A stretch of DNA of 64,000 nt from Verrucomicrobiota bacterium (GTDB taxonomy: Bacteria > Verrucomicrobiota > Verrucomicrobiia > Verrucomicrobiales > DEV007), in the NCBI GenBank assembly GCA_020630975.1, contig JAHDID010000023.1, forward strand, positions 1 to 64,000, given 5' to 3'. Shown here piece by piece: positions 1-64,000 of the stretch. The notes under the pieces are model-generated. The model made no database searches. It saw only the letters and a list, made by a program, of their open reading frames with translations, and was not told the origin of the DNA. Position numbers and translations under genes: made by a program. The first letter of the stretch is position 1. Every line of letters begins with the position of its first letter.

Positions 1-52
1 CCATGTTTGCTCCCATTTTCCCAACTCCAACAAATCCAATCTTAGCACTCAT
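1..52 (-). CDS. NAD-binding dehydrogenase, N-terminal fragment (3-hydroxyisobutyrate dehydrogenase-like)
   Basis: Only the first 17 codons lie in the window; the gene runs off the left edge on the minus strand. The translation begins at ATG (50-52) and reads MSAKIGFVGVGKMGANM. This is a Rossmann-fold beta strand followed by the glycine-rich turn GxGxMG. The turn with Met-Gly and a short N-terminus is typical of the 3-hydroxyisobutyrate / 6-phosphogluconate dehydrogenase superfamily. Pyrroline-5-carboxylate reductase is a less likely alternative, because proC is already present at 23125-23925. The substrate cannot be told from this fragment. Confidence 0.6.
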   Translation of the reverse strand, partial: MSAKIGFVGVGKMGANM

Positions 53-163
53 TGAAAGATGGTTTACTTCTTTTGCCGAACTTAGGCAATGTTAAATTCC
101 ACCCAACACTTCCCTTACACACGGGATAAGTTTCCTGTTAAATCCACGTAAGATTGTCTTCCA

Positions 164-188
164 CCGAGACGGCACGTTGCTGCCTCGG
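164..188. other. 11-bp hairpin downstream of the two-domain esterase
   Basis: CCGAG (164-168) pairs with CTCGG (184-188). Inside this, CGGCA (170-174) pairs with TGCTG (178-182) across a CGT loop, with one A/C mismatch between the two helices. It lies about 70 bp past the stop of the minus-strand esterase gene. No U-tract follows on either strand, so a Rho-independent terminator is not well supported. The rest of the 53-260 gap shows nothing recognisable. Confidence 0.35.
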
Positions 189-260
189 CCGATCAAACCT
201 CCGAGTCTATCGCCCCCCCGATCGATCTCAGCCCTCAGGCTTTACAGTTGGGCATCCACA

Positions 261-1739
261 TTACAACCCCATAGCCTTCAGCCATTCGCGTGCGATCAGC
301 TCATGGCCTTGCGGCAGCGGGTGCACCCCATCCCATATCCAGTGCTCAGCAGGAGCCATTGCCACGGCCCGGTCGAATGCTGCCTGAGTCTCGATATGTG
401 TAGCACCAAACTCCTTAGCCAGCTTGGCTACGATCGGGCGTAGTGCATCGGTAGCAGCACGGCGCTGCTGCCAGGCCGCATCGTTGTTTGCGAAAGCTCC
501 CGATTTTAGGACAAAAGGATCCAGCATCACGATCTTTAGCTCTGGATTCGCCGAGCGGCTTTGCTGGAGGATGTGGCGGTAGTCGCGCTCATAGGCTTGT
601 GGCGACACTCCTTTACCCACATCGTTGGTGCCGATGAGGATAGTGAGCACATCGGGACGCATATCGATAGCATCCTGCTGCCAACGCTGTCGGAGCTGAG
701 CTACCGTGTTTCCACTTTTACCACGATTATAGAAATCCAGCTCCAACTCTGGGCTATCGAGCCCCAGCCTGCCTGCCAGCATAAAGACGAAGCTATGACC
801 TAGGTAGTGATTGCGATCCTTCTCATTGCGCCCCCAGTTCATATCGGTAATCGAGTCTCCGATGAACACCAACCGACTGCCCGCAGCGATCGGTACTGCA
901 TCGAGCAGATGCTCGACACCATCGGGGATCTGCACCACTGAAGATCCGCTAAGGATACCGTGGCGCACCAGAAAGCGATCCGTCAGCTCCACTGACCAAT
1001 AGAAAAAAGGATTGCGAGGATTGCGCCCATTGCAGAAACCATGCTTACCACCTTTGCCTATGTGCAGCTCGCTATCGTTACCAGCCGTGCGGTACTCCTG
1101 GTCCCACACTAGCAAACTCTCCACGGGTATTCCCTGGTCCTCATCGCCAAGAAAAGTGATCACCGGCGGTAAATCCGCTCGAATATGCTCAGGTGGTGAG
1201 AATGGCTTAGCAGTGCGAAACCAAGGACTCGTCAGCACGATGGCATTGGGCTCGCAGTCTGCCACCTCAGCTGCCTGCTCCCCTGGGATCATCGCAGTCG
1301 CAGCTGCGAGCAGTCCACCCGCCGAGTCTCCCGCTGCTACGATACGATCAGGATCGATCTTGAGCTCAGACGCATTGCGCCTCAGGTGAGAGATCGCAGC
1401 CTTAGCATCGGCTACACACTCGCGCGGCACCTGCACCCCATCTCGATCGCGCAGTCGATAGCCCACCGAGACCGCTACCATGCCCCGCCGACTCCAATAG
1501 CGACAATCTGGGTAGTGCCAATTCGGGTCACCGGCATTCCAGCTCCCTCCGTGGAACCAGACCATCACGGGGAAACGCTTGCCGGTCTGGTAATCCGCCG
1601 GCAAAAACACCGCCATCTCCAGCGGTTTATCAGCCCCTTCTATGGTCTTATAAGCCCAGGTAGCATCTGGCTCTCGAGCAGCAGCCGGTTGTAGGCAGAC
1701 TGAGAGCACAAACAATATCAAGCACGAAGGTCGAAACAT
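261..1739 (-). CDS. Secreted two-domain esterase: alpha/beta-hydrolase fused to SGNH/GDSL hydrolase
   Basis: A 492-residue exported protein. The start at 1739 is chosen because a signal peptide (residues 1-21, ending PAAA) follows at once, and the longer open frame upstream only translates the intergenic repeat at 1783-1821. Residues about 30-260 form an alpha/beta-hydrolase of the BD-FAE/esterase-lipase type: oxyanion HGG at 63-65, nucleophile elbow GDSAGG at 137-142, acid in the GDED segment near 199-202, and catalytic His in GKHGF near 233. Residues about 285-492 form an SGNH hydrolase: block I GDSITD at 294-299, GKSGN, GTNDVG, and block V DGVHP. Both catalytic sets look complete. The combination suggests deacylation of acetylated or feruloylated polysaccharides, which is an inference. 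It probably shares a transcript with the SDR gene upstream. Confidence 0.88.
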   Translation of the reverse strand: MFRPSCLILFVLSVCLQPAAAREPDATWAYKTIEGADKPLEMAVFLPADYQTGKRFPVMVWFHGGSWNAGDPNWHYPDCRYWSRRGMVAVSVGYRLRDRDGVQVPRECVADAKAAISHLRRNASELKIDPDRIVAAGDSAGGLLAAATAMIPGEQAAEVADCEPNAIVLTSPWFRTAKPFSPPEHIRADLPPVITFLGDEDQGIPVESLLVWDQEYRTAGNDSELHIGKGGKHGFCNGRNPRNPFFYWSVELTDRFLVRHGILSGSSVVQIPDGVEHLLDAVPIAAGSRLVFIGDSITDMNWGRNEKDRNHYLGHSFVFMLAGRLGLDSPELELDFYNRGKSGNTVAQLRQRWQQDAIDMRPDVLTILIGTNDVGKGVSPQAYERDYRHILQQSRSANPELKIVMLDPFVLKSGAFANNDAAWQQRRAATDALRPIVAKLAKEFGATHIETQAAFDRAVAMAPAEHWIWDGVHPLPQGHELIAREWLKAMGL

Positions 1740-1782
1740 AACCCAACCCAGCTTTATCACTGCCTGATCCTCAATCGATGGG

Positions 1783-1821
1783 TTGTACCCTATTGAGTGA
1801 AAATTGTACCCTATTGAATTT
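1783..1821 (+). repeat. 21-bp-period tandem intergenic repeat, copy 1 (two units)
   Basis: Two head-to-tail units lie between two minus-strand genes. The first is variant (TTGTACCCTATTGAGTGA). The second is the canonical ATTGTACCCTATTGAATTT. The same arrangement, a variable first unit followed by an invariant second unit 21 bp later, recurs five more times in this window, always on the plus strand as given. Confidence 0.9.
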
Positions 1822-1827
1822 GAGTCT

Positions 1828-2595
1828 TCACACTGCCTGATGAGTAGGTCGCAGCAACACATCGGTGATGTCGACATGCTCAGGCGCTGTCAGCTGATGA
1901 ATCGCTAGTGCGGCTATATCCTCAGCTTTCAGGATGGGAAACTTTATCGCCTCGTCGCGCGACAGCGGGCTACTCGCTGAGGCGAAATACTCATCGAGCA
2001 GCTCAGTATCGACGAATCCTGGCGATATGCAGCTGACTCGGGTGTGATTACCCGCCAGCCGTAGCTCCTGCCGAAGGCCTTCTGTCATCGCTCGCACGGC
2101 AAACTTGGTGGCCGAGTAAAAGCCGCCTCGCCCCGGCACGCGATGCCCGGACATACTGCAGAGATTGAGAATCTGCCCGCCTGTGTCAGGAAAAAATTTC
2201 AGCGCCTCTCGGCATGCGGTCGCTAGTCCTAGGACATTCAGATTCATCATATCGGCCCAGTCGCTATACTCGCCATCGACGAGTGACGCCTGGCGGGCCA
2301 GTCCCGCGGAATTCACCAGGATATCCAGACCGCCGCCCTCGGCCTCGGCACCAGCGCTGATCGCATCGATGATTTTGGCTTCGTCCGTAAAATCCGCTAC
2401 AATACCACAGGCACTACCACCAGCGCTCTCGATCTCGCTGACCACCTCGGCTAGGCGTCGCTGTCTGCGCGCACACACCACCACATCGGCCCCGTGCTCG
2501 GCTAGCGCCACGGCGATCGCGCGACCGATACCGCTGGATGCTCCTGTCACAAATGCACGCTTGCCCGATAGCTTTGAGGTAGAAGATGATGCCAT
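1828..2595 (-). CDS. Short-chain dehydrogenase/reductase (SDR family)
   Basis: A classical SDR of 255 residues. The NAD(P)-binding motif TGASSGIG is near residues 18-25, NSAG near 110, and the catalytic Tyr-x-x-x-Lys is in YSATK near 160. The C-terminal part carries the usual PGFVDTE segment. Such enzymes reversibly oxidise alcohols or reduce ketones with NAD(P)H in the cytoplasm; the substrate is not predictable here. A short N-terminal extension (MASSSTSKLSGK) precedes the Rossmann fold. The gene lies upstream of the two-domain esterase on the same strand, separated by repeat copy 1. It is divergent from the PQQ-type propeller gene, with a shared control region at 2596-2703. Confidence 0.93.
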   Translation of the reverse strand: MASSSTSKLSGKRAFVTGASSGIGRAIAVALAEHGADVVVCARRQRRLAEVVSEIESAGGSACGIVADFTDEAKIIDAISAGAEAEGGGLDILVNSAGLARQASLVDGEYSDWADMMNLNVLGLATACREALKFFPDTGGQILNLCSMSGHRVPGRGGFYSATKFAVRAMTEGLRQELRLAGNHTRVSCISPGFVDTELLDEYFASASSPLSRDEAIKFPILKAEDIAALAIHQLTAPEHVDITDVLLRPTHQAV

Positions 2596-2703
2596 GCTGG
2601 CGACTTTACTTGGACTTCTGCCCCGCCCAAACTACTTTCTTCCGCCCCGTCACCCCTCGAAAAAGTTCCCCCAATTTCCCAGATCGAGCGTTTATTTAGT
2701 AAG

Positions 2704-4014
2704 ATGACTTTCCACAAACTCATAGCCGCCCTCACTTTGGGCCTCTGCGGTATGTCGACTGCGGGAGACTGGCCACACATGCTAGGGCCGACCCTCGATT
2801 TCCATAGTCAGGAGACGGGGCTGCGTCTCAACTTCCCCGTCGAGGGCCCACCAAAGCTTTGGGAATTCGAGAAAGGCAAAGGCCACGCCGGCGTGGTGGT
2901 GGTGGACGATCACGTCATCCTGATGCACCAGATCGACGAGCAGGAAGTCATTCACTGCCTGGCAGCCGCTACTGGCAAAGTCATCTGGCAGCACCGCTAT
3001 CCCGTGAAGGTCGATCACTCCTACGGTATCGTCGATACACCTCGCTCCAGCCCCTCGATCGACGTCGAGACCAAGACAGTCTACACCCTAGGCAATGATA
3101 CCGATCTGATCGCTTTTGACCTGAAGAAAGGCAAAATCAAATGGCAGAAAAAGCTGTCTCAGGAATATGGCGAAGCACCATTTTTCTTCGGCCAAGGGTC
3201 CAGTCCGCTCCCCTATCAGGACAAGCTGGTCGTGCATGTGGGCGCCCCTGGAGCCTGTGTAGTGGCACTTGATAAAAAGACAGGAGCCGAGCTGTGGCGG
3301 GCCGATCACACCTGGAATGGTAGCTACGCCTCACCCATCATAGCCGATATCAATGGCACCGATCGCCTGATGGTATTTGCCGGCGGCAAGACGCGCCCAC
3401 CTCATGGTGGACTGCTGTGTATCGATCCCGAGACAGGAGTCGTTCACGATGCCTTTGAGTGGCGCTCGGATACCTTTGCATCGGTGAATGCCGCGACCCC
3501 GGTGGCCTGCGGACCCAATCGGGTATTCATCACCGAAGACTATGGTAAAGGCGGGGTGATGCTGCGCTATGATCAAAATTTCAAAGCCCATGTGATGTGG
3601 CGAGCACTCGATTTTGGCTGCCAGTTTCAAACACCGATTTATCACGATGGGATACTCTACGGCTTTGGCGGCAATGCAGGCCTGATGCTCGCCTGCGATG
3701 TCACTTCTGGTAGAATCCTCTGGGACGAGGGCTTTTTCAAAACCACTATCCCATGGAAGGGCCGCGATATCCCCATCAGCATGGGCCACGCTCACCTCAT
3801 CCATGTCGATGGCGCCTTTCTCTGTCTGAGCGAGAATGGCTCCCTAGTCCGATTTTTCCTGAATCAGAATGGACCTGGTCTCATGTCGAGAGCCCGCCTG
3901 TTTTATGCCCCGGAGGCGTGGGCCCCGCCTGTCATCAGCAATGGCAGACTCTTCATCAACCAAAACGAGATGCAGCAGCGCCTGATCTGCTATGACGTCG
4001 GTGCCGGACGCTAG
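2704..4014 (+). CDS. Exported PQQ-binding-like beta-propeller protein
   Basis: A 436-residue protein with an N-terminal signal peptide ending near STAG (residues 1-20). It is followed by repeated blades of the PQQ/YvrL/BamB-like propeller type; segments such as GKVIWQHR, GKIKWQKK, GAELWRA and GRILWDEG mark the W-motif ends of successive blades. These proteins are common as exported WD40/PQQ-like propellers in Verrucomicrobiota and Planctomycetota. An actual PQQ-dehydrogenase activity is unlikely, because the catalytic calcium/PQQ site residues of quinoproteins are not evident. A relative of the same length and layout is at 58621-59937. The gene is convergent with the LON-domain gene, only 5 bp apart. 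Confidence 0.85.
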   Translation: MTFHKLIAALTLGLCGMSTAGDWPHMLGPTLDFHSQETGLRLNFPVEGPPKLWEFEKGKGHAGVVVVDDHVILMHQIDEQEVIHCLAAATGKVIWQHRYPVKVDHSYGIVDTPRSSPSIDVETKTVYTLGNDTDLIAFDLKKGKIKWQKKLSQEYGEAPFFFGQGSSPLPYQDKLVVHVGAPGACVVALDKKTGAELWRADHTWNGSYASPIIADINGTDRLMVFAGGKTRPPHGGLLCIDPETGVVHDAFEWRSDTFASVNAATPVACGPNRVFITEDYGKGGVMLRYDQNFKAHVMWRALDFGCQFQTPIYHDGILYGFGGNAGLMLACDVTSGRILWDEGFFKTTIPWKGRDIPISMGHAHLIHVDGAFLCLSENGSLVRFFLNQNGPGLMSRARLFYAPEAWAPPVISNGRLFINQNEMQQRLICYDVGAGR

Positions 4015-4019
4015 AGCTA

Positions 4020-4658
4020 CTAGAGCCCCTCAGCACTGCTTTTCATGTGATAGATCAGAAACTCGAGGCGCTCTTTGACCGAGACCATCTCGAGCAACTC
4101 CTGCCGACAATCTGGATCGTGCAAAAAGTTGTGCCCGATCATATCTGCTACCTCCACGGGATCGTCGAGTACCTCCAGGATCTTTTGCATGGGTAGACTC
4201 ACCTGCTTATCATGATGGTCAGCGATCGAGCGCTGACAGAGATTGATCAGCTCGTAGGCTAGCTGCTGCTCCCCCGACGAGTCGATCGATAGATCCACCA
4301 CCGGCTTGATATTTGCCACGCGGAAAGGAAAAACCTGGCTCCAACCGACGATCTCTACCCGCTGTAGGCCCTGCAGCATCAAGTGAGAGGTGCCATCGCC
4401 ATGCTTCACACAGGCTCTCACAAGGCCTGCGGTGAATATCACCCGCACCGGATCGGGGTCCACCTCTGGATCGACCTCAGGTCGGGCGTAGGCCACGCCA
4501 AACATGCGCTCGCCTCCCAGGGCGTAGTCCAGCATCGTCCGGTAGCGCTCCTCGTAAATGTACAACGGCATGAGCGAGCGCGGGAAGTGCGTAGCGGCGC
4601 CCAACACCATGATCGGCATGGTCTCGGGCAGAGGGATCTGGGATTCGCTAAATTCCAT
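4020..4658 (-). CDS. LON peptidase N-terminal (substrate-binding) domain protein
   Basis: A 212-residue stand-alone LON N-terminal domain. The opening block MPIMVLGAATHFPRSLMPLY matches the 'lPlfpL..vlFPg..lpL.ifE.RY' signature, with YEERYRTML following. No AAA+ or Ser-Lys protease domain is present, so it is not the Lon protease itself. Such proteins resemble bacterial YcbG/CrbN-type proteins whose role is not settled. The C-terminal helices (residues about 120-205) match the helical part of the LON domain. It is divergently arranged from rpsO. Confidence 0.85.
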   Translation of the reverse strand: MEFSESQIPLPETMPIMVLGAATHFPRSLMPLYIYEERYRTMLDYALGGERMFGVAYARPEVDPEVDPDPVRVIFTAGLVRACVKHGDGTSHLMLQGLQRVEIVGWSQVFPFRVANIKPVVDLSIDSSGEQQLAYELINLCQRSIADHHDKQVSLPMQKILEVLDDPVEVADMIGHNFLHDPDCRQELLEMVSVKERLEFLIYHMKSSAEGL

Positions 4659-4787
4659 TTATGCTGGGTCCACTATGATAGACTCTCTAAAATCGCTCAG
4701 CTGCACAATCTTTTCCATTGCATACGTCCATAAGTATGATTTTGTTCCCGTCCTTCAATTCTGAATAACGTCTCAGAAATGCTAATG

Positions 4788-4804
4788 GGCATCAAGGTGA
4801 TGCC
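4788..4804 (+). promoter_or_regulatory. Hairpin in the rpsO leader, possible S15 autoregulatory element
   Basis: GGCATC (4788-4793) and GATGCC (4799-4804) form a perfect 6-bp stem with the loop AAGGT. The loop carries the only Shine-Dalgarno-like AAGG upstream of the rpsO ATG at 4820. rpsO is autoregulated through 5' leader structure in several bacteria. This leader has not been matched to a known S15-binding fold, so the assignment is tentative. Confidence 0.35.
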
Positions 4805-4819
4805 AAAAATTATCCTAAG

Positions 4820-5077
4820 ATGGAAGCTACAGCAGAAAAGCTAACTGAACTACAGCTACATGACAAAGACACCGGAAGCTCCGATGTCCAGATCGTGCGT
4901 CTCACCGAGCGCATCGTGCAGCTGACTGATCACATGAACGAAAACCCAAAAGACCTCTCCTCACGTCGAGGTCTTTTGACACTTGTGGCACGCCGCCGCA
5001 AGTTGCTCGATTACCTCGCTCGCACACAGCCTGAGCGCTACCAAGCGATTCTGAAGTCACTTGGTCTTCGTAGGTAA
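4820..5077 (+). CDS. rpsO: 30S ribosomal protein S15
   Basis: An 85-residue S15, near the usual 88-89 residues. Conserved features are DTGSSDVQI (residues 17-25), the RLTERI..LT.H segment, HSRRGLL-like SSRRGLLTLVARRRKLLDY, and the C-terminal LKSLGLRR. It is a primary 16S rRNA binder that nucleates the small-subunit platform. The ATG at 4820 gives a protein about four residues shorter than E. coli S15 at the N-terminus, and no good Shine-Dalgarno is adjacent. It is followed by a terminator and then pnp, the common rpsO-pnp arrangement. Confidence 0.97.
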   Translation: MEATAEKLTELQLHDKDTGSSDVQIVRLTERIVQLTDHMNENPKDLSSRRGLLTLVARRRKLLDYLARTQPERYQAILKSLGLRR

Positions 5078-5112
5078 TTGCGATCGTTAGATCTGTATGA
5101 GACGAAAAATTG

Positions 5113-5148
5113 GGCTTGGGATCTGATTTACGACCCCAGGCCTTTTTT
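5113..5148 (+). terminator. Rho-independent terminator after rpsO
   Basis: GGCTTGGG (5113-5120) pairs with CCCAGGCC (5135-5142), with one G-U pair, and is followed at once by six T residues (5143-5148). It lies between rpsO and pnp, so part of the rpsO transcripts should end here, and pnp may use its own promoter or readthrough. Confidence 0.85.
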
Positions 5149-5268
5149 GCGTTTTCATAACCACAAGTTCACTCCCTGGGAGGCTCCAGTCTAGCTTCCC
5201 TCTGGCTGCGTTCAGATTTCACACGCGGCTTCCCCGAGACACCTTTCTATCACCAAACCTAAAAGAAA

Positions 5269-7407
5269 ATGGATACACATAAATTGACGTGCCAAGTCGG
5301 CGCGCACGAATACGAGTTCGAAGTCGGACGTATGGGTAAATTGGCCGATGGGGCCGTTACTGTCCGAGTCGGAGACACTGTAGTGATGGTCACTGCGGTA
5401 TCACAGACCAGCGTCCGCGAAGGACAGGACTGGTTCCCACTATCAGTGGAATACAAAGAGAAAGCAGCCGCAGCAGGCCGCTTCCCAGGTGGCTACTTCA
5501 AGCGCGAAGGCCGCCCTACCGAGAAAGAAATCCTCACCTGTCGTATGACGGACCGCCCACTGCGTCCGCTCTTCCCGAAAGGCTATTTCTACGACACACA
5601 GGTCGTCGCTCTGCTACTGAGTGCTGACCTCGTGCACGATGCCGATATCCCGAGCATGAACGGCGCATCCGCCGCTCTCTGTGTATCGGACATCCCATTC
5701 GCAGGCCCGATCGCCGCTGTGCGTGTCGGTCGCGTGAATGGCGAATTCATCGCTAACCCAACTTTCGAAGAGCGCGAGCAATCCGACCTTGATCTCGTCT
5801 ACGCCGGCCTGAAGGACAAGGTCATCATGATCGAGGGTGCTGGCGACGAGGTGGCTGACGAGGACTTCAAGAAAGCTCTATCTTTCGCCCAGGACTCCAT
5901 CCAGCCCCTCATCGAGGTGCAGGAGAAGCTCCAGGAGCTATGCGGCAAGAAGAAGCGCGAGCCTGAGCTGCTGACAGTGAACCAGGACATCCTAGACGTG
6001 GCCTACGAGGTATGCGGCGATCGCATCGAGGAAGCACTGACCATCAAGATGAAAGTCGAGCGTGGTGTCGCTATCGGCGCACTCCGCAAAGAGGTAGAGG
6101 CTGCAGTCCTCGAGAAGTTCCCAGATGCTGGCGACTTCGAGATCAATCAGGCATTCGACTTCATGCAGAAGAAGTCAGTCCGCCTATCTCTACTCAACGA
6201 AGGCAAGCGCATGGACGGCCGTGGTATCGACGATATCCGCGACCTGTCTGCCGAGATCGACGTGATGCCTCGCACCCACGGTTCGTCTCTGTTCGCACGT
6301 GGCGAGACTCAAGCTCTTGCCTTGGCGACTCTCGCTCCTGGCGATGAGGTCCAGTATCTCGACAACTACGCTGGTGGCGAAGACACCAAGCGTTTCATCC
6401 TGCACTACAACTTCCCACCATTCTCAGTGGGTGAGTGTGGCCGTATGGGTGGCATGAACCGCCGCGAGATCGGTCACGGTGCTCTCGCCGAGCGCTCGAT
6501 CGAGCCAGTGGTGCCAGATCTTTCCGAGTTCCCATACGCGATCCGCGTGACATCCGAGGTCATGGAGTCCAATGGCTCGACTTCGATGGCTTCGGTCTGC
6601 TCCGGTTCACTCGCTCTTCTCGACGCTGGTGTGCCTCTCAAGTCGAATGTCGCCGGTATCTCTTGCGGTCTAGTCGCAGATCGCGACGAGAATGGCAACA
6701 TCACCAAGCACGTGACCATGCTCGACATCATCGGTAGCGAGGATTTCTTCGGTGATATGGACTTCAAGCTGTGCGGTACTCGCACTGGTGTCACTGGTTA
6801 CCAGCTGGACCTCAAGCTTCCAGGTATCCCGCTCGACATCCTCTTCGAGGGTATCGACAAAGCCGTAAAAGGCCGCATGACTGTCCTCGATGTGATGGAC
6901 GGTGTGGCTAAAGAGCACGGCAGCCTCAGTGAGCACGCACCTCGTATCGAGAGCTTCCAGATCGATCCAAGCAAGATCGGCGAGCTTATCGGACCTGGTG
7001 GTAAGAACATCAAGGGTATCCAGAGCGAGACTGGTGCAGACATCAGCATCGACGACGATGGCACGGTAAACATCTACGCCGCTCACAAAGAGGGTCTAGA
7101 TCGTGCAGTCGAGCTGGTCAAGCGTGTCACTGCCGAGATCGAAATCGGCGTGATCTACCACGGCAAGATCGTCAACACCACCAACTTCGGTGCGTTCATC
7201 GAGGTGCTTCCTGGCAAAGACGGCATGATCCACATCTCCGAGCTAGCTGACTTCCGCGTCAAGCAGGTCGAAGACGTCGTGAAAGTCGGCGACATGGTCT
7301 ACGCTAAGTGCATCGGTATCGATGAGAAAGGCCGCGTGAAGATGAGCCGCAAGGCAGCCATGGAAGAGCGTGGCGAAGAAGCTGAGAAGGAAATGGCCGA
7401 AGGCTAA
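5269..7407 (+). CDS. pnp: Polyribonucleotide nucleotidyltransferase (PNPase)
   Basis: A 712-residue PNPase of full length, processively degrading RNA 3' to 5' with phosphate. The order is: first RNase PH domain (residues about 5-220), all-helical linker, second RNase PH domain (about 310-540), KH domain with GPGGKNIKGI (about 575-585), and S1 domain (about 620-695) with GAFIEVLPGKDGMIHISEL. The catalytic RNase PH core FARGETQ and the SDMDF-equivalent GDMDFK are present. It ends with an acidic tail (EERGEEAEKEMAEG). It follows rpsO and has its own strong terminator. Confidence 0.98.
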   Translation: MDTHKLTCQVGAHEYEFEVGRMGKLADGAVTVRVGDTVVMVTAVSQTSVREGQDWFPLSVEYKEKAAAAGRFPGGYFKREGRPTEKEILTCRMTDRPLRPLFPKGYFYDTQVVALLLSADLVHDADIPSMNGASAALCVSDIPFAGPIAAVRVGRVNGEFIANPTFEEREQSDLDLVYAGLKDKVIMIEGAGDEVADEDFKKALSFAQDSIQPLIEVQEKLQELCGKKKREPELLTVNQDILDVAYEVCGDRIEEALTIKMKVERGVAIGALRKEVEAAVLEKFPDAGDFEINQAFDFMQKKSVRLSLLNEGKRMDGRGIDDIRDLSAEIDVMPRTHGSSLFARGETQALALATLAPGDEVQYLDNYAGGEDTKRFILHYNFPPFSVGECGRMGGMNRREIGHGALAERSIEPVVPDLSEFPYAIRVTSEVMESNGSTSMASVCSGSLALLDAGVPLKSNVAGISCGLVADRDENGNITKHVTMLDIIGSEDFFGDMDFKLCGTRTGVTGYQLDLKLPGIPLDILFEGIDKAVKGRMTVLDVMDGVAKEHGSLSEHAPRIESFQIDPSKIGELIGPGGKNIKGIQSETGADISIDDDGTVNIYAAHKEGLDRAVELVKRVTAEIEIGVIYHGKIVNTTNFGAFIEVLPGKDGMIHISELADFRVKQVEDVVKVGDMVYAKCIGIDEKGRVKMSRKAAMEERGEEAEKEMAEG

Positions 7408-7442
7408 GACCGATTAGTATTCTTCACAGAATTCATTTAAGG

Positions 7443-7474
7443 AAAGGTGCAGTCGAGAGACTGCACCTTTTTTT
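7443..7474 (+). terminator. Rho-independent terminator after pnp
   Basis: AAAGGTGCAGTC (7443-7454) pairs perfectly with GACTGCACCTTT (7459-7470) across a GAGA (GNRA) tetraloop, and the T run continues to 7474. This is a textbook intrinsic terminator, 36 bp after the pnp stop. Confidence 0.95.
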
Positions 7475-7491
7475 GTGCTTAGCGGATGCAG

Positions 7492-7526
7492 CGCTATAGA
7501 TCGGATAGGTCCTATACGACCTATAG
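7492..7526. repeat. Short palindromic ATAGGTC repeat, copy A
   Basis: The stretch contains ATAGGTCCTATACGACCTAT, an imperfect palindrome built on TAGGTC/GACCTA. A related copy, with TATAGGTCATATACGCCCT and a nearby AGGACCTAT, is at 25441-25473. Both are intergenic and follow a plus-strand gene (pnp, gatA). They may be members of a dispersed short palindromic family. Confidence 0.5.
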
Positions 7527-7533
7527 CAGTGCT

Positions 7534-8394
7534 CTACTCGGCATACCGCAGCACTGCTGTCACCGGATAGTGATCACTCGGGTAGCGTCCAGCATCCTGC
7601 GTGCGATCGATCACCGAGCTCATGGCTGAAAAACCACTCCCATTCAGCACCCAGTCGATTCGCCGCCCTAGGTACTCACCACTCCAGCGTGTGAGAGTCG
7701 ACAGCTCGGTAGTGACCTTGGGATTGGCACTACGAAAGGAGTCGACCAGAGGGCTATCTCCACTCACGCCAAGTAGTGTCTGATAGGGCTGCGAGTCTGG
7801 CGTGCAATTGAAGTCGCCCACCACGATCACTCGCTGGTGCTCTGCCATCCATTCGTCGAGCCGACTGCGCAGCAGCTTGGCCGAATTTTCCTTAGCCAGT
7901 TTGCCTTTGTGATCGAAGTGGGTGCTGACAAACAACAATTCGCTGCCATCCCGTTGGCGGTCCTTTAGCCGTGCCCAAGTGACGATGCGAGGACAAGCGG
8001 CATCCCAGCCCATACTGCCTCGCTCCTCAGGAGTCTCGCTCAGCCAAAAATCCCCCGCTTCGATCAGCTCGAACCTCGACTTGCGAAAGAAAACCGGCAC
8101 GCCCTCGCCCGCGCCCGGCTCCACCTCACGACTGGTACCGACATATTGGTACTCGGGTAGCTGCTCGGCCAACCACTCGGTCTGAAAATCAATACTCTCC
8201 TGCAGACCGAAAATATCAGGTGCAGACAATTGTAAAGTCTCCGCCACCAGGTAGCGCCGCTTCTCCCAAGCATTCGCCCCATCCTTGGCCGTACCGAAGC
8301 GGATATTAAAACTCATCACCTTTACGGCGTGTGGGAGGTCACCAGCGTTTAGGCAGGTGGCAAAGAATACAAGACATAAAGCTAAAAGGCGCAT
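7534..8394 (-). CDS. Secreted endonuclease/exonuclease/phosphatase family protein
   Basis: A 286-residue EEP-superfamily hydrolase. The start at 8394 is preferred over longer frames because it opens directly with a signal peptide (MRLLALCLVFFATCLNAG). Family motifs in order are VMSFNIRFG (metal/Asn), GLQES (metal Glu), VSTHFDHKG, VGDFNCTPDS (catalytic Asp/Asn), RRIDWVL and SDHYPV (catalytic His). All catalytic positions are therefore intact. Related exported proteins include metal-dependent phosphodiesterases; the substrate, whether nucleic acid, sphingolipid or inositol phosphate, is not resolved. Confidence 0.9.
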   Translation of the reverse strand: MRLLALCLVFFATCLNAGDLPHAVKVMSFNIRFGTAKDGANAWEKRRYLVAETLQLSAPDIFGLQESIDFQTEWLAEQLPEYQYVGTSREVEPGAGEGVPVFFRKSRFELIEAGDFWLSETPEERGSMGWDAACPRIVTWARLKDRQRDGSELLFVSTHFDHKGKLAKENSAKLLRSRLDEWMAEHQRVIVVGDFNCTPDSQPYQTLLGVSGDSPLVDSFRSANPKVTTELSTLTRWSGEYLGRRIDWVLNGSGFSAMSSVIDRTQDAGRYPSDHYPVTAVLRYAE

Positions 8395-8514
8395 AGGACG
8401 ACATAGTCGAGAAGCTAAGAAAAAACCACAGACGTCATCCTGCCTCCCAGTAGCCAGATCCACATACCTGATCAAGGTCTAGTCTTTTGCCCCAAAACGT
8501 TTCAAACTTACTCC

Positions 8515-10017
8515 ATGATCCACCGACTCATCCCTATCATCGCATTTGCGTTTACCCTGTCACTCAGCGCCGCCGCCGAGCGTCCGAATATTGTCTTCAT
8601 CCTAGCCGATGATATGGGCTCAGGAGACATCCAGGCGCTGAATGCAAAGTCGACGATCCCCACCCCGCATCTCAATCGCCTGGCTGCCGAGGGGATGACC
8701 TTCACCGATGCTCACTCGCCTTCAGCTGTCTGCACCCCGACACGCTACACGACACTGACCGGGCGCTACTGCTGGCGCAGCGAGATGAAGCAAGGCGTGC
8801 TCAATGGCTACGGCGCGCCCATTATCGAGACCGATCGACCGACTGTGGCCTCGCATCTGCAGAAGGCAGGCTACCAGACCGCCGTGATCGGCAAATGGCA
8901 CCTCGGGCTAGGCTTTCAGAAAAACGCCGAAGGCGACTGGGCGTGGGATCAGCCGCTCGACTACTCGCCTATCGATGTGGGATTTGATCGTTCTTTGATC
9001 ATCCCAGCTTCGCTTGATTTCCCTCCCTACATCTACATCGAAGGCCACGACATCACCGGTCAGCCAGACCGTACTCAGCCTGCTATCAAGTTTCCAGACT
9101 TCCTACGCGAAGGCGAGTTGGGCTCGGATTTCTCGATCGTCGACTGTCTGGACAAGCTCACCGAGGAGACGGTGAAATACCTAAGAGCCCCCGAGCGAAA
9201 AGAAGCCCCGTTTTTCCTCTACTTCCCGCTCACCGCCCCGCACAAACCGGTGTCGCCACACCCACGCTTTCAGGGCAAATCCGAGCTCGGACCCTATGGC
9301 GATTTCATCATGCAGGTGGACTGGACTGTCGGGCAGGTGCTCGATGCTCTGGACGAAGCGGCTCTAGCGGAAAACACCCTAATCATGTACACCAGCGATA
9401 ATGGATCTTTCATGTACCGACTCACCGACGAGGGCGAGCCGCACCATGTGGCCGACCAGACCGTGCAGGCCTACTACGAGGGCCATCACACGGCCAATGG
9501 TATCTACCGCGGCACCAAGGCCGATATCTACGAGGGCGGACATCGCGTACCCTTCCTCGCCCGCTGGCCGCAGGTCGTCGAGGCGGGCTCCGAGTGCGCC
9601 CAGCCGATCTGCCATGCCGATCTCTTCGCCACAGCCATGGAGCTGGCCGGTGGTCAGCTACCCGATCCCCGCTTTGGCGCTCAGGATAGCTACAGCCTAG
9701 TGCCGCTCCTACAGGGGCGCAGCTCCATCCCCCGAGCGCCTGTCGTCCACCACTCTGGCGGGGCCATGTTTGCCATCCGCGATGGCGATTGGAAGCTCAT
9801 CCTAGGCAGCGGCTCCGGTGGGCGCCAGCAGCCTAGAGGCAAGAAATGGGAACTCCCCTACCAGCTCTACAATCTCGCAGACGACCCTGGCGAGACGAAC
9901 AACCTCTTCGCCAGTCACCGAGAAAAGGCAGACGAGCTATCCGCTAAAATGCAGCAACTTTTCGCCGACGATCGTTCGCGGCCGATTCCGCGAGGCAGCA
10001 AGTCGAAGAAGAAATAG
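8515..10017 (+). CDS. Exported arylsulfatase-type sulfatase
   Basis: A 500-residue type I sulfatase. It has a signal peptide (1-21, ending AAA), metal ligands in ADDMG (Asp32-Asp33), and the formylglycine motif CTPTR with Cys73, followed by LTGRY. Later come GKWHLG and the second metal pair in SDNGS. The Cys type of motif needs a formylglycine-generating enzyme, which is not in this window. Sulfatases of this kind desulfate algal or mucin polysaccharides in Verrucomicrobiota; the exact sulfate ester is unknown. It is convergent with ftsZ. Confidence 0.95.
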   Translation: MIHRLIPIIAFAFTLSLSAAAERPNIVFILADDMGSGDIQALNAKSTIPTPHLNRLAAEGMTFTDAHSPSAVCTPTRYTTLTGRYCWRSEMKQGVLNGYGAPIIETDRPTVASHLQKAGYQTAVIGKWHLGLGFQKNAEGDWAWDQPLDYSPIDVGFDRSLIIPASLDFPPYIYIEGHDITGQPDRTQPAIKFPDFLREGELGSDFSIVDCLDKLTEETVKYLRAPERKEAPFFLYFPLTAPHKPVSPHPRFQGKSELGPYGDFIMQVDWTVGQVLDALDEAALAENTLIMYTSDNGSFMYRLTDEGEPHHVADQTVQAYYEGHHTANGIYRGTKADIYEGGHRVPFLARWPQVVEAGSECAQPICHADLFATAMELAGGQLPDPRFGAQDSYSLVPLLQGRSSIPRAPVVHHSGGAMFAIRDGDWKLILGSGSGGRQQPRGKKWELPYQLYNLADDPGETNNLFASHREKADELSAKMQQLFADDRSRPIPRGSKSKKK

Positions 10018-10161
10018 CAACAAAAATGCGGCCTCATAAAATACCTCCAGTCGGATAAGTAACAGAAATATTAAGTCTCCCCCTCTATCATATAGCCTCA
10101 CGGCTACAGGATTTTTTGTTTATATATTCTCAACCACGCTTTACCATTACACCGAATCGAC

Positions 10162-10203
10162 ACTAAAAAGAGGCGAAGGGTTCCACCCAACGCCTCTTTT
10201 AGT
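10162..10203. terminator. Bidirectional terminator between the sulfatase and ftsZ
   Basis: ACTAAAAAGAGGCG (10162-10175) and CGCCTCTTTTAGT (10191-10203) form a long stem, with a smaller GGG/CCC helix inside. Both flanks give U-rich 3' arms, TTTT on plus and TTTTT on minus. It sits 25 bp past the ftsZ stop and between convergent genes, so it can end both transcripts. The remaining bases 10018-10161 hold nothing recognisable. Confidence 0.85.
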
Positions 10204-10227
10204 AAAATGCTTATCTGACTCTGTCGC

Positions 10228-12171
10228 CTAGCCTTTCTTTCTCAAGAAAGTTGGCACGTCGAGATCTTCGCCAGCTACGACGTTGTTGTCATTTCTAGCG
10301 AAGCGGCCTTTGGACTCGATAGGCTCGAGCTTCAGGACCTCCTCTTGTGCTTCTTCCATTGGCTGCTGCTCAGCTACTGGTGCCTCGTCCGGCCGCTGTG
10401 GGCGATTGAGGATACGCTGGGTCGTCTGGCCTGGGACGATACGGGAGAGAGAAATCGTCTGTGACTCAGCCTCATCTGCCAATGCAGCAGGCTCCTCAGG
10501 AGTAGGAATCATCGGTTGCAGCGGCTGTTCAGTTTCCGCCGGTGGTTGCAATGGTGTCGGCTGGATCGCTGGTGGCTGCTCTTGCTGGCCGGCGAACATC
10601 TGTGAATTGTCGACAGATGGCGCCCCCTGCATCGCTGAAGCGATCGGGTTGAAAGGCATGATAGGATCGGCTCCCTGATCAGTGGGGGCCGCAGCGGCTG
10701 CTGGTGGCACTTGCTGCTGAAATGGATCCTCCACAACAGGTGCTGGGGTTGGCTGCGGCTCCTCAGCTACAGGTGCAGGCTCTGGACTTGCGGCTACTGC
10801 AGGCTCTAAAGCCTGAGGCTCTAGCTGGACAGGTGCCTGAGCTACTTCTGGCTGCACGACAGGTGTCGGCACGACTTCCTGAGGCTGCTGAGCTACCATA
10901 GGTGCTACCACACCTGCACTCTGACCTTTCTGCAAACCATCGGCGATGGATACTACCTTGGAGTCGGCAGGCTCACTTGCCACTGGCGCAGGTAGCTGGC
11001 CCTGGGCTGCCGGGGCTGCCGGGGCTGCCACTGCAGGCTCGGCTGGCGCCGAAGTCGAAGCAGAGGCTGGCACTGCTGCAACCGGCACAGCTGCTGCAGC
11101 CACTGGCTGCACGCCAAATTGTTTCTTGGGCTGCCCCGCCTGTGCTTGGGCATCCTGCGTCTGGGCCGGCTTGCTGGAGGTCGCACTCAAAGTCTCAGCA
11201 TCGAGCGAGCTGATGACCGTCACAGCAAGGCTGCTACCCAGACGGGTATCGGTGCCTGTGCCGAAGAGGACATGCGCACTCGGACGCAGATGGCTCGAGA
11301 GCGCCTTCATGACAGTCTGAACCTCGAGCAGAGTCATACTATCGGAGCCACTCACTTGGATCAGCACATTCTGAGCGATACTGAGTAGCTTACCGCTATC
11401 GAGCAATGGACACTTGAGTGTCTGCTCGACCGCCTCGAGCGCACGATTCTCACCTTTGGCCTGACCATAGCCGAACAGGCAGCGCGAGTCTTCGCTGTTC
11501 AGCGCAGTCAAAAGATCATCCATGCCGATGCGAATGATACCTGGCTTGGCGACTAGATTCATCGTCGCGCGGATGCTCTGGCTGATGATTTTGTCAGCAG
11601 CGGCGAAGGCCTGAGTCACCCCATCCTTTGGCACGATCAATTCACCCATGCGATCGTTGTCGAAGGTGACGACGGCGTTGGCATAGCCCTCGATCAGGCT
11701 GAGCGCATCGCGAGCCTGCTCCATGCGGCGAGCTCCTTCAAATTCAAATGGCAATGTGCCGTAAGCGACTAGGAAAACGCCCTCTTCTTTGGCGATCCGG
11801 CAGATCTCTGGAGCTGCTCCTGAACCTGTTCCACCACCCAGACCGACACAGACAAAGACCATGTCATTGCCTCGGATCGCTTCACGGATCTCGTCGGCAG
11901 CCTCTAGCGCGGCCTGTTTCCCGAGATCTGGATCTCCGCCGGTGCCCATCCCCTTCAGGAGGGCCGATCCTAGCTGGATCTTCTGGCTTGAGACCGAGCT
12001 CGATAGCTTTCGGATATCGGTATTTAGCACGACTAGCTGTGCGTCGTCGCTCCCCTCCAAAGCCAAACGGTCTAGCACGTTGGCTCCAGAGCCACCGACA
12101 CCTAAAACCTTAAAGGAGAAATGGTCTCCCTCTTCAGGACTGCCATCCCGAGACTGGTTGTATTCTATCAT
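10228..12171 (-). CDS. ftsZ: Cell division protein FtsZ with a very long C-terminal linker
   Basis: A 647-residue tubulin homologue that would polymerise into the Z-ring. The GTPase part (residues about 18-330) has GVGGSGAN, the tubulin signature GGGTGSG (112-118) and a conserved NDR near 172-174. Residues about 335-600 are a low-complexity Pro/Ala/Gln/Val-rich linker, far longer than in most FtsZ. The last residues GEDLDVPTFLRKKG match the conserved C-terminal peptide that binds FtsA and ZipA. The T7 synergy loop is unusual: GIIRIGMDDL (211-220) replaces the typical GLxNxDFADV, so the positions of E. coli N207 and D209 are Arg214 and Gly216, and only the D212 equivalent (Asp219) remains. It is the last gene of the division cluster, and a terminator follows. 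Confidence 0.96.
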   Translation of the reverse strand: MIEYNQSRDGSPEEGDHFSFKVLGVGGSGANVLDRLALEGSDDAQLVVLNTDIRKLSSSVSSQKIQLGSALLKGMGTGGDPDLGKQAALEAADEIREAIRGNDMVFVCVGLGGGTGSGAAPEICRIAKEEGVFLVAYGTLPFEFEGARRMEQARDALSLIEGYANAVVTFDNDRMGELIVPKDGVTQAFAAADKIISQSIRATMNLVAKPGIIRIGMDDLLTALNSEDSRCLFGYGQAKGENRALEAVEQTLKCPLLDSGKLLSIAQNVLIQVSGSDSMTLLEVQTVMKALSSHLRPSAHVLFGTGTDTRLGSSLAVTVISSLDAETLSATSSKPAQTQDAQAQAGQPKKQFGVQPVAAAAVPVAAVPASASTSAPAEPAVAAPAAPAAQGQLPAPVASEPADSKVVSIADGLQKGQSAGVVAPMVAQQPQEVVPTPVVQPEVAQAPVQLEPQALEPAVAASPEPAPVAEEPQPTPAPVVEDPFQQQVPPAAAAAPTDQGADPIMPFNPIASAMQGAPSVDNSQMFAGQQEQPPAIQPTPLQPPAETEQPLQPMIPTPEEPAALADEAESQTISLSRIVPGQTTQRILNRPQRPDEAPVAEQQPMEEAQEEVLKLEPIESKGRFARNDNNVVAGEDLDVPTFLRKKG

Positions 12172-12248
12172 AATTTAGGTTGGTGGTAAGGTTTGTGGGT
12201 AAAGTGGGTAAAAACAAGCGGGACAACCTCAGTCGCCCTCCAAAGGTA

Positions 12249-13454
12249 TCAACGATTCGCTCCAAAGATCTTTTCAAATTTCTGCCCAATCTTCGCAAAA
12301 GTGCCTCCGCGAGAGCGGTGGCTACTGAGAAGTTGTGCGTATCTGATCAATCCGACAGGAGTTGCGTATTGGGGGTTTTCAAATAGAGCAGACGGCCCAG
12401 TCACAGTCGGAGTCTGGTTCTTACAAACCGGAATTCCAAATATGTCCGTCACCAACGAATCCAAGCCCGTTAGTAAGCTAGATCCACCAGTGAGGTATAC
12501 TCCAGATGGACGCTGTCCTAGGCCACTATCAAATGCAAGCGAATTATTTATCAAAGTTAATAATTCGGTCAATCTTGCATTAATGATCTGACAAATTAAA
12601 ATCCGTTCGACTGTCTCCGAGCCATCCCCAGCGATCGGCACCTTCTCATCCGGGCCTATCCCTTCTAGCCAGGCACTACCGTAGGTGACTTTCAGTTTCT
12701 CTGCACGTGCCAGAGGTACTTTCAGGACTAGGGCAATATCATTGGTGATATGATCGCCACCGACTCCGACCGAGCCGCTCGCGACCACCGCTCCATCGAC
12801 AAAGCAGATGTAGTCTGTGGTACCGCCACCGATATCGAGCAGCAGAGCACCACGGTTTTTCGCCTCCTGGTCGAGTGCCATCTGCGCCGAAGCGACTGGG
12901 GCAAAGACGATATCCTCGATCTCTAGAGGAACACCCCGCACACATTTGATCGAGTTCTGGATCCGCGACTTGATGCCGTGGATAATGTGATAATCAGCCT
13001 CCAGCTTCTGGCCTGAGCGGCCGAGCGGATTGATCATACGCTCGCGACTGTCCACGTAGTAGTGCTGGATGATCGAGTGCACGAAACCATTGTCTGCCGG
13101 GATCTTCACGTCGCGGCACTTTTTCTTCACCTCATCGAGATCGGCCTCGTTGATGCTACCGCCATCGAGCCGGATAGCACCGCGATTGTTCAGCCCCTCG
13201 ATGTGCGCACCTGTCACGGAGAGGAACACGGCATTGATCTCCACATCGCTACGCTCCTCTGCACGCTCCAGAGCATCGTGGATGCAGGCTTGCACGGCGT
13301 CGGTATCGACGACCTCACCCTTTCTCACTCCAGAAGAGGGGTGCTGCCCCACGCCTAGAACCCGAAGGGAGCCATCCCCGCGAGTTTCGCCGACTACGAG
13401 ACACACCTTGGAGGTGCCGATCTCTAATCCTGCGAAGATGTCCGAGCGAGCCAT
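12249..13454 (-). CDS. ftsA: Cell division protein FtsA
   Basis: A 401-residue actin-fold protein that tethers FtsZ to the membrane. Phosphate 1 loop AGLEIGTSKV is at 9-18, the phosphate 2 region LLLDIGGGTTDY is near 205-216, and the adenosine loop YLTGGSSLL is near 325-333. The SHS2 (1C) domain lies at about residues 80-165. The C-terminal segment GQKFEKIFGANR is an amphipathic membrane-targeting helix. It is directly upstream of ftsZ (77 bp gap) and downstream of ftsQ, as in standard dcw clusters. Confidence 0.95.
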   Translation of the reverse strand: MARSDIFAGLEIGTSKVCLVVGETRGDGSLRVLGVGQHPSSGVRKGEVVDTDAVQACIHDALERAEERSDVEINAVFLSVTGAHIEGLNNRGAIRLDGGSINEADLDEVKKKCRDVKIPADNGFVHSIIQHYYVDSRERMINPLGRSGQKLEADYHIIHGIKSRIQNSIKCVRGVPLEIEDIVFAPVASAQMALDQEAKNRGALLLDIGGGTTDYICFVDGAVVASGSVGVGGDHITNDIALVLKVPLARAEKLKVTYGSAWLEGIGPDEKVPIAGDGSETVERILICQIINARLTELLTLINNSLAFDSGLGQRPSGVYLTGGSSLLTGLDSLVTDIFGIPVCKNQTPTVTGPSALFENPQYATPVGLIRYAQLLSSHRSRGGTFAKIGQKFEKIFGANR

Positions 13455-13564
13455 AAAAAATTGTGTAACGTTTCAGGGGTTAACAGAGCGAGATGAGACG
13501 CTAGGTCAACTTGACTTTTAAGACTTGCTTAAAAATTCTGAGACAGGGTGAGGGCCCGATTGCT

Positions 13565-14587
13565 TCATCGTGAGATACCTTGGACAGGCCGCAGTATCTT
13601 TCTCCGCTTTTCTGAAACGTTTGAGTCGGACGTTTTCACAGCAGGATTTTGCCATTTTTTTTGGTCTACCTTACCGTGAAAGGTCACTGGGATATTCTGC
13701 TCGGTAGCGACATTGGCGGTAGCCAGAGCGGTACCGCTAGCTGCCGCACGCGCTGAAATGATATCGAGATCGGCCAACCCAGCTGCTATCCGTTCGGTAT
13801 GAAAGGTGACCAGCATATCATCAGCGCCCCCATAGCGGCACAGTAGCCCCCAGGTACCAAGCGCACGCACATCGATGATCATCCGAGCCGGGTCTCTAGC
13901 GATCAGATCTAGCGCAGCAGCTACTTGAGAATGCCCAATGACAGATCCCTCGCTGATCTCTGCAATATCGGCGACTTCTATCGTAGGTAGCAGAGTGAGC
14001 CCCTCTACCAGACTCGGGCAGCGCCAGGCTACTCCCGTCTGATCCAGTAGCAGCCCCCCTGCGCGGAGTGGTAAAACACCGAGCTCCGGCACCGACAGCC
14101 AAGCGACAGGTACTCGCTCCACCACCGAGATCTTCAGTCGATCGGGCAGGATCAGCTGGACCTCTGCCGAGTCGATAGCAGGCACAGCCTCTAGAGTCGC
14201 CTCGATCTGCTGCGGCAGGACCCGAGTCGACATACCTAGCTCGATACCGGCCTGAGCAGCTATCTCCGCCTCGGTGAGCAGGCCATCGCTGACGATCGTG
14301 AGATGCTGCAGATGCAGTCGCTGCTGTCCGGCCTGCCACTGACCATAGCCCCACTGAACGAGATAAGGCAGACTCAGACCGACGATGAGGAAACACAGGA
14401 TGCGCCAGCACCAGCCAGCCTTTGATATCTTTCGCCTGCGACGTCCCGCTCGATTCCCCTGCCTAGATCTAGCTGAACGATGTGCCCTAGCGTGATCAGC
14501 GGGCCAGATATCATCTGGCCGAGACCTTTCCCTATGCCCGGAGCGCGCAGCAGTGCGCTCGGCAGTGTATCGAGATGCTCGGGGCAT
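13565..14587 (-). CDS. ftsQ: Cell division protein FtsQ/DivIB
   Basis: A 340-residue bitopic protein. A long, very basic cytoplasmic tail (residues 1-58, rich in Arg) is followed by one membrane helix (CWRILCFLIVGLSLPYLVQW, about 60-80). A periplasmic POTRA domain follows (about 92-165, with ITIVSDGLLTEAEI-like LTIVSDGLLTEAEI), then the FtsQ beta domain to about residue 285. The unusually basic N-terminus and its position between ddl and ftsA fit FtsQ. It bridges the divisome to FtsB/FtsL in other bacteria. Sequence conservation in this family is low, so context carries part of the assignment. Confidence 0.88.
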   Translation of the reverse strand: MPRASRYTAERTAARSGHRERSRPDDIWPADHARAHRSARSRQGNRAGRRRRKISKAGWCWRILCFLIVGLSLPYLVQWGYGQWQAGQQRLHLQHLTIVSDGLLTEAEIAAQAGIELGMSTRVLPQQIEATLEAVPAIDSAEVQLILPDRLKISVVERVPVAWLSVPELGVLPLRAGGLLLDQTGVAWRCPSLVEGLTLLPTIEVADIAEISEGSVIGHSQVAAALDLIARDPARMIIDVRALGTWGLLCRYGGADDMLVTFHTERIAAGLADLDIISARAAASGTALATANVATEQNIPVTFHGKVDQKKWQNPAVKTSDSNVSEKRRKILRPVQGISR

Positions 14588-14637
14588 TCGATACTATTTA
14601 ATAAATCTTAACTAATATTCAAGCCATTCTTGAGCTT

Positions 14638-15564
14638 CTAGCCCAACTCGAGAGACTTCTCGATGATAGCCACACAGAGAGCGGTGTAGTCTTTGCCATC
14701 CGCCAATGCCGCCTTGGGCAGGAGACTGGTCTCCGTCATGCCCGGCAGGGTATTCACCTCGAGTACATGAGCAGCGCCATCGCTCTCACTGAGCAGCACA
14801 TCGACGCGAGAGTAGACCTCGATCCCCAGGGACTGATGCGCCTTGACCGCCTCGGCCTGGATAGCGGCTGTCACATCGGCAGGCAGATCTGCCGGACAAT
14901 AGTAGTCGGAGCCACCACCATCGCCCGTCATCCAAGGATATTTATTGCTGATATCGTAGAATCCCGAGCGCGGCTGGATATGCACGATAGGCAGTGCCTG
15001 ATCGCCGACCACACCGACTGTCAGCTCCTTGCCGACGATGAGTTCCTCGATGAGGATGTCTTCGCTATATTTCCCGGCATCCTCGATGGCCGCAGTCCAC
15101 TCCTCGGCTGTGTGGACCAGATGCACCCCGACACTTGAGCCCTCGCGAGGCGGCTTGACCACACATGGCAGGCCGAATGGCGGCTCCGCCGCATCTTTGA
15201 TCAAAATGGTCGCAGACTTTGGTGTGGTGACGCCCTCTGCGACGAAGCGCTCTTTACTCAGCACTTTATCAAAAGCGATGCGTGAACTCTCGGCACGCGC
15301 CCCAGTGAAAGGCACCCCACGCTCGGCCAGCTCGGACTGTAGCGTGCCATCCTCGCCATAGGTCCCGTGCACCACATTGAAGCAGATGTCCGTGCCCTCT
15401 GGCAGCTCGAATCCCGGACCAGCGATATCGACCAGATCGACACGGGCCACAGCCCCCTCCAGGGCACCAGCGACGCCCCTACCCGAGGCTAGAGAGACTT
15501 CGCGCTCGGAGCCAGGTCCACCAGCCAGCACGGCTACATTTAACTGTGATACAGGTTTGCTCAT
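14638..15564 (-). CDS. ddl: D-alanine--D-alanine ligase
   Basis: A 308-residue ATP-grasp ligase that makes D-Ala-D-Ala for peptidoglycan. Visible blocks are LAGGPGSEREVSLASG (the N-terminal signature, 11-26), NVVHGTYGEDGTLQ, the ATP-grasp GLPCVVKPPREGSSVGV, EELIVGKELTVGV, and the C-terminal metal-binding DVLLSESDGAAHVLEVNTLPG with Glu and Asn ligands. The last block is followed by MTETSL, where most Ddl enzymes have a similar motif. It lies between murC and ftsQ. Intergenic repeat copy 2 (15595-15655) is just upstream. Confidence 0.95.
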   Translation of the reverse strand: MSKPVSQLNVAVLAGGPGSEREVSLASGRGVAGALEGAVARVDLVDIAGPGFELPEGTDICFNVVHGTYGEDGTLQSELAERGVPFTGARAESSRIAFDKVLSKERFVAEGVTTPKSATILIKDAAEPPFGLPCVVKPPREGSSVGVHLVHTAEEWTAAIEDAGKYSEDILIEELIVGKELTVGVVGDQALPIVHIQPRSGFYDISNKYPWMTGDGGGSDYYCPADLPADVTAAIQAEAVKAHQSLGIEVYSRVDVLLSESDGAAHVLEVNTLPGMTETSLLPKAALADGKDYTALCVAIIEKSLELG

Positions 15565-15594
15565 AGAAAATTGGTTTTGAGTGATTTAGCGGGC

Positions 15595-15655
15595 ATTGTA
15601 CCCTATTCAGTCTGGATTGTACCCTATTGAATTTATATTGTACCCTATTGAATTT
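15595..15655 (+). repeat. 21-bp-period tandem intergenic repeat, copy 2 (three units)
   Basis: Three units read left to right: a variant ATTGTACCCTATTCAGTC, then two canonical ATTGTACCCTATTGAATTT units. The units start at 15595, 15616 and 15637, an exact 21-bp period. The copy lies between ddl and murC, both minus-strand genes, and is the only copy with two perfect canonical units. Confidence 0.92.
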
Positions 15656-15725
15656 GAGGTCTCAGCAGCCTACGCGATGGGCAATCGACTTCTTTCAAAA
15701 AGTGCGGCCCCTCCGTTCGCTGCTA

Positions 15726-17153
15726 CTACAGTTGCTGGAGCTTATCTAGATCTGCCGACAGCTTGGTCCCCACTTCGTGGATATTCCCTGCCCCGAGAGT
15801 GATCACCCAATCGCCGGCCTGTAGACCTGGGCCGACCTCAGCGTGCAGGCTCTCGATATCAGGGTGAGATCTGGCGGTGGCGACATCGCCCAACTCACCG
15901 ACCGCATCGACGATGGTCTGGCCTGTGACCCCCTCGATCGGCAGCTCACTAGCAGGGTAGATATCTGTCACCCACAGCTCGTCGACACCATCGAAGCATT
16001 TGCCAAACTCATCGCGCAGCAGCTGAGTACGCGTGTAGCGATGTGGCTGAAAGAGACAGACCAGACGCCCCTGATGCTGCGAGCGAGCGGTCTCGATAGT
16101 CACCTCGATCTCAGTCGGGTGGTGCCCGTAGTCATCGATCACAGTCACACCCTCTGGAGCCAGGCGTTTCACCTCGAAGCGGCGCTTGGCCCCACGGAAG
16201 CTAGTGAGCGCTTCATTGATTTTCTCAAACTCGACACCCAGCTCATCGCCCAGCGCTGCAGCGGCCAGTGCATTCAGCACATTGTGGCGGCCCGGTATCC
16301 CTAGGTGCACACGGCCCAGCTCCTCGCCACGGCGGACGATGGTGAACTCGGTGCCTGCGCCTCGGAGCTGCTCGTCGATCACACGGTAGTCGCAGTGCTC
16401 ACCGCGACCATAGCTGATGCCATTCTCGCGCTCGCTACAGACCTGGCTGGCGAACTCGTCATCACCGCAGTAGAAAATCTTGCCGGAAGCCTGATCGCAG
16501 AACTGCCCAAACACAGAAAGAATCTCATCGATCCCACCGGTGTAGTGGTCGAGATGCTCAGCCTCGACATTCAGCAGGATAGCGTGCTCGGTGTGAAAAT
16601 TGACCAGCGTACCATCGCTCTCGTCCCCCTCGGCGCAAAACCACTCGCCCTGCTCGTCCCAGCAGGCATTGGTGCCTAGGATGGGGATCTCTGCCCCCAC
16701 ATAATGGCTCGGGTGCTGGCCGCCAGTGCGCAACACGTGAGCCGACATCGCGGAAGTCGTCGTCTTGCCATGGGTGCCCGCGATCACCACACCACGATTA
16801 CCCATCATGATCGCAGCTAGAGCCTCGGCCCTACGCAGCAGCGGGATACCGGCTGCTACAGCGGCATCATAGGCAGGATTTCTGCCCGGACGCACGGCGC
16901 TGGAGTAGACCACCACATCGCAGCCCTCGACAGCCTCAGCCGAGTGTGGACTGGAAAAGTCGAGACCCAGCCCCTGAAGACGCTCGGTCTCATCGGAGGT
17001 CACGCGGTCCGAGCCCGATACACGATGACCCAAATCCAGAAATAGAGCGGCCAAACCACTCATCCCTGAGCCTGCGACACCTATCAGGTGCACTCTCACA
17101 GGCTCTGCTCCTGGGGCAAATTTCCCCGACCACTCCTTTACGATTTTGCTCAT
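15726..17153 (-). CDS. murC: UDP-N-acetylmuramate--L-alanine ligase
   Basis: A 475-residue Mur ligase that adds L-Ala to UDP-MurNAc. The N-terminal Rossmann motif is HLIGVAGSGMSGLA (22-35). The ATP-binding P-loop is GTHGKTTTSA near 125-134. The central EAEHLDHY and the C-terminal FQPHRYTRT match MurC rather than MurD/E/F. Final residues (ADLDKLQQL) form a short helix. MurB, which usually sits next to MurC, is not in this cluster. Confidence 0.96.
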   Translation of the reverse strand: MSKIVKEWSGKFAPGAEPVRVHLIGVAGSGMSGLAALFLDLGHRVSGSDRVTSDETERLQGLGLDFSSPHSAEAVEGCDVVVYSSAVRPGRNPAYDAAVAAGIPLLRRAEALAAIMMGNRGVVIAGTHGKTTTSAMSAHVLRTGGQHPSHYVGAEIPILGTNACWDEQGEWFCAEGDESDGTLVNFHTEHAILLNVEAEHLDHYTGGIDEILSVFGQFCDQASGKIFYCGDDEFASQVCSERENGISYGRGEHCDYRVIDEQLRGAGTEFTIVRRGEELGRVHLGIPGRHNVLNALAAAALGDELGVEFEKINEALTSFRGAKRRFEVKRLAPEGVTVIDDYGHHPTEIEVTIETARSQHQGRLVCLFQPHRYTRTQLLRDEFGKCFDGVDELWVTDIYPASELPIEGVTGQTIVDAVGELGDVATARSHPDIESLHAEVGPGLQAGDWVITLGAGNIHEVGTKLSADLDKLQQL

Positions 17154-17195
17154 CCACTAGAAAGACTGAGATTTTTAGAAGCGGGACACTACAAC

Positions 17196-18317
17196 TTAAC
17201 GAATAAATATCAATGAATTGCAGATCACATCGCAGATCTGCTCGGAAGCATCGGGGATGGCTAGCGATTTCATCTTTTTGGCCATTTCATCGAGGCGCTT
17301 CTCGTCGTTGGCGAGGGCGATCAGATCTTTGGTAAAGGTGGCTTCATTCAGCTCACCCTGCACCCAAAGCTCGGCCGCACCTGGCTTGGAGAAAATCTCA
17401 GCATTCGCCGTCTGGTGATCATCTGCCGCATAAGGGTATGGGATCATGATCGCAGGCAGGCCGTAGTAGGCTAGCTCGGTAGCCGAGGAGGCCCCAGCAC
17501 GGCAGATAGCGAGATCCGAGGCTGCGTAGGCGTAGTGCACCTCGCTGAGGAAGTCGACCACAGTGCCCGCCTGACGATTGGCCATAAAGACGTCTTTCAT
17601 CTTATCGTAGTCATGTGGTCCAGTGATGTGGATCACCTGAATACCCGCCTCGATCAGATTAGGCAGGCTCTTGGCGACCAACTCATTGATGCGCACTGCG
17701 CCTTGGCTGCCGCCCATGATCATCACCGTCTTGCGATCGCCAGTCAGCCCGAAGAACTCCCGCGCCTCCTCTTTAGTGGGCGGCTTGCGGAAAGCCGGAC
17801 GGATCGGCGTGCCGACTACGGCTGTACGGCGGCCACGGAAACGCTCGGCACAAATCTCAAATCCGACCAGTGCCGCCTCCGAGAATTTGGCATTCAGCAG
17901 GTTCGCCCGCCCCGGTATGGCGTTGGCCTCGTGGACAAAGGTCGGCAGTTTCATCATCTTGCCAGCAGCCAATGGTGGCGCCGAGGTGAATCCTCCCATC
18001 CCCAGCACCGCGTCGGCACCGAAACTCTTGAACAACTTGCGACACTTGCCGAGAGCTTTGAAGAAGCCCGAGACGAAACCAATCATCTTCGGCGAATACA
18101 CCTTGGGCATGGCGATGGATGGCATCTTCTCGAATCGGAGATGGCCGAAACCCTCTGTCGCCAGAGCATCGATCTGCTTTTCAGAAATCAGCAGCAATAC
18201 CTCGCCACCAGCCTCGCGCCAGGCCTCAGCCACAGCGATACCAGGGAATAAGTGCCCGCCAGTGCCCCCACAGGCGATTACCAGCTTTTTGCCAGAAATA
18301 TCAGGATTAGTAGACAT
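17196..18317 (-). CDS. murG: UDP-GlcNAc:lipid I GlcNAc transferase MurG
   Basis: A 373-residue GT28 glycosyltransferase that makes lipid II at the inner membrane. Motifs are the N-terminal ACGGTGGHLFPG (15-26), the membrane-associated GMGGFTSAPPLAA, HEANAIPGRANLL, the C-terminal GGSQGAVRINELV, and CRAGASSATELAYYGLPAIMIPYPYAADDHQTANA. The latter carries the UDP-GlcNAc-binding Glu. It is the first gene of the division cluster here; murC follows 42 bp downstream. Confidence 0.96.
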   Translation of the reverse strand: MSTNPDISGKKLVIACGGTGGHLFPGIAVAEAWREAGGEVLLLISEKQIDALATEGFGHLRFEKMPSIAMPKVYSPKMIGFVSGFFKALGKCRKLFKSFGADAVLGMGGFTSAPPLAAGKMMKLPTFVHEANAIPGRANLLNAKFSEAALVGFEICAERFRGRRTAVVGTPIRPAFRKPPTKEEAREFFGLTGDRKTVMIMGGSQGAVRINELVAKSLPNLIEAGIQVIHITGPHDYDKMKDVFMANRQAGTVVDFLSEVHYAYAASDLAICRAGASSATELAYYGLPAIMIPYPYAADDHQTANAEIFSKPGAAELWVQGELNEATFTKDLIALANDEKRLDEMAKKMKSLAIPDASEQICDVICNSLIFIR

Positions 18318-18447
18318 GCGTAACGTTCGCTAAAATTGAAAACGGATAACCCGCTAGATGGGATATATCCGTCCGCACATTTGTCACGCAGATCTTTCGC
18401 AAAGTTTCGCCTTTTGCAGCAAACTTCACGACTGGAGAGGCGGCTTT

Positions 18448-19041
18448 TTACCGTTCGCCGACCTTGATATGACGAAAGTCGATCGCCATATCTCGCTTGC
18501 CATGCAGCTGGATACCCACAGGCCCCTTTTCGATGGCCGTCTCAGACTTGTAGTTCATCACCTCTTTGCCATTCAGGTGCGTCGTGTAGTGAGCGCCTTT
18601 CACGACGATCTTCAGGCGATTCCAACCTTTGGCATCTAGGAGATCGGCCACACCCTCGGCCTCCACGGGGTAGCCTTTGCCAGGGATATAGGGCGATCCC
18701 GTCATATCCCGCTTGAGAGAGCCCGATTCGCCGATCTGGATCTGGTCCATATTGCGCAGGTGGATGCCAGAATCGATCCGACCGCTGACGAAGCGGAACT
18801 CGCACTCAAACACAAAGTCGCCATAGGACTTCTCCGTCCACAGGATCGAGCCTTTCTCCTTGGGACCACTGCGCACCTGCAGCACCCCATCGTCGCCAAT
18901 CAGCCACCAGATGTTGTTATCCGGCACTTTCCAGCCGGACAGGTCCTTGCCATTAAAGACCGAAGTCGTCTCCGCGCTGTCGTCAGCCTGACTGAAGGTG
19001 AGAGAAATCGCGCCGATGAGGAAAAACAGAAAAAATCTCAT
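18448..19041 (-). CDS. Secreted DUF1080 (3-keto-disaccharide hydrolase-like) protein
   Basis: A 197-residue exported protein. The start at 19041 is chosen because it opens with a signal peptide (MRFFLFFLIGAISLTFSQA). Residues about 30-197 are a concanavalin-like DUF1080 domain: VFNGKDLSGW at the start, then FECEFRF, DSGIHLR, GWNRLKIVVKG, HLNGKEV, and GPVGIQLHG near the end. This family is greatly expanded in Verrucomicrobiota and Planctomycetota, and some members hydrolyse 3-keto-glycosides. The partner oxidoreductase is not next to it. Confidence 0.9.
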   Translation of the reverse strand: MRFFLFFLIGAISLTFSQADDSAETTSVFNGKDLSGWKVPDNNIWWLIGDDGVLQVRSGPKEKGSILWTEKSYGDFVFECEFRFVSGRIDSGIHLRNMDQIQIGESGSLKRDMTGSPYIPGKGYPVEAEGVADLLDAKGWNRLKIVVKGAHYTTHLNGKEVMNYKSETAIEKGPVGIQLHGKRDMAIDFRHIKVGER

Positions 19042-19172
19042 AATCCCAAACCATGGCAAGCAACGCCCAATATGCCAGCCACATGATGAAGTGCCCTTAT
19101 CAACTCTAGAGCCCCACACCCAATGTGGTTGACCATTATCCTTAATTCTTATAAATTATGGTTTTTATAAAA

Positions 19173-20132
19173 ATGAACTCAACGACAGAAAGTCCGATCT
19201 CTCACAGTGAATCCTATCAAGAAAGGATCTATCGGGACTTGGACTCTATCGTCTCTGCGATGCACCCCTGTCTCTGGGAACTGGAAACGGAGCGCCAGCA
19301 AGCGATCGCAAACCAACAAAAACGAAAACCTGTAGGCATCGCTATCCTAGTGGTATCGGCTCTATGCTTCTTCATACCTGTCCTAGGATTTTTCGCTTTC
19401 TTTGGCATTATCGGTGGCGCGATTTACGCCTTTGGTCGATTCGGCAACTTCAAACAGGAATACAAAACCAGAATCATCACCAAGCTCGTCGAACTCATTG
19501 ACCCCAATCTCAGATACACACCAGATCAAGGTCTCGAGCAGAGCTACTTTGATAGAAGCCGACTTTTCAAAACAACACCAAACCGCTACAAGACTGAGGA
19601 CCTGATAACAGGAAAATTTGAAGGCGTCGACGTCGCTTTCGCGGAGGTAGACGCAACCTATCGCACGAGTGGAAAAAACTCGTCTACCAGACAGATTTTC
19701 AAAGGCATCCTATTTGTAGCCGACTTTCATAAGCACACCCAGGGGCAAACCTACATTTTCAAGAATAACGGAGAATTTATGCTCGACACCAGAGCCCCTC
19801 GAGGCACGAAGAAAGTGGTGACCGAAGACGTCAACTTCAATCACTGTTTCGAAGCATTCACTACCGACCAAGTCGAAGCCCGCTATGTACTCAGTCCGAG
19901 TATGATGCAACGACTGGTAGGGCTCAAAAATAGACTCAACGAAGACATCCGCATCGCCATCCTGGACGGATGCGTGATCGTTGCCATTCCCCACGGGCAG
20001 TACCTCGAGCCAAATTTTGACACTTCGGCAAACTGTCCTGCACAAATCAAAACACTCCTCGAGCAAATCCTATCTCTACTAACGATGGCCAAAGAGATGA
20101 ACCTAGAGACTCGCATATGGAGTAAACATTGA
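19173..20132 (+). CDS. DUF3137 membrane protein, paralogue 1
   Basis: A 319-residue protein. The start at 19173 aligns with the downstream paralogue. An upstream ATG at 19158 would add five residues. A soluble N-terminal helix region (1-50) is followed by two membrane segments (about 54-90: VGIAILVVSALCFF and FFGIIGGAIYAFG). A large cytoplasmic beta-rich domain follows, with FEGVDVAFAEVDA and FKGILFVADFHK, the DUF3137 hallmark. Function is unknown. A second copy follows 120 bp downstream. Confidence 0.8.
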   Translation: MNSTTESPISHSESYQERIYRDLDSIVSAMHPCLWELETERQQAIANQQKRKPVGIAILVVSALCFFIPVLGFFAFFGIIGGAIYAFGRFGNFKQEYKTRIITKLVELIDPNLRYTPDQGLEQSYFDRSRLFKTTPNRYKTEDLITGKFEGVDVAFAEVDATYRTSGKNSSTRQIFKGILFVADFHKHTQGQTYIFKNNGEFMLDTRAPRGTKKVVTEDVNFNHCFEAFTTDQVEARYVLSPSMMQRLVGLKNRLNEDIRIAILDGCVIVAIPHGQYLEPNFDTSANCPAQIKTLLEQILSLLTMAKEMNLETRIWSKH

Positions 20133-20255
20133 TTTCGCTAGCAGCCCAAACCTTCCACTGAAAAGCAGCACCTTTGCCTCCCCCCACATTTGACTACAAT
20201 CATTCTCAACTGAATGAACAAAAACCGTGGGTCCCACTAAGGCAAATCCCCCAGC

Positions 20256-21227
20256 ATGAGCACGACCACAGAACAACCTATCTTGCATAGCCAATCTTAC
20301 CAAGAAAGGACCTATCAAGACCTAGACTCAGTCTATTCAGCTCTACAGCCTTCCCTACAAAAACTGGAGCTACTGAGACAAGAGAGACTCAAGGTGAAAA
20401 AATCACATATCCCTGTAGGTATCGGCTTCATAGTTTTCGGCACTGCATTTATGATCTTCTCACCTTATGCAAAGCAGCTAGGCATTTCAGCCATTTTTAT
20501 CGGTTTGCTACTCATTTTCCGAACGAATGACGCCGCCTACCAAGCCGACTACAAAGAAATCGTTATTACCACACTGACCTCCCTCATTGACCCACAACTA
20601 AAATACTCTCACAAAGATGGCATCCCTCAGTCCTACTTCGATAATAGCAAACTGATCAAAGCTAGGATCACACGGTACAGAAGCGAAGATCTGATATCAG
20701 GAAAATTCGAAGGAATAGACGTGGCCTTTTCTGAAGTACATGCAATACACGAAACAAGAACAAAGGGGACACCGGTTAAGATGTTCGGCGGGGTCATGTT
20801 TGTCGCAGACTTCCACAAACACACCACCGCCCAAACCTACTTATTCAAAAACAACGGCTCATTCCTCTCAAAGGAGATAGACCTTCGAGCGCCCAAAGGC
20901 ACCAAGCGAGTCCACATCGAAGATAATTCATTTAGCAAACTGTTTGAAGTCTTTACCACAAACCACGTCGAAGCTAACTACATATTGACACCAGCTGTGA
21001 TGAAGCGCCTCGTAGGGCTGCAACATCGCATTCACAAAGACATCAAAATTGCTTTCAAAGACGGCTGTCTCATTATGCTCATCCCACGAGCTTCTTTCCT
21101 AGAGCCAAAATTCAGTAAAAACGCCACCTGTGAAGTTCAGGTCCAAATACTCCTTGAGGAGATCATGACGTTTCTGACAATCGTTAAAGAAATCAATTTA
21201 GAAAATCGAATATGGAGTAAAGCATAA
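20256..21227 (+). CDS. DUF3137 membrane protein, paralogue 2
   Basis: A 323-residue paralogue of the preceding gene. It shares the N-terminal SQSYQERTYQDLDS block, two membrane segments (about 50-90), SYFDNSKL, RYRSEDLISGKFEGIDVAFSEV and MFVADFHKHTTAQTYLFKNNGSF. The pair ends with nearly the same EINLENRIWSKA. The two genes look like a tandem duplication that has since diverged, with the membrane segments differing most. Function is unknown. The next gene is convergent, 12 bp away. Confidence 0.8.
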   Translation: MSTTTEQPILHSQSYQERTYQDLDSVYSALQPSLQKLELLRQERLKVKKSHIPVGIGFIVFGTAFMIFSPYAKQLGISAIFIGLLLIFRTNDAAYQADYKEIVITTLTSLIDPQLKYSHKDGIPQSYFDNSKLIKARITRYRSEDLISGKFEGIDVAFSEVHAIHETRTKGTPVKMFGGVMFVADFHKHTTAQTYLFKNNGSFLSKEIDLRAPKGTKRVHIEDNSFSKLFEVFTTNHVEANYILTPAVMKRLVGLQHRIHKDIKIAFKDGCLIMLIPRASFLEPKFSKNATCEVQVQILLEEIMTFLTIVKEINLENRIWSKA

Positions 21228-21239
21228 AGCTATCACCTG

Positions 21240-22352
21240 CTACCATATCCGATCCCTGGCTGCGATACGCCACACATCATTCCCCCACTGCCCATCTTCC
21301 AAAACCGTTGCATAATCATGCAGCGCTACCGTCGGACATATATGTTTGGGTATCGCGGTAAAGACATCACCGACTTTATACGTCTTATTATCATTTTCAG
21401 CGATCTCGACTACGAGGTGCTCTTCGAATTGTAAAACAGCAGTTGCATTAGGTATCTCGGGGAAAAACACCCGCACCCCCAACTCGGACTCAGCTGCGAG
21501 CGCCTTGTAACCGAGATCGAGACACAAGCGCCTCTCACCGGGCATGCTGATGACTCGCGTCACCAATCCAGCCGCCACTCGATAGGCCAGGTCGACGAAT
21601 TTTTCCCCATAGCCGTAATCCCACAGCAAAGTCGTACCCGGACTACACTCCCAGTCTCCATGCTCTGCCCAGACTTTAAAACTCGGCGAGCCGCCCCCTA
21701 CTATAGACGGGGTGCGATGGTTGAATAAATAATTGCGGACTTGCTTGATGATCCCACGTACCTCCTCGGTCCGCTGAGATAGGCTGGGATCTTTCACATG
21801 CCCGTCGTAGAGGTGCAGCCCTGCAAAGACTAGCCCCTCGTCACTCTCGATCTCTTTACGCAAAGCATCTAGCTCATCACCAAATGGCACCCCTGTCCGT
21901 CCCATGCCACAGTCCACATCGATACGTACAGGAAAGGGCCTCTCAGCATTGCCCAAAGCCGCTGAAATGGCAGACAACACACCGAGATCGTCGACGATGG
22001 CCGAAAAACACGTTTGCGGAAAGCGCTGCACTAGCTCTGCTAGCCCTTGGATCTTTGGTCCCACAGGCTGATGGGCGACCAGCACATCTCGCATACCAGC
22101 ATCGGCAGCCATCGCCGCCTCGCTGAGAGTCGCAGCCTTGCAGCGGGTGATGCCAGCCTCCACCTGTAGCTCGACGATCTCCGCCATCTTGTGCGTCTTC
22201 ACATGCGGACGCAGTCGGTGCAACTGATCAGGCCCACCGACATCGGCGATCATTTGATCGATATTCTGCTGCACAGCGACCCGATCGACCCACAGCCCCG
22301 GTGTGGCGATCCGCTCAGCTACGTCTTTGGCGAGTGTCGGGTAGTTACGCAT
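21240..22352 (-). CDS. D-threonine aldolase / D-serine dehydratase-like PLP enzyme
   Basis: A 370-residue fold-type III PLP enzyme (alanine racemase N-terminal barrel). The PLP lysine is in RPHVKTHKM near residues 47-55. A glycine-rich phosphate site, GGGSPSF, lies near 218-224. The C-terminal beta domain has HICPTVALHDY near 340; the H-x-C pair matches the zinc ligands of D-serine dehydratases and the metal site of D-threonine aldolases. Reactions in the family are retro-aldol cleavage of D-3-hydroxy amino acids or deamination of D-serine. Which applies cannot be decided from sequence alone. Confidence 0.88.
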   Translation of the reverse strand: MRNYPTLAKDVAERIATPGLWVDRVAVQQNIDQMIADVGGPDQLHRLRPHVKTHKMAEIVELQVEAGITRCKAATLSEAAMAADAGMRDVLVAHQPVGPKIQGLAELVQRFPQTCFSAIVDDLGVLSAISAALGNAERPFPVRIDVDCGMGRTGVPFGDELDALRKEIESDEGLVFAGLHLYDGHVKDPSLSQRTEEVRGIIKQVRNYLFNHRTPSIVGGGSPSFKVWAEHGDWECSPGTTLLWDYGYGEKFVDLAYRVAAGLVTRVISMPGERRLCLDLGYKALAAESELGVRVFFPEIPNATAVLQFEEHLVVEIAENDNKTYKVGDVFTAIPKHICPTVALHDYATVLEDGQWGNDVWRIAARDRIW

Positions 22353-22376
22353 CGTTATGTTTTGCCTTTTCCAAAT

Positions 22377-22823
22377 TCATGGACTGATACACTGGATACC
22401 CAATGCGCAAGCAGCATCCATCATACGCTTATCGGCAGTTACCAGCTTTGATACTTTTGCGGCAAGCATCGCCCCTATATGTAAGCCATCTAGAGTCCTC
22501 AATGCTACAGGTGACGTCGCCGATAAATTCACATCTAAAGCTTTGCGAGCTGCAGCCACGACATCGTAACCGATAGGAATCTCCCAATAAACTCCTGCGC
22601 TCATGTGCTTTTCAAACAGAGAGAACAAACTCTTAGCCGCCCCTGTTTGTATCTCACTCCGCACCTCCTTCATCGATAGAGCGTAGTAGACTTCGATACG
22701 ATGAAGATGTGAAATGACAACACGTTCCGTTTGCCCAAGCATCACATTTCTATAGTCGACTGAATCTGCTTCTTTGGCATAAAGCTTTACTAAGGCAGAA
22801 GTGTCCCAATAAACACCCTTCAT
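22377..22823 (-). CDS. PIN-domain toxin, VapC type
   Basis: A 148-residue PIN-domain protein. Acidic positions include the first Asp in YWDTSALVKLY (residue 6), a Glu in RIEVYYAL (about 44), and Asp residues in LDGLHIGAM (about 110) and VTADKRM (about 129). These fit the Mg2+ site of a VapC ribonuclease, which typically cleaves initiator tRNA or rRNA. The ATG overlaps the stop of the upstream antitoxin by 4 bp (22820-22823), the usual translational coupling of a type II module. Confidence 0.9.
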   Translation of the reverse strand: MKGVYWDTSALVKLYAKEADSVDYRNVMLGQTERVVISHLHRIEVYYALSMKEVRSEIQTGAAKSLFSLFEKHMSAGVYWEIPIGYDVVAAARKALDVNLSATSPVALRTLDGLHIGAMLAAKVSKLVTADKRMMDAACALGIQCISP

Positions 22824-23074
22824 CGGTCAGACCTCAGTTCATCCCATAGCGCCTGCCCAGTGTCTACCGTTTGGTCAACGGCTGCAGCTTCCGAAGCCTC
22901 GATCAACTCGTCCATCCACGCGCCACGATCATTCTCGAAATCAGTAGGTCCAGTGATCGGCGTCAAGGCGACTGTGGGCTCCCCCCGCACCGTGATGACC
23001 ACTTCCTCACCATCGGCTGCCTTCTGCACCAGTTCGCTCAATCTCGCCTTTGCATCTCTCAATGAAGCCACCAT
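22820..23074 (-). CDS. Antitoxin of the Phd/YefM family
   Basis: An 84-residue protein. Its N-terminal half, DAKARLSELVQKAADGEEVVIT followed by RGEPTVALTPI, is the Phd/YefM fold that binds DNA and represses the operon. The acidic C-terminal half (EASEAAAVDQTVD) would wrap the toxin. It precedes the PIN toxin with a 4-bp overlap. The pairing of Phd/YefM antitoxin with PIN toxin is common. Confidence 0.9.
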   Translation of the reverse strand: MVASLRDAKARLSELVQKAADGEEVVITVRGEPTVALTPITGPTDFENDRGAWMDELIEASEAAAVDQTVDTGQALWDELRSDR

Positions 23075-23124
23075 GTAGTCACTGTAGTCACAAAAGAAAA
23101 AATCTCAAATCGCGAGCTTGCTGT

Positions 23125-23925
23125 TCACCCCCGCCCCAACTCCACCGACCGATCCCGCGCTGCATCCAGTGCACGCTTCACGATTGCAGAAAAATCATCG
23201 CCGCGAAACGACTCGAGCGCGGCAAAGGTAGTGCCATTGGGGCTGGTCACATTCTCGCGCAGCACACCGGGCTCCTCCCCCGTCTGCTCGACCATCTTGG
23301 CCGCCCCTCCGACAGTCTGTACCGCCAGCTGGCGAGCGATCTCTGGGGACAGGCCCTGCTCCTGCGCCGCCGCGATCAGCGACTCGATCAGGAGGAAAAC
23401 GTAGGCTGGCCCACTACCGCTGAGCGCCGTCACGGCGTCCAGATCCCCCTCGGCCACCTCGCAGGCGTAGCCGACACTCTCCAGCAGCTGCTGAGTGAGC
23501 TGGGCATCGGCGTCGGTCGCCGAGCTACCTCGGGCAAAGCCCGCTGCACCCATGCCCACGAGAGACGGGGTATTCGGCATCACTCGCACCACGCGGTGGC
23601 TTTGCGCCACAGCGGCCTCGATGGTGGCGATTTTCACCCCGGCGGCGATGGAGATCAGCAGCTTGTCCTGTGTTTCCCCTAGCTCTGCGAGTGTCTCCAG
23701 CATGCCCTGAGGCTTCACACAGACGAGGATCGCATCGCTCTGGGCGACCACCTCAGCATTGCTCGCGCACAGATTTGCCCCGGTCTTTTCCGCCAGCTCC
23801 TCAGCCGCAGGCGCATAGGTATCAAAGAGAAATCCATCCTGCCCAGAGCACACACCAGACGCCACGATACCCTCCCACAGGGCGCTGCCCATCTTGCCAC
23901 AACCGATTAAGCCAATCTTCTTCAT
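23125..23925 (-). CDS. proC: Pyrroline-5-carboxylate reductase
   Basis: A 266-residue enzyme for the last step of proline synthesis, reducing pyrroline-5-carboxylate with NAD(P)H. The start at 23925 is chosen because KKIGLIGCGKMGSAL, the Rossmann strand, begins right after Met; a longer frame adds only upstream sequence. The family signature GSGPAYVFLLIESL lies near 172-185, and MPNTPSLVGMG near 117. It is divergent from gatA across a 58-bp shared control region (23926-23983). Confidence 0.95.
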   Translation of the reverse strand: MKKIGLIGCGKMGSALWEGIVASGVCSGQDGFLFDTYAPAAEELAEKTGANLCASNAEVVAQSDAILVCVKPQGMLETLAELGETQDKLLISIAAGVKIATIEAAVAQSHRVVRVMPNTPSLVGMGAAGFARGSSATDADAQLTQQLLESVGYACEVAEGDLDAVTALSGSGPAYVFLLIESLIAAAQEQGLSPEIARQLAVQTVGGAAKMVEQTGEEPGVLRENVTSPNGTTFAALESFRGDDFSAIVKRALDAARDRSVELGRG

Positions 23926-23983
23926 GCGCGGACTGTCTACTGTGCTTGCGAAATGGCAAGTTTCGCTGTTAGATCCCCGTCGA

Positions 23984-25423
23984 ATGAACGTTCCCGAGCT
24001 AACCATCTCTCAACTCCGCGCAGCCTACGACGCAGGCGATGTCACTCCTACCGATGCTCTCGATGCCCTAGCGGCCGAGATCGATGCCAAAGACGGCGAC
24101 ATCGGCGGCTATCTGGAGCACGACCTGGAGCTGGCCAAAAAAGAGGCCGAGAACGCCGATCTCAGCCTGCCTCTGGGCGGAGTGCCGATCGCCATCAAAG
24201 ATCTCATCAATGTAGCCGGGCAAAACTGCCGCTGCGCATCAAAGATGCTCGAGGGCTACCACTCACCCTACGACGCCACCGTCATCAAGAATCTACGGGC
24301 TGCTGGCGCGATCCCCTTTGGCCGGACGAATATGGATGAATTTGCCATGGGCTCGTCGAATGAAAACTCCGGCATCCAGATCTGTCGCAATCCTCACGAC
24401 ACCGACCGCATCCCTGGTGGCTCATCTGGCGGCTCAGCAGCCGTCGTCGCGGCCAATACCGCCATCGCAGCCCTCGGCTCGGATACCGGCGGCTCGATCC
24501 GCCAGCCAGCCAGCCACTGTGGCATCGTCGGGCTCAAGCCCACTTACGGCCGTGTCTCTCGCTATGGCCTAGTCGCATTCGCCTCGTCGCTCGACCAGAT
24601 CGGCCCCATGACGAAGACCGTCGAGGACAGCGCGCTACTCATGAATGCGCTGGCAGGCCCCGACCCGCTCGACTCCACCTGTCTCGACGAGACCGCGCCC
24701 GACTACACTGCCGGACTCGACGGCGGCGTGAAAGGCCTGAAGATCGGTCTCCCTAAAGAATACTTTGCCGAAGGCATCTCTCCCGATGTGGAGGCGAAAG
24801 TGCGTGCGGCCATCGCCAAGCTCGAAAGCCAGGGCGCCGAGATCGTCGATATCTCCCTGCCAAATACCGAGTATGCGGTGGCCACCTACTACATCATCGC
24901 CACAGCCGAGGCCTCGGCGAATCTGTCTCGATTCGACGGCGTGCGCTACGGCCACCGAGCCGACATCTCGGAGATCGAGAATGCTGACGAAGCCGAGCTC
25001 ATCACCCACTACAAACGCTCCCGCGCCGAAGGCTTTGGCCCCGAGGTGACTCGCCGCATCCTACTCGGCACCTACGTGCTCAGCTCCGGCTACCGCGACC
25101 AGTACTACGCTCGCGCGCAGAAAGTCCGCACTCTGATTCGCCAGGACTTCATCGATGCCTACGAGAAAGTCGACCTGATCGCCTCGCCTGTGTCACCGAC
25201 ACCAGCCTTCAAGATCGGCGAGAAAAACAGCGACCCACTCTCCATGTACCTCGCCGACATCTACACCATCTCCACCAACCTCGCCGGAGTCTGCGGTATC
25301 AGCGTGCCATGCGGTACTGTCAGCGAGAGCAGTAGCGATCTGCCCGTAGGACTACAGCTCCTAGGCAAGCCACTCGGTGAGGCTGAGCTGCTACAGGCAG
25401 CGCATGCCTATGAGGTGGGATAG
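23984..25423 (+). CDS. gatA: Glutamyl-tRNA(Gln) amidotransferase subunit A
   Basis: A 479-residue amidase-signature enzyme. The ATG at 23984 opens MNVPELTISQLRAAYDAGDV, the normal GatA N-terminus; the longer frame upstream is antisense to proC. The catalytic triad is visible as Lys72 (AIKDLI), cis-Ser147 (GGSSGGSAA) and nucleophile Ser171 (DTGGSIRQP). GatA supplies ammonia to the GatB kinase for Gln-tRNA or Asn-tRNA formation. gatB and gatC are not in the window, so the operon is split. The C-terminal part SVPCG and LPVGLQLLG is standard. Confidence 0.95.
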   Translation: MNVPELTISQLRAAYDAGDVTPTDALDALAAEIDAKDGDIGGYLEHDLELAKKEAENADLSLPLGGVPIAIKDLINVAGQNCRCASKMLEGYHSPYDATVIKNLRAAGAIPFGRTNMDEFAMGSSNENSGIQICRNPHDTDRIPGGSSGGSAAVVAANTAIAALGSDTGGSIRQPASHCGIVGLKPTYGRVSRYGLVAFASSLDQIGPMTKTVEDSALLMNALAGPDPLDSTCLDETAPDYTAGLDGGVKGLKIGLPKEYFAEGISPDVEAKVRAAIAKLESQGAEIVDISLPNTEYAVATYYIIATAEASANLSRFDGVRYGHRADISEIENADEAELITHYKRSRAEGFGPEVTRRILLGTYVLSSGYRDQYYARAQKVRTLIRQDFIDAYEKVDLIASPVSPTPAFKIGEKNSDPLSMYLADIYTISTNLAGVCGISVPCGTVSESSSDLPVGLQLLGKPLGEAELLQAAHAYEVG

Positions 25424-25440
25424 CAGCCCGCCGCATGATA

Positions 25441-25473
25441 TTTATAGGTCATATACGCCCTGTAGGACCTATT
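25441..25473. repeat. Short palindromic ATAGGTC repeat, copy B
   Basis: The stretch carries TATAGGTCATATACGCCCT followed closely by AGGACCTAT. It is related to the sequence at 7492-7526, both containing ATAGGTC, TATACG and a CCT half. It lies just after gatA. Confidence 0.45.
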
Positions 25474-25489
25474 AGCAGAGTATGGAAGA

Positions 25490-25512
25490 CACCGGCTCAC
25501 CCAAAGCCGGTG
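25490..25512. terminator. Hairpin downstream of gatA (terminator-like, no U tract)
   Basis: CACCGGCT (25490-25497) pairs perfectly with AGCCGGTG (25505-25512). No run of T follows, so a simple intrinsic terminator is doubtful. It directly precedes intergenic repeat copy 3 at 25521. Confidence 0.4.
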
Positions 25513-25520
25513 ACTAGGCC

Positions 25521-25560
25521 ATTGTACCCTATTCAATCAAAATTGTACCCTATTGAATTT
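25521..25560 (+). repeat. 21-bp-period tandem intergenic repeat, copy 3 (two units)
   Basis: A variant ATTGTACCCTATTCAATC unit is followed 21 bp later by the canonical ATTGTACCCTATTGAATTT unit. It sits between gatA and a small membrane-protein gene, both on the plus strand. Confidence 0.92.
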
Positions 25561-25569
25561 GGCTAGGAG

Positions 25570-25923
25570 ATGATCACGATGGAGATAGCAGTGAATGCGT
25601 GGAGCCTATTTGCTACTGCTCTGCTATTCTATATCCCCCTCCGTATTTACTTCATTTCCAGAAGCTTTATCACACTCGTAGTCGCGGCTTGGCTCACGAT
25701 CTTCGTATGGGCTGTTTTCTTATGGCTCATACTTCCGGATACGATGGCATTTCTTGGAGGGACTGACGCTTATGACTACTGCCCAGATGGACCTGTCGTC
25801 ATAGGTTCCGCCTTTGGTGGCTGGATTTTTGGCTTGGAGCTAGCACTCTTGGTCCAGATCGGCAGAGGTGTGAAATGGTTGATTCGAAAAATTCAAAGGC
25901 TAATCAAGCCACAGGGCAATTAG
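25570..25923 (+). CDS. Small hypothetical membrane protein
   Basis: A 117-residue protein of unknown function with about three hydrophobic segments: LFATALLFYIPLRIYF (about 12-28), SFITLVVAAWLTIFVWAVFLWLIL (about 33-56) and IGSAFGGWIFGLELALLVQIG (about 77-98). It has a basic C-terminal tail (VKWLIRKIQRLIKPQ). ATG is at 25570, with a purine-rich TAGGAGATG just upstream that could serve as a ribosome-binding site. An alternative start is the Met at codon 4. No family is recognised. It is convergent with the next gene, 4 bp away. Confidence 0.6.
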   Translation: MITMEIAVNAWSLFATALLFYIPLRIYFISRSFITLVVAAWLTIFVWAVFLWLILPDTMAFLGGTDAYDYCPDGPVVIGSAFGGWIFGLELALLVQIGRGVKWLIRKIQRLIKPQGN

Positions 25924-25927
25924 CCAC

Positions 25928-26383
25928 CTAAAGAGCATCAAACTCCAACGCCACCACGCGCTCCTTTGCCGCATCGGCGGGCTTCCAAAACCAGCCATTG
26001 GCATCCCAGCATTGAGCATACTTGAGCTTCTCCGTCAGCGCCTTGTAGGCAGCTAGAGCAGCCTCGTTATTACCCTGCTTCTCATACAGCTGGCCGAGGA
26101 TGAAATAGCAAGTCCCCACATCATTCAGAGCCCAATGTTTAGCCACCTCATCCTGGCTGCCAGAGGCATAATCACTCAGAGCTGCCTGCATCTCGATTGC
26201 TTGAGTCTCGTACATCTCGATGCACTTTTTCGCGTAGCCCACACAGTCTTCAGGCTTCTGGGCACTCATCGCCTCCCAGGCCTTTGTGGTGAGGGTGGAT
26301 GATGAGTGATCTCCAAAATCCAATGCCCATGAAGCCACAGGCAGACAACTCAGTGCAAAAATAAAGGCGAGACGTGAAAACAT
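25928..26383 (-). CDS. Secreted TPR-like hypothetical protein
   Basis: A 151-residue exported protein. The start at 26383 gives MFSRLAFIFALSCLPVASWA, a clean signal peptide. Residues about 30-135 are helical with a TPR-like unit at ALNDVGTCYFILGQLYEKQG followed by NEAALAAYKAL. It ends with a conserved-looking, tryptophan-rich tail, CWDANGWFWKPADAAKE. It is divergent from the GH2-like gene with a 75-bp control region between them. A link to that glycosidase is possible but unproven. Confidence 0.65.
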   Translation of the reverse strand: MFSRLAFIFALSCLPVASWALDFGDHSSSTLTTKAWEAMSAQKPEDCVGYAKKCIEMYETQAIEMQAALSDYASGSQDEVAKHWALNDVGTCYFILGQLYEKQGNNEAALAAYKALTEKLKYAQCWDANGWFWKPADAAKERVVALEFDAL

Positions 26384-26458
26384 GGGCTGAGCGTAGCGAC
26401 TCAAACAAAATCTAGCAAGACTTGAATTTTGAAGGCCGATTTGGTTACTCTATCATCC

Positions 26459-27751
26459 ATGCGTTTCAGACGATTTCACCTTCTACTGCCCATCATCAGC
26501 TTTAGTGCCTTTCTCCATGCAGGCCCAGTCACCATCGAGCAGAGCGATGCTGGGCAGCTCCAGCTGATGAAAGATGGGCAGCCCTTTTTCATCAAGGGAG
26601 CGGGCGGCAATACCCACCTAAAAGTCCTGAAGGAAAGTGGCGGCAACTCCATCCGCACTTGGGGTGTCGAAGCACTGGAGGAAAAGGTCGATGGCAAAAC
26701 CCTGCTGCAGCGCTGCGAAGAACTCGGACTCGGCATCTCCGTAGGCATCTGGATCGGTCACCAGCGTCATGGCTTCGACTATGGCGATACTGAAATGGTC
26801 GAGAAGCAGAGAGACATGGTACGCAAGACTATCGAGACCTACAAAGACCACCCCAGCATCCTCACTTGGGGCCTTGGCAACGAGATGGAAGGCCCCATGG
26901 AAACCACCGGCGATCCTGCCGTATGGCGCGAGCTAAATGAACTGGCCGGCATCATCAAATCTATCGATACCGACCACCCTGTGATGACCGTCATCGCTGG
27001 CACGTCAGCAGGCAAGGTGAAGAGCATCATCGAGCTTTACCCGAATATCGACATCCTCGGCGTAAATGTCTATGGCGGCGCAGCCAGCGTCGGTGCCTCG
27101 CTGAAATCCGCTGGCTGGACCAAGCCCTTTGTCCTGTCAGAATTCGGCCCCCGCGGCCACTGGGAGGTCGCAAAAACTCCGTGGGGAGCCCCCATCGAAC
27201 CGACCAGCCGCGAAAAAGCAGCCAGCTACTACGCCTCTCACGAGCTAGGTGCCGAGGGCGATGCAGGCGACTGCCTGGGTAGCTACTGCTTTGTCTGGGG
27301 CCAGAAACAAGAGACCACCTCCACCTGGTACGGCATGTTTCTCCCCACCGGTGAGAAGCTCCCTGTCGTTGATGCCATGTGCCGCGCCTGGACCGAAGCC
27401 TGGCCAGCCAATCGCTGCCCCAAACTCGTTTCTCTCAAATCATCTGCCAAAGGCGCCGTCGTCGCCCCCGGCCAGCTCTGTGCCGCCACCATCGACATAG
27501 CCGACCCCGATGGCCATCCCCTGTCCTACGACTGGCAAATCACCGCCGAGAGCACCGATACCAAGGTCGGTGGAGACAAAGAATCCGTCCCGCCCAGCTA
27601 CCCCGACTGCATCGTCTACCAAGACGCCCACCAGATCGCCTTCAAAGCCCCCGAAAAACCCGGCGCCTACCGAGTCTTCATCTTCGTCCGCGATGGCCAG
27701 GGCGGTGCGAGTGCGGATAATTTCTGTTTTCGAGTCGGCACGGATCAATAG
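26459..27751 (+). CDS. Exported glycoside hydrolase, GH2-like TIM barrel
   Basis: A 430-residue exported protein. The ATG at 26459 begins a signal peptide (MRFRRFHLLLPIISFSAFLHA). Residues about 30-310 form a TIM barrel of clan GH-A: GVEALEEK start, ILTWGLGNEMEG near 140 with the acid/base Asn-Glu, and FVLSEFGPRGHW near 227 with the nucleophile Glu. A short C-terminal beta domain (about 320-430) resembles a fibronectin/Ig-like module (DPDGHPLSYDWQ, GAYRVFIFVRD). The accessory jelly-roll domain of true beta-galactosidases is absent. The likely role is cleavage of beta-linked glycans; the substrate is unknown. Confidence 0.82.
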   Translation: MRFRRFHLLLPIISFSAFLHAGPVTIEQSDAGQLQLMKDGQPFFIKGAGGNTHLKVLKESGGNSIRTWGVEALEEKVDGKTLLQRCEELGLGISVGIWIGHQRHGFDYGDTEMVEKQRDMVRKTIETYKDHPSILTWGLGNEMEGPMETTGDPAVWRELNELAGIIKSIDTDHPVMTVIAGTSAGKVKSIIELYPNIDILGVNVYGGAASVGASLKSAGWTKPFVLSEFGPRGHWEVAKTPWGAPIEPTSREKAASYYASHELGAEGDAGDCLGSYCFVWGQKQETTSTWYGMFLPTGEKLPVVDAMCRAWTEAWPANRCPKLVSLKSSAKGAVVAPGQLCAATIDIADPDGHPLSYDWQITAESTDTKVGGDKESVPPSYPDCIVYQDAHQIAFKAPEKPGAYRVFIFVRDGQGGASADNFCFRVGTDQ

Positions 27752-27754
27752 GGA

Positions 27755-28083
27755 GCCATGCCGCTAAACAATCGTGTCGATCACGACCTCGTCGCTTTCT
27801 GTAGAGTTGTCTGCACAATCGAGCTCTTTACTCTCCTTACCTCGCTTGAGCAAACTCATCGCTTTAGAACTCGCGGGAGCTAAATGATTGGTTCCCAAAT
27901 CTTTGAATTTCAGAGCTCAACATAGCCCCCTTCAGTAGCTTTGGTAACTCGCAGATTCTAATGTCGTTTCTGGTTTCGACTGGCTGGACTGGTAGGTTAA
28001 CCAAAATTTCTAGCACCCGCAGCTGCAGTTCTGCCCCACCACCCGGTGGCTGCGCTAGGCTTGCCACCGGCTATCATCTTTGA
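27755..28083. other. Non-coding stretch with a possible gene remnant on the minus strand
   Basis: This is the left part of a gene-free gap of about 750 bp. A minus-strand frame from about 28020 to 27864 reads ILVNLPVQPVETRND followed by ICELPKLLKGAMLS. It looks like a decayed C-terminus rather than a gene, as it has no start context. I cannot name the family. The right half of the gap holds the hairpin cluster at 28084-28201 and then AT-rich sequence to 28502 with no feature I can support. Confidence 0.35.
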
Positions 28084-28201
28084 GTCCCTCCGGGACTGGT
28101 GACTGGTAAAATTCCGAGCCCCGGAGGGGCTAACAGCTAGTAGCCCGGGGTAAAACCCCGGTTCGGATATCCTTAAGCATTACCCCACCCTGGAAGGGTG
28201 G
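28084..28201. repeat. Cluster of four short GC-rich inverted repeats
   Basis: Four hairpins follow one another: GTCCCTCCGGGAC (28084-28096), AGCCCCGGAGGGGCT (28117-28131), CCGGGG-TAAAA-CCCCGG (28145-28161) and CCACCC-TGGAA-GGGTGG (28185-28201). Such arrays of CCCCGGAGGGG-type hairpins are frequent in large Verrucomicrobiota and Planctomycetota genomes, where similar REP-like elements occur near Y1 transposases. No transposase is present here. On the minus strand the array can look coding (ERFYHPSRVG), which I regard as spurious. Confidence 0.7.
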
Positions 28202-28502
28202 TAGAAACGTTCCACCAACTTTACCAGTCCCACTTCACTCTTCCGCTCCGGAAAGTTGCTCAAAAACGACACATCGATTGTGAGGATTTTTAGGCTCGGT
28301 TCAACCATATTCCTCCCCCTTGTACTCCCTTCTGTTTTTTGCGTAGTTATATGCTGCAGTCCCTTTACCATGGGCTTTACAGACGCTCGGAATAAAAATT
28401 AGTCAACGGCCTGAACGGCTTCAAAATTCAGCATAGATTCCTGCGAGCGTTATGTTGCTCGATAAGGGGTTATGTTGAGGTCTGAACAATACTTACAAGA
28501 TC

Positions 28503-29300
28503 TTAGGGAGCTCGATTGGAGATAAAGTCTTTCAGATAAATCTTATCCTCCCCACTGATGCGATCCAGCGGAACCTCACGAGTCGATTGGTCAGGCAGAC
28601 GCAACGTCACCTGAGAAGGCTCGGACTTAATCAACGCCGCTGTGATCTCGAAACTCCCAGTGCTGTCTCGCCAAACCCGCTCTTCTCCAGGCTCCCCTTC
28701 ATAAGTGTAATCGAAAAAATCCGGCACAGGCTGTAGCTTGCCAGGCGACTTGAATACAGAAACCTCGTACATCTCTCGCTTGGAAATTTGATCAACAAAT
28801 CCACCGTCATGATGAGACAGCATCAAGACACGAAAAGTAGGATAACGAGAGAATAGCTCCGAACGATACAGCGACATCGCTTTATCTTCTTTCACCCACG
28901 AGTCGAGCAATTCTATCGGAGCCTCTTCTCCTGTAGGACCACGCACATTCGCTTCACCCGTCCATGGTCCACCTCTGGTCGACTCTGTCCCGAGAATTAA
29001 ATCAGCCCCCATGTTTTCATTGTGTCGCTCGCCCGTTTCGTGGTTCTTGTCGAGGTCTACCCACACTGCAAACCACGAATAAATATCGCCCAGCTCACTC
29101 ATAGGTCCCCAACCCTGGTAAGTGATCAAGAGGTGCCCACCCTGATAGGCAGAGAATGTCACACTGCGCAGATCAAACGCTTTCACAGGCCTCTCACCAA
29201 ACTTGGCATCACCTTCTGGATCTTGGAAGGTCTGCTCCTCTGCCCATAGAAATGCGGCACAGGCTACGATCGTGATGACAAAAGACCTCAAAATATTCAT
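28503..29300 (-). CDS. Secreted protein with C-terminal SHD1 domain
   Basis: A 265-residue exported protein. A signal peptide (MNILRSFVITIVACAAFLWA) precedes a beta-rich central region that I do not recognise (about 25-200), with ITYQGWGP and WVDLDKNHETG, the latter resembling a calcium-binding DxDxNxxTG turn. The last 60 residues form an SLA1-homology (SHD1) domain: RVWRDSTGSFEITAALIK, VTLRLPD, VPLDRIS, and YLKDFI. SHD1 modules are very common in exported proteins of the PVC group. The gene follows the tRNA-Sec gene on the same strand after 19 bp. Confidence 0.75.
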   Translation of the reverse strand: MNILRSFVITIVACAAFLWAEEQTFQDPEGDAKFGERPVKAFDLRSVTFSAYQGGHLLITYQGWGPMSELGDIYSWFAVWVDLDKNHETGERHNENMGADLILGTESTRGGPWTGEANVRGPTGEEAPIELLDSWVKEDKAMSLYRSELFSRYPTFRVLMLSHHDGGFVDQISKREMYEVSVFKSPGKLQPVPDFFDYTYEGEPGEERVWRDSTGSFEITAALIKSEPSQVTLRLPDQSTREVPLDRISGEDKIYLKDFISNRAP

Positions 29301-29319
29301 CGGAAATCACGAAAAATAG

Positions 29320-29413
29320 CGGAGAGGGAAGGAATCGAACCAACCTCGGCAAGGATCACTTGTCGACAACGGTTTTGAAGACCGCGGGGACCACCAGGCA
29401 CCCATCTCTCTCC
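29320..29413 (-). tRNA. selC: tRNA-Sec (anticodon UCA)
   Basis: The minus strand reads GGAGAGAG at the 5' end (29413 leftwards) and CCCTCTCC before the discriminator G. These pair over eight bp with one A/C mismatch, the long acceptor typical of bacterial tRNA-Sec. The anticodon arm is GCGGT-CTTCAAA-ACCGT, giving anticodon TCA, as in E. coli selC. A long extra arm (TCG A CAAG / CTTG C CGA) follows, then a TTCGATT T loop. CCA is not encoded. The T stem is weak, with two T-T oppositions, which is odd. A tRNA-Ser or tRNA-Trp suppressor is unlikely given the long extra arm and extended acceptor. Confidence 0.88.
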
Positions 29414-29493
29414 ATAAAAAAGGGAGTGAGGAGTAATCGCTGACAGCAGGCACTGCGTCAACTGCAGTTTATGACGATATCGGGTGCCAAACC

Positions 29494-30168
29494 TTACTCG
29501 CCAGTTGGCGTTTCTTTCTGAACCCACTGAAAGACTCCTGGCTGATTTTCGACCGGGCTCTCGATCCACTCGCCTGGATGGGCCTTGCGCTGGGCGTGCT
29601 GCCACTGCTGAGCCTGGATCTGCTCGATGGATTTCTCTTTCTTCAGCGCCTCGTGCTCGATCAGAAACGTGCGATCATCGTTCTCCTCGGCGAGAGTTTT
29701 TTTGATGTACTGAGAGTCCCAGCCTTCGCCCTCGGGCATGGTGCGGAGGGAGAGCAAGCCAAAGCGATTTTCGCCAACGAATCGGTTGTTCTTCAAATTC
29801 TGGATCTCGGCCATGCGATTGCGCCTGCGCTCCATCACCTTCAGATAATTGGCTACCTCTGGGTCGTTTTTCTTCTTGTCTGCACCGTTTGCTGAGCCTG
29901 ATGAGGCGGCTGATCCAGATTCATTGGACTGGACCGCAGTGGCGCTGGCTGAGCTGCCGCCATGCTGGTAGACGTGCACATCCATCGAGAGATCGATCTT
30001 GAGCGGCTTCTCAGTGGCGACGTTCACATCAAATGGCTTCTGACAGCCGACCACACCGAACGCGCACACCACCAGCGCTAGCAGTCTCGCAAGAGCACCG
30101 CAGCCCAGCTGTCGCTGTGCCTCCAGAGCATTACCTCCAGGGCTTCTATCTGTTGTGTGTCGTATCAT
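29494..30168 (-). CDS. Lipoprotein resembling a YnbE-YdbL fusion
   Basis: A 224-residue predicted outer-membrane lipoprotein: an N-terminal hydrophobic segment and lipobox FGVVGC with Cys42. Residues about 44-68 (FDVNVATEKPLKIDLSMDVH) resemble YnbE, a tiny lipoprotein with the pattern CxPxxxVAxPKEPIxINMNVxxxH. A Ser/Gly/Ala-rich linker (about 70-95) follows. Residues about 103-140 (VMERRRNRMAEIQNLKN and FVGENRFGLLSL) resemble YdbL (DUF1318), where the VGE-x-x-x-GYL motif occurs. The rest is Gln/Lys-rich. Its ATG overlaps the stop of the YdbH-like gene by 4 bp. In E. coli the operon is ydbH-ynbE-ydbL, so this gene appears to combine the last two. Confidence 0.72.
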   Translation of the reverse strand: MIRHTTDRSPGGNALEAQRQLGCGALARLLALVVCAFGVVGCQKPFDVNVATEKPLKIDLSMDVHVYQHGGSSASATAVQSNESGSAASSGSANGADKKKNDPEVANYLKVMERRRNRMAEIQNLKNNRFVGENRFGLLSLRTMPEGEGWDSQYIKKTLAEENDDRTFLIEHEALKKEKSIEQIQAQQWQHAQRKAHPGEWIESPVENQPGVFQWVQKETPTGE

Positions 30169-33100
30169 CGCCGGACGCTGTCCGCAAAGTTAAAGGGGTA
30201 TTGCCAGTCGTGTAGGTGGAGAGTGATTGATCGGCTACCGTAGTCGCCATCGAAGCGGAGCTTCAGCTCACCATCATCTCCATCGAGAGAGATCTCCCCC
30301 GTGCCCTTTGAATAATCAAAGCGCTTGAGTGAATCAACCGTTATTTTCGCTAATCCACGCTGCAAGCCATTCCACTGCTCTGGCAGCTTATCGAGCGCTT
30401 TATCCATGGCCTCGATGTCGAACCACCCGTCTCCTACCGTGGTCAGCTCACCAGTGACCAAGCCTAGATCGGCATTCTTTCCATCGGTGAATAGTTTCAC
30501 ATCGACCTCGCCCCCCATTGAGAACCCATTGGGCACCAACTCACTAGACAGACGACCGGTATCCAGCCCCGTGCCCGCCAGCCAGGCATCCCAGCGGCCA
30601 TTTTCGGTCAGGTAGTAGTTGAAAGCGCCATTGGCGTAGCCGCCATAAGCGTCGCCTCCGAAGATGCCGTAAATACCAAACTGATCGTAGGTGATACTGA
30701 GAAACATGTCGGTAGCACGTAGCTTCTTCCACTTCGCCTCACGTAGCCCAAAGGTCTGAACCAGGTTGTTATCCTCTTCAGGGATCGGCAGGTTGAAGTC
30801 GATATCGCCCTCTAGCCCTGTCAGATCGACTTTATATTGAGGCAGGCTGTAGACCGCTTGATCCTCGGAGATGACCATCTCGAGTTTGATCTTTTCTCCA
30901 TCGACACTGGTCGTGGCGGTAAAGGGAAACGGTATGCTGGTGATCGCTGTGCCATATGGCGCCACGACTAGCTTTCCGGCAGTGGCATTGATGGTATTGA
31001 TGACCCAGCTAGGCGTGCCGGGTTCGTCAGTCTCACCACTCTCTGGTTCATCGAGTTCCGGCAGCTCTAGATAATCACTCTCTTCAGGTGTTTCAGTCTC
31101 TGCCTCATCCCTGCGCGAGAAAAGGCCCGAGCCCCGTACATCGACAATCGCGCCCTCGTTGATCGCCCGGTAGTTCCTCAAATAGTCAATCCAGCGGAAT
31201 AGACTCTCGCCGATGTAGAGAGTCGGACTGATGATGTCGATCTTTTCGATCTCTTGGTTGGTCAGACCGGCGATGCTGAACTCCACAAACACATCTGGTA
31301 GCTCGGCGACAGTGAGAAAGGCATCGTATGGATCGCGGATCTCGATACTATCGAGCTTCACCGATTGGAGCTTAGAGGCATCGAGCAGCCCATCAGGCGT
31401 GAGCGGGATGTCCTGCATCTTGGTCTCGAGACCAAAGCTAAGCCCCTCCATCTGGGGGATCAGCGAGTCAAAGTTGATCTTGGTATCGCTGATCTCGAGA
31501 TCGTCGATCTGCCACTTCGGACTGGCAAACAGACCCAGTGCCCCCGGCAGCCTGTCCGCATCGCCATCGAGCGGAGGCAGCTCTGGTAGATCTACCACCT
31601 GCTCAGGACCTAGCAGCTCAGCATTGAGATAGATGGGGATCGGGTCGTCGAGCATCGGCAGTATTCCGGGAAGCCGTCTAGCAGGCTGGCGAAAAGGCTC
31701 ATCGGCGACATCCAGCGTGCTGATGATCGGTAGAGGCTCGACAGTTTCTGGCGCGGGCTCTAGCGAGGACTGGCCCTGCGTAGTCTCAGACTCGTCCGGC
31801 GCCCTTTGCCCCTCTTCACCCTCCTTGGGATTCTCTGACTCCACAGCCTCGCCCTCAGCGCTCATTGGCGCTGCCTCACTGGGGCTCCGATTGGCGGGAG
31901 GCTTTTTTACGACATCCTTGAGTCCCTCCCCGACTTGCAGCTCTCCACCACTGACTTTTACTTTTTTGATGCGTCGCTGCCGCTGGATACCGACTGCTGT
32001 GAAATCCACTTCAGCCGCTGCGATTTTGGCCACCTCCTCGGAGTCCACGGACTGCCCTGGGAAAAGCGGATTCCCCAGCGCCTGGCCATGACCATGGTTG
32101 CGCAATTTCAGACCAGAGAGTTTTAACCGATAGCCGAGCTCGCCAGCCTCCTGACCGATCTCTTCATTGTGCAGCTCAAAGAGTCCTGTCACTTTGGGGA
32201 CCATCCCATCGAAAGCCCGGTCGGCATCGGCGTGAAGGATACCTGAGTAAATATCGAGATCTTTGATCCGAAAAACCGGGCGATTGATCGGACCGATTGG
32301 TAGCTTGGAGCGATCGCGCGGCTCCATCCAGCTACCCAGGCCAGAGTCTGTAAACGTCAGCACCGGCGCCTGAATCTCTAGCTTCTCGATGACATTGGCG
32401 ATCATGAACCGATCCCATACGACCTCGAGCTCCGCCTCGGAGAAGTTCAACAGTGGCTGAGAGCTCATATCCACCCCTGGACCATGAAGCGATAGCTCAC
32501 TCAGTTTGGCGATCTGAAGACTAGACGTATGCATCCCCCGACGGTCGAAGCTCAAATCTACCAATAGAGTCGATATCTCCGTCTCGATGTGAGGGATGGG
32601 GTAAAAGCCTGCCTGCAGATCCCGCACCTGCACGATGGCATCTGGCAGCCCCAAACTATCGACACGAAAGGTGTAGCCACTAGACTCCTTTGACCGCCGA
32701 CGATCGGGACGGCGCCAGTATGAGATACTATCATCCGAAATATAAATATCAGCCGACGAACCACTAGCACTCATCAAGTGCCCATCGTGGACGACAGCAC
32801 CGAGAGTCTTCGCCCGAAAGACAGCAGAATCTGCCCTGACCAGACTCTCACTGCCACCTTTGAAATCCAGATCCGTCACTGCCAGCTCCACCAGCCCTGC
32901 TGAGTCCAGCCTACCCTCTCGGATCGAAAGGTCGCTCCAATCCAGCGAAGGCACTCCGAAACTTAAATCCGGGAAACGTGGAGCCCCCGCACGACTGCCA
33001 TCAAATCCCTGCCAAGAGAGATCCGCCCGAGAGATCTTCAGGCGATCCACAGAGATAGCCAACGGGTCCATAGCAGGGCGCTTGGCATCGAGCTCTTCCT

Positions 33101-34232
33101 GATTTTCAGCCGTGATTCGCTCCGGAAACCAAGCTGGAACAGCTGTCAGCATAGGCTCGTCCAGCTCCAGACTCTCTATCGCATAGCGGCGGGCATCGGA
33201 GCTCATCCGCCAGACTGCAGAAAGACTGCCAATACCGCCAAAGACAGCCTGCTCACCCACCTCCACCTCATCCAAAGTCAATCGATATGGCGTCTGGCTC
33301 AGCCCGTCGGCGCCAAAGTGCCCCGGGTGATCCGTATGAAAATTCAACCGCCCACGCACCAGCACACTGCCTGGGTGCGTGTAGCTCAGCTGCGCTTGGC
33401 GAATCTCCATAGGCCCCTGTATCCACTCTGGCCAGCCTCGCTTTCGCTCTTTCTGACCGGATTCACTGTCGGCACTATCTTCACCCACAAACCACGCGGG
33501 ATCGATCTTCAACACAGGTCGGTCGATGAGTAGAGAGCTCGCTACTGGCCCATTTTTGGCCAATTCAGCTTTGTCATACCCCGCTTGGATTTTGGCGATG
33601 GATCCTGCTCCGTCCCCCAGCACCAGATCGGTCAGCTCGACGGCATCCTGAGAGATCCGCCACTTCCCGCGAACAGGATCGAGCCTAGGGTGATCGACCA
33701 TCAGCTCACCATCCTCTACTAGGATGTGACCAGAGATCCGGTTGAGAAACGACAAGTCCGCAGAGCGTCGCTTGCCCTTAGTGGCTTCGGCGCGCTTGGC
33801 AAAGATCGACTCAGGGATGTGTAGGACTGGGCGGTCGATATGGATCGAGCCGACTTGCCCTTTGCTCCGCAATACACCCCAGTCATAGCCGATCAAAACT
33901 TTGTCTGTGGAAAATAAGGGTGACTCGCCTTCGTTCGGCGAATTAAGAGCCAACTTGGAAATGGTCACACGACCTCGCTTTTCGATATCGATCTTTTCAA
34001 ACGACACATCATAGCCATCCGAAATACTCTCGATGTATTTTGCGATGAGCGCCTCACGATTGTGATAAGCCAGAAAAATGCCCACCACTATCGAGAGTAA
34101 CAGGATCAATAAGAATACGCCGATACGCGGCAAGAGGCCCATCTTCTTGGTGCGCTTCTTACGGCTGGCAGGTTCAGTCTGTGTTTCGTCTCCCAATGTG
34201 TGAGTGGAAAAGTGCGTTCGTGAGGTCGCCAC
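30165..34232 (-). CDS. Giant AsmA/YdbH-like envelope protein
   Basis: A 1355-residue protein with one N-terminal membrane helix (about 32-54, LLPRIGVFLLILLLSIVVGI) and a long beta-rich periplasmic part. The N-terminal segment YDVSFEKIDIEKRGRVTISKL is the AsmA/DUF748-type start. Residues about 770-830 are an acidic, Pro/Glu-rich low-complexity insert. The C-terminal 200 residues match the YdbH/dicarboxylate-transport domain (GIFGGDAYGGYANGAFNYYL; LPEQWNGLQRGLAKITVDSL). YdbH, TamB and YhdP form beta-groove bridges that carry phospholipids to the outer membrane in E. coli. The overlapping lipoprotein gene downstream supports the YdbH assignment. It is larger than E. coli YdbH (about 880 residues). 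Confidence 0.82.
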   Translation of the reverse strand: MATSRTHFSTHTLGDETQTEPASRKKRTKKMGLLPRIGVFLLILLLSIVVGIFLAYHNREALIAKYIESISDGYDVSFEKIDIEKRGRVTISKLALNSPNEGESPLFSTDKVLIGYDWGVLRSKGQVGSIHIDRPVLHIPESIFAKRAEATKGKRRSADLSFLNRISGHILVEDGELMVDHPRLDPVRGKWRISQDAVELTDLVLGDGAGSIAKIQAGYDKAELAKNGPVASSLLIDRPVLKIDPAWFVGEDSADSESGQKERKRGWPEWIQGPMEIRQAQLSYTHPGSVLVRGRLNFHTDHPGHFGADGLSQTPYRLTLDEVEVGEQAVFGGIGSLSAVWRMSSDARRYAIESLELDEPMLTAVPAWFPERITAENQEELDAKRPAMDPLAISVDRLKISRADLSWQGFDGSRAGAPRFPDLSFGVPSLDWSDLSIREGRLDSAGLVELAVTDLDFKGGSESLVRADSAVFRAKTLGAVVHDGHLMSASGSSADIYISDDSISYWRRPDRRRSKESSGYTFRVDSLGLPDAIVQVRDLQAGFYPIPHIETEISTLLVDLSFDRRGMHTSSLQIAKLSELSLHGPGVDMSSQPLLNFSEAELEVVWDRFMIANVIEKLEIQAPVLTFTDSGLGSWMEPRDRSKLPIGPINRPVFRIKDLDIYSGILHADADRAFDGMVPKVTGLFELHNEEIGQEAGELGYRLKLSGLKLRNHGHGQALGNPLFPGQSVDSEEVAKIAAAEVDFTAVGIQRQRRIKKVKVSGGELQVGEGLKDVVKKPPANRSPSEAAPMSAEGEAVESENPKEGEEGQRAPDESETTQGQSSLEPAPETVEPLPIISTLDVADEPFRQPARRLPGILPMLDDPIPIYLNAELLGPEQVVDLPELPPLDGDADRLPGALGLFASPKWQIDDLEISDTKINFDSLIPQMEGLSFGLETKMQDIPLTPDGLLDASKLQSVKLDSIEIRDPYDAFLTVAELPDVFVEFSIAGLTNQEIEKIDIISPTLYIGESLFRWIDYLRNYRAINEGAIVDVRGSGLFSRRDEAETETPEESDYLELPELDEPESGETDEPGTPSWVINTINATAGKLVVAPYGTAITSIPFPFTATTSVDGEKIKLEMVISEDQAVYSLPQYKVDLTGLEGDIDFNLPIPEEDNNLVQTFGLREAKWKKLRATDMFLSITYDQFGIYGIFGGDAYGGYANGAFNYYLTENGRWDAWLAGTGLDTGRLSSELVPNGFSMGGEVDVKLFTDGKNADLGLVTGELTTVGDGWFDIEAMDKALDKLPEQWNGLQRGLAKITVDSLKRFDYSKGTGEISLDGDDGELKLRFDGDYGSRSITLHLHDWQYPFNFADSVRR

Positions 34233-34409
34233 CTTAGCGCCGTCATTGGCAGAACCAAGTTGAGAAATTCAAAAAATGCCGCTAAAGACTGAAAACTTTC
34301 CCTAATATCCCCTACTGCTCACTCGTTACTCGGGTGTGCGGCGGGGTTTACCACACCATCACCCCGCCAGCTGGGCATCGCACCACAGTTGCCCGCACTG
34401 CACTTCACC

Positions 34410-36197
34410 ATGAGCCACCAATCACCTAGATCAGAAGTCAGACTTCAAGGGATAGGTGTGTCTCCAGGTATCAGTTACGGCCTCGCAGATTACTTCGGCC
34501 CTGCTCTCGTCGAGCCTGAGCAGCTCTCTATCGAAAGCTCAGAGATCGAGTCGGAAAAGACCCGGCTAAATGTCGCGATCACCGCCACGCGCGAGCAGAT
34601 CACGGCTCTGCAGGAGGAGATCGAGCAATCGTCTGGTAGCGAGCACTCCAGTATCTTTGATGCGCATCTACTGATCCTAGAGGACAGCACCGTACTGGAT
34701 GAGATCCTACGGAAAGTCGAAAACGAGCTCTGCACGATCGACTGGGCCTATCACGAAGTGATGTCGCAGTACACCGAGTCGCTGCGAAAGATATCCGATG
34801 CCTACCTCCGAGAGCGTGCCGTCGATATCGAAGATGTCGCCCAGCGCGTGCTGAAAAACCTCGCCTGGCCGGGTGGCGATTGGCTGAAGCCCACTCTTTC
34901 CGAAAATGCAGCAATCGTGCTGGCTCACGATCTCACGCCCTCCGATACCATCGGATTCGACCGTGAAAAGGTGAAAGGCTTTGCCACCGAGGCCGGTAGT
35001 CCCACATCGCACACGGCGATCATGGCCCACTCGCTGAATATCCCGGCAGTAGTCGCTCTGCACGCTTTCAAATCGAGCTGTCAGCCAGGCGATATGGTGT
35101 TAGTCGATGGCTACAAAGGCCTACTGATCATCAATCCCTCAGAGTCCACTCTAAGCGAGTACGAGGCAGTAATCGAGCGCGAGGATCAGCTGGCAGCAGA
35201 CCTCAAGCCGCTGGCCGAAGAGGAAACTTTCACCGCAGATGGACGCCAGATCACGCTATCGGCCAACATTGAGTTTCTCGAAGAGCTAGAGCTAGTGTCC
35301 TCTCAAGGCGCCGAAGGTGTCGGCCTCTACCGGACCGAGTTTTTCTACCTGAAAGACTCCACCCTCCAGTCCGAAGACCACCAGACCGAGAACTACGCAG
35401 CCATCGCCAAAGCCTGCGGCAGCTACGGAGTGATCATCCGGACGCTGGACCTCGGTGGAGACAAGCTGCATCCCGATCTCTTTGAAGAACCCCAGCCAAA
35501 CCCATTCCTGGGCTGGAGAGGGATACGCGTGAGCCTGGATCGCCCCGAAGATTTCAAAGTACAGCTCAGAGCCATCCTCCGCGCGAGTGCTCATGGCAAA
35601 ACTAGGCTGATGTATCCATTCATTTCCAATCTCGATGAGGTGCTCCAGGCCAATGCACTCCTCGAAGAGGCGAAAGACGAGCTGAGGGCGAAAGGCATCC
35701 CATTCGATGAATCGATCGAGCGAGGCGCGATGATCGAAATCCCGAGCGCGGTGATGATCGCCGATCACATCGCTCGCGAGGTGGAGTTTCTCTCGATCGG
35801 CACCAACGATCTCGTGCAATACACCACTGCCGTGGACCGGATCAATGATCGTGTGGCCAACCTGTATCGCCCGGCACACCCTGCGGTGGTCGAGATGATC
35901 CGCCTGACCGTAGAGGCGGCGCACCGCAACGGCATCTGGTGTGGTATCTGTGGCGAGGTCGGTAGCGACCTAAATCTGACCCCTCTTTGGATCGGCATGG
36001 GGGTCGATGAGCTATCCGTCGGCCCAGCGCAGGTGCTCAAGCTCAGGCGCGCGATCTCACGCCTATCTTCCGATGAGTGCGAACTACTGCTCGAAGAGGC
36101 CAGCCGCAAAGGTCGAGCCAGTGAAATCCTGGAAATATCCCGCGATTTAGCTGGAAAATATTACCCAGAGCTTTTATCATCCTCTCCCGTCGGCTAA
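34410..36197 (+). CDS. ptsI: Phosphoenolpyruvate--protein phosphotransferase (PTS Enzyme I)
   Basis: A 595-residue Enzyme I. The ATG at 34410 (MSHQSPRSEVRLQGIGVSPGI) is chosen over an upstream TTG because GIGVSPGI is the usual N-terminal start. The phosphohistidine is His201 in GSPTSHTAIMA, a variation on the typical GGxTSHxAIxAR. The PEP-binding C-terminal barrel has GLYRTEFFY (about 308), LDLGGDK (about 350), GWRGIR (about 371) and CGEVGSD near 516. It begins the PTS phosphorelay by transferring phosphate to HPr. No ptsH or EII gene is adjacent. Confidence 0.95.
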   Translation: MSHQSPRSEVRLQGIGVSPGISYGLADYFGPALVEPEQLSIESSEIESEKTRLNVAITATREQITALQEEIEQSSGSEHSSIFDAHLLILEDSTVLDEILRKVENELCTIDWAYHEVMSQYTESLRKISDAYLRERAVDIEDVAQRVLKNLAWPGGDWLKPTLSENAAIVLAHDLTPSDTIGFDREKVKGFATEAGSPTSHTAIMAHSLNIPAVVALHAFKSSCQPGDMVLVDGYKGLLIINPSESTLSEYEAVIEREDQLAADLKPLAEEETFTADGRQITLSANIEFLEELELVSSQGAEGVGLYRTEFFYLKDSTLQSEDHQTENYAAIAKACGSYGVIIRTLDLGGDKLHPDLFEEPQPNPFLGWRGIRVSLDRPEDFKVQLRAILRASAHGKTRLMYPFISNLDEVLQANALLEEAKDELRAKGIPFDESIERGAMIEIPSAVMIADHIAREVEFLSIGTNDLVQYTTAVDRINDRVANLYRPAHPAVVEMIRLTVEAAHRNGIWCGICGEVGSDLNLTPLWIGMGVDELSVGPAQVLKLRRAISRLSSDECELLLEEASRKGRASEILEISRDLAGKYYPELLSSSPVG

Positions 36198-36255
36198 TGC
36201 TGCCGTGCATACCACCTCACAATATTTAACAAATCCGTAGTAATTTATTTAAGGA

Positions 36256-37533
36256 ATGTTAACAATAGGTATGGGTCTAACAGGTCTAGCAGTGGCATCG
36301 AGGTGTGCCAGGCCTGAATTGCGAGCAACTTTCATTGCTCTCGTTCTGGTATTTTTTATCGCTCAGGAGTGTCCTGCGCCTGATTTGAAGGTACCTAGTT
36401 TCCCACAATTCTTCAAAAACCGGGCCAACGACAGTCTACAGGAAGTCGGCCGTGCGCCTACTGGACCCGGCGGTATGTGCCAACTGCCGAATGGCGAGTA
36501 TATCATCTCCTGTCACCAGTTTTTCGGCCACCAGTTCCGCGTGATGCGTAAGTCCCGCCAAAGCAGCTGGCAGCCATTCCCCAATCTGGAGATGAACACA
36601 CCGGATAGCGGCTCCCGCATCGAGCTGGACTCGGTACTCGGCGTCGTCAACGATGGCTACACGGTCTGGATGCTCGACAATGGTCGACGTACCGGCAAAA
36701 GCCCCAAGCTAGTCGCCTGGGATGCGAAGAAAGACGTGCTGCAGCGCATCATTCATCTGGAAGATGCGGTGACAGAGACCTCGATCCTAAAAAATCTAGT
36801 GCTCGACCCCGACGATCCCTTTATCTACATCTCAGACCCAGCCGATGGCATCGACTCTGCTATCATCGTGGCCGATCTGAACACTGGCCTGTCTCACCGC
36901 ATCCTGCAGGGCCATATATCGGTGCGAAGAGATCCTTCAGTAAACATCGTGCTCGATGGCAAGCCAGTGGAGGCCCGACGTGCCGATGGCCAAGTAGCAA
37001 CTCCACTCTCAGGTGTGAGCCCCTTTGCACTCGATCGCAAGGGAGAGTGGCTCTACTACGGCCCACGCAATAGCAAGACACTGTATCGTATCGAGACCAG
37101 CCTACTGAAAGACGCTAGCATCGCCGCTACGCAGCTAAACGTGGCCGTGCAGGGCTTTTGCCCCAAACCGGTGTGCGACAGCATCATCATCGATGCCAAA
37201 GACCGCATCTACTTCTCCGATATCGGCAACGGTGCCGTCACCTACGTCTCTCCAGAGGACGAGTATACCTCCTCGCACCCACTGGTATCCGATCCCCGTA
37301 TCGTCTGGCCCGGGGGGCTGACCTTTGGCACCGATGGCCAGCTGCACTTTTTCTGCAATCAGCTCAACCGAGCGCCGATTTTCAATGGTGGTAAGAATCA
37401 GACCAGCTCTCCCTACTACCTATTCAAGATCAAACCCATGCCGAGCACTAAGCTCTTTAAAAAGCTACCCGATCTACCGCGCCCCAAGATCCCTGGTAAC
37501 TTCCCATCACCACTCAAAGGTGGAGGAGAGTGA
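36256..37533 (+). CDS. Exported yellow/MRJP-like (L-dopachrome tautomerase-related) protein
   Basis: A 425-residue protein. The start at 36256 has AAGGA directly touching the ATG. A second Met, 15 bp downstream, would give better spacing to that AAGGA and a shorter signal sequence. The N-terminal hydrophobic segment (about 24-41, RATFIALVLVFFIAQ) is a signal peptide or anchor. The rest is a six-bladed propeller of the major-royal-jelly/yellow family: DSVLGVVNDGYTVWMLDNG, LVLDPDDPFIYISDP, SGVSPFALDRKGEWLYYGP and RIYFSDIGNGAVT. Family members outside insects are of unknown function, often annotated as SMP-30-like or dopachrome-related. Confidence 0.78.
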   Translation: MLTIGMGLTGLAVASRCARPELRATFIALVLVFFIAQECPAPDLKVPSFPQFFKNRANDSLQEVGRAPTGPGGMCQLPNGEYIISCHQFFGHQFRVMRKSRQSSWQPFPNLEMNTPDSGSRIELDSVLGVVNDGYTVWMLDNGRRTGKSPKLVAWDAKKDVLQRIIHLEDAVTETSILKNLVLDPDDPFIYISDPADGIDSAIIVADLNTGLSHRILQGHISVRRDPSVNIVLDGKPVEARRADGQVATPLSGVSPFALDRKGEWLYYGPRNSKTLYRIETSLLKDASIAATQLNVAVQGFCPKPVCDSIIIDAKDRIYFSDIGNGAVTYVSPEDEYTSSHPLVSDPRIVWPGGLTFGTDGQLHFFCNQLNRAPIFNGGKNQTSSPYYLFKIKPMPSTKLFKKLPDLPRPKIPGNFPSPLKGGGE

Positions 37534-37554
37534 TCGATCGATAGACTGACGAAT

Positions 37555-38415
37555 ATGGCCACAGTCCTCGATACCCTGCAAAAGGGCACTACCTTTTTGG
37601 AAAAGCGCGGCATCGAAGACGCACGGCTCAATATGCAGCACCTCATAGCTCACGTGCTCAAATGCGACCGGATGCAGGTGTATGTGGACTTCGACCGGGA
37701 GCTCTCTGATACAGAGATCGGCACCCTGAGAGATCTGACCATGCGCCGCTCTAAGGGCGAGCCCCTGCAACACCTCTTGGGCACTGTCGAGTTTTGCGGA
37801 CTGGAGTTCAAAACCGACAGCCGAGCTCTCGTGCCCCGTCCCGAGACCGAGGAGCTAGCCGACCGCTGTCGTCGCCTGCCCCTGCCATCATCACCTGTGA
37901 GACTACTCGACGTCGGCTGCGGCAGCGGCGTACTAGGCCTGACACTGGCTCATCACTTTTTCACTCGCGACGGTAGCGTCGAGGCCCATTTGGTGGATAT
38001 CTCGCCCGACGCCCTAGAGCTAGCCAAAGAAAACCTCACTACGATCTTTCCCGATGGGGTGACAGGCGTCACCATTCAGTCTAGCGATCTCTTTGCAGAG
38101 GTGGATGGGGAGTTTGACCTGATCGTCGCCAACCTGCCCTACATCCCCGAGTCTGAGCGCACCCTACTGAGTCAGGAGGTCCAGCACGACCCAGACCTAG
38201 CACTCTACTCAGGCGAGGATGGACTGGATGCGATTCGCCGCTTTTTCGAGCAAGTCACACCCCATCTCAAAATCGGAGGCAAAGTGGCAATCGAGTACGG
38301 TATCGATCAGGAAGAAGCGATCAAAACCATGGCAGAAGACGCTAGTTTAGAAAAAATTAGCATTGTGAGTGACCTTTCACAGATAAATCGATTTCTGTTC
38401 GCGGAGAGAATCTGA
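37555..38415 (+). CDS. prmC: Protein-(glutamine-N5) methyltransferase, release factor-specific
   Basis: A 286-residue SAM-dependent methyltransferase that methylates the GGQ glutamine of release factors. The N-terminal helical domain (1-80) includes GEPLQHLLGTVEFCGLEF, followed by LVPRPETEEL, both HemK/PrmC hallmarks. The SAM site is LLDVGCGSGVLGL near 120. The catalytic motif is NLPYI near 193, where most PrmC have NPPY. It precedes murA by 31 bp, on the same strand. prfA is not adjacent, unlike the common prfA-prmC layout. Confidence 0.92.
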   Translation: MATVLDTLQKGTTFLEKRGIEDARLNMQHLIAHVLKCDRMQVYVDFDRELSDTEIGTLRDLTMRRSKGEPLQHLLGTVEFCGLEFKTDSRALVPRPETEELADRCRRLPLPSSPVRLLDVGCGSGVLGLTLAHHFFTRDGSVEAHLVDISPDALELAKENLTTIFPDGVTGVTIQSSDLFAEVDGEFDLIVANLPYIPESERTLLSQEVQHDPDLALYSGEDGLDAIRRFFEQVTPHLKIGGKVAIEYGIDQEEAIKTMAEDASLEKISIVSDLSQINRFLFAERI

Positions 38416-38446
38416 AGTAAATTACGACTGGAGCTATTATAAATAT

Positions 38447-39745
38447 ATGGAGAATCTAAGAGTTTTCGGAGGCAAACCCCTAAACGGAACCGTCATCCCA
38501 GCCGGCAACAAGAATGCCGCACTGCCCATCCTGAGTGCGACACTGCTCACTAGCGAGCCGGTGACTCTACACAATCTGCCGGACATCACCGATGTGCAGC
38601 GTTTCCTCAAAATGTTTGAGGCATTTGGCAGTGAGGTCAGCTACGACACTGAGACTCAGGTCGGCTATATCCACCACAAAGACCTGACATCTGTCGACCC
38701 TGAGCTCATCCCAGCTCAAATGCGCTCGTCGATCCTGCTTTTCTCCGCCCTCACCGCACGAGTCGGCACCGCCCAATTTCACTCCAATACCAAAGGCTGC
38801 GCCCTAGGTATGCGAGAAGTCGATCCACACATCTATGCGCTGCGCAGCCTCGGCTACGGCTGCGAGGTGCTGCCAGAGGGTTTCACCTTCACCAAGCCAA
38901 ACGGCAACCGTGAGTCCGAGGTCATCCACTGGCTCGACTACGCTTCCGTCACTGCTACGGAAAACTTCGTGATGGGTGCGGTGATCGGCAATGGCACAGC
39001 GACACTGCACAATGCGGCCTGTGAGCCTCACGTGCAGGATCTGTGTCAGTTCCTCAAGACCATGGGTGCCAACATCCGCGGTATCGGTACCAACCGCATC
39101 ATCATCCAGGGAGTCGACCAGCTAGCCGGCTGTGAGCACCGAATCATCGACGATCACCACGAGATCGCCTCATTCCTCGCGATCGGTGCAATGACCGCCG
39201 GTACGATCTCGGTAGAGCACACTATCGACGAGCACATGGGTATGATTTATCGCCAGTTCGAGCGCATGGGCATCGAGATCCATCGCGACGCAAAGGGTGC
39301 CAGTGTCAGTGGTAAAGAGTTTTACGATATCGCTCCGAGCATCACACCCAACGCCTATCCGAAGATCGAGGCTGCTCCATGGCCATACCTACCTGCCGAT
39401 CTGTTGCCTCCATTCATCGCTCTCGGTGTGGCCTGTCGCGGCGACCTGCTTTTCTGGAACAAGATCTACGAGGGGGCCCTACACTGGATCCCCGAGCTGA
39501 CCAAGTTTGGCGCATTCGCCCACGTCACCGACCCACACTCCGTGATCATCAAAGGCGGCCTGCCACTGCGCGCCGCTCAGTCGATCGAGTGCCCATACAT
39601 CATCCGCGCCTGTATCGCCCTACTCATGGTCGCTCTACGCGTGGATGGCGAGTCCGTGCTGCACAACGCGGCACCGATCCAGCGCGCGCATCCGAACTTC
39701 GCCGAGAAGCTCCGCTCCCTAGGCTGCGAGGTGTCTTGGGAATAA
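38447..39745 (+). CDS. murA: UDP-N-acetylglucosamine 1-carboxyvinyltransferase
   Basis: A 432-residue enolpyruvyl transferase for the first committed step of peptidoglycan synthesis. PAGNKNAALPILSATLL near residues 18-34 binds substrate. The catalytic loop Cys is Cys118 (TKGCALGMREVD), so the fosfomycin target cysteine is retained. The C-terminal half of the pseudo-symmetric fold includes IHRDAKG and PYIIRACIALLMVAL. It probably shares a transcript with prmC. The stop is followed by a long structured region leading into the hisN-like gene. Confidence 0.95.
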   Translation: MENLRVFGGKPLNGTVIPAGNKNAALPILSATLLTSEPVTLHNLPDITDVQRFLKMFEAFGSEVSYDTETQVGYIHHKDLTSVDPELIPAQMRSSILLFSALTARVGTAQFHSNTKGCALGMREVDPHIYALRSLGYGCEVLPEGFTFTKPNGNRESEVIHWLDYASVTATENFVMGAVIGNGTATLHNAACEPHVQDLCQFLKTMGANIRGIGTNRIIIQGVDQLAGCEHRIIDDHHEIASFLAIGAMTAGTISVEHTIDEHMGMIYRQFERMGIEIHRDAKGASVSGKEFYDIAPSITPNAYPKIEAAPWPYLPADLLPPFIALGVACRGDLLFWNKIYEGALHWIPELTKFGAFAHVTDPHSVIIKGGLPLRAAQSIECPYIIRACIALLMVALRVDGESVLHNAAPIQRAHPNFAEKLRSLGCEVSWE

Positions 39746-39747
39746 GA

Positions 39748-39838
39748 AGAAAGTCCGTATCAGGCTTTTGCTGAAAAGCGCTTGAGCCACCTGTGCTCAG
39801 GCGCTAAAAGCCTACATGGCAGAGCTATCGGACTTTCT
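39748..39838 (+). promoter_or_regulatory. Three nested inverted repeats spanning the hisN-like start codon
   Basis: Three concentric stems are perfect or nearly so: AGAAAGTCCG (39748-39757) with CGGACTTTCT (39829-39838); AGGCTTTT (39762-39769) with AAAAGCCT (39806-39813); AGCGCTTGAGC (39777-39787) with GCTCAGGCGCT (39795-39805, one G-U). The ATG at 39816 lies in the internal loop between the outer and middle helices, and the outer helix uses codons 5-8. No Shine-Dalgarno is visible. The structure could control translation of the phosphatase. Confidence 0.65.
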
Positions 39839-40601
39839 ATCTTTCGCGGAGACTACCGCTCGTGAGGCTGGCGAACTGACGCTGGAATATTTCCAGACAG
39901 ATGCGGCCAAGCCCGAATTCAAGGGCGACGACACGCCAGTGACCATCGCCGACAAAAAGGCCGAATCACTGATTCGCGAGCGAATCCAAGCCGCCTACCC
40001 AGACCACGATATCGTAGGCGAGGAGTATGGCGAGAGCGACTCTGGAGGAGAGTCCAGCCGCTACCGCTGGATCATCGATCCCATCGATGGCACCAAATCT
40101 TTCATGCGTGGCGTGCCTCTCTACGCGGTGCTGATCGCGCTGGAGATCGATGGCAAAGTCGAAGTGGGCTGTGCCTACTTTCCAGGTCTCTCAGAGATCG
40201 TGTCGGGCGCTACTGGCATCGGTGCATTCTGGAATGGCAAACCCTGCAAAGTGTCCGACGAAAGCCAGCTAGATCGCGCCGTGTGCGCCCACATCGATAC
40301 CGCCTACATCGACCGCGCAGACCGCGCCGAGGAGTGGAAGCGCCTACAGCAGGCCGTCTACTACAATGCAGGCTGGTGCGATGCCTACGGCTACCTGCTA
40401 GTGGCGACAGGCCGTGTCGAGATGATGCTGGACCCTGTGATGGCCGTCTGGGACTGCGGTCCTTTCCCACCCATCATCAAAGAAGCCGGCGGCTACTTCG
40501 GCGACTGGGCAGGCAACGAAGGTGTGATCGACGCCGGCGAAGCTCTCGCCACCAATGCGCACCTCAGAGACGAAGTGGTGAAAACTCTCGCTGGAGAGTG
40601 A
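39816..40601 (+). CDS. Inositol monophosphatase-family phosphatase, histidinol-phosphatase-like
   Basis: A 261-residue Mg2+/Li+-dependent phosphatase. The metal site is complete: GEEYG (Glu, about 68), IDPIDGTKSF (Asp-x-x-Asp, about 88-97), and WDCGPFPPIIKEAGG (Asp, about 212). The opening FAETTAREAGELTLEYF and the WDCGPFPPI block are most like HisN-type histidinol-phosphatases, although SuhB and CysQ share the fold. It would dephosphorylate histidinol phosphate or inositol phosphate in the cytosol. Its start codon sits inside a strong nested inverted repeat. The stop codon overlaps the first base of intergenic repeat copy 4. Confidence 0.87.
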   Translation: MAELSDFLSFAETTAREAGELTLEYFQTDAAKPEFKGDDTPVTIADKKAESLIRERIQAAYPDHDIVGEEYGESDSGGESSRYRWIIDPIDGTKSFMRGVPLYAVLIALEIDGKVEVGCAYFPGLSEIVSGATGIGAFWNGKPCKVSDESQLDRAVCAHIDTAYIDRADRAEEWKRLQQAVYYNAGWCDAYGYLLVATGRVEMMLDPVMAVWDCGPFPPIIKEAGGYFGDWAGNEGVIDAGEALATNAHLRDEVVKTLAGE

Positions 40602-40661
40602 TTGTACCCTATTCACTGAAAATTGTACCCTATTGAATTTCGTCTGAACCCTATTGAAAAT
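40601..40661 (+). repeat. 21-bp-period tandem intergenic repeat, copy 4 (two units plus a degenerate third)
   Basis: A variant ATTGTACCCTATTCACTG unit (40601) is followed by a canonical ATTGTACCCTATTGAATTT (40622) and a degenerate third unit that keeps ACCCTATTGAA (40648-40658). The repeat starts on the last base of the hisN-like stop codon. On the minus strand it supplies the last codons of the next gene. Confidence 0.92.
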
Positions 40662-41125
40662 AGGCGTCTCAGAGTCACATAGGCAGCGATCAGAATCAGG
40701 GGGACTTCGATCAGGAAAGTCCAGTGCAAGATGGCGGACACTAGGAAGTGCCCGTTATCATTGGGAACGGCGAAAAGGCAAAACTTGTGATCTGAAAAAG
40801 GATAGGCCCACAGGATTCCACCGACATGAGTGTCCATGATCAGATGGGCCAAAATTGCAGCCCCAAAGACCAATAAAGGGCGCAGCATGGACTTCAGTCC
40901 AGCACATGCTCCAAATGCCAAAGCGATGGCAAACAACGTGAGCCAAAATGCAGGCAGATGAGTCCAGTAGGTATGATGTGATACCTGCCGGTCACTCAGC
41001 CAGAGCCACCACGCCATGTCAAAATCCGGCAAAATGCTACCGAGGAGAAACACATTGGCCAAACCCCAATTTTCCTTCATCCGGTCGTGTCCGATCAACC
41101 CCACTGCTAAATGCCCTGCTACCAT
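40613..41125 (-). CDS. Membrane-bound metal-dependent hydrolase (YdjM/DUF457-like)
   Basis: A 170-residue polytopic protein. It has GHLAVGLIGHD at the N-terminus, LLGSILPDFDMAWWL with acidic residues, HHTYWTH and HLIMDTHVGGILWAYPF. These His/Asp clusters between four membrane helices match the YdjM/DUF457 family, called membrane-bound metal-dependent hydrolases. The last 15 or so residues (SIGFRRNSIGYNFQ) are translated from intergenic repeat copy 4, so the repeat now forms the C-terminus. The function in most species is unknown. It is convergent with the hisN-like gene; the two overlap the repeat, not each other. Confidence 0.75.
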   Translation of the reverse strand: MVAGHLAVGLIGHDRMKENWGLANVFLLGSILPDFDMAWWLWLSDRQVSHHTYWTHLPAFWLTLFAIALAFGACAGLKSMLRPLLVFGAAILAHLIMDTHVGGILWAYPFSDHKFCLFAVPNDNGHFLVSAILHWTFLIEVPLILIAAYVTLRRLFSIGFRRNSIGYNFQ

Positions 41126-41230
41126 ACCGATTAGAGACTTCGTTCCTTCCCTGCTTGCTATTGTCAGCTTTCTTCTACTTGCAACGAATCAGGCTAGCTA
41201 TCCGTAGAACCTAGCAGCGAAAACACCCCC

Positions 41231-43444
41231 TTACCCATCCACAAACTCAGAGCGATAAACCTCGCCTCGGCGATCGCGGATGATTTTGATGATCGCCCAA
41301 ACCATCAATCCGAGCGCTAGCAGGCCGATGGACAGGTAGATGTAGGTCCAGTCCATGGTGCGAGTCGTCATCGTGCCGAAGCTCAAGGAAGGCGGTGAGC
41401 TGCGACCATTCAGATCGATGGTGAAGACGCGAAACTCGTAGGTCCGAAAAGGCGCCAAGTCGGTAATCTTAGCCTTCACCAGTCGGCCCACTTTTTCATA
41501 ACTCACACTCGGATAGGGAGCCCAGACACTGTCGAGAGCTCCAGTCTCGGCATCGAGGCGCTGACCACGCACCTCGACCTCGTAGCTATCCAGCTCGGAG
41601 CCTTTTGGTGCAGTCCAGCTGAACTCTAAACTGGAGGCTGTCGCTTTGAGCAATTCAAAATCGGTAGCTGGCTTTAGACCTGGGGCTAGGTCTCGCTCGA
41701 TGAGATCCTCGGTGAACACGCCGAATGGGCTCACTTTTTTCCAATATTCCTCCCTAGAGAGCGAAGCGATCTTCTCTACTGTCGTCTGCCCAGGGCGGAT
41801 ACGATCTGGGCTCGGCACTGGCTCTCGAGATACCGGCGGCCGATCGATAGCTGGTGTAGGAGCGACTGGTGCCGATGTCGCATCGAATGCCGGAGCCGGA
41901 AAGCTAGCCCCAGAGCCAGGTGGCGTAGCGACAGGCGCCGTCGGAGCCACGGTCACGACTGGCTGCTGCTGGCCACTAGCTACAGCGCTCGTTGTATTGC
42001 TACCTCTCGATGAAAAGGTCGACATGTTGATCAGGTCTCTAGGTGCGTTGGCAGGTCGCAGGGCATTGCCGACCAGACGGATTTGCTTGGATTGGTTCTT
42101 GGTCCGCAGAGTCAAAATCTGATCCGCCGCACCGCGATCCGCTTTATCTGGGAAAAAGCCTATCGTGAGTGGCAGCTTTTCCATCGGTATCATCTGTCGG
42201 CTGAGATCGGACAGAATGCGGAAAGGTGGATTCACCTCTCCCTCGAGAGCCAGCAGTTCGCCCCCCCGATTGCGCAGCACGATGCCCTTCTCGACACTGC
42301 GCCCAGCTGTGACAGGACCGAAATTGAGAAACTCCTGACTCACCTGTCCTGGGATCTCCACTTCGAGCTCGGACTCCTGGATATTGGCGAAGACACTCGC
42401 CATCACCGAGAAGCCCTCTTTTATCTTCACCTCCAGCGCACCATCAAATGCCGCGACATCCTCTGGCTCTAGGTAGACCTTCACAGGGTTCTCCTTGCCC
42501 GGTATCAAGATAGTGTAGAGATTGGCTGCAGTATTCAGCCGCGAGCTGGTGCGCAGTAGGGCCTCATAGGGGCGCTTGGAGTGGTTCATCACCAGCACAT
42601 CCACCTCGCGGCGACCTGTTTTCGGATTGTATTTCAGCTCCCAGTCTTCTTTGACTAATGAGAATGGTTTGATGGCCTTGCCACTGAGCTGACAGCCAGA
42701 GCCAAACTGCAGAAAGTAACTAGCTTCCCCCTCGATGATCGGCTCATAAGCGATTTTCAGCTCGATCGACTGCCCAGGATTCAGCGATATCATACCATTT
42801 TTCGGCGATATCAGCTTCCATGGAGCGAATAAATCCAGCCGGTGCGTACTCGGGGCATTACCTCGGTTACTCAGCGTTATCTTCTTCTCGACCTTCTGTC
42901 CGACCATCAGCTCGCCAAAATCGACCTTTTGAGGCGATACCATGAGCAGTGCAGAGGCATCCGCTATCTTGATGTCGACTCGCATGGGATTCGAGTATTT
43001 CCCCCCAGGATAGCGAGCTGCGAAGGTGAAACTATCCATCGTAGCGGCCGAATTGGGGTCCGCACTGTAGATGACGGTGGCGGTATCGCGCCGCTCCCGA
43101 TTGTGCAGTATCAGAATTTTGCCCGCCGTCGGTCTAGTCCTGACCAAAAACTCCACGGCCATCCCCTGTACATTGGTCTGCGCGCCGATGGTGAACTTCA
43201 CCTCATGCCCCTTGATCGTATTGATCGGCCCGAACAATGGCTGAGGCTTGGGCACGCCGTAGTCTCTGACAAAGGTAATATCCGCAGCACCTGGAGGCAG
43301 CTCTCTGGAGCTGCTCGGCCCACTTGGCTCACGGTTTTTAAAAGGGTTAAGCTTACCATCAAACAGCTGGGCATGAGACAGCGATGCTGCGCTCCACCAG
43401 CAGGCGAGCATGACTAGCAATGAGACTGATCTGTGATGTGACAT
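41231..43444 (-). CDS. Large exported Ig/HYDIN-like and fibronectin III protein with a C-terminal anchor
   Basis: A 737-residue protein. The start at 43444 opens a signal peptide (MSHHRSVSLLVMLACWWSAASLSHA). Residues about 160-480 hold repeated ASH/HYDIN-type Ig domains: VDFGELMVGQKVEKKITLSNRG (about 180-205) and LNFGPVTAGRSVEKGIVLRNRG (about 385-410) are two clear starts. A Pro/Ala-rich linker follows (about 500-570). A fibronectin III domain (about 610-690, LEFSWTAPKGSELDSYEV) precedes a membrane helix (about 705-725, YIYLSIGLLALGLMVWAII) and a basic tail. It looks like a cell-surface scaffold; I do not recognise a specific family. Confidence 0.72.
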   Translation of the reverse strand: MSHHRSVSLLVMLACWWSAASLSHAQLFDGKLNPFKNREPSGPSSSRELPPGAADITFVRDYGVPKPQPLFGPINTIKGHEVKFTIGAQTNVQGMAVEFLVRTRPTAGKILILHNRERRDTATVIYSADPNSAATMDSFTFAARYPGGKYSNPMRVDIKIADASALLMVSPQKVDFGELMVGQKVEKKITLSNRGNAPSTHRLDLFAPWKLISPKNGMISLNPGQSIELKIAYEPIIEGEASYFLQFGSGCQLSGKAIKPFSLVKEDWELKYNPKTGRREVDVLVMNHSKRPYEALLRTSSRLNTAANLYTILIPGKENPVKVYLEPEDVAAFDGALEVKIKEGFSVMASVFANIQESELEVEIPGQVSQEFLNFGPVTAGRSVEKGIVLRNRGGELLALEGEVNPPFRILSDLSRQMIPMEKLPLTIGFFPDKADRGAADQILTLRTKNQSKQIRLVGNALRPANAPRDLINMSTFSSRGSNTTSAVASGQQQPVVTVAPTAPVATPPGSGASFPAPAFDATSAPVAPTPAIDRPPVSREPVPSPDRIRPGQTTVEKIASLSREEYWKKVSPFGVFTEDLIERDLAPGLKPATDFELLKATASSLEFSWTAPKGSELDSYEVEVRGQRLDAETGALDSVWAPYPSVSYEKVGRLVKAKITDLAPFRTYEFRVFTIDLNGRSSPPSLSFGTMTTRTMDWTYIYLSIGLLALGLMVWAIIKIIRDRRGEVYRSEFVDG

Positions 43445-43548
43445 TCGTGTACCCGATAGGGAGGAGGTCGAGGTGGCCCCTTCGGTCACATTTATAGCCC
43501 ATTTTTCACCTCAATTCGAGTCCGAGTTGAGGAATCGATCGTGACCGA

Positions 43549-44793
43549 TTATGACAAGGGATACCCCAATATCCTCCGCCGAAGCAGATCGAGGGTCAGT
43601 CGGCAGACCCTAGTCTTGAAAGAAACCCGCTCTGCCGGCCAAAAATAATGCTTCACATAAGTCGCCTGGCCGACACTGGCGATGCCGATGTAGACGGTGC
43701 CGACAGGCTTTTCCTCCGAGCCTCCGGTCGGCCCAGCGATACCACTGACAGCGATCGCATGATCTGCCCCACTCTCGCGCAGACACCCCTCTGCCATAGC
43801 CGTGACAGTCTCTGGACTGACAGCTCCATGGCTCTCTATCGTAGCCAGATCGATCCCGAGCAGGCTCGATTTGGCCTCATTCGCATAGGTGACATAGCCG
43901 CGATGGAAGACACCACTAGAGCCACTCTCATCGGTGATGGTGCTGGCGATCAGCCCGCCTGTGCAGCTCTCGGCGGTGGCGATCGTCTGCCCCCGCTCTG
44001 ATAGTAGCTGTATGATCACCTGCGAGATCGAGTCCTCGCTCTCCGCTACGATATCCTCAGGGTATTTCGCCCGCAGTATCTTTGCAGCCTGCTCCACTGC
44101 GGAGTCAGAGCCGATCAGGCGTACATCCACCTCACCCAAACGCGCGCAGTAGCCGAGCTCCAGATCTGGTATGCCCTCCACTTCGGGCTCGAGGAATGTC
44201 GCTACAGCCGACTCGCCCACTCCATAGATGCGAAAATTGCGAAAAGCCGTCTCCACCTGCTGCCCAGAGACTCCGAGTAGCTCCACGATCCGAGGCTGCA
44301 CCAAGCTCTGCCACATCGGCTTTAGCTCTCGAGGCGGACCTGGCATCAGAAACAAATGCGGACTCTCCTCTGTCGCAGGCACATACAGCCCAGGTGCTGT
44401 ACCATTAGGATTGTCGAGCACCACAGCCCCCTCTGGCACCATCGCCTGTCGATCGTTTGCACGATTGGGGTTCAGCCCCCGACTGCGAAACATCTCCTGT
44501 ATGCCATCGAGGATACTCTGGTCGAGCTGTAGCTCACGCCCCAGCATCTCTGCCACGATCTCTCGGGTGATGTCGTCGCTCGTCGGCCCGAGGCCTCCGG
44601 TGATCAGAATGACATCGCAGCGGGGAAAAGCTTCCTCCAATACCACGCGGATATCGTCGCCATCCGGTATCGTGGTCTGCCGCTGGATGCGTAGCCCCAA
44701 GCGGAAAAGCTCATCGCCAAAATACCCGACATGGGTGTTCACTACCTTGCCCAGTAGCAGTTCACTACCGGTGTTGACCACTTCTATCCTCAT
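43549..44793 (-). CDS. cinA: CinA-type nicotinamide-nucleotide amidase / competence-damage protein
   Basis: A 414-residue CinA with both domains. The N-terminal MoaB-like/COG1058 domain (about 1-170) has GSELLLGKVVNTH (8-20), LITGGLGPTSDDITRE (about 62-77) and NPNGTAPG (about 128). The C-terminal amidase domain (about 255-410) has IATAESCTGGLIA with the catalytic Ser and GIAGPTGGSEEKPVGTVYIG. The C-terminal domain deamidates NMN to NaMN in other bacteria, and the N-terminal domain can act as an ADP-ribose pyrophosphatase. It follows rsfS by 17 bp and is probably co-transcribed. Confidence 0.95.
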   Translation of the reverse strand: MRIEVVNTGSELLLGKVVNTHVGYFGDELFRLGLRIQRQTTIPDGDDIRVVLEEAFPRCDVILITGGLGPTSDDITREIVAEMLGRELQLDQSILDGIQEMFRSRGLNPNRANDRQAMVPEGAVVLDNPNGTAPGLYVPATEESPHLFLMPGPPRELKPMWQSLVQPRIVELLGVSGQQVETAFRNFRIYGVGESAVATFLEPEVEGIPDLELGYCARLGEVDVRLIGSDSAVEQAAKILRAKYPEDIVAESEDSISQVIIQLLSERGQTIATAESCTGGLIASTITDESGSSGVFHRGYVTYANEAKSSLLGIDLATIESHGAVSPETVTAMAEGCLRESGADHAIAVSGIAGPTGGSEEKPVGTVYIGIASVGQATYVKHYFWPAERVSFKTRVCRLTLDLLRRRILGYPLS

Positions 44794-44810
44794 ATGAAAA
44801 ATCAGAGAGT

Positions 44811-45191
44811 CTACGACGACAGCTCTGCTTCGGTCGCCTGCTGGCTCGGGATCTGTAGCCGAGGCGCATCAGACCAGAGGTCCTCGAGGGTGTAGACATC
44901 GCGCTTGTCCTCGTGGAAAATATGTACGATCACATCGACGTAGTCGATCACCAGCCAGTGGCTCTCGGCATCGCCCTCGGCGCTCCGCGGGCTCTCGCCG
45001 ATCTCCTCTTGAGTCTTCTCGCGCACATCACGCAGGATCGCTTTGAGATGAGGCATAGAGGTGCCGGTGCAGATCACAAAGAAGTCTGCAATGCTCGATA
45101 TCCCTCTCAGGTCCAGCACCACGATATCCTCTGCTTGGATATCATCCGCATATTTGGCGCATGTTTTGGCGATTGTCTCAGCGTCTGGCAC
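44811..45191 (-). CDS. rsfS: Ribosomal silencing factor RsfS
   Basis: A 126-residue protein of the RsfS/Iojap family that binds L14 and blocks subunit joining in stationary phase. Family residues include IVVLDLRGISSIADFFVICTG (about 23-43), HWLVIDYVDVIVHIFHED (about 78-95), and the DLWSDAP near 104. The C-terminal tail (RLQIPSQQATEAELSS) is variable in the family. It starts the short rsfS-cinA unit. Confidence 0.95.
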   Translation of the reverse strand: MPDAETIAKTCAKYADDIQAEDIVVLDLRGISSIADFFVICTGTSMPHLKAILRDVREKTQEEIGESPRSAEGDAESHWLVIDYVDVIVHIFHEDKRDVYTLEDLWSDAPRLQIPSQQATEAELSS

Positions 45192-45359
45192 AGTTCTCAG
45201 AAAGGTTTTTGGTGGTAGTGAGGGGGCGAATCCCCCTGTTCAAGCGCTAATCATTCCTTCAATTTGCGAAAGTTCAAACAGAAGCTTTCCATAGCGAAGA
45301 GACACTTGTGTCCTAAGCCGAGAACCTTTACGTCTATCATCGAAAGGAACAACCATACT

Positions 45360-45884
45360 ATGAGCGAATCTGAGACAGTCTCCGAACAAGATCTGAAAGG
45401 GCAATTGAGAGAAAAAGCCCGCACCTCCAAGCGAGTCGCCTGGCTGCTGGACGAGTGCATCAGGATACCCGGAACCAAGATCAAATTCGGACTCGATCCT
45501 ATCCTAGGCTTGATCCCTGGCGGTGGCGAGATAGCCGCTACGCTCATAGGGGCCACTGTTTTGACCGAGGCAGGGAAAAAGGGCATCCCTTTCAAGACCC
45601 TCCTCCGCATGGGAGGCAATATGTTCGTCAATGCGATCTGCGGCCTGTTCCCTGGTGTGGGTGATTTCTTCTCGGCATGGTTCAAGTCCAACAAGCGAAA
45701 CTACGAAATGCTCAATGAGTACCTCGAGAGCGAGGATGGTCAACAAGCTAGAGGAGGCTGGTGGCCAGTGCTAGTGGCACTCATCATCGTCGGCACGATA
45801 CTGGTGCTGAATCTATCGATCATCTTCGCTATGGGTGCATTCGCCTACTGGCTGCAGAAACAGTTCATTCAAGGCAGCAGCTAG
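45360..45884 (+). CDS. DUF4112 membrane protein
   Basis: A 174-residue protein. The ATG at 45360 has AAAGGA about 12 bp upstream; the longer frame starting at 45264 begins in leader sequence. The DUF4112 block RIPGTKIKFGLDPILGLIPG (about 37-56) and NAICGLFPGVGDFFSAWFKSNKRN (about 90-113) are typical. A membrane helix follows (about 134-156, WPVLVALIIVGTILVLNLSIIF). Function unknown. It is divergent from rsfS. Confidence 0.83.
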   Translation: MSESETVSEQDLKGQLREKARTSKRVAWLLDECIRIPGTKIKFGLDPILGLIPGGGEIAATLIGATVLTEAGKKGIPFKTLLRMGGNMFVNAICGLFPGVGDFFSAWFKSNKRNYEMLNEYLESEDGQQARGGWWPVLVALIIVGTILVLNLSIIFAMGAFAYWLQKQFIQGSS

Positions 45885-45888
45885 AAAG

Positions 45889-46170
45889 CTACTTCAAACT
45901 CTCAGCGATCTCTCTGGCGCGCGCTTGAGAGTCTGCCGAAAGAGATGAAAGAGGCAGGGTGAATTGATTGCCCGCCCTCTTTACGATCGTCAGTTGCTCA
46001 TCGATCAGCGATTTAAATTTCGCTTCTATACTAGCGCCCTTAGCATTGGTCCAAGCTTCGAAATCCAGCCCGGCCAGGACTTACTCCTGCTTTCTCTCCC
46101 AGGTTCGTAGTTTTTCTTTTTCGACCCGCATCAGAAAGTAACGCTTCGAAACCTCATTAAGCGAACGGAC
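45889..46170 (-). pseudogene. SHD1-domain gene remnant with an in-frame TAA
   Basis: On the minus strand one frame reads VSKRYFLMRVEKEKLRTW and ERKQE, meets TAA at 46081-46083, then continues VLAGLDFEAWTNAKGASIEA, KFKSLIDEQLTIVKR and FTLPLSSLSADSQARA before a stop at 45889-45891. The second part is an SHD1 domain like that at 28503-29300, and the first part is a charged helix that usually precedes it. No start or N-terminal domain remains upstream, and a second stop lies at about 46171. The gene looks broken by nonsense and truncation. Readthrough is unlikely since the codon is TAA. Confidence 0.7.
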
Positions 46171-46263
46171 TTATGTCAATTACCAGAATTAGGGCCCCTG
46201 ATCCTGGCTGTGTCAACACAGACAATGTACGCGAGGTTGTCCTGCGTCGTCGTGTTAGGCTGT

Positions 46264-46632
46264 TCATTGGAATCGCATATCACATTCGGCTTTGATTGCG
46301 TCGAAACTTCTATCGAACTCAGTATGCTTCGCCAAATCGTCGAGAGCTGAAAGAACAGTAACCACCTCTGGATCTAAAGGCCTTTCCATTCTTACAGCAA
46401 TCTCTTGAAATAATCCACGCCAAACATTCACATAGCCCTTTGAGTAAGCAATAGCCATCGAGTGTAGTTGCTCAGTCCAGATCAGCAATAGATGAGCATA
46501 TGCAATTGCATCAATTGGTAGGATATTTAAATCTCTACACCTGTAAAGAGATCCGGTTATCTCATCAACTAACCGGCGCATCTCTTGTTCGATGACAGAA
46601 TACCCCGCATCACTTTCCAGAATTCTATTCAT
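46264..46632 (-). CDS. Hypothetical protein (orphan ORF)
   Basis: A 122-residue protein starting at ATG 46632 (MNRILESDAGYSVIEQEMRR); a TTG nine bases upstream is an alternative. It is predicted to be almost entirely helical, with no signal peptide or membrane segment. I do not recognise a family. Its base composition looks more AT-rich than that of neighbouring genes. It starts 5 bp after the stop of the thioredoxin-like frame, so it could be coupled to that gene, or it may be an insertion in a decaying locus. GTTAGGC (46254) and ACCTAAC (about 46667) flank it in inverted orientation. Confidence 0.5.
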   Translation of the reverse strand: MNRILESDAGYSVIEQEMRRLVDEITGSLYRCRDLNILPIDAIAYAHLLLIWTEQLHSMAIAYSKGYVNVWRGLFQEIAVRMERPLDPEVVTVLSALDDLAKHTEFDRSFDAIKAECDMRFQ

Positions 46633-46637
46633 ACAAC

Positions 46638-47063
46638 TCAAGTTCTTTTCTGAGAACCTAACAAATTAGTTATTCTACCATGAAAGGCTCCTACACCGGA
46701 CGGCGCCCAATAGGGCAAGCAGTGCGCACTGGGACAGGTAGGGCCACTTCTCGGGAAAAAGCCACCGTGCGCAACAGGCGGCGTTTTTAGGAAAATCTTA
46801 TCCTCTCGATCAACAAACACTGTCACACCAATGCGAGGCAAATCACGAAAAGCAGCCTGACCGGCCACCACACAAGCTCCTCATGTCGACTTACTATCGT
46901 TATGAAAGAATAGCAGCGGTAGATCTTCTTCGAGCGCTTTGGCCTGAGCTGCCTCTAGCTGATCGAGGGAAAAAATACCTCGTGGTAAACGAGGCGCTGA
47001 AAAGCTGATACTCGTTAACAACAAAAATCCAACGGCCAAAATAGTGGGGCGAATCACTTTCAT
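46638..47063 (-). CDS. Thioredoxin-like exported protein read through an in-frame TGA: candidate selenoprotein or pseudogene
   Basis: The frame starts at ATG 47063 with a strong purine-rich ribosome-binding site (AGGAAGGGG). It has a signal peptide (residues 1-22) and then LPRGIFSLDQLEAAQAKALE and LPLLFFHNDSKST, which resemble the start of a thioredoxin fold. The TGA at 46881-46883 is residue 61 and is followed in the same frame by GACVVAGQAAFRDLP and VTVFVDREDKIFLK, the next strands of that fold. The site therefore reads U-G-A-C, a CxxC-like redox motif with Sec in place of the first Cys. If UGA is Sec the protein has 141 residues. After KTPP the sequence no longer looks thioredoxin-like, so C-terminal decay or rearrangement is possible. 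It follows the MoxR/DUF58 operon by 41 bp. Confidence 0.6.
46848..46883 (-). promoter_or_regulatory. SECIS-like hairpin after the in-frame TGA
   Basis: Counting U of UGA as 1, positions 15-33 on the minus strand can fold as GGUGGCC - GGUCA - GGCUGCU (seven pairs, four of them Watson-Crick and three G-U). The apical loop is GGUCA. The bases G15 G16 U17, G19 C20, G22 G23 U24 C25 and G27 are identical to those of the E. coli fdhF SECIS, in which U17, G23 and U24 contact SelB. The UGA-to-loop distance is also the same (18 nt here to the GG). This is read by eye; no folding programme was run. Confidence 0.55.
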
Positions 47064-47104
47064 CCCCTTCCTGTAAACAATTCAGCAAAAATCCTCAAGC
47101 ATTA

Positions 47105-48421
47105 TCACGACGCGATCGACGATCTCAGATCGAGATAGCGATTAGCCAACTCGATGCCGAATGTTTCGATCGGTGCTCGCAGGACGTTGATCCCCTGCTG
47201 CATCAGATCGGATACGATCTCCTCTGCATCCTGCTCGTAGGCTGTGGCTCCGACATAGCGGTGGGCATCGGCCGTGGTTTCGACAGGTTTGGATAAAATC
47301 TGCGAGACGGAGTTTTCCTGCACCGAGGCCAGCAATACCATGTGTTTCTCACTGAGCAGTCTCAGTGCCTCGACACAGCCATACTTGTCTTCGGTGCGCA
47401 GATTAGTCAATATGATGACCAATGACCGCTTCTGTGGGTAGCTGAGCAGGCGTTTGGTCAGCTCCGAGTACTCACCATACGAATCTGTCGACTGATAATT
47501 ATACAGATGATCGAGCACTTTGGCCATCCCCGAGCCACCTTTTAGCGACGGCAGATAGCGAACATCCTCGGCTGGCACACCAAAGTTGGCGATACTGATC
47601 TTATCACCCTGCTTGATCGCCATGTAGCTGATCAGGATCATCGCGTTTAATAAATGATCGAGTATCGGTAGGTCTAGATCCACCGCCTTGGTGCGCAGAC
47701 TACAATCCGCTACTAGAAAGATATTCTGATCGCGCTCCTCCTGGAATTCCCGAGTGATCAAACGGTTCACTCGCGAGGTGGCTTTCCAATCGATTTGATT
47801 GATCGCATCGCCATCCTGATAATCACGCAACTGGTGGAACTCTTTGCTCAGCCCTTTAAAGCGCTTTTTCACAATCCCCATCTGCTCGAGTCGGTCAGAT
47901 GTGGCCAAAAGACCGTACTTGAGTGCTGGCTCGTAGTTGGGGTAGACCTGTAGCTTCAGCTCATCGCCCAGTCGTCGATAGCGCCACCAGAGCCCCAACG
48001 GCGATAGCACCTCGATATGAGCTGGAGCGATGACATGATCGCCGCGCCGCTGAAAAGTAAGAAGACTGGTAAAACTGGCAAACTCACCACCGCCACCTAT
48101 CTTTTGAGTGTAGGGGAAGCCTTCGTGCAGACAGTGGCTAGGGATACCATCGTAATACCGAAGCGTCACCGCTGCGCGACTACGGTTGGCGATACGACTG
48201 GTCACCTCTGTGCGCGACCCGAGAGGGTATCGAGTCGGATACTCCCGCTCAAATGCCAACGCCACTCGGCGAAATCCCATCAAAAAATCCGCTAGTCCTA
48301 CACATACTACCACTGCAGCTCCCAGTACCCAGATCTGGGTATACTGAGGAAACAACGCCACTACGATGGCAGATAAAAATACCGCCAACAGAATGTATAG
48401 CAGAGTACGGCTAGGACGCAT
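47105..48421 (-). CDS. DUF58 domain protein of a MoxR operon
   Basis: A 438-residue protein. Two N-terminal membrane helices (about 5-47, LLYILLAVFLSAIVVALFP and VLGAAVVVCVGLADFLM) are followed by an extracytoplasmic beta region. The DUF58 core is at about 190-260: FKGLSKEFHQLRDYQDGDAINQIDWKATSRVNRLITREFQEE. The rest is vWA-like (IFLVADCSLRTK, with a DxS-type start, and VIILTNLR). DUF58 proteins pair with MoxR ATPases. It is the last of the six-gene series here, 15 bp after the MoxR gene. Confidence 0.92.
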   Translation of the reverse strand: MRPSRTLLYILLAVFLSAIVVALFPQYTQIWVLGAAVVVCVGLADFLMGFRRVALAFEREYPTRYPLGSRTEVTSRIANRSRAAVTLRYYDGIPSHCLHEGFPYTQKIGGGGEFASFTSLLTFQRRGDHVIAPAHIEVLSPLGLWWRYRRLGDELKLQVYPNYEPALKYGLLATSDRLEQMGIVKKRFKGLSKEFHQLRDYQDGDAINQIDWKATSRVNRLITREFQEERDQNIFLVADCSLRTKAVDLDLPILDHLLNAMILISYMAIKQGDKISIANFGVPAEDVRYLPSLKGGSGMAKVLDHLYNYQSTDSYGEYSELTKRLLSYPQKRSLVIILTNLRTEDKYGCVEALRLLSEKHMVLLASVQENSVSQILSKPVETTADAHRYVGATAYEQDAEEIVSDLMQQGINVLRAPIETFGIELANRYLDLRSSIAS

Positions 48422-48436
48422 ACTGACCGAGATAAA

Positions 48437-49702
48437 TTATACCCGCGGCGACTCCACGGAATTCACAATCGCACTCACCGTCTCGTCTACTGTCTGCCCA
48501 GAGATGGCGACCTCTGCCGTCAGGCTGATACGGTGGCGCAGCACAGCTAGTGCGCAGGCCTTGATATCGTCCGGTATCACATAGTTTCGCTCTCGCAGTA
48601 GAGCCAGCCCCTTGGCCGCCTCGATCAGCGCGATACTCGCACGGGGGCTAGCACCATAGCTAGTCATGGCCGACTCACGGGTCGCCTGCACGATCTTCAC
48701 CGCATACTCGATGACCTCGGGCACCACACGCTGATCGCGCAGAGCCTTCCGCAGAGCCACGATCTGCTCCGGTGTCGCCACCGCTTCGACCTGATCCACC
48801 TCGAGTGTCTGCTCACCAGAGTGAGTGGCGCGTGTCGCTATCTCGATCTCCTCCTGTAGCTCCGGCTCGGTCACCAGCACTTTCATCATAAAGCGATCCA
48901 GCTGTGCCTCCGGCAACGGATAGGTACCATCATGCTCGATAGGGTTCTGCGTAGCCAATACCATAAACGGCTCTGGCAGTGGGTAGCTCTCACCATCGAT
49001 CGTCGCCTGACGCTCCTGCATGACCTCTAGCAGAGCCGACTGAGTCTTAGCTGGAGCACGGTTGATCTCGTCTGCCAGTAGCAGGTTAGTAAACACGGGG
49101 CCCTGCTTCACATTAAAGCTCTGAGTCCCCATGTGATACATACTATGGCCGACCACATCCGATGGCATCAGGTCGGGCGTGAACTGAATCCGCTTAAACT
49201 GCCCCTGAAAGGCCTTGGCCAGACTGACAATCAAATGTGTCTTGCCCAGGCCAGGATGCCCCTCGATCAACAGGTGACCGGAGCTGATAAACGCAGTCAG
49301 CACCATCTCTACCAGATCGTGCTGACCGATGAACACTTTGCGTATCTGGCCCTGGATCTCACGTACCAGCGCCAACTCTGCCGATGCCACAGATGGCGGA
49401 GCTGCAGCCTCTACCGCGGGAGCCGCGGGCTGTGGAGTAGTAACAAGCTCTGGCGCGTGCACAGGCGCTGGTGCGGGGCTGGGCTCACTAGCTACTGCCG
49501 GGACAGGAGCAGGCACTGGCGTGGGGACCACGGCGGGAGCTGGAGCGGCAACACGCTCTACTGGTGCAGGTGGCGTCGCTGGTGGTGCCGCAGGTGCTAC
49601 TGGCTGCTGAGGCACGGGTGGCACCGCCGCAGGCTGCGGACTCGCAGGAGGCACCGATGGAGAAGGTGTCGGACCAGGTAGATCAGGTTCGTTTGGGTTC
49701 AT
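48437..49702 (-). CDS. MoxR-family AAA+ ATPase with a Pro/Ala-rich N-terminal extension
   Basis: A 421-residue protein. Residues 1-105 are an unusual Pro/Ala/Val-rich low-complexity tail. The AAA core follows: LLIEGHPGLGKTHLI (Walker A, about 144-158), TNLLLADEINRAPAKTQSALLEVM (Walker B and following, about 220-243), and FMVLATQNPIEHDGTYPLPEAQLDRFMMKV (sensor 1 and Arg finger, about 258-287). MoxR ATPases act as chaperones for metal insertion or complex assembly, with DUF58 and vWA partners. The ATG overlaps the stop of the upstream gene by 4 bp (49699-49702). Confidence 0.95.
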   Translation of the reverse strand: MNPNEPDLPGPTPSPSVPPASPQPAAVPPVPQQPVAPAAPPATPPAPVERVAAPAPAVVPTPVPAPVPAVASEPSPAPAPVHAPELVTTPQPAAPAVEAAAPPSVASAELALVREIQGQIRKVFIGQHDLVEMVLTAFISSGHLLIEGHPGLGKTHLIVSLAKAFQGQFKRIQFTPDLMPSDVVGHSMYHMGTQSFNVKQGPVFTNLLLADEINRAPAKTQSALLEVMQERQATIDGESYPLPEPFMVLATQNPIEHDGTYPLPEAQLDRFMMKVLVTEPELQEEIEIATRATHSGEQTLEVDQVEAVATPEQIVALRKALRDQRVVPEVIEYAVKIVQATRESAMTSYGASPRASIALIEAAKGLALLRERNYVIPDDIKACALAVLRHRISLTAEVAISGQTVDETVSAIVNSVESPRV

Positions 49703-50814
49703 AGTTCTTGCTCTATAGCTTGCAGTTGCTGCAGGTAGTTGATTTGCTCTTTGATCGATTCCGGAAAAGGCTTCCGATATAGCTCAGCTTGCTCAGCATC
49801 GAGTATGCCATCTCGCTGGCAGGCAGACAGGATCTCAGCCTCTGTCGCATCGATAGGTAAATTGGCACGACGGGCCAATTGGGTAGACATTCGTTTTTTG
49901 GTCGACTCAATCACCATCTGATCTGCCTTGTGTTTGGCGAAAAAATAGCCACTGGCAGTCAGGTGATCATCGAGACGATTGCGTTTCGAGTCGACAGTAT
50001 CAAAAATCGGGCCAAAACGCCTTGCTCCCACCCAAATCGACACAAAGATCAGCAATGCTCCTGAACAGATCGCAAAAGCAAACTTCTCCCATAGCAGGGC
50101 CCAAAAAGAAATCCTAGTCGAATAGACAAACCACACCTCGTCGGAGGAGTTGGCATTGACCATATCCCAAAGCAGAGAGGCATGTTTTTCTTTCTTTAGA
50201 TTCTTATTGGCAAATGGTGCCGCCGTACTCCACACAAACATAGAGCCCTCGCCCATCTCGAATCGCTCACTGTGGACAAAAGGCTCGTCCTCGCCCGCGT
50301 CGATCGAGCGAAACCTAAAAGGTGATTTATACTCGACCGTATACTTTTCCTTTAGCCCTTGGGTCTCCTCAAACTTCAGAGCCGTCACCTCCTTCTCTTT
50401 GGCACCTTTCTCAAGATCGATCTCCAGCCCAAAGAAATCCAAAAATGGCGCAAACGAATAGGTCTCCTCATCCTTGCGAAAGCGACTCTTACCATCGAGC
50501 TGCAAAAAGCAGATGAGATGCCCACCATCGTAGTGCATCCAGTCCTCAAGTTCCGACAAAGTCCCTTGGTTCTGCAGACTCCCTGCGGGCACACACAGCA
50601 CTGTATTGGGCGGAGGCGGTAGCTCAGGTAGGCCTGCATAGCTGCCCGACTCTAGCCCCATCTCTCGAACCAGCCGTGTCGCCGCGAGGAAACGGTCGAT
50701 CCTAGCCAGACCTTTGTAGCCGATCTCGACTTCTTTCTCCTCATACTCCGCACAGCCACTGACTAACAGCAGTACCACACAACCAATCAATAAGTATAGG
50801 ATACGGCTCATCAT
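49699..50814 (-). CDS. DUF4350-type lipoprotein of the MoxR operon
   Basis: A 371-residue protein. The ATG at 50814 overlaps the stop of the upstream DUF4129 gene as ATGA; another Met follows directly. The lipobox is LLLVSGCAEYE (Cys near residue 21). A DUF4350-like N-terminal part (about 40-210) includes LCVPAGS and LEDWMHYDGGHLICFL. A membrane helix (about 240-262, FAICSGALLIFVSIWVGARRFG) is followed by the cytoplasmic tail. The motif GARRFGP and helical tail are typical of DUF4350 proteins in MoxR clusters. Confidence 0.82.
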   Translation of the reverse strand: MMSRILYLLIGCVVLLLVSGCAEYEEKEVEIGYKGLARIDRFLAATRLVREMGLESGSYAGLPELPPPPNTVLCVPAGSLQNQGTLSELEDWMHYDGGHLICFLQLDGKSRFRKDEETYSFAPFLDFFGLEIDLEKGAKEKEVTALKFEETQGLKEKYTVEYKSPFRFRSIDAGEDEPFVHSERFEMGEGSMFVWSTAAPFANKNLKKEKHASLLWDMVNANSSDEVWFVYSTRISFWALLWEKFAFAICSGALLIFVSIWVGARRFGPIFDTVDSKRNRLDDHLTASGYFFAKHKADQMVIESTKKRMSTQLARRANLPIDATEAEILSACQRDGILDAEQAELYRKPFPESIKEQINYLQQLQAIEQEL

Positions 50815-52334
50815 CTCATGACAAATGGCCATGCCTGGCACAGGGATTGAAATTGCGCATCAGACACTCGATTAGACGAGTAGGCCACACAGATCCAGTG
50901 TTTCGAAAGCTCATCGAAATAGCCCGAATTGCTATCGGGCAGTACTCGGCGCGCCGCACGCATGCACTCGTATTCGGTAGCGGAGTCATCGATATCGGCA
51001 TGCCACTCCAGGATCAGCTGCGATAGGGCACCACGATATAGGAAAGACAACGCCTCTTTAAATCGCCCCGCCTGCCACGCGTCCTCTGCGGTTTCGATCA
51101 GATTCTTTGGGATGGATTTGGCTGTCACCTCCATACCCATCACCACTGTTGGTTTCTTTTTCAGGATGGGCTTCTCTATCGACAGATCAGGCTTGTGACT
51201 CTGCATCAGCACCATGGCCAGATAATATAGCACGACCACGACTAGGACAGCCAGCGCACCGTAGGCGAACAAGCGCATAAGCCCATCCGCTCCGGCTCCT
51301 TTCTGAGCGCTACGGCTTTTTTTCTCAGTGTCTTTGTCTAGCCAGTCGAGCCACTTTTCTTTAAAGTCTTCCCACCACTGCGGGCCGTCTTTCTCGACCC
51401 TCTCTTTGATGATCCGGGTGTGAATCGTGAAGTCCTCGTGCTGGTAGATTTCCTCAACCACCGCCTGAGGATCGTCGCTAGGGCCGTCTTGCGCCTGCAG
51501 CCCACCAGAAGAAAAAATGATCGCTAGAAAACCTAGTAGCAAAATGGCCACAGAACCTCCCGACTGGTGCACCTTGCCCTGATGGATGCGACCCGCCAGT
51601 TCTTTGAAGCGCAAATCGATATCCCAAGCCTCCTGCGAGCTGCGACTATTGAGATACAAACAGAACCCTGCGCCCATATAAAATGGCTCAAGTAGTAAAA
51701 CTACCGCTGCATAGATGATGATGAGAATGCGAAACACCAATCCCATATCGCTAAACGTACGAGCCGTAGACTCGTAAAACTCCTCAAACGTCTCACTATC
51801 GCCCTGAGGTATAAACGCTATGATTAAGAAAAACAGCCCCGCGATAATCAGAATCTCGCAAAATGCCATGACCCAAGTGGTAAGCAATGCGGTACCTCCG
51901 CCGACTCGTTTCACGACCGTGCAGCGACTAGAAAAGGCTTTCGATTTGAGCTGCTCCAGCTCCTGAATCGGTAACACCATCGACCGCACTGGCGAAAATC
52001 GACGATACGTGAGCAGCGGCAGCGATCGGCGAAACCAGAAGCTGCCAGCTTTTTTCAGCACATCCTGCCACGATATCTCGGCACCAAAGATGCGCCGGCT
52101 AAACAAATGTAGGCAAAAGCGGTCGTAGATAGGCTTGAACAACCAGATCACCAACAAAGGTATCCACGGCTGCGACCAACCCAGCACGATGGCCAGCACC
52201 CATAGCGGGGCAAAGCCATACAAGCCGATCTTCAGCAGATCGCGGTAATGCTGACGAGTCAGCAGAAAACCAAGATCGACAGCCTCCCAGCTTTTCCTAG
52301 GGCGTAGCGAGATCTCAAGATCACGGACGTTCAT
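50811..52334 (-). CDS. DUF4129 domain membrane protein of the MoxR operon
   Basis: A 507-residue protein, starting at ATG 52334 (MNVRDLEISLRPRKSWEAVD) or at an ATG 18 bp upstream. Several membrane helices lie at about 35-70, 155-180, 205-235 and 265-285, and a further one at about 355-380 (LFAYGALAVLVVVVLYYLAMVL). The C-terminal DUF4129 domain (about 420-507) reads AEDAWQAGRFKEALSFLYRG, then ALSQLILEWHADIDDS and MRAARRVL. The start overlaps the end of the SpoIIM gene. It is often found with SpoIIM, MoxR and DUF58, and has no proven function. Confidence 0.85.
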   Translation of the reverse strand: MNVRDLEISLRPRKSWEAVDLGFLLTRQHYRDLLKIGLYGFAPLWVLAIVLGWSQPWIPLLVIWLFKPIYDRFCLHLFSRRIFGAEISWQDVLKKAGSFWFRRSLPLLTYRRFSPVRSMVLPIQELEQLKSKAFSSRCTVVKRVGGGTALLTTWVMAFCEILIIAGLFFLIIAFIPQGDSETFEEFYESTARTFSDMGLVFRILIIIYAAVVLLLEPFYMGAGFCLYLNSRSSQEAWDIDLRFKELAGRIHQGKVHQSGGSVAILLLGFLAIIFSSGGLQAQDGPSDDPQAVVEEIYQHEDFTIHTRIIKERVEKDGPQWWEDFKEKWLDWLDKDTEKKSRSAQKGAGADGLMRLFAYGALAVLVVVVLYYLAMVLMQSHKPDLSIEKPILKKKPTVVMGMEVTAKSIPKNLIETAEDAWQAGRFKEALSFLYRGALSQLILEWHADIDDSATEYECMRAARRVLPDSNSGYFDELSKHWICVAYSSNRVSDAQFQSLCQAWPFVMR

Positions 52335-53295
52335 ACCACTCCTTTCTACCACTGAAGATGTAGATGAGCGTGATCACCCAAAACACCGCACCAACGGTAA
52401 TTTTGACTGAAAGCGGATGTGGCTGAGCCGACCAGAAACCCTCAATAAAAGCGGCCAAAAACGTAAGCGTCCCAGCCGCGATCAGTATGACAAGCGACTC
52501 CTTGGCATTGCGAATCAGAGACGATAGCCGACTCTGATTCCCCGGACTGATCAGTCCCCAGCCGAGGCGAAAGCCTGCTACCGAAGACAGGTGTAGACCG
52601 ACTAGCTCAAATGCCGAGTGCCCCGCTACGAATCCATACAGTTTCTCCGGAGATCCCGCCGCATGGACGTACCCAAATGTGGCCCCTATAGCGATACCAT
52701 TGTAAACCGTGAAGAACAGCGTACCGATACCGTAAAAGATGCCCCCTGCGAAGCACCGGAAATCGATGCCCACATTGTTCGCGATATAAAAGCAGAACAT
52801 CGCAAAATCACTGCCATAGGTCTCACGGCCATGCTTCAGCGCATCGCCATCGACTCCATAGCTCTGGTCGATCCCGTGCATCTGCCCTGGCCCTAGGATC
52901 GACTGGATCCACTCCAGCCCCCAATTCCCCGAGCAGGCGATCAGCAAGAACGGCCCCCAGAAGAGCACCACACTGATCCAGAAAAAATGCAGATTGTGCT
53001 GCAGAGCACCGGGGAACGTGCGCAGATAAAAACGCACCGGATTGATTCGATTTTTGCTGCGGTGCAGATGGTGGAAAAGATCCATCACCAGCTGATTCAG
53101 TTCTGCAGTGAGCTTGGTGCCGTAGAGTCGCTGCCTGGCAATGCCCATCTCTTGGCAGATTTTGCGAAAATTGCTGGGCAGCTCGCGAGCTACCTTCGGC
53201 GAGACTCCCTCTTTAGTCCCCAGCTGCGCCACCGTCTGTCGAGCATCGTCCCAGCGATTTTGGTTGAGCTTTTGGAATTGCTTTTGGGATATCAT
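52321..53295 (-). CDS. Stage II sporulation protein M homologue (SpoIIM/DUF95)
   Basis: A 324-residue membrane protein of the SpoIIM family; the organism is not a sporeformer by any sign here. It carries an N-terminal helical region (about 1-100) and about five membrane helices. The conserved part GIDFRCFAGGIFYGIGTLFFTVYNGIAIGA (about 175-204) and GHSAFELVGLHLSSVAGFRLG (about 224-244) match DUF95. In the PVC group these proteins occur in RDD-SpoIIM-DUF4129-MoxR clusters, probably for envelope processes. The next gene overlaps its 3' end. Confidence 0.9.
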   Translation of the reverse strand: MISQKQFQKLNQNRWDDARQTVAQLGTKEGVSPKVARELPSNFRKICQEMGIARQRLYGTKLTAELNQLVMDLFHHLHRSKNRINPVRFYLRTFPGALQHNLHFFWISVVLFWGPFLLIACSGNWGLEWIQSILGPGQMHGIDQSYGVDGDALKHGRETYGSDFAMFCFYIANNVGIDFRCFAGGIFYGIGTLFFTVYNGIAIGATFGYVHAAGSPEKLYGFVAGHSAFELVGLHLSSVAGFRLGWGLISPGNQSRLSSLIRNAKESLVILIAAGTLTFLAAFIEGFWSAQPHPLSVKITVGAVFWVITLIYIFSGRKEWYERP

Positions 53296-53340
53296 CTAGG
53301 GCAGGAGATGCGAAAATATGGGAAAAATGTCTGCTCAAGT

Positions 53341-54045
53341 CTAGCCTTCATTTTGGCTAAGCCACTTGGCGATACCTAGCGCATAGTGCATGCCGCTGGG
53401 AGCTGTGCCGCGGTGTGGCTCCAGACTGTCGACGATCTCTTGCTGCCGCTCTGCACTGAGCAGCGCATGCCGCCGACCAAACTCGATGAAGGCCAGCTGC
53501 TCCTCACGCTGCAGAGGCACTGCAGGCCGTATCGGACGCACTGCCAGCTCAGGCAGCTCATCCACATGCGGATCGATCACATGCACCACGAGAGTGCCAG
53601 CCGCCAGATCACCCAGCCGCTGGGAATTGGGCGTGGCCAGCACGGCTGTGATACCTGCCATCCCTAGGGGAAATAAATCAAAAGGCCACAAAAGAGCCCG
53701 CAAAAATGAGCTGCTCAGATCGGTGGGAGAACCCGATAGTTTCACCACGCGCAGCTTCATCAGCATCTTTCCAGGCGTAGCCGCGCGGCCCAACACCTCA
53801 AAAATAGGATCGTAAAACCAGAATACCAGAAAGCCGATAAGCATGTACAGCCCCGAAGCGACCTCTCCACCCATCACCGCCCCGATCACTTCGAGTACGA
53901 TCGCCAAAACCCAATAAGCACCCATCTGAATCGCAAAATCGATCAGTCGTGCTAGCAGACGCGGCATGAGACTAGCTGGGCTGAGCTGGATCGAGATCCC
54001 CTCGGCCAGCTCGATCTCATGGCGATTATCGAGTTTTTCGGGCAT
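53341..54045 (-). CDS. RDD family membrane protein
   Basis: A 234-residue protein. The start at 54045 (MPEKLDNRHEIELAEGISIQ) avoids an upstream extension without clear coding character. The RDD motif is PRLLARLIDFAIQMGAYWVL (about 28-47), with Arg and Asp. Two further hydrophobic segments follow (about 65-85 and 115-140), with GKMLMKLRVVKLSG typical of the family. The C-terminal 70 residues are soluble. It is the first gene of the six-gene series and lies 45 bp before the SpoIIM gene. Intergenic repeat copy 5 lies in its upstream region. Confidence 0.9.
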   Translation of the reverse strand: MPEKLDNRHEIELAEGISIQLSPASLMPRLLARLIDFAIQMGAYWVLAIVLEVIGAVMGGEVASGLYMLIGFLVFWFYDPIFEVLGRAATPGKMLMKLRVVKLSGSPTDLSSSFLRALLWPFDLFPLGMAGITAVLATPNSQRLGDLAAGTLVVHVIDPHVDELPELAVRPIRPAVPLQREEQLAFIEFGRRHALLSAERQQEIVDSLEPHRGTAPSGMHYALGIAKWLSQNEG

Positions 54046-54132
54046 GTTTTTTGTTTTGGGCACTGGATCTTTACACATCGCAGCCCGCTTCGCCAACACT
54101 CGTTTCGACTGAAAACCGCTCTCTAGCCACTC

Positions 54133-54172
54133 ATTGTACCCTATTCAGTAAAAATTGTACCCTATTGAATTT
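54133..54172 (+). repeat. 21-bp-period tandem intergenic repeat, copy 5 (two units)
   Basis: A variant ATTGTACCCTATTCAGTA unit is followed 21 bp later by canonical ATTGTACCCTATTGAATTT. It lies between two divergent genes (RDD on minus, C39-like peptidase on plus). Confidence 0.92.
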
Positions 54173-54256
54173 AGGCCTCAGACCCTGCTGGCAGAGCGTT
54201 CTTCAGGCTGAATTTTTTTCATTTCCTCCTTGGCCCGAAACAGCTATAACAAGACC

Positions 54257-55540
54257 ATGGCACACCGCTCCCTACTCACCTGCTATGGCTTGGCCCTGGC
54301 GCTCCTTGCCTTCGCGATTAGTCCCTCAGCTCGCTCTCAGGAGTTTCGGTTCGAGGCAGATCTCGACCCTTTTGTGAATCTGCCCGGTGCCTACAAGCTG
54401 ACACCGGGCAGCCTAGCTGAGATGTTTCCCCAAGGCGATATGCGGGCCAATCCCTACTTTGAGTGGCTCGACCAGGCTAAGACACGAGCCATCTTCAAGC
54501 GCCACCCCGCTGGCAATGTGGAGGTGGATCTGACGCTGATGAAAGGCGAAGTGCCCGTGCAGGAGATGATCGTCGACTTCAAAAACGGAACTTTCCTCGG
54601 CATCACCATCTCGATTTTCAATCGTGGCGACGCTGGCAAGCTGGATAAAGAAGACTTCGACAAACAGTTCATGCTAGTCGGCCGCCATCTGGGCGAGCAG
54701 CTCGCCACCAAGCCTCGCGGCAGGCAGGGCAAAATCGAGCGCGGTATCCTGACCAGCGGCTTCACCTGGATCTCCGCCCGCGGCATGGCCGTCCTGGAGT
54801 ACAACCCCGGCGTTCGCTCAGCCAACAAGAAGATCGAATTCCTGCGCATGCGCCTCTGCCGCCGCGATGCCAAAGGGGCCTATGCCGCCGCCATGCAGGA
54901 CCGTGTGGGTGCCTCGGTGCGCACCTCGCAGCTACCCAGCTTTGTGAAAAAAGAGAGCAACGGCAACATCTACGTGAGCCAGATCCCAATGGTTGATCAG
55001 GGTGGCAAAGGCTACTGCGTGGTCGCATCCATCCAGCGCCTATTCGAGTACTACGGGGTACCATGCGATATGCATCAGCTCGCACAGATCACTGGAGCCG
55101 ACCCCAACCGAGGCACCAGTGCCTTCTACACCAACAAAGCCCTCACTCAGATCGATCATTTGTTCAAAATGCGCTACGACTGTATCGGCATACTAGGCGA
55201 GCGCGGCGGCCTACGCGAGCTGATCGACGAGGAGAAAGGCTATGTGGGTGAAGCCGTAGAAGGACGCGACTTCAAAAAGGCCATCCAAAAGTACACCGAT
55301 TCCGGTATCCCACTACTCTGGTGTCTCAATCTCAATCCCGCCAGCTACCCCGAAGACCCGCCCCTATCTGAGCAAACTCGCGGTGGTCACATGCGCCTCA
55401 TCATTGGCTACAATGACAAAACCGACCATATCCTTTTCTCAGACTCCTGGGGGGCCGGACACGAGGTAAAATCCATGGCCATGAACCATGCCTACAGTGC
55501 GACGACTGGTTTGTTTATGATGAAGCCCGTGACTAACTAA
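54257..55540 (+). CDS. Exported C39-like cysteine peptidase
   Basis: A 427-residue exported protein. The ATG at 54257 opens a signal peptide (MAHRSLLTCYGLALALLAFA). The N-terminal half (about 30-230) is a beta-rich region I do not recognise. Residues about 245-420 are a papain-like C39 domain: QIPMVDQGGKGYCVVASIQR with the oxyanion Gln and nucleophile Cys (about 256), RGGHMRLIIGYND with the catalytic His (about 383), and LFSDSWGAG with the Asp (about 399). No ABC transporter domain or double-glycine precursor is adjacent, so it is probably a free-standing peptidase of unknown substrate. Confidence 0.83.
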   Translation: MAHRSLLTCYGLALALLAFAISPSARSQEFRFEADLDPFVNLPGAYKLTPGSLAEMFPQGDMRANPYFEWLDQAKTRAIFKRHPAGNVEVDLTLMKGEVPVQEMIVDFKNGTFLGITISIFNRGDAGKLDKEDFDKQFMLVGRHLGEQLATKPRGRQGKIERGILTSGFTWISARGMAVLEYNPGVRSANKKIEFLRMRLCRRDAKGAYAAAMQDRVGASVRTSQLPSFVKKESNGNIYVSQIPMVDQGGKGYCVVASIQRLFEYYGVPCDMHQLAQITGADPNRGTSAFYTNKALTQIDHLFKMRYDCIGILGERGGLRELIDEEKGYVGEAVEGRDFKKAIQKYTDSGIPLLWCLNLNPASYPEDPPLSEQTRGGHMRLIIGYNDKTDHILFSDSWGAGHEVKSMAMNHAYSATTGLFMMKPVTN

Positions 55541-55850
55541 AACAAACCGCATCGAAACCTAGTTAGGACAAAAGGCTCAATCATGAGCTGAGCATTATCA
55601 GTGTAGGCAAAAACTAGTTAATCTACACCTTCACTAGCAGCCGGAGTTTAGAGACCTCGCACCCTTTTGAGGAATTAGAGTTACTCAAAAGACATACACT
55701 CTTATCACTTTAGCTATAGAAAACTCTGGTCGATTATTACCTTTTCCTACTAATGCAATAGTACAGCCCGATCTGTGAGCAGCTAAAAATATCCACCAGA
55801 TTCCTACCCCGCTTCATTTTGACTCAAGCTTGCCTAACTACGTTAGAGTC
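55541..55850. other. Intergenic stretch without recognisable features
   Basis: About 310 bp of AT-richer sequence between the C39-like peptidase and the YHYH gene. I see no ORF with coding character, no tRNA and no strong terminator hairpin. It should carry the promoter of the YHYH gene, but I cannot place it. Confidence 0.4.
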
Positions 55851-56876
55851 ATGATACCGCCAAAACGCACCCTCATCTTTGCCGCCGCCACCTTAGCCGT
55901 AGCCTCGGCCCTGCTAGCTCAGGGCCGCTTCCACACTACCAATCGCGCGGGCATGCTGCTCCTACAGCCAGCTACGCAGCAGCCACCTGCGGAGTCGGAG
56001 GTCTCGATCCGCGACCGAGGCACTAAAAAATCCATCCGCGCCAATAGTATCCCCGATCATCTCGTGGGCCAGTTCCCCAATGCAGGCAACCCAAATACCA
56101 TCCGCGAGCAACAGATCGATATCCTAATACCAGAGGACCCCAGACCAGCTCGCGAGGTGACCTACATGCACGGCAGCCAGCGAGCCCCCAAAGTCTTCGG
56201 CATCACTCTGGACGGGGTTCTCATGGAGCCAGGCGCGGCCGAAGTCTGGAAAAATAACCGATTCTGGCAGTATGAACCGCTGAGTGGAGCCATCGATCTC
56301 GGCCTAGACGAAAATCATGCCCACGTCCAGCCTACCGGACTGTACCATTACCACGGCCTACCCACAGGACTGATGAGCCGTCTCGGCTTTCAGGAGGGCG
56401 CGCACTCTCCGCTGATCGGCTGGGCAGCCGATGGCTACCCTATCTATGTGCGCTATGGCTATAGCGATCCTCAGGATCCCAGCTCCGGCATCGTAGACCT
56501 GACATCCAGCTACCAGTTGAAAGTCGGCGATCGACCTGCTGAACCCAATGGCCCTGGTGGCACCTATGATGGAGCTTTCATCCGCGACTACGAGTGGGTC
56601 CAAGGCTCTGGCGATCTCGATGAGTGCAATGGGCGCTTCTGTGTGACACCAGACTTCCCAGAGGGCACTTACGCTTACTTCATGACCGACGCCTGGCCAG
56701 TCATTCCCAGAGCGTGGCGGGGTACTCCTATCGATATGGTGCCCAAAGGTGGCGGCGGCGGCATGGGCAGACCTCCTGGCGGTCCACATCCACACCCGCC
56801 CCATGGTAGCGGCAAAGGCAAAGGAAAGAGCAAAGGCAAAGGCGGCCACCCACCCAAGGGGCGCCCGCGTTTTTAA
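55851..56876 (+). CDS. Exported YHYH-domain protein
   Basis: A 341-residue protein with a signal peptide (MIPPKRTLIFAAATLAVASALLA). The ATG at 55851 is chosen; the longer frame starts at a TTG. The YHYH motif is GLYHYHGLPTGL near residue 162, preceded by DENHAHVQPTG, and followed by LIGWAADGYPIYVRYG. This pattern defines the YHYH family, whose His residues probably bind metal. Residues about 300-341 form a Gly/Pro/His/Lys-rich tail (HPHPPHG, KGKGKSKGKGG). The function is not established. The next gene is convergent, 5 bp away. Confidence 0.85.
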   Translation: MIPPKRTLIFAAATLAVASALLAQGRFHTTNRAGMLLLQPATQQPPAESEVSIRDRGTKKSIRANSIPDHLVGQFPNAGNPNTIREQQIDILIPEDPRPAREVTYMHGSQRAPKVFGITLDGVLMEPGAAEVWKNNRFWQYEPLSGAIDLGLDENHAHVQPTGLYHYHGLPTGLMSRLGFQEGAHSPLIGWAADGYPIYVRYGYSDPQDPSSGIVDLTSSYQLKVGDRPAEPNGPGGTYDGAFIRDYEWVQGSGDLDECNGRFCVTPDFPEGTYAYFMTDAWPVIPRAWRGTPIDMVPKGGGGGMGRPPGGPHPHPPHGSGKGKGKSKGKGGHPPKGRPRF

Positions 56877-56881
56877 AATCT

Positions 56882-58072
56882 TCAGCCCAGCACTCGGGCT
56901 ATCTGGGTAGCGGCATCAGCTCCCGATAGAGCCGCACCGTGAGCATAGCCCCAGTTAGCTCTGTCTTTGGGGATAGCCTCCCCTGCGAAGTAGACCTGCT
57001 CGGCCAATGGGCGAGCCAGCGCCTTGATGATCGACCGAGTCAGCCGATCGGAGTAAGCCCCGCGGACAAAGGGCTCCCGCTGCCAATTCTGCACCACATG
57101 CGCCTGGTAGCCACGACTGGCTGCGCCTGAAAAAACACCATCTAGCTCGCCGAGGACATGCCTTTTCACCTGATCCGAGCTCATCTGCAGCAGCGGCTCT
57201 GCTACCTTTCCATAGGCAAACAGACCCAAAATCGCCTGATCGGAGTCCTGTCCAAAGCCAGGGTCATAGTAGTAAATATCCCCCGCCTCGCGGTCGTCAT
57301 ATTTGGCGAGCCCAAAACCCAATGGGAAGAACTTCTCTGAGAACTTGAAAAACGCTTTCAACCCACCTGGCATAGTGCCTTTCCGAATGGCATTTTGTTT
57401 ATCAGCCGGCAGCACGGGGTCAAACTGGATGATACCGCTCTTCAGCACCGCCAGCGAAGCCGTCACCAGCACAGCATCTGCCTCGATCTCTGCCCCAGAC
57501 ACCGTTTTGATCACGACTTTAGACTCTGAGCTGTTGCCGTAGGCAATCTTCGCCACCGCCGTATTCAGAGAAATCGAATCACTGATCGGCGGGACTAGGT
57601 ACGTCGCCAGAAAGTCGGCCCATGTCGATCGGACAAATTTGTAATCTGTCGGAAAAATCCGTTTCGCGGAATAGCTTTTCCACTTATGCCCTGTCCATTG
57701 GCGATAGGCATCGATTTCGTATTTTATTGTATCTGGGAGAGCCCGCGACTGGTGACCCGAAGTGATTTTCTCCAAAATCCTAGGGTGAGTGTGAATCCAC
57801 TCTCCACCGAGATCGATGGGATAGTCGGCAAAGCCCTCTAGCTTGCGCAGGCGTCCGCCGATACGATCCGATGCCTCGAGGATCTGCACCTCTATGCCCA
57901 TCCGGTTCAGCCAAAATCCGGCAGTCAGCCCCGCCGCACCAGCACCGATGATCACCACCTTGCCTTTCGAACTCTGGCTATCCAGAGCCAAGGCCTCGCG
58001 ACCAAATACAGCGCCCAAGCCCAGAGCCGAGCACTGCCTCAAAAACTGCTGCCGCGTGTGCCTACTATCCAT
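56882..58072 (-). CDS. FAD-dependent flavin monoamine oxidase
   Basis: A 396-residue protein starting at ATG 58072 (MDSRHTRQQFLRQCSALGLG). The longer frame would run into the terminator at 58093-58123. The FAD site is VVIIGAGAAGLTAGFWL (about 40-56) with LEASDRIGGRL at about 67-77. The C-terminal FAD motif is VYFAGEAIPKDRANWGYAHGA. The N-terminus resembles a Tat signal (TRQQFLRQ), but the second Arg of the twin pair is Gln, so Tat export is uncertain. It belongs to the amine oxidase / polyamine oxidase superfamily; the amine substrate is unknown. Confidence 0.88.
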   Translation of the reverse strand: MDSRHTRQQFLRQCSALGLGAVFGREALALDSQSSKGKVVIIGAGAAGLTAGFWLNRMGIEVQILEASDRIGGRLRKLEGFADYPIDLGGEWIHTHPRILEKITSGHQSRALPDTIKYEIDAYRQWTGHKWKSYSAKRIFPTDYKFVRSTWADFLATYLVPPISDSISLNTAVAKIAYGNSSESKVVIKTVSGAEIEADAVLVTASLAVLKSGIIQFDPVLPADKQNAIRKGTMPGGLKAFFKFSEKFFPLGFGLAKYDDREAGDIYYYDPGFGQDSDQAILGLFAYGKVAEPLLQMSSDQVKRHVLGELDGVFSGAASRGYQAHVVQNWQREPFVRGAYSDRLTRSIIKALARPLAEQVYFAGEAIPKDRANWGYAHGAALSGADAATQIARVLG

Positions 58073-58092
58073 TTTTTGGAGACCTAGTGTGC

Positions 58093-58123
58093 AAAAAAAT
58101 CCCAGGGCAGCGTGCCCTGGGAT
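58093..58123 (-). terminator. Rho-independent terminator of the DUF1232 gene
   Basis: On the minus strand ATCCCAGGGC and GCCCTGGGAT form a perfect 10-bp stem with a 5-nt loop, followed by seven T (the A run 58093-58099 on plus). It lies between the DUF1232 gene and the amine oxidase gene, so the two are probably separate transcripts. Confidence 0.92.
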
Positions 58124-58173
58124 ACCAGTGACTGGGCACAAAGCCCAAAAAAGTCAGGAAACCCTGAGGGGCA

Positions 58174-58470
58174 CTAGTTGTCGATCACTTCGCCCTTAGC
58201 TTGTTTGGCATCAGCCTTTTCTTTTCTTCCAAAAATCGCTCCGATATCTAGTCCGAAATACGCGAAACAGCTTATCAGAATAGCAACCGCACCGGCCTCA
58301 TCGAGATTACCGAAAACCGGGATGTTATCAGGGATCAATTCGACGACTCCTGCTGTCGGGTTGATCAAATACACGCCACAGGCGAGTCCTACGATAGCGA
58401 CGACAACGGAAGCAATAGGATTTCTTTTCTTTTCAGGTTTCGATTCAGTAGATTGGTCTTCTTCGTTCAT
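58174..58470 (-). CDS. Small DUF1232-like membrane protein
   Basis: A 98-residue protein. A charged N-terminus (EEDQSTESKPEKKRN) is followed by VVVAIVGLACGVYLINPTAG, VELIPDNIPVFGNLDEAG, and AVAILISCFAYFGLDIGAIFG. The core YLINP...ELIPDNIPVFGNLDEAG matches the DUF1232 (YkvA) signature YLLxPlDLIPDfIPvlGyLDD. Two hydrophobic segments suggest membrane insertion. Function unknown. Confidence 0.78.
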   Translation of the reverse strand: MNEEDQSTESKPEKKRNPIASVVVAIVGLACGVYLINPTAGVVELIPDNIPVFGNLDEAGAVAILISCFAYFGLDIGAIFGRKEKADAKQAKGEVIDN

Positions 58471-58620
58471 ACTCGCTAATGTGACGGATAAAGTGGTTCT
58501 TGGGCGATTATAATCGCCTCAACTCATTGTAGTGCCATTCTCGGCCCTGTCACCTATCCGCGATCCTCCGCCATTTCGTGATTGAAAGCCTCCCCCTAAC
58601 CCGCAATACTCTTCGACAGA

Positions 58621-59937
58621 ATGAAGTACGCTGTCCTCTCTCTCTTGTCTATCTCCTGCCTGACCACTGCTGCCCTGGCCGATTGGCCAAACTTTCAGGG
58701 CCCACAGCGAAATGGTGTCTCCACCGAGTCCGGGCTCAAGCTCTCTGACTGGGGGGATGGCCCCGAAGTCCTATGGAAAAAGACTCTCAATGAGGGATTT
58801 GGGGGTGCCGCTATCAAGGGCGACGAAGTCTTTGTGATCGACCGAAAGCCCGCAGAAGCCGATCGACTCCTCTGCCTCGACCTCGCCGATGGCACCGAAA
58901 AATGGGCTTTTCAGCACGATCATGCGGGCAAGCTCTCCTTCCCTGGATCTCGTGGAGTGCCCTACGTCACCGATGACGCCGTCTACTTCATCGGTGGTTT
59001 TGGCCAGGTCTACAGCATCGATCGCGCTAGCCAAAAGGCCAACTGGATCGTCGAGCTGCAGGATAGCTACGACGCCGAGCCACCCAGATGGGGCTGGGCT
59101 CAGAGCCCCGTGGTAGTGGGCGATACCATGATCGTAGCAGCCATGAGTGCCGATGTCGGCCTGGTGGGACTAGATCTGAAAACCGGTAAGGAAAAATGGC
59201 AGACCGAGGGCTTTGGCGACTCCCACTCCACGCCTACGGTGATGACTCTGCACGGTGTCGAGCAGGTCGTCTTTCTAGCCACGCTCAAGGAGGATGAACT
59301 GGGCACCACCATCAGCGTCGAACCCAGCTCCGGCAAGGTGCTGTGGAAGACAGACGCCTACTTCAATAAAATCCCAATCCCCTTTCCCACCAAAGTCACC
59401 GACGAGCTGGTCTACCTCACCGGTGGCTACGAAAATGGCTCCTGCATGATCCGAGTCAGTTCCGACTGGCAGGTGGAAAAAGTCTTTGAGATCGAGCAGG
59501 GCACACAGATGCATCCGCCATTCGTCATCGGCGAGCACATCTACTATCTGGCCAATGAGAACGCCAATCACAAGGGAGAAAAGCGCGCCACTGGCGGCCT
59601 GACCTGTATGGACTTCGAGGGCAATATCGTCTGGAATACGGGCAACGCGCCTTTCATGGGACGCGGAAATATGATCTTGGTCGATGGCAAACTCCTGATC
59701 CAGGACGGCGAGGTCGGCTATCTCAGAGTCATCGATCCATCTCCCAAAGGCTATCAAGAGATCGCAATGGCCGACATCTTCGGCAAGAAGGAAGAGGTCG
59801 ACAAGCAGATCGCCGCCCAGGCAGGCCGCAAGCAAATAAAGATCCCTGATCTGAAGTACTGGTCGCCTATGGCACTGAGCAATGGCCACCTGATCATGCG
59901 CGGCCAAGAAAATCTCGTGTGCGTGAGCCTCAAGTAA
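58621..59937 (+). CDS. Exported PQQ-binding-like beta-propeller protein
   Basis: A 438-residue protein with a signal peptide (MKYAVLSLLSISCLTTAALA). It is followed by WPNFQGPQRNGVSTESGL, the usual start of PVC-group PQQ-like propellers (compare DWPHMLGPTLDF at 2704-4014). Blade ends include GTEKWAFQHD, QKANWIVELQ, GKEKWQTEGF and GKVLWKTDAY. It may act in the periplasm as a scaffold or binding protein; catalytic quinoprotein residues are not evident. The downstream gene begins 55 bp later on the same strand. Confidence 0.87.
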   Translation: MKYAVLSLLSISCLTTAALADWPNFQGPQRNGVSTESGLKLSDWGDGPEVLWKKTLNEGFGGAAIKGDEVFVIDRKPAEADRLLCLDLADGTEKWAFQHDHAGKLSFPGSRGVPYVTDDAVYFIGGFGQVYSIDRASQKANWIVELQDSYDAEPPRWGWAQSPVVVGDTMIVAAMSADVGLVGLDLKTGKEKWQTEGFGDSHSTPTVMTLHGVEQVVFLATLKEDELGTTISVEPSSGKVLWKTDAYFNKIPIPFPTKVTDELVYLTGGYENGSCMIRVSSDWQVEKVFEIEQGTQMHPPFVIGEHIYYLANENANHKGEKRATGGLTCMDFEGNIVWNTGNAPFMGRGNMILVDGKLLIQDGEVGYLRVIDPSPKGYQEIAMADIFGKKEEVDKQIAAQAGRKQIKIPDLKYWSPMALSNGHLIMRGQENLVCVSLK

Positions 59938-59992
59938 ACTCACTCCCACCTACCGCCTCGCCTTTTCGCCGCCTAAGCCGCTCCTTCCATAA

Positions 59993-61768
59993 ATGAAATA
60001 TTTTTTGCTGATTGCTACTGCTCTTTTTCTGATTCACTCCTCAGTTCAGGCTGAGCAGGTACTGCAGAAAAACTACGACAAGAGTAAGAGCACCACGATA
60101 CAGATCGATGCGCTTTTCGATACCAAGCTAAAGGCAGGCTACCACCCCTTTCGGGTGACCATACGCAATGGCAAGGTGGCCCCCATTACTTGGGACCTGA
60201 GGTTTACCAGCTCCAACAACTACGGCCGTAGCAATAGCTACACCTACACCCACAGCATCAAAGTAGAGCCGGGGACAGAAGCGATCGAGGAGATCCTAGT
60301 GCCGGTACAGATGACTCCGGGGCACTCATCGACCTACCGCAGGCTCAATATCTCTGCCAGTGCACCTGGGCTGGACAGAGTCGAGCGAGATCACTCCCAC
60401 GTCATGGATACGAGCTGGCCATCCATCGCTATCAGCAACACACTGGCAGCACGGAACCTGACACGACTGGAAAATAAGCGCAAAGGCTCTAGCGGTAGCT
60501 CTAGGAATGAGCACTTTGGCTCCACCTTTACCAACCTACCAGCCGACTGGCGTGGCTACTCTGCCGTAGATGCGGTGATGATCACCACAGACGAGTGGCA
60601 GGCTCTAAACAAGCAGCAGAAAAAAGCGGCCCTCAGCTGGGTCCGCTTTGGTGGTCAGATCGATCTCTACACTAGAGAAAAAGTCAATATCCCTGACGTG
60701 ATCGGTGCAAAAGCCGATGAGTACCACTCCGGCAAAAACTTTGCCCGCTATGCGATGGGTCGGATCAACGCCTACACGTGGGATGGCAAAGAACTCCCAC
60801 TATCGATCGTCGACCGCTACGGGCAAGTGTCTCAACTCGAGGATATCCTCAGCAACGAGTTCTCCAAGAAAAAGGCATGGAGCATGATCGAAGCGTTTGG
60901 CACAAAAGCATTTAATCCAACATTAGTTTTTATCCTTTTGATCATCTTCGCCGTCCTCGTGGGGCCGGTGAATCTATTTCACTTTGCTAAACCTGGGCGC
61001 AGGCACCGCCTCTTCATCACCACACCGATCATCTCGCTAGTCGCTTCACTTATCATCATCTGTGTCATCTTGTTTCAGGATGGCATGGGCGGCAAAGGCC
61101 AGCGCATCGCTATCGTCCAAGTCTGCTCCGATCAGGCCGATAGGCAGCTACAGATCACTCAGCAGCAGATCAGTCGGACAGGCGTCATGCTAAATAGCGG
61201 CTACGCTCAGCCAGATCGGCCGGTCACCTTTCCTGTACATCTCCCCAAAAGCCGATGGAATCCGATGCACGACTCGAGCCGTGTGCTGCACTACCGCTTC
61301 AGCGGTGCCAACCACGGTGGCGACTTTTTTCGCAGTCGTAGCGAGCAGGGCTATCACTTGCAGACCACACGCCCTAGCCGCTCTCGTATCGAGCTGAAGC
61401 AGGCCGCCGACTCGGCGGGAGATACAGCCCCGACCCTAGTCTCCACCATGGAGTTCAATATACGAGACTTTCTCTATATCGATAGCAAAGGACAAATCTG
61501 GCAATCGCCAAAAGACATCGAGATCAAGCCGGGCGAAACTATCGCCCTGGAAAAATCCGATAACGATGCACGCACCAAATGGCTGGAAAAACAGCTCAAA
61601 AACCTAGCCAAAACAGATCGACAGCGCCTCCGCAGACTACACAATGCCGGGCAGCGCTACTTCGCCATAGCTAGCGATCCTAGCGATCTCATGATCCCTA
61701 CCCACTCTGCGATCAACTGGAGAGACGATCTCGCGATCATCACCGGCCAAGTGGTAGCCAATCCCTAA
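59993..61768 (+). CDS. Large exported/membrane protein associated with an ABC transporter
   Basis: A 591-residue protein with a signal peptide (MKYFLLIATALFLIHSSVQA). A beta-rich region (about 22-130) is followed by a part with ALSWVRFGGQIDLYT (about 217-231), reminiscent of DUF4350/GATase-like folds. Two membrane helices lie at about 305-326 (LVFILLIIFAVLVGPVNLF) and 341-360 (ITTPIISLVASLIIICVILF). The rest is a second extracytoplasmic beta region. Similar proteins sit with ABC ATPases and permeases in this group. I cannot name the family; the operon position suggests an envelope role with the next two genes. Confidence 0.6.
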   Translation: MKYFLLIATALFLIHSSVQAEQVLQKNYDKSKSTTIQIDALFDTKLKAGYHPFRVTIRNGKVAPITWDLRFTSSNNYGRSNSYTYTHSIKVEPGTEAIEEILVPVQMTPGHSSTYRRLNISASAPGLDRVERDHSHVMDTSWPSIAISNTLAARNLTRLENKRKGSSGSSRNEHFGSTFTNLPADWRGYSAVDAVMITTDEWQALNKQQKKAALSWVRFGGQIDLYTREKVNIPDVIGAKADEYHSGKNFARYAMGRINAYTWDGKELPLSIVDRYGQVSQLEDILSNEFSKKKAWSMIEAFGTKAFNPTLVFILLIIFAVLVGPVNLFHFAKPGRRHRLFITTPIISLVASLIIICVILFQDGMGGKGQRIAIVQVCSDQADRQLQITQQQISRTGVMLNSGYAQPDRPVTFPVHLPKSRWNPMHDSSRVLHYRFSGANHGGDFFRSRSEQGYHLQTTRPSRSRIELKQAADSAGDTAPTLVSTMEFNIRDFLYIDSKGQIWQSPKDIEIKPGETIALEKSDNDARTKWLEKQLKNLAKTDRQRLRRLHNAGQRYFAIASDPSDLMIPTHSAINWRDDLAIITGQVVANP

Positions 61769-61803
61769 TCCGCACCACCCTATCGCTCTATCCCAGACTC
61801 ATC

Positions 61804-62865
61804 ATGTCCGATACAGATTCGACCACTTCTACTCCACCCGAGCTACCAGACAGCAGCGCACTCGCCAGTCTATCGAGTAGTGAAGCACCACCGATACCAG
61901 AGGGCGTCACCCCAGCGATCGAGGTAGAGGGGCTCTACCGCTCCTTTCTCGGTGTCCATGCGGTGCGAGGTATCTCTTTCGCCATAGCACCAGGCCAGGT
62001 GGTCGGATTTGTCGGGGCCAATGGCGCGGGGAAAACAACAACCATGCGCATCATCTCCACCCTCGACTACGCCACTGCCGGTCGTGTGCAAGTGTGCGGC
62101 ATCGATGTGGTGCAGTACCCCAACAAAGTGCGCAGCAAACTGGGCTGGATGCCCGACGACTACGGCACCTATCACAATATGACGGTGCTCGAGTATCTCG
62201 ACTTTTTCGCCCGCGCCCTCGGCTACCGCGGCGAAGAGCGACGCGAGCGCATCGAGGAGGTGATGGCCTTTACCGATCTGGATAAACTAGCCGATCGACT
62301 GATCAACAAACTATCCAAAGGCATGGGCCAGCGCCTATGCCTAGGCCGCGCCCTGATCCACGACCCCGAGGTCCTCATACTCGATGAGCCTGCGGCTGGT
62401 CTCGATCCCAAAGCTCGTGTCGAGCTGAAACATCTCATCCGCATCCTCGCGGAGGAAGGCAAAACCGTATTCATCAGCTCGCACATCCTGTCCGAGCTAG
62501 GCGAGATGTGCGATAGCCTACTGTTTATCAATCAGGGGCAAATCATTCACCACGGCTCTGCCGATTCACTGAAACGCAGCTCAGAGACACATACCTTTGT
62601 GAATGTCAGTGCCAACTGCGATCCACAGCGCATCGCCAACTGGGCCACCATGGCACCGAATGTCACCCTAATCGAGACTACCAAGGAAGGAGCACGGATC
62701 GAGATCGACTCGGCCGAGCCGGAAGTGATCGCCACTGTCCTGAAGCGAATGATCAACGATGATGTGCCCGTCACCGATTTCCACCAGGAAGAGCGCAAGC
62801 TCGAGGATGCCTTTATCGACATCCTCAGCGAGATCGAGGCCAGTGGCGAGGCGATCGTGAGCTGA
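61804..62865 (+). CDS. ABC transporter ATP-binding protein
   Basis: A 353-residue ATPase. Residues 1-38 are a Ser/Thr/Pro-rich tail. Walker A is GANGAGKTTT (about 77-86), the Q-loop region is LGWMPDDYGTYHNMTVLEY (about 115-133), the signature is LSKGMGQRLCLGRAL (about 172-186), and Walker B is EVLILDEPAAGLD (about 190-202), followed by the H-loop ISSHILSE. The C-terminal region (about 265-353) is the extension seen in Nod/DrrA-like export ATPases. It works with the permease downstream. Confidence 0.95.
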   Translation: MSDTDSTTSTPPELPDSSALASLSSSEAPPIPEGVTPAIEVEGLYRSFLGVHAVRGISFAIAPGQVVGFVGANGAGKTTTMRIISTLDYATAGRVQVCGIDVVQYPNKVRSKLGWMPDDYGTYHNMTVLEYLDFFARALGYRGEERRERIEEVMAFTDLDKLADRLINKLSKGMGQRLCLGRALIHDPEVLILDEPAAGLDPKARVELKHLIRILAEEGKTVFISSHILSELGEMCDSLLFINQGQIIHHGSADSLKRSSETHTFVNVSANCDPQRIANWATMAPNVTLIETTKEGARIEIDSAEPEVIATVLKRMINDDVPVTDFHQEERKLEDAFIDILSEIEASGEAIVS

Positions 62866-62871
62866 CGGGCG

Positions 62872-62911
62872 ATTGTACCCTATTGAATAAAAATTGTACC
62901 CTATTGAATTT
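62872..62911 (+). repeat. 21-bp-period tandem intergenic repeat, copy 6 (two units)
   Basis: A variant ATTGTACCCTATTGAATA unit is followed 21 bp later by the canonical ATTGTACCCTATTGAATTT. It fills most of the 63-bp gap between the ABC ATPase and permease genes, so it lies inside an apparent operon. Confidence 0.92.
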
Positions 62912-62928
62912 TCTCTTTTCCGTAGTCT

Positions 62929-64000
62929 ATGGCCGATTCCACGCCCAGTTCCAAACTAGCTGACTTCTCAGACCGCCTCAGCCCCATGCTGGTCAAAGAG
63001 CTGCGCCAGGGGCTACGCACTCATCTATTCGTCACGGCATTCATGCTGCTGCAGGGATTCATGTTTCTCTGTATCCTGATGGCGTCGGCAGATGGCAGTT
63101 CGGTAGCCAGTGGCTTTTTCTGGTTTTTCATCGTGGTTACCTTTGTCGTCGTCCAGCCTCTCCGAGGCTTCGGCGCACTGAGCAATGAGTATACGCTCAA
63201 TACCATGGATCTCATCCAGCTCACCCATATGGATGCTCTACGTATCACTTGGGGCAAGTGGCTGGCACTGAATGCACAGACTCTGCTGATGATGGTAGCC
63301 GTCTTACCCTATCTGGTGCTGCGCTATTTCTTTGGCTCTGTCGACCTCGTAAGCGATCTGGCACTGCTGGGACTCTTTACGATATCGTCACTGTTTCTTT
63401 CATCGATGGCGATTGGGTGCTCCGCTTTTCGAAATCTATTTGTGCGCTGTATATTGTTGATCCTATTCGTAGTCGCTTATGTTTTGGCATGGATATATTT
63501 ACAAAACATGTGGTCTAGCAGCGCTGCCTTCGGTGCGGATGAGTACATAGGCATCGGCCTACTGATCTTCACCACGCTATTCATCACAGCATTTTTCATC
63601 TATTTCGGGGCTTCACGCATCGCCCCGCCATCAGACAACTATTCCTCGCTCAAGCGGGGCTTCGGACTGGGGCTCGCAGCGCTAGTCTACGCCGCCCAGT
63701 GGCTACTGCCAGACTCTGCAGCCGAGTGCACCGCCCATTTTACGATCATCCTCGGTCTGGTCATCATCGACGCGCTCACCGAGGAACTGCCCATGGCATC
63801 CGCTATGGGTGTGCGAAATCGCCATTCCCCTCTGCGAAAGCTGCTTGCCTACCTTTTCACTCCTGGCTGGGCTACAGCTGCGCTTTTCGCCCTACTCATC
63901 GCCGCGCCTCTATGGTCTGCAGGCATGCTACAACAGCTCAAATGGAAGGCGGACACCGGGGACATCACCGTCATCCTAGGTGCCATCGGTATGCTCATAC
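62929..64000 (+). CDS. ABC transporter permease (partial, runs off the right edge)
   Basis: At least 357 residues, from ATG 62929 with no stop before the window end. The N-terminus MADSTPSSKLADFSDRLSPM is cytoplasmic, with LVKELRQGLRTHLFV just before the first helix, a pattern of ABC-2-type permeases. About eight hydrophobic segments follow, including TAFMLLQGFMFLCILM, FFWFFIVVTFVVVQPL, LALLGLFTISSLFLSSMAIG, and CILLILFVVAYVLAWIYL. The order ATPase then permease, with the large membrane protein upstream, suggests one export or envelope system. The substrate is unknown. Confidence 0.85.
   Translation, partial: MADSTPSSKLADFSDRLSPMLVKELRQGLRTHLFVTAFMLLQGFMFLCILMASADGSSVASGFFWFFIVVTFVVVQPLRGFGALSNEYTLNTMDLIQLTHMDALRITWGKWLALNAQTLLMMVAVLPYLVLRYFFGSVDLVSDLALLGLFTISSLFLSSMAIGCSAFRNLFVRCILLILFVVAYVLAWIYLQNMWSSSAAFGADEYIGIGLLIFTTLFITAFFIYFGASRIAPPSDNYSSLKRGFGLGLAALVYAAQWLLPDSAAECTAHFTIILGLVIIDALTEELPMASAMGVRNRHSPLRKLLAYLFTPGWATAALFALLIAAPLWSAGMLQQLKWKADTGDITVILGAIGMLI

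Follow-up and report, generated by a model that had tools for sequence, protein, structure and literature searches.

An open reading frame (ORF) with an in-frame TGA in the genome of a Verrucomicrobiota bacterium (GenBank assembly GCA_020630975.1, contig JAHDID010000023.1; the first 64,000 nucleotides of this contig, positions 1 to 64,000, were analyzed and are referred to here as the window) would be the 5' part of a gene from a new selenoprotein family. Judging from sequence comparisons, this TGA is very probably a genuine selenocysteine (Sec) codon of an exported thioredoxin-like selenoprotein family found in Verrucomicrobiales. The family is apparently uncatalogued, as judged by Pfam, NCBIfam, the table in PMC13188914, and a literature search; individual members may already carry an annotation in public databases. 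We have high confidence in the account as a whole, i.e., a new UxxC selenoprotein family and a window copy of it that has been broken by a cassette-like insert.

In the proposed scheme, the family would consist of exported oxidoreductases with a thioredoxin fold, a U-x-x-C site, and, mostly, a small SHD1-like domain. In the intact members, SelB and tRNA-Sec would decode the UGA as Sec with the assistance of a stem-loop; the Sec residue would attack, and the Cys three residues further on would resolve. In the relatives without Sec, a Cys would substitute for it. In the window copy, the integron integrase encoded in the same genome would have put a cassette-like insert of ~520 bp into a non-standard G|TT site, with loss of the latter part of the thioredoxin fold and separation of the SHD1 domain.

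The in-frame TGA and its homologues

The window ORF starts with an ATG at position 47063 of the minus strand, immediately preceded by GGAAGGGG, the ribosome-binding site that had been proposed in an earlier sequence-only reading of this DNA. The TGA at 46883-46881 is codon 61, and the frame is open on either side of it until the stop TGA at 46640-46638, which yields U61-G-A-C64, with Cys64 three residues beyond U61. Rereading the sequence thus recovered both the two minus-strand ORF halves lying in one frame and parted by the TGA and the UxxC motif at that site, as described earlier. The part of the gene that belongs to the family (46663 to 47063, minus strand) comprises a signal peptide, the initial portion of the thioredoxin fold, and the U61-G-A-C64 site, and extends to the edge of the insert; matches to the family profile cover positions 46683-47063, and a scan of the six frames of the window gave an envelope of 46716-47075 (iE of 6e-22). 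The predicted Sec codon (46881 to 46883, minus strand) aligns with TGA codons in homologues.

A first homologue search, in which the read-through product was compared with 141 genomes (its own and related ones), produced matches in 25 of them. The 32 matches listed include 21 whose only stop is a single TGA, 1 with a TGA and a TAG, 1 with two TGA codons, and 9 with none. In an alignment of 23 sequences, the window TGA shares its column with the TGA of other members, and the same column holds a Cys in L037 and in the short g19 relatives, which we take to be from Akkermansia. More widely, Cys at the Sec site is seen, e.g., in L037, L025, L030, G366, G240, G287, and G145. Residue 61 therefore shows among homologues both states that the sequence-only reading had named as support, a Cys and an aligned TGA, and because the TGA is conserved among homologues, its presence in the window is more than chance. 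Conservation of the UGA in homologues, together with its replacement by a Cys codon in other relatives, is one of the patterns by which bacterial selenoproteins are recognized. The main suggestion of that reading, a thioredoxin-like protein with UxxC in which the TGA encodes Sec and for which no catalogued selenoprotein family is found, is thus backed by evidence at the level of the family.

As a control for bias, a query was built solely from the sequence downstream of the TGA. It retrieved 21 loci, all 21 with TGA at the site, from records titled Verrucomicrobiales, Verrucomicrobia, Akkermansiaceae, or Roseibacillus, part of which had already been matched by the read-through product. In the survey of the order, all 30 of the best-scoring loci have U-x-x-C, with a profile that was derived mostly from TGA forms. 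The intact members have a signal-peptide-like start followed by a thioredoxin-like region with U-G-P-C or a similar site, and most of them end in an SHD1-like part (W-T-N...G-K...). In a phylum-wide sample of 387 genomes, profile A6 matched 27 genomes at an E value of ≤1e-10; rows with TGA in this sample were confined to the order, and none of the 7 matching genomes outside the order had a TGA.

Stem-loop, selection, and selenocysteine machinery

There are 33 distinct TGA contexts, 28 of which were aligned; L031, which has a 3-nt shift, was left out, as were four contexts from the source genome itself (C33, C40, and C31 twice) that are not in reference form. Supplied with no structure, RNAalifold predicts a single hairpin at columns 15-33 counted from the T of the TGA (46851 to 46869, minus strand, in the window), with both-side changes in 4 of its 6 pairs. 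In the corresponding 7-pair stem, 84.7% of the cells in the 28 contexts can pair, versus 18.4 to 57.7% when the stem is slid by 1 to 3 columns. Changes on both sides are seen in 5 of the 7 pairs, a count reached by 4 of 500 shuffles, and the covariation score of the stem was reached by 0 of 500; pair 19-29 is unpaired in 17 of the 28 contexts. The loop starts 18 nt past the UGA and contains a G in all 28. A hairpin of this kind after a UGA constitutes the bacterial SECIS element, and a stem-loop just past the UGA, a further hallmark of bacterial selenoproteins, is present in the family. The window copy, read by hand, has standard pairs at all 7 positions of the family stem, three of them G-U. 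Folded singly, the window stem-loop is no better than its shuffles (z of -0.50); among three relatives folded in the same way, two gave z values near -2 and one gave -1.24.

Downstream of the TGA, all 10 chosen pairs of relatives show purifying selection. The dN/dS ratio downstream of the TGA, the low value of which had been suggested earlier as a check, is 0.09 to 0.24 in 10 of 10 pairs, and that upstream is 0.08 to 0.81; these pairs were picked for closeness and have members in common, so that they are not independent. The window copy is without a close orthologue, its nearest relative being 38% identical over 82 columns.

The tRNA-Sec gene, which had been placed 17 kb from the ORF, was located ~17.5 kb away by both ARAGORN (29319-29411) and Rfam (29321-29413), i.e., at 29319 to 29413 on the minus strand. 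Its Rfam score is 58.6 bits (gathering score, 47), and it is the sole tRNA gene that ARAGORN calls within the window. Among the 15 matches to the Rfam tRNA-Sec family in the genome (7.14 Mb in 158 contigs), it alone scores above the gathering score; the other 14 are presumed to be ordinary tRNAs. Absence of selA, selB, or selD was to have counted against Sec insertion; all three genes are present in the genome above their cut-offs, with scores of 522.4 bits for selA and 301.1 bits for selD (each above the curated cut-off) and, with its neighbor in frame, 296.5 bits for selB (cut-off, 242.25). The selD gene (G000:C77:100264-101181; L048) is part of an open frame 763 aa long, compared to the 311 positions of the model, and is possibly a fusion. 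A separate gene at 28503-29300 of the window, which begins ~20 bp downstream of the tRNA-Sec gene on the same strand, encodes a C-terminal SHD1 domain (PF03983; E value of 9.9e-7).

Co-occurrence with selA was assessed in 386 genomes of the order, 337 of which match profile A1 at an E value of ≤0.001; many of these matches perhaps come through the SHD1-like part alone. The comparison is based on the 150 rows listed, which come from 112 genomes and of which 130 span the Sec site. Among these site-spanning matches, 65 genomes have a copy with TGA, 28 have stop-free copies only, and 4 have copies with TAG or TAA only. One genome, G145, was reassigned to the stop-free group, as its TGA is the terminator and its site reads C-P-L-C. 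The fetched loci were read residue by residue, and the other TGA rows were counted by the presence of the codon. With this reassignment, and among the matches listed, selA is found in 59 of the 64 genomes that have a TGA copy versus 0 of the 29 that have stop-free copies only. The five selA-less genomes with a TGA copy (G077, G248, G325, G354, and G380) are 72 to 96% complete, G248 being the one at 96%. The selA gene is found in 120 of the 386 genomes, of which 61 have no TGA row among the matches listed.

The interrupted window copy

Scanning the six frames of the window with the family profile produced matches to both parts of the gene, with an insert in between. The 3' part (45889 to 46068, minus strand) encodes the SHD1-like domain and matches profile positions 168-232 with an iE of 1.1e-12 (envelope, 46167-45895); it has a recognizable start at 46068 and a stop that ends at 45889, with an in-frame TAA upstream, at 46083-46081. 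The TAA had been seen in the sequence-only reading, where this piece was taken for a neighboring gene, and it is indeed there; the profile match identifies the piece as the 3' end of the same gene. Likewise, the loss of thioredoxin similarity after KTPP is real, and the missing continuation belongs with the SHD1 piece of a gene that has been split by the insert. A simple frameshift had been a candidate explanation of the tail that follows KTPP and was rejected, as no profile match in another frame was found between the two parts at an E value of ≤10. The same scan revealed the second half of the C33 copy in another frame, so the method is able to detect frameshifts.

The insert (46142 to 46661, minus strand; ~520 bp) resembles an integron cassette. 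It is preceded by the G at 46662, which opens a GTTAGGT motif, and a GCCTAAC motif, which would be R'', is found at 46260-46254. Integron cassettes are delimited by the motifs GTTRRRY and RYYYAAC. An ORF of 122 aa (46264 to 46632, minus strand) starts 29 bp inside the insert, with its ATG at 46632, 5 bp beyond the stop of the window ORF. This spacing had been read as a sign of a coupled operon; the distance is as described, and the operon falls away, since the ORF is the insert's own. Its product had no Pfam match when the TTG-started form was scanned and no relative except itself among the fetched loci at an E value of <0.01. The ORF is followed by an attC-like end (46142 to 46260, minus strand). 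The segment 46264-46193 shares 77 to 83% identity with four repeats on contig C49 (E values from 2e-9 to 1e-5), and these repeats lie in an array beside a gene for the integron integrase IntI (G000:C49:25001-45000; L125). This IntI scores 334.9 bits against a cut-off of 265; matches were found in 14 of 14 control genomes, and none of the 14 was above the cut-off. When the insert is aligned with ten array repeats, its attC-like part is seen to end near 46142; the 3' edge of the insert is thus based on alignment and is uncertain by some tens of bases.

When the integron region was searched with a strict attC motif, one site was found, seen on both strands, and none of the array repeats; the pattern allows spacers of ≤130 nt, and the repeats, which are ~150 nt long, were detected by DNA similarity. 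The array repeats are degenerate and lack the canonical motifs. None of the six small ORFs in the array region of L125 had a Pfam match. The insert combines the end motifs with an attC-like sequence common to the array beside intI, the features by which a cassette is recognized. Together, the two gene parts, the attC-like end, and the repeats beside IntI lead to a cassette-like piece of ~520 bp within the gene, probably with IntI as the agent of its insertion. Insertion does not account for everything: some 45 to 55 positions of the family profile are without a match across the split, the reading phase, followed by hand, changes across the insert, and there is the TAA, so that an additional deletion or further decay has to be assumed. 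Given that the second part of the fold is lost and that the SHD1 domain is separated by the interruption, the product of the window copy is probably non-functional, with a UGA and a stem-loop that still look usable. The window copy appears to be a naturally occurring example of a chromosomal gene disrupted by an integron cassette.

Some of these observations could also be accommodated by other readings. If the TGA were a decayed Cys codon (TGT or TGC changed to TGA) in a pseudogene, Sec would never have been inserted there; the window gene is indeed broken, and so is the C33 copy in the same genome. The doubt raised earlier about a pseudogene was therefore justified as far as the broken copy goes, the cause of which is the insert downstream and not a decayed Cys codon. 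The same TGA is found in intact, selected genes of many genomes, where it is accompanied by a covarying stem-loop and tracks selA, and we exclude the decayed codon on the strength of that conservation, leaving it hardly any probability. A functional selenoprotein shortened to 141 residues and co-translated with the next ORF would agree with the intact start, ribosome-binding site, UGA, and 7-pair stem and with the frame that stays open across the edge of the insert. However, the family similarity ends before the part that includes P107 and the next strand of the model of the intact relative L058, described below, the final residues are encoded by the insert, and the SHD1 part is stranded, which makes such a product quite improbable.

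A further possibility is that the gene parts were separated by an ordinary deletion or insertion, or by an assembly join, with no integron cassette involved. The missing middle part, the phase change, and the TAA would fit such an event, as would the lack of canonical motifs in the array repeats and an edge known to within tens of bases. On the other hand, GTTAGGT lies at one edge and GCCTAAC near the other, the ORF starts 29 bp inside, and the attC-like end is common to the repeats beside IntI. We consider this explanation unlikely, with a low but appreciable probability, and prefer the cassette-like insert in a gene of the new selenoprotein family.

Fold, family variants, and known systems

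The structure of the intact relative L058 was modeled with AlphaFold2 from an alignment of 20 sequences that included the window product, with Cys in place of Sec (mean pLDDT of 86.3; pTM of 0.60). The model has a thioredoxin fold at residues 26-146, in which residue 59, the Sec site, opens the helix 60-75 and P107 lies just before a strand; residues 178-232 form a domain of their own, made up of strands and a helix, and the stretch 152-173 is of low confidence. With this model, Foldseek lists thioredoxins and disulfide isomerases first (best E value of 1.3e-4; 9 matches at ≤0.001), and VIA-align retrieves thioredoxins and DsbH-type proteins with Z scores of 9.0 to 10.6 across residues 24-146. 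In the model, the active site of the thioredoxin fold sits where the helix after the first core strand begins. The exported thioredoxin-like protein proposed from the sequence is consistent with this model and with the signal-peptide-like start.

Sequence searches point less clearly to known families. The window protein alone matches no Pfam family at an E value of ≤1. Among 23 members, PF00085 is absent from the Pfam matches at ≤0.1, and there are weak matches to Thioredoxin_7 (PF13899) in 3 members (best E value of 0.027), to Redoxin in 1 (0.017), and to SHD1 (PF03983) in 2 (best E value of 0.011). The name SHD1-like is accordingly tentative, taken from this weak Pfam match and the label used in the sequence-only reading. 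A search of the 23 members, with U read as C, against NCBIfam 20.0, including its selenoprotein models, found nothing at ≤0.01; the best match was RimP (0.021), and the thiol oxidoreductase NF052402 was matched by 1 member at 0.045. A sequence search of the PDB with profile A6 gave a best E value of 0.76.

The source genome encodes several other copies. That on C79 is intact and carries U, and that on C40 has U-R-P-C and is without the SHD1-like part. The C33 copy (G000:C33:116948-117603; L052) has U-G-P-C, together with a frameshift and a TAG within the signal-peptide region; these defects may be sequencing errors. The C31 copy (G000:C31:101756-102436; L053) contains two in-frame TGA codons, reading U-G-N-U-G-P-A, and has lost the active-site Cys, and the C116 copy has a site with neither Sec nor Cys. 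Three other genomes (G275, G267, and G359; loci L109 to L111) encode U-x4-U-G-S-T. A search for stems showed that one of 6 to 8 pairs can be drawn in each of the four double-Sec genes, with its loop beginning 18 nt past the second UGA and thus 27 or 33 nt past the first; this stem is missing from the minimum-energy fold of the stretch in L109, and in L110 other stems are equally long. One stem-loop would lie in range of both UGA codons. In a quick tree, the double-Sec label needs 2 changes, and the starred branches force 2; support is by SH-aLRT only, and several branches, including C31 and its neighbors, are long. On balance, we lean toward a replacement of the redox partner in two separate lineages, each of which lost the Cys after the Sec and gained a second Sec on the N-terminal side of the first, so that an exported thioredoxin-fold protein using a diselenide would have evolved twice. 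Neighboring tandem copies of the family are seen at G016:C180:27077-29197, G014:C6:30438-31796, and G031:C229:2600-3952; the tandem in G016 consists of one Sec copy followed by two stop-free copies.

Many Verrucomicrobiales genomes contain this selenoprotein family, which is unlisted in Pfam, NCBIfam, and the 2026 table and whose genes would be cut short at the TGA by ordinary gene calling. Its natural series of Sec, Cys, double Sec, and neither on one fold bears on why bacteria keep or drop Sec. The 2026 AEM review PMC13188914 counts 119 selenoprotein families and subfamilies; its table carries no SHD1 or Verrucomicrobial label, and the words "verrucomicro" and "SHD1" are absent from its text. 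No description of the new family was found in the accessible parts of PMC12013277, PMC2398784, and PMC4807772.

Among known selenoproteins, the Sec form of thioredoxin (UxxC, PF00085; listed in PMC13188914) is alike in its fold, its Sec-first U-x-x-C site, and its Cys-containing relatives. It differs in that the members of the new family lack a PF00085 match, have a signal-peptide-like start, and usually end in an SHD1-like domain. Exported thioredoxin-like disulfide proteins, of the DsbH type and others, are similar in export and fold, with 2ju5 and 7tkv among the structural matches; the likeness is at the level of the fold, with 12 to 18% identity, and the PMC13188914 table has no SHD1-labeled Sec form. 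Two close Sec residues, as in C31, are known from the UxxU Prx-like, FmdB, and metal-binding selenoproteins (table of PMC13188914 and passages of PMC2398784), which are other families by name and are set apart here on that basis. In contrast to these, C31 has its second Sec on the N-terminal side of the usual position and no longer has the partner Cys; in another lineage, the spacing is U-x4-U.

The insert itself is comparable to integron cassettes found at attG-type sites, with which it shares an ORF with an attC-like end, the G|TT edge, and an IntI in the genome. Cassette insertion at non-standard attG sites has reportedly been described by Loot et al. in 2024. That work is cited in PMC11023631 and PMC12901181, the latter of which also describes it. 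Unlike those cassettes, the window insert lies inside a selenoprotein gene, part of which is missing.
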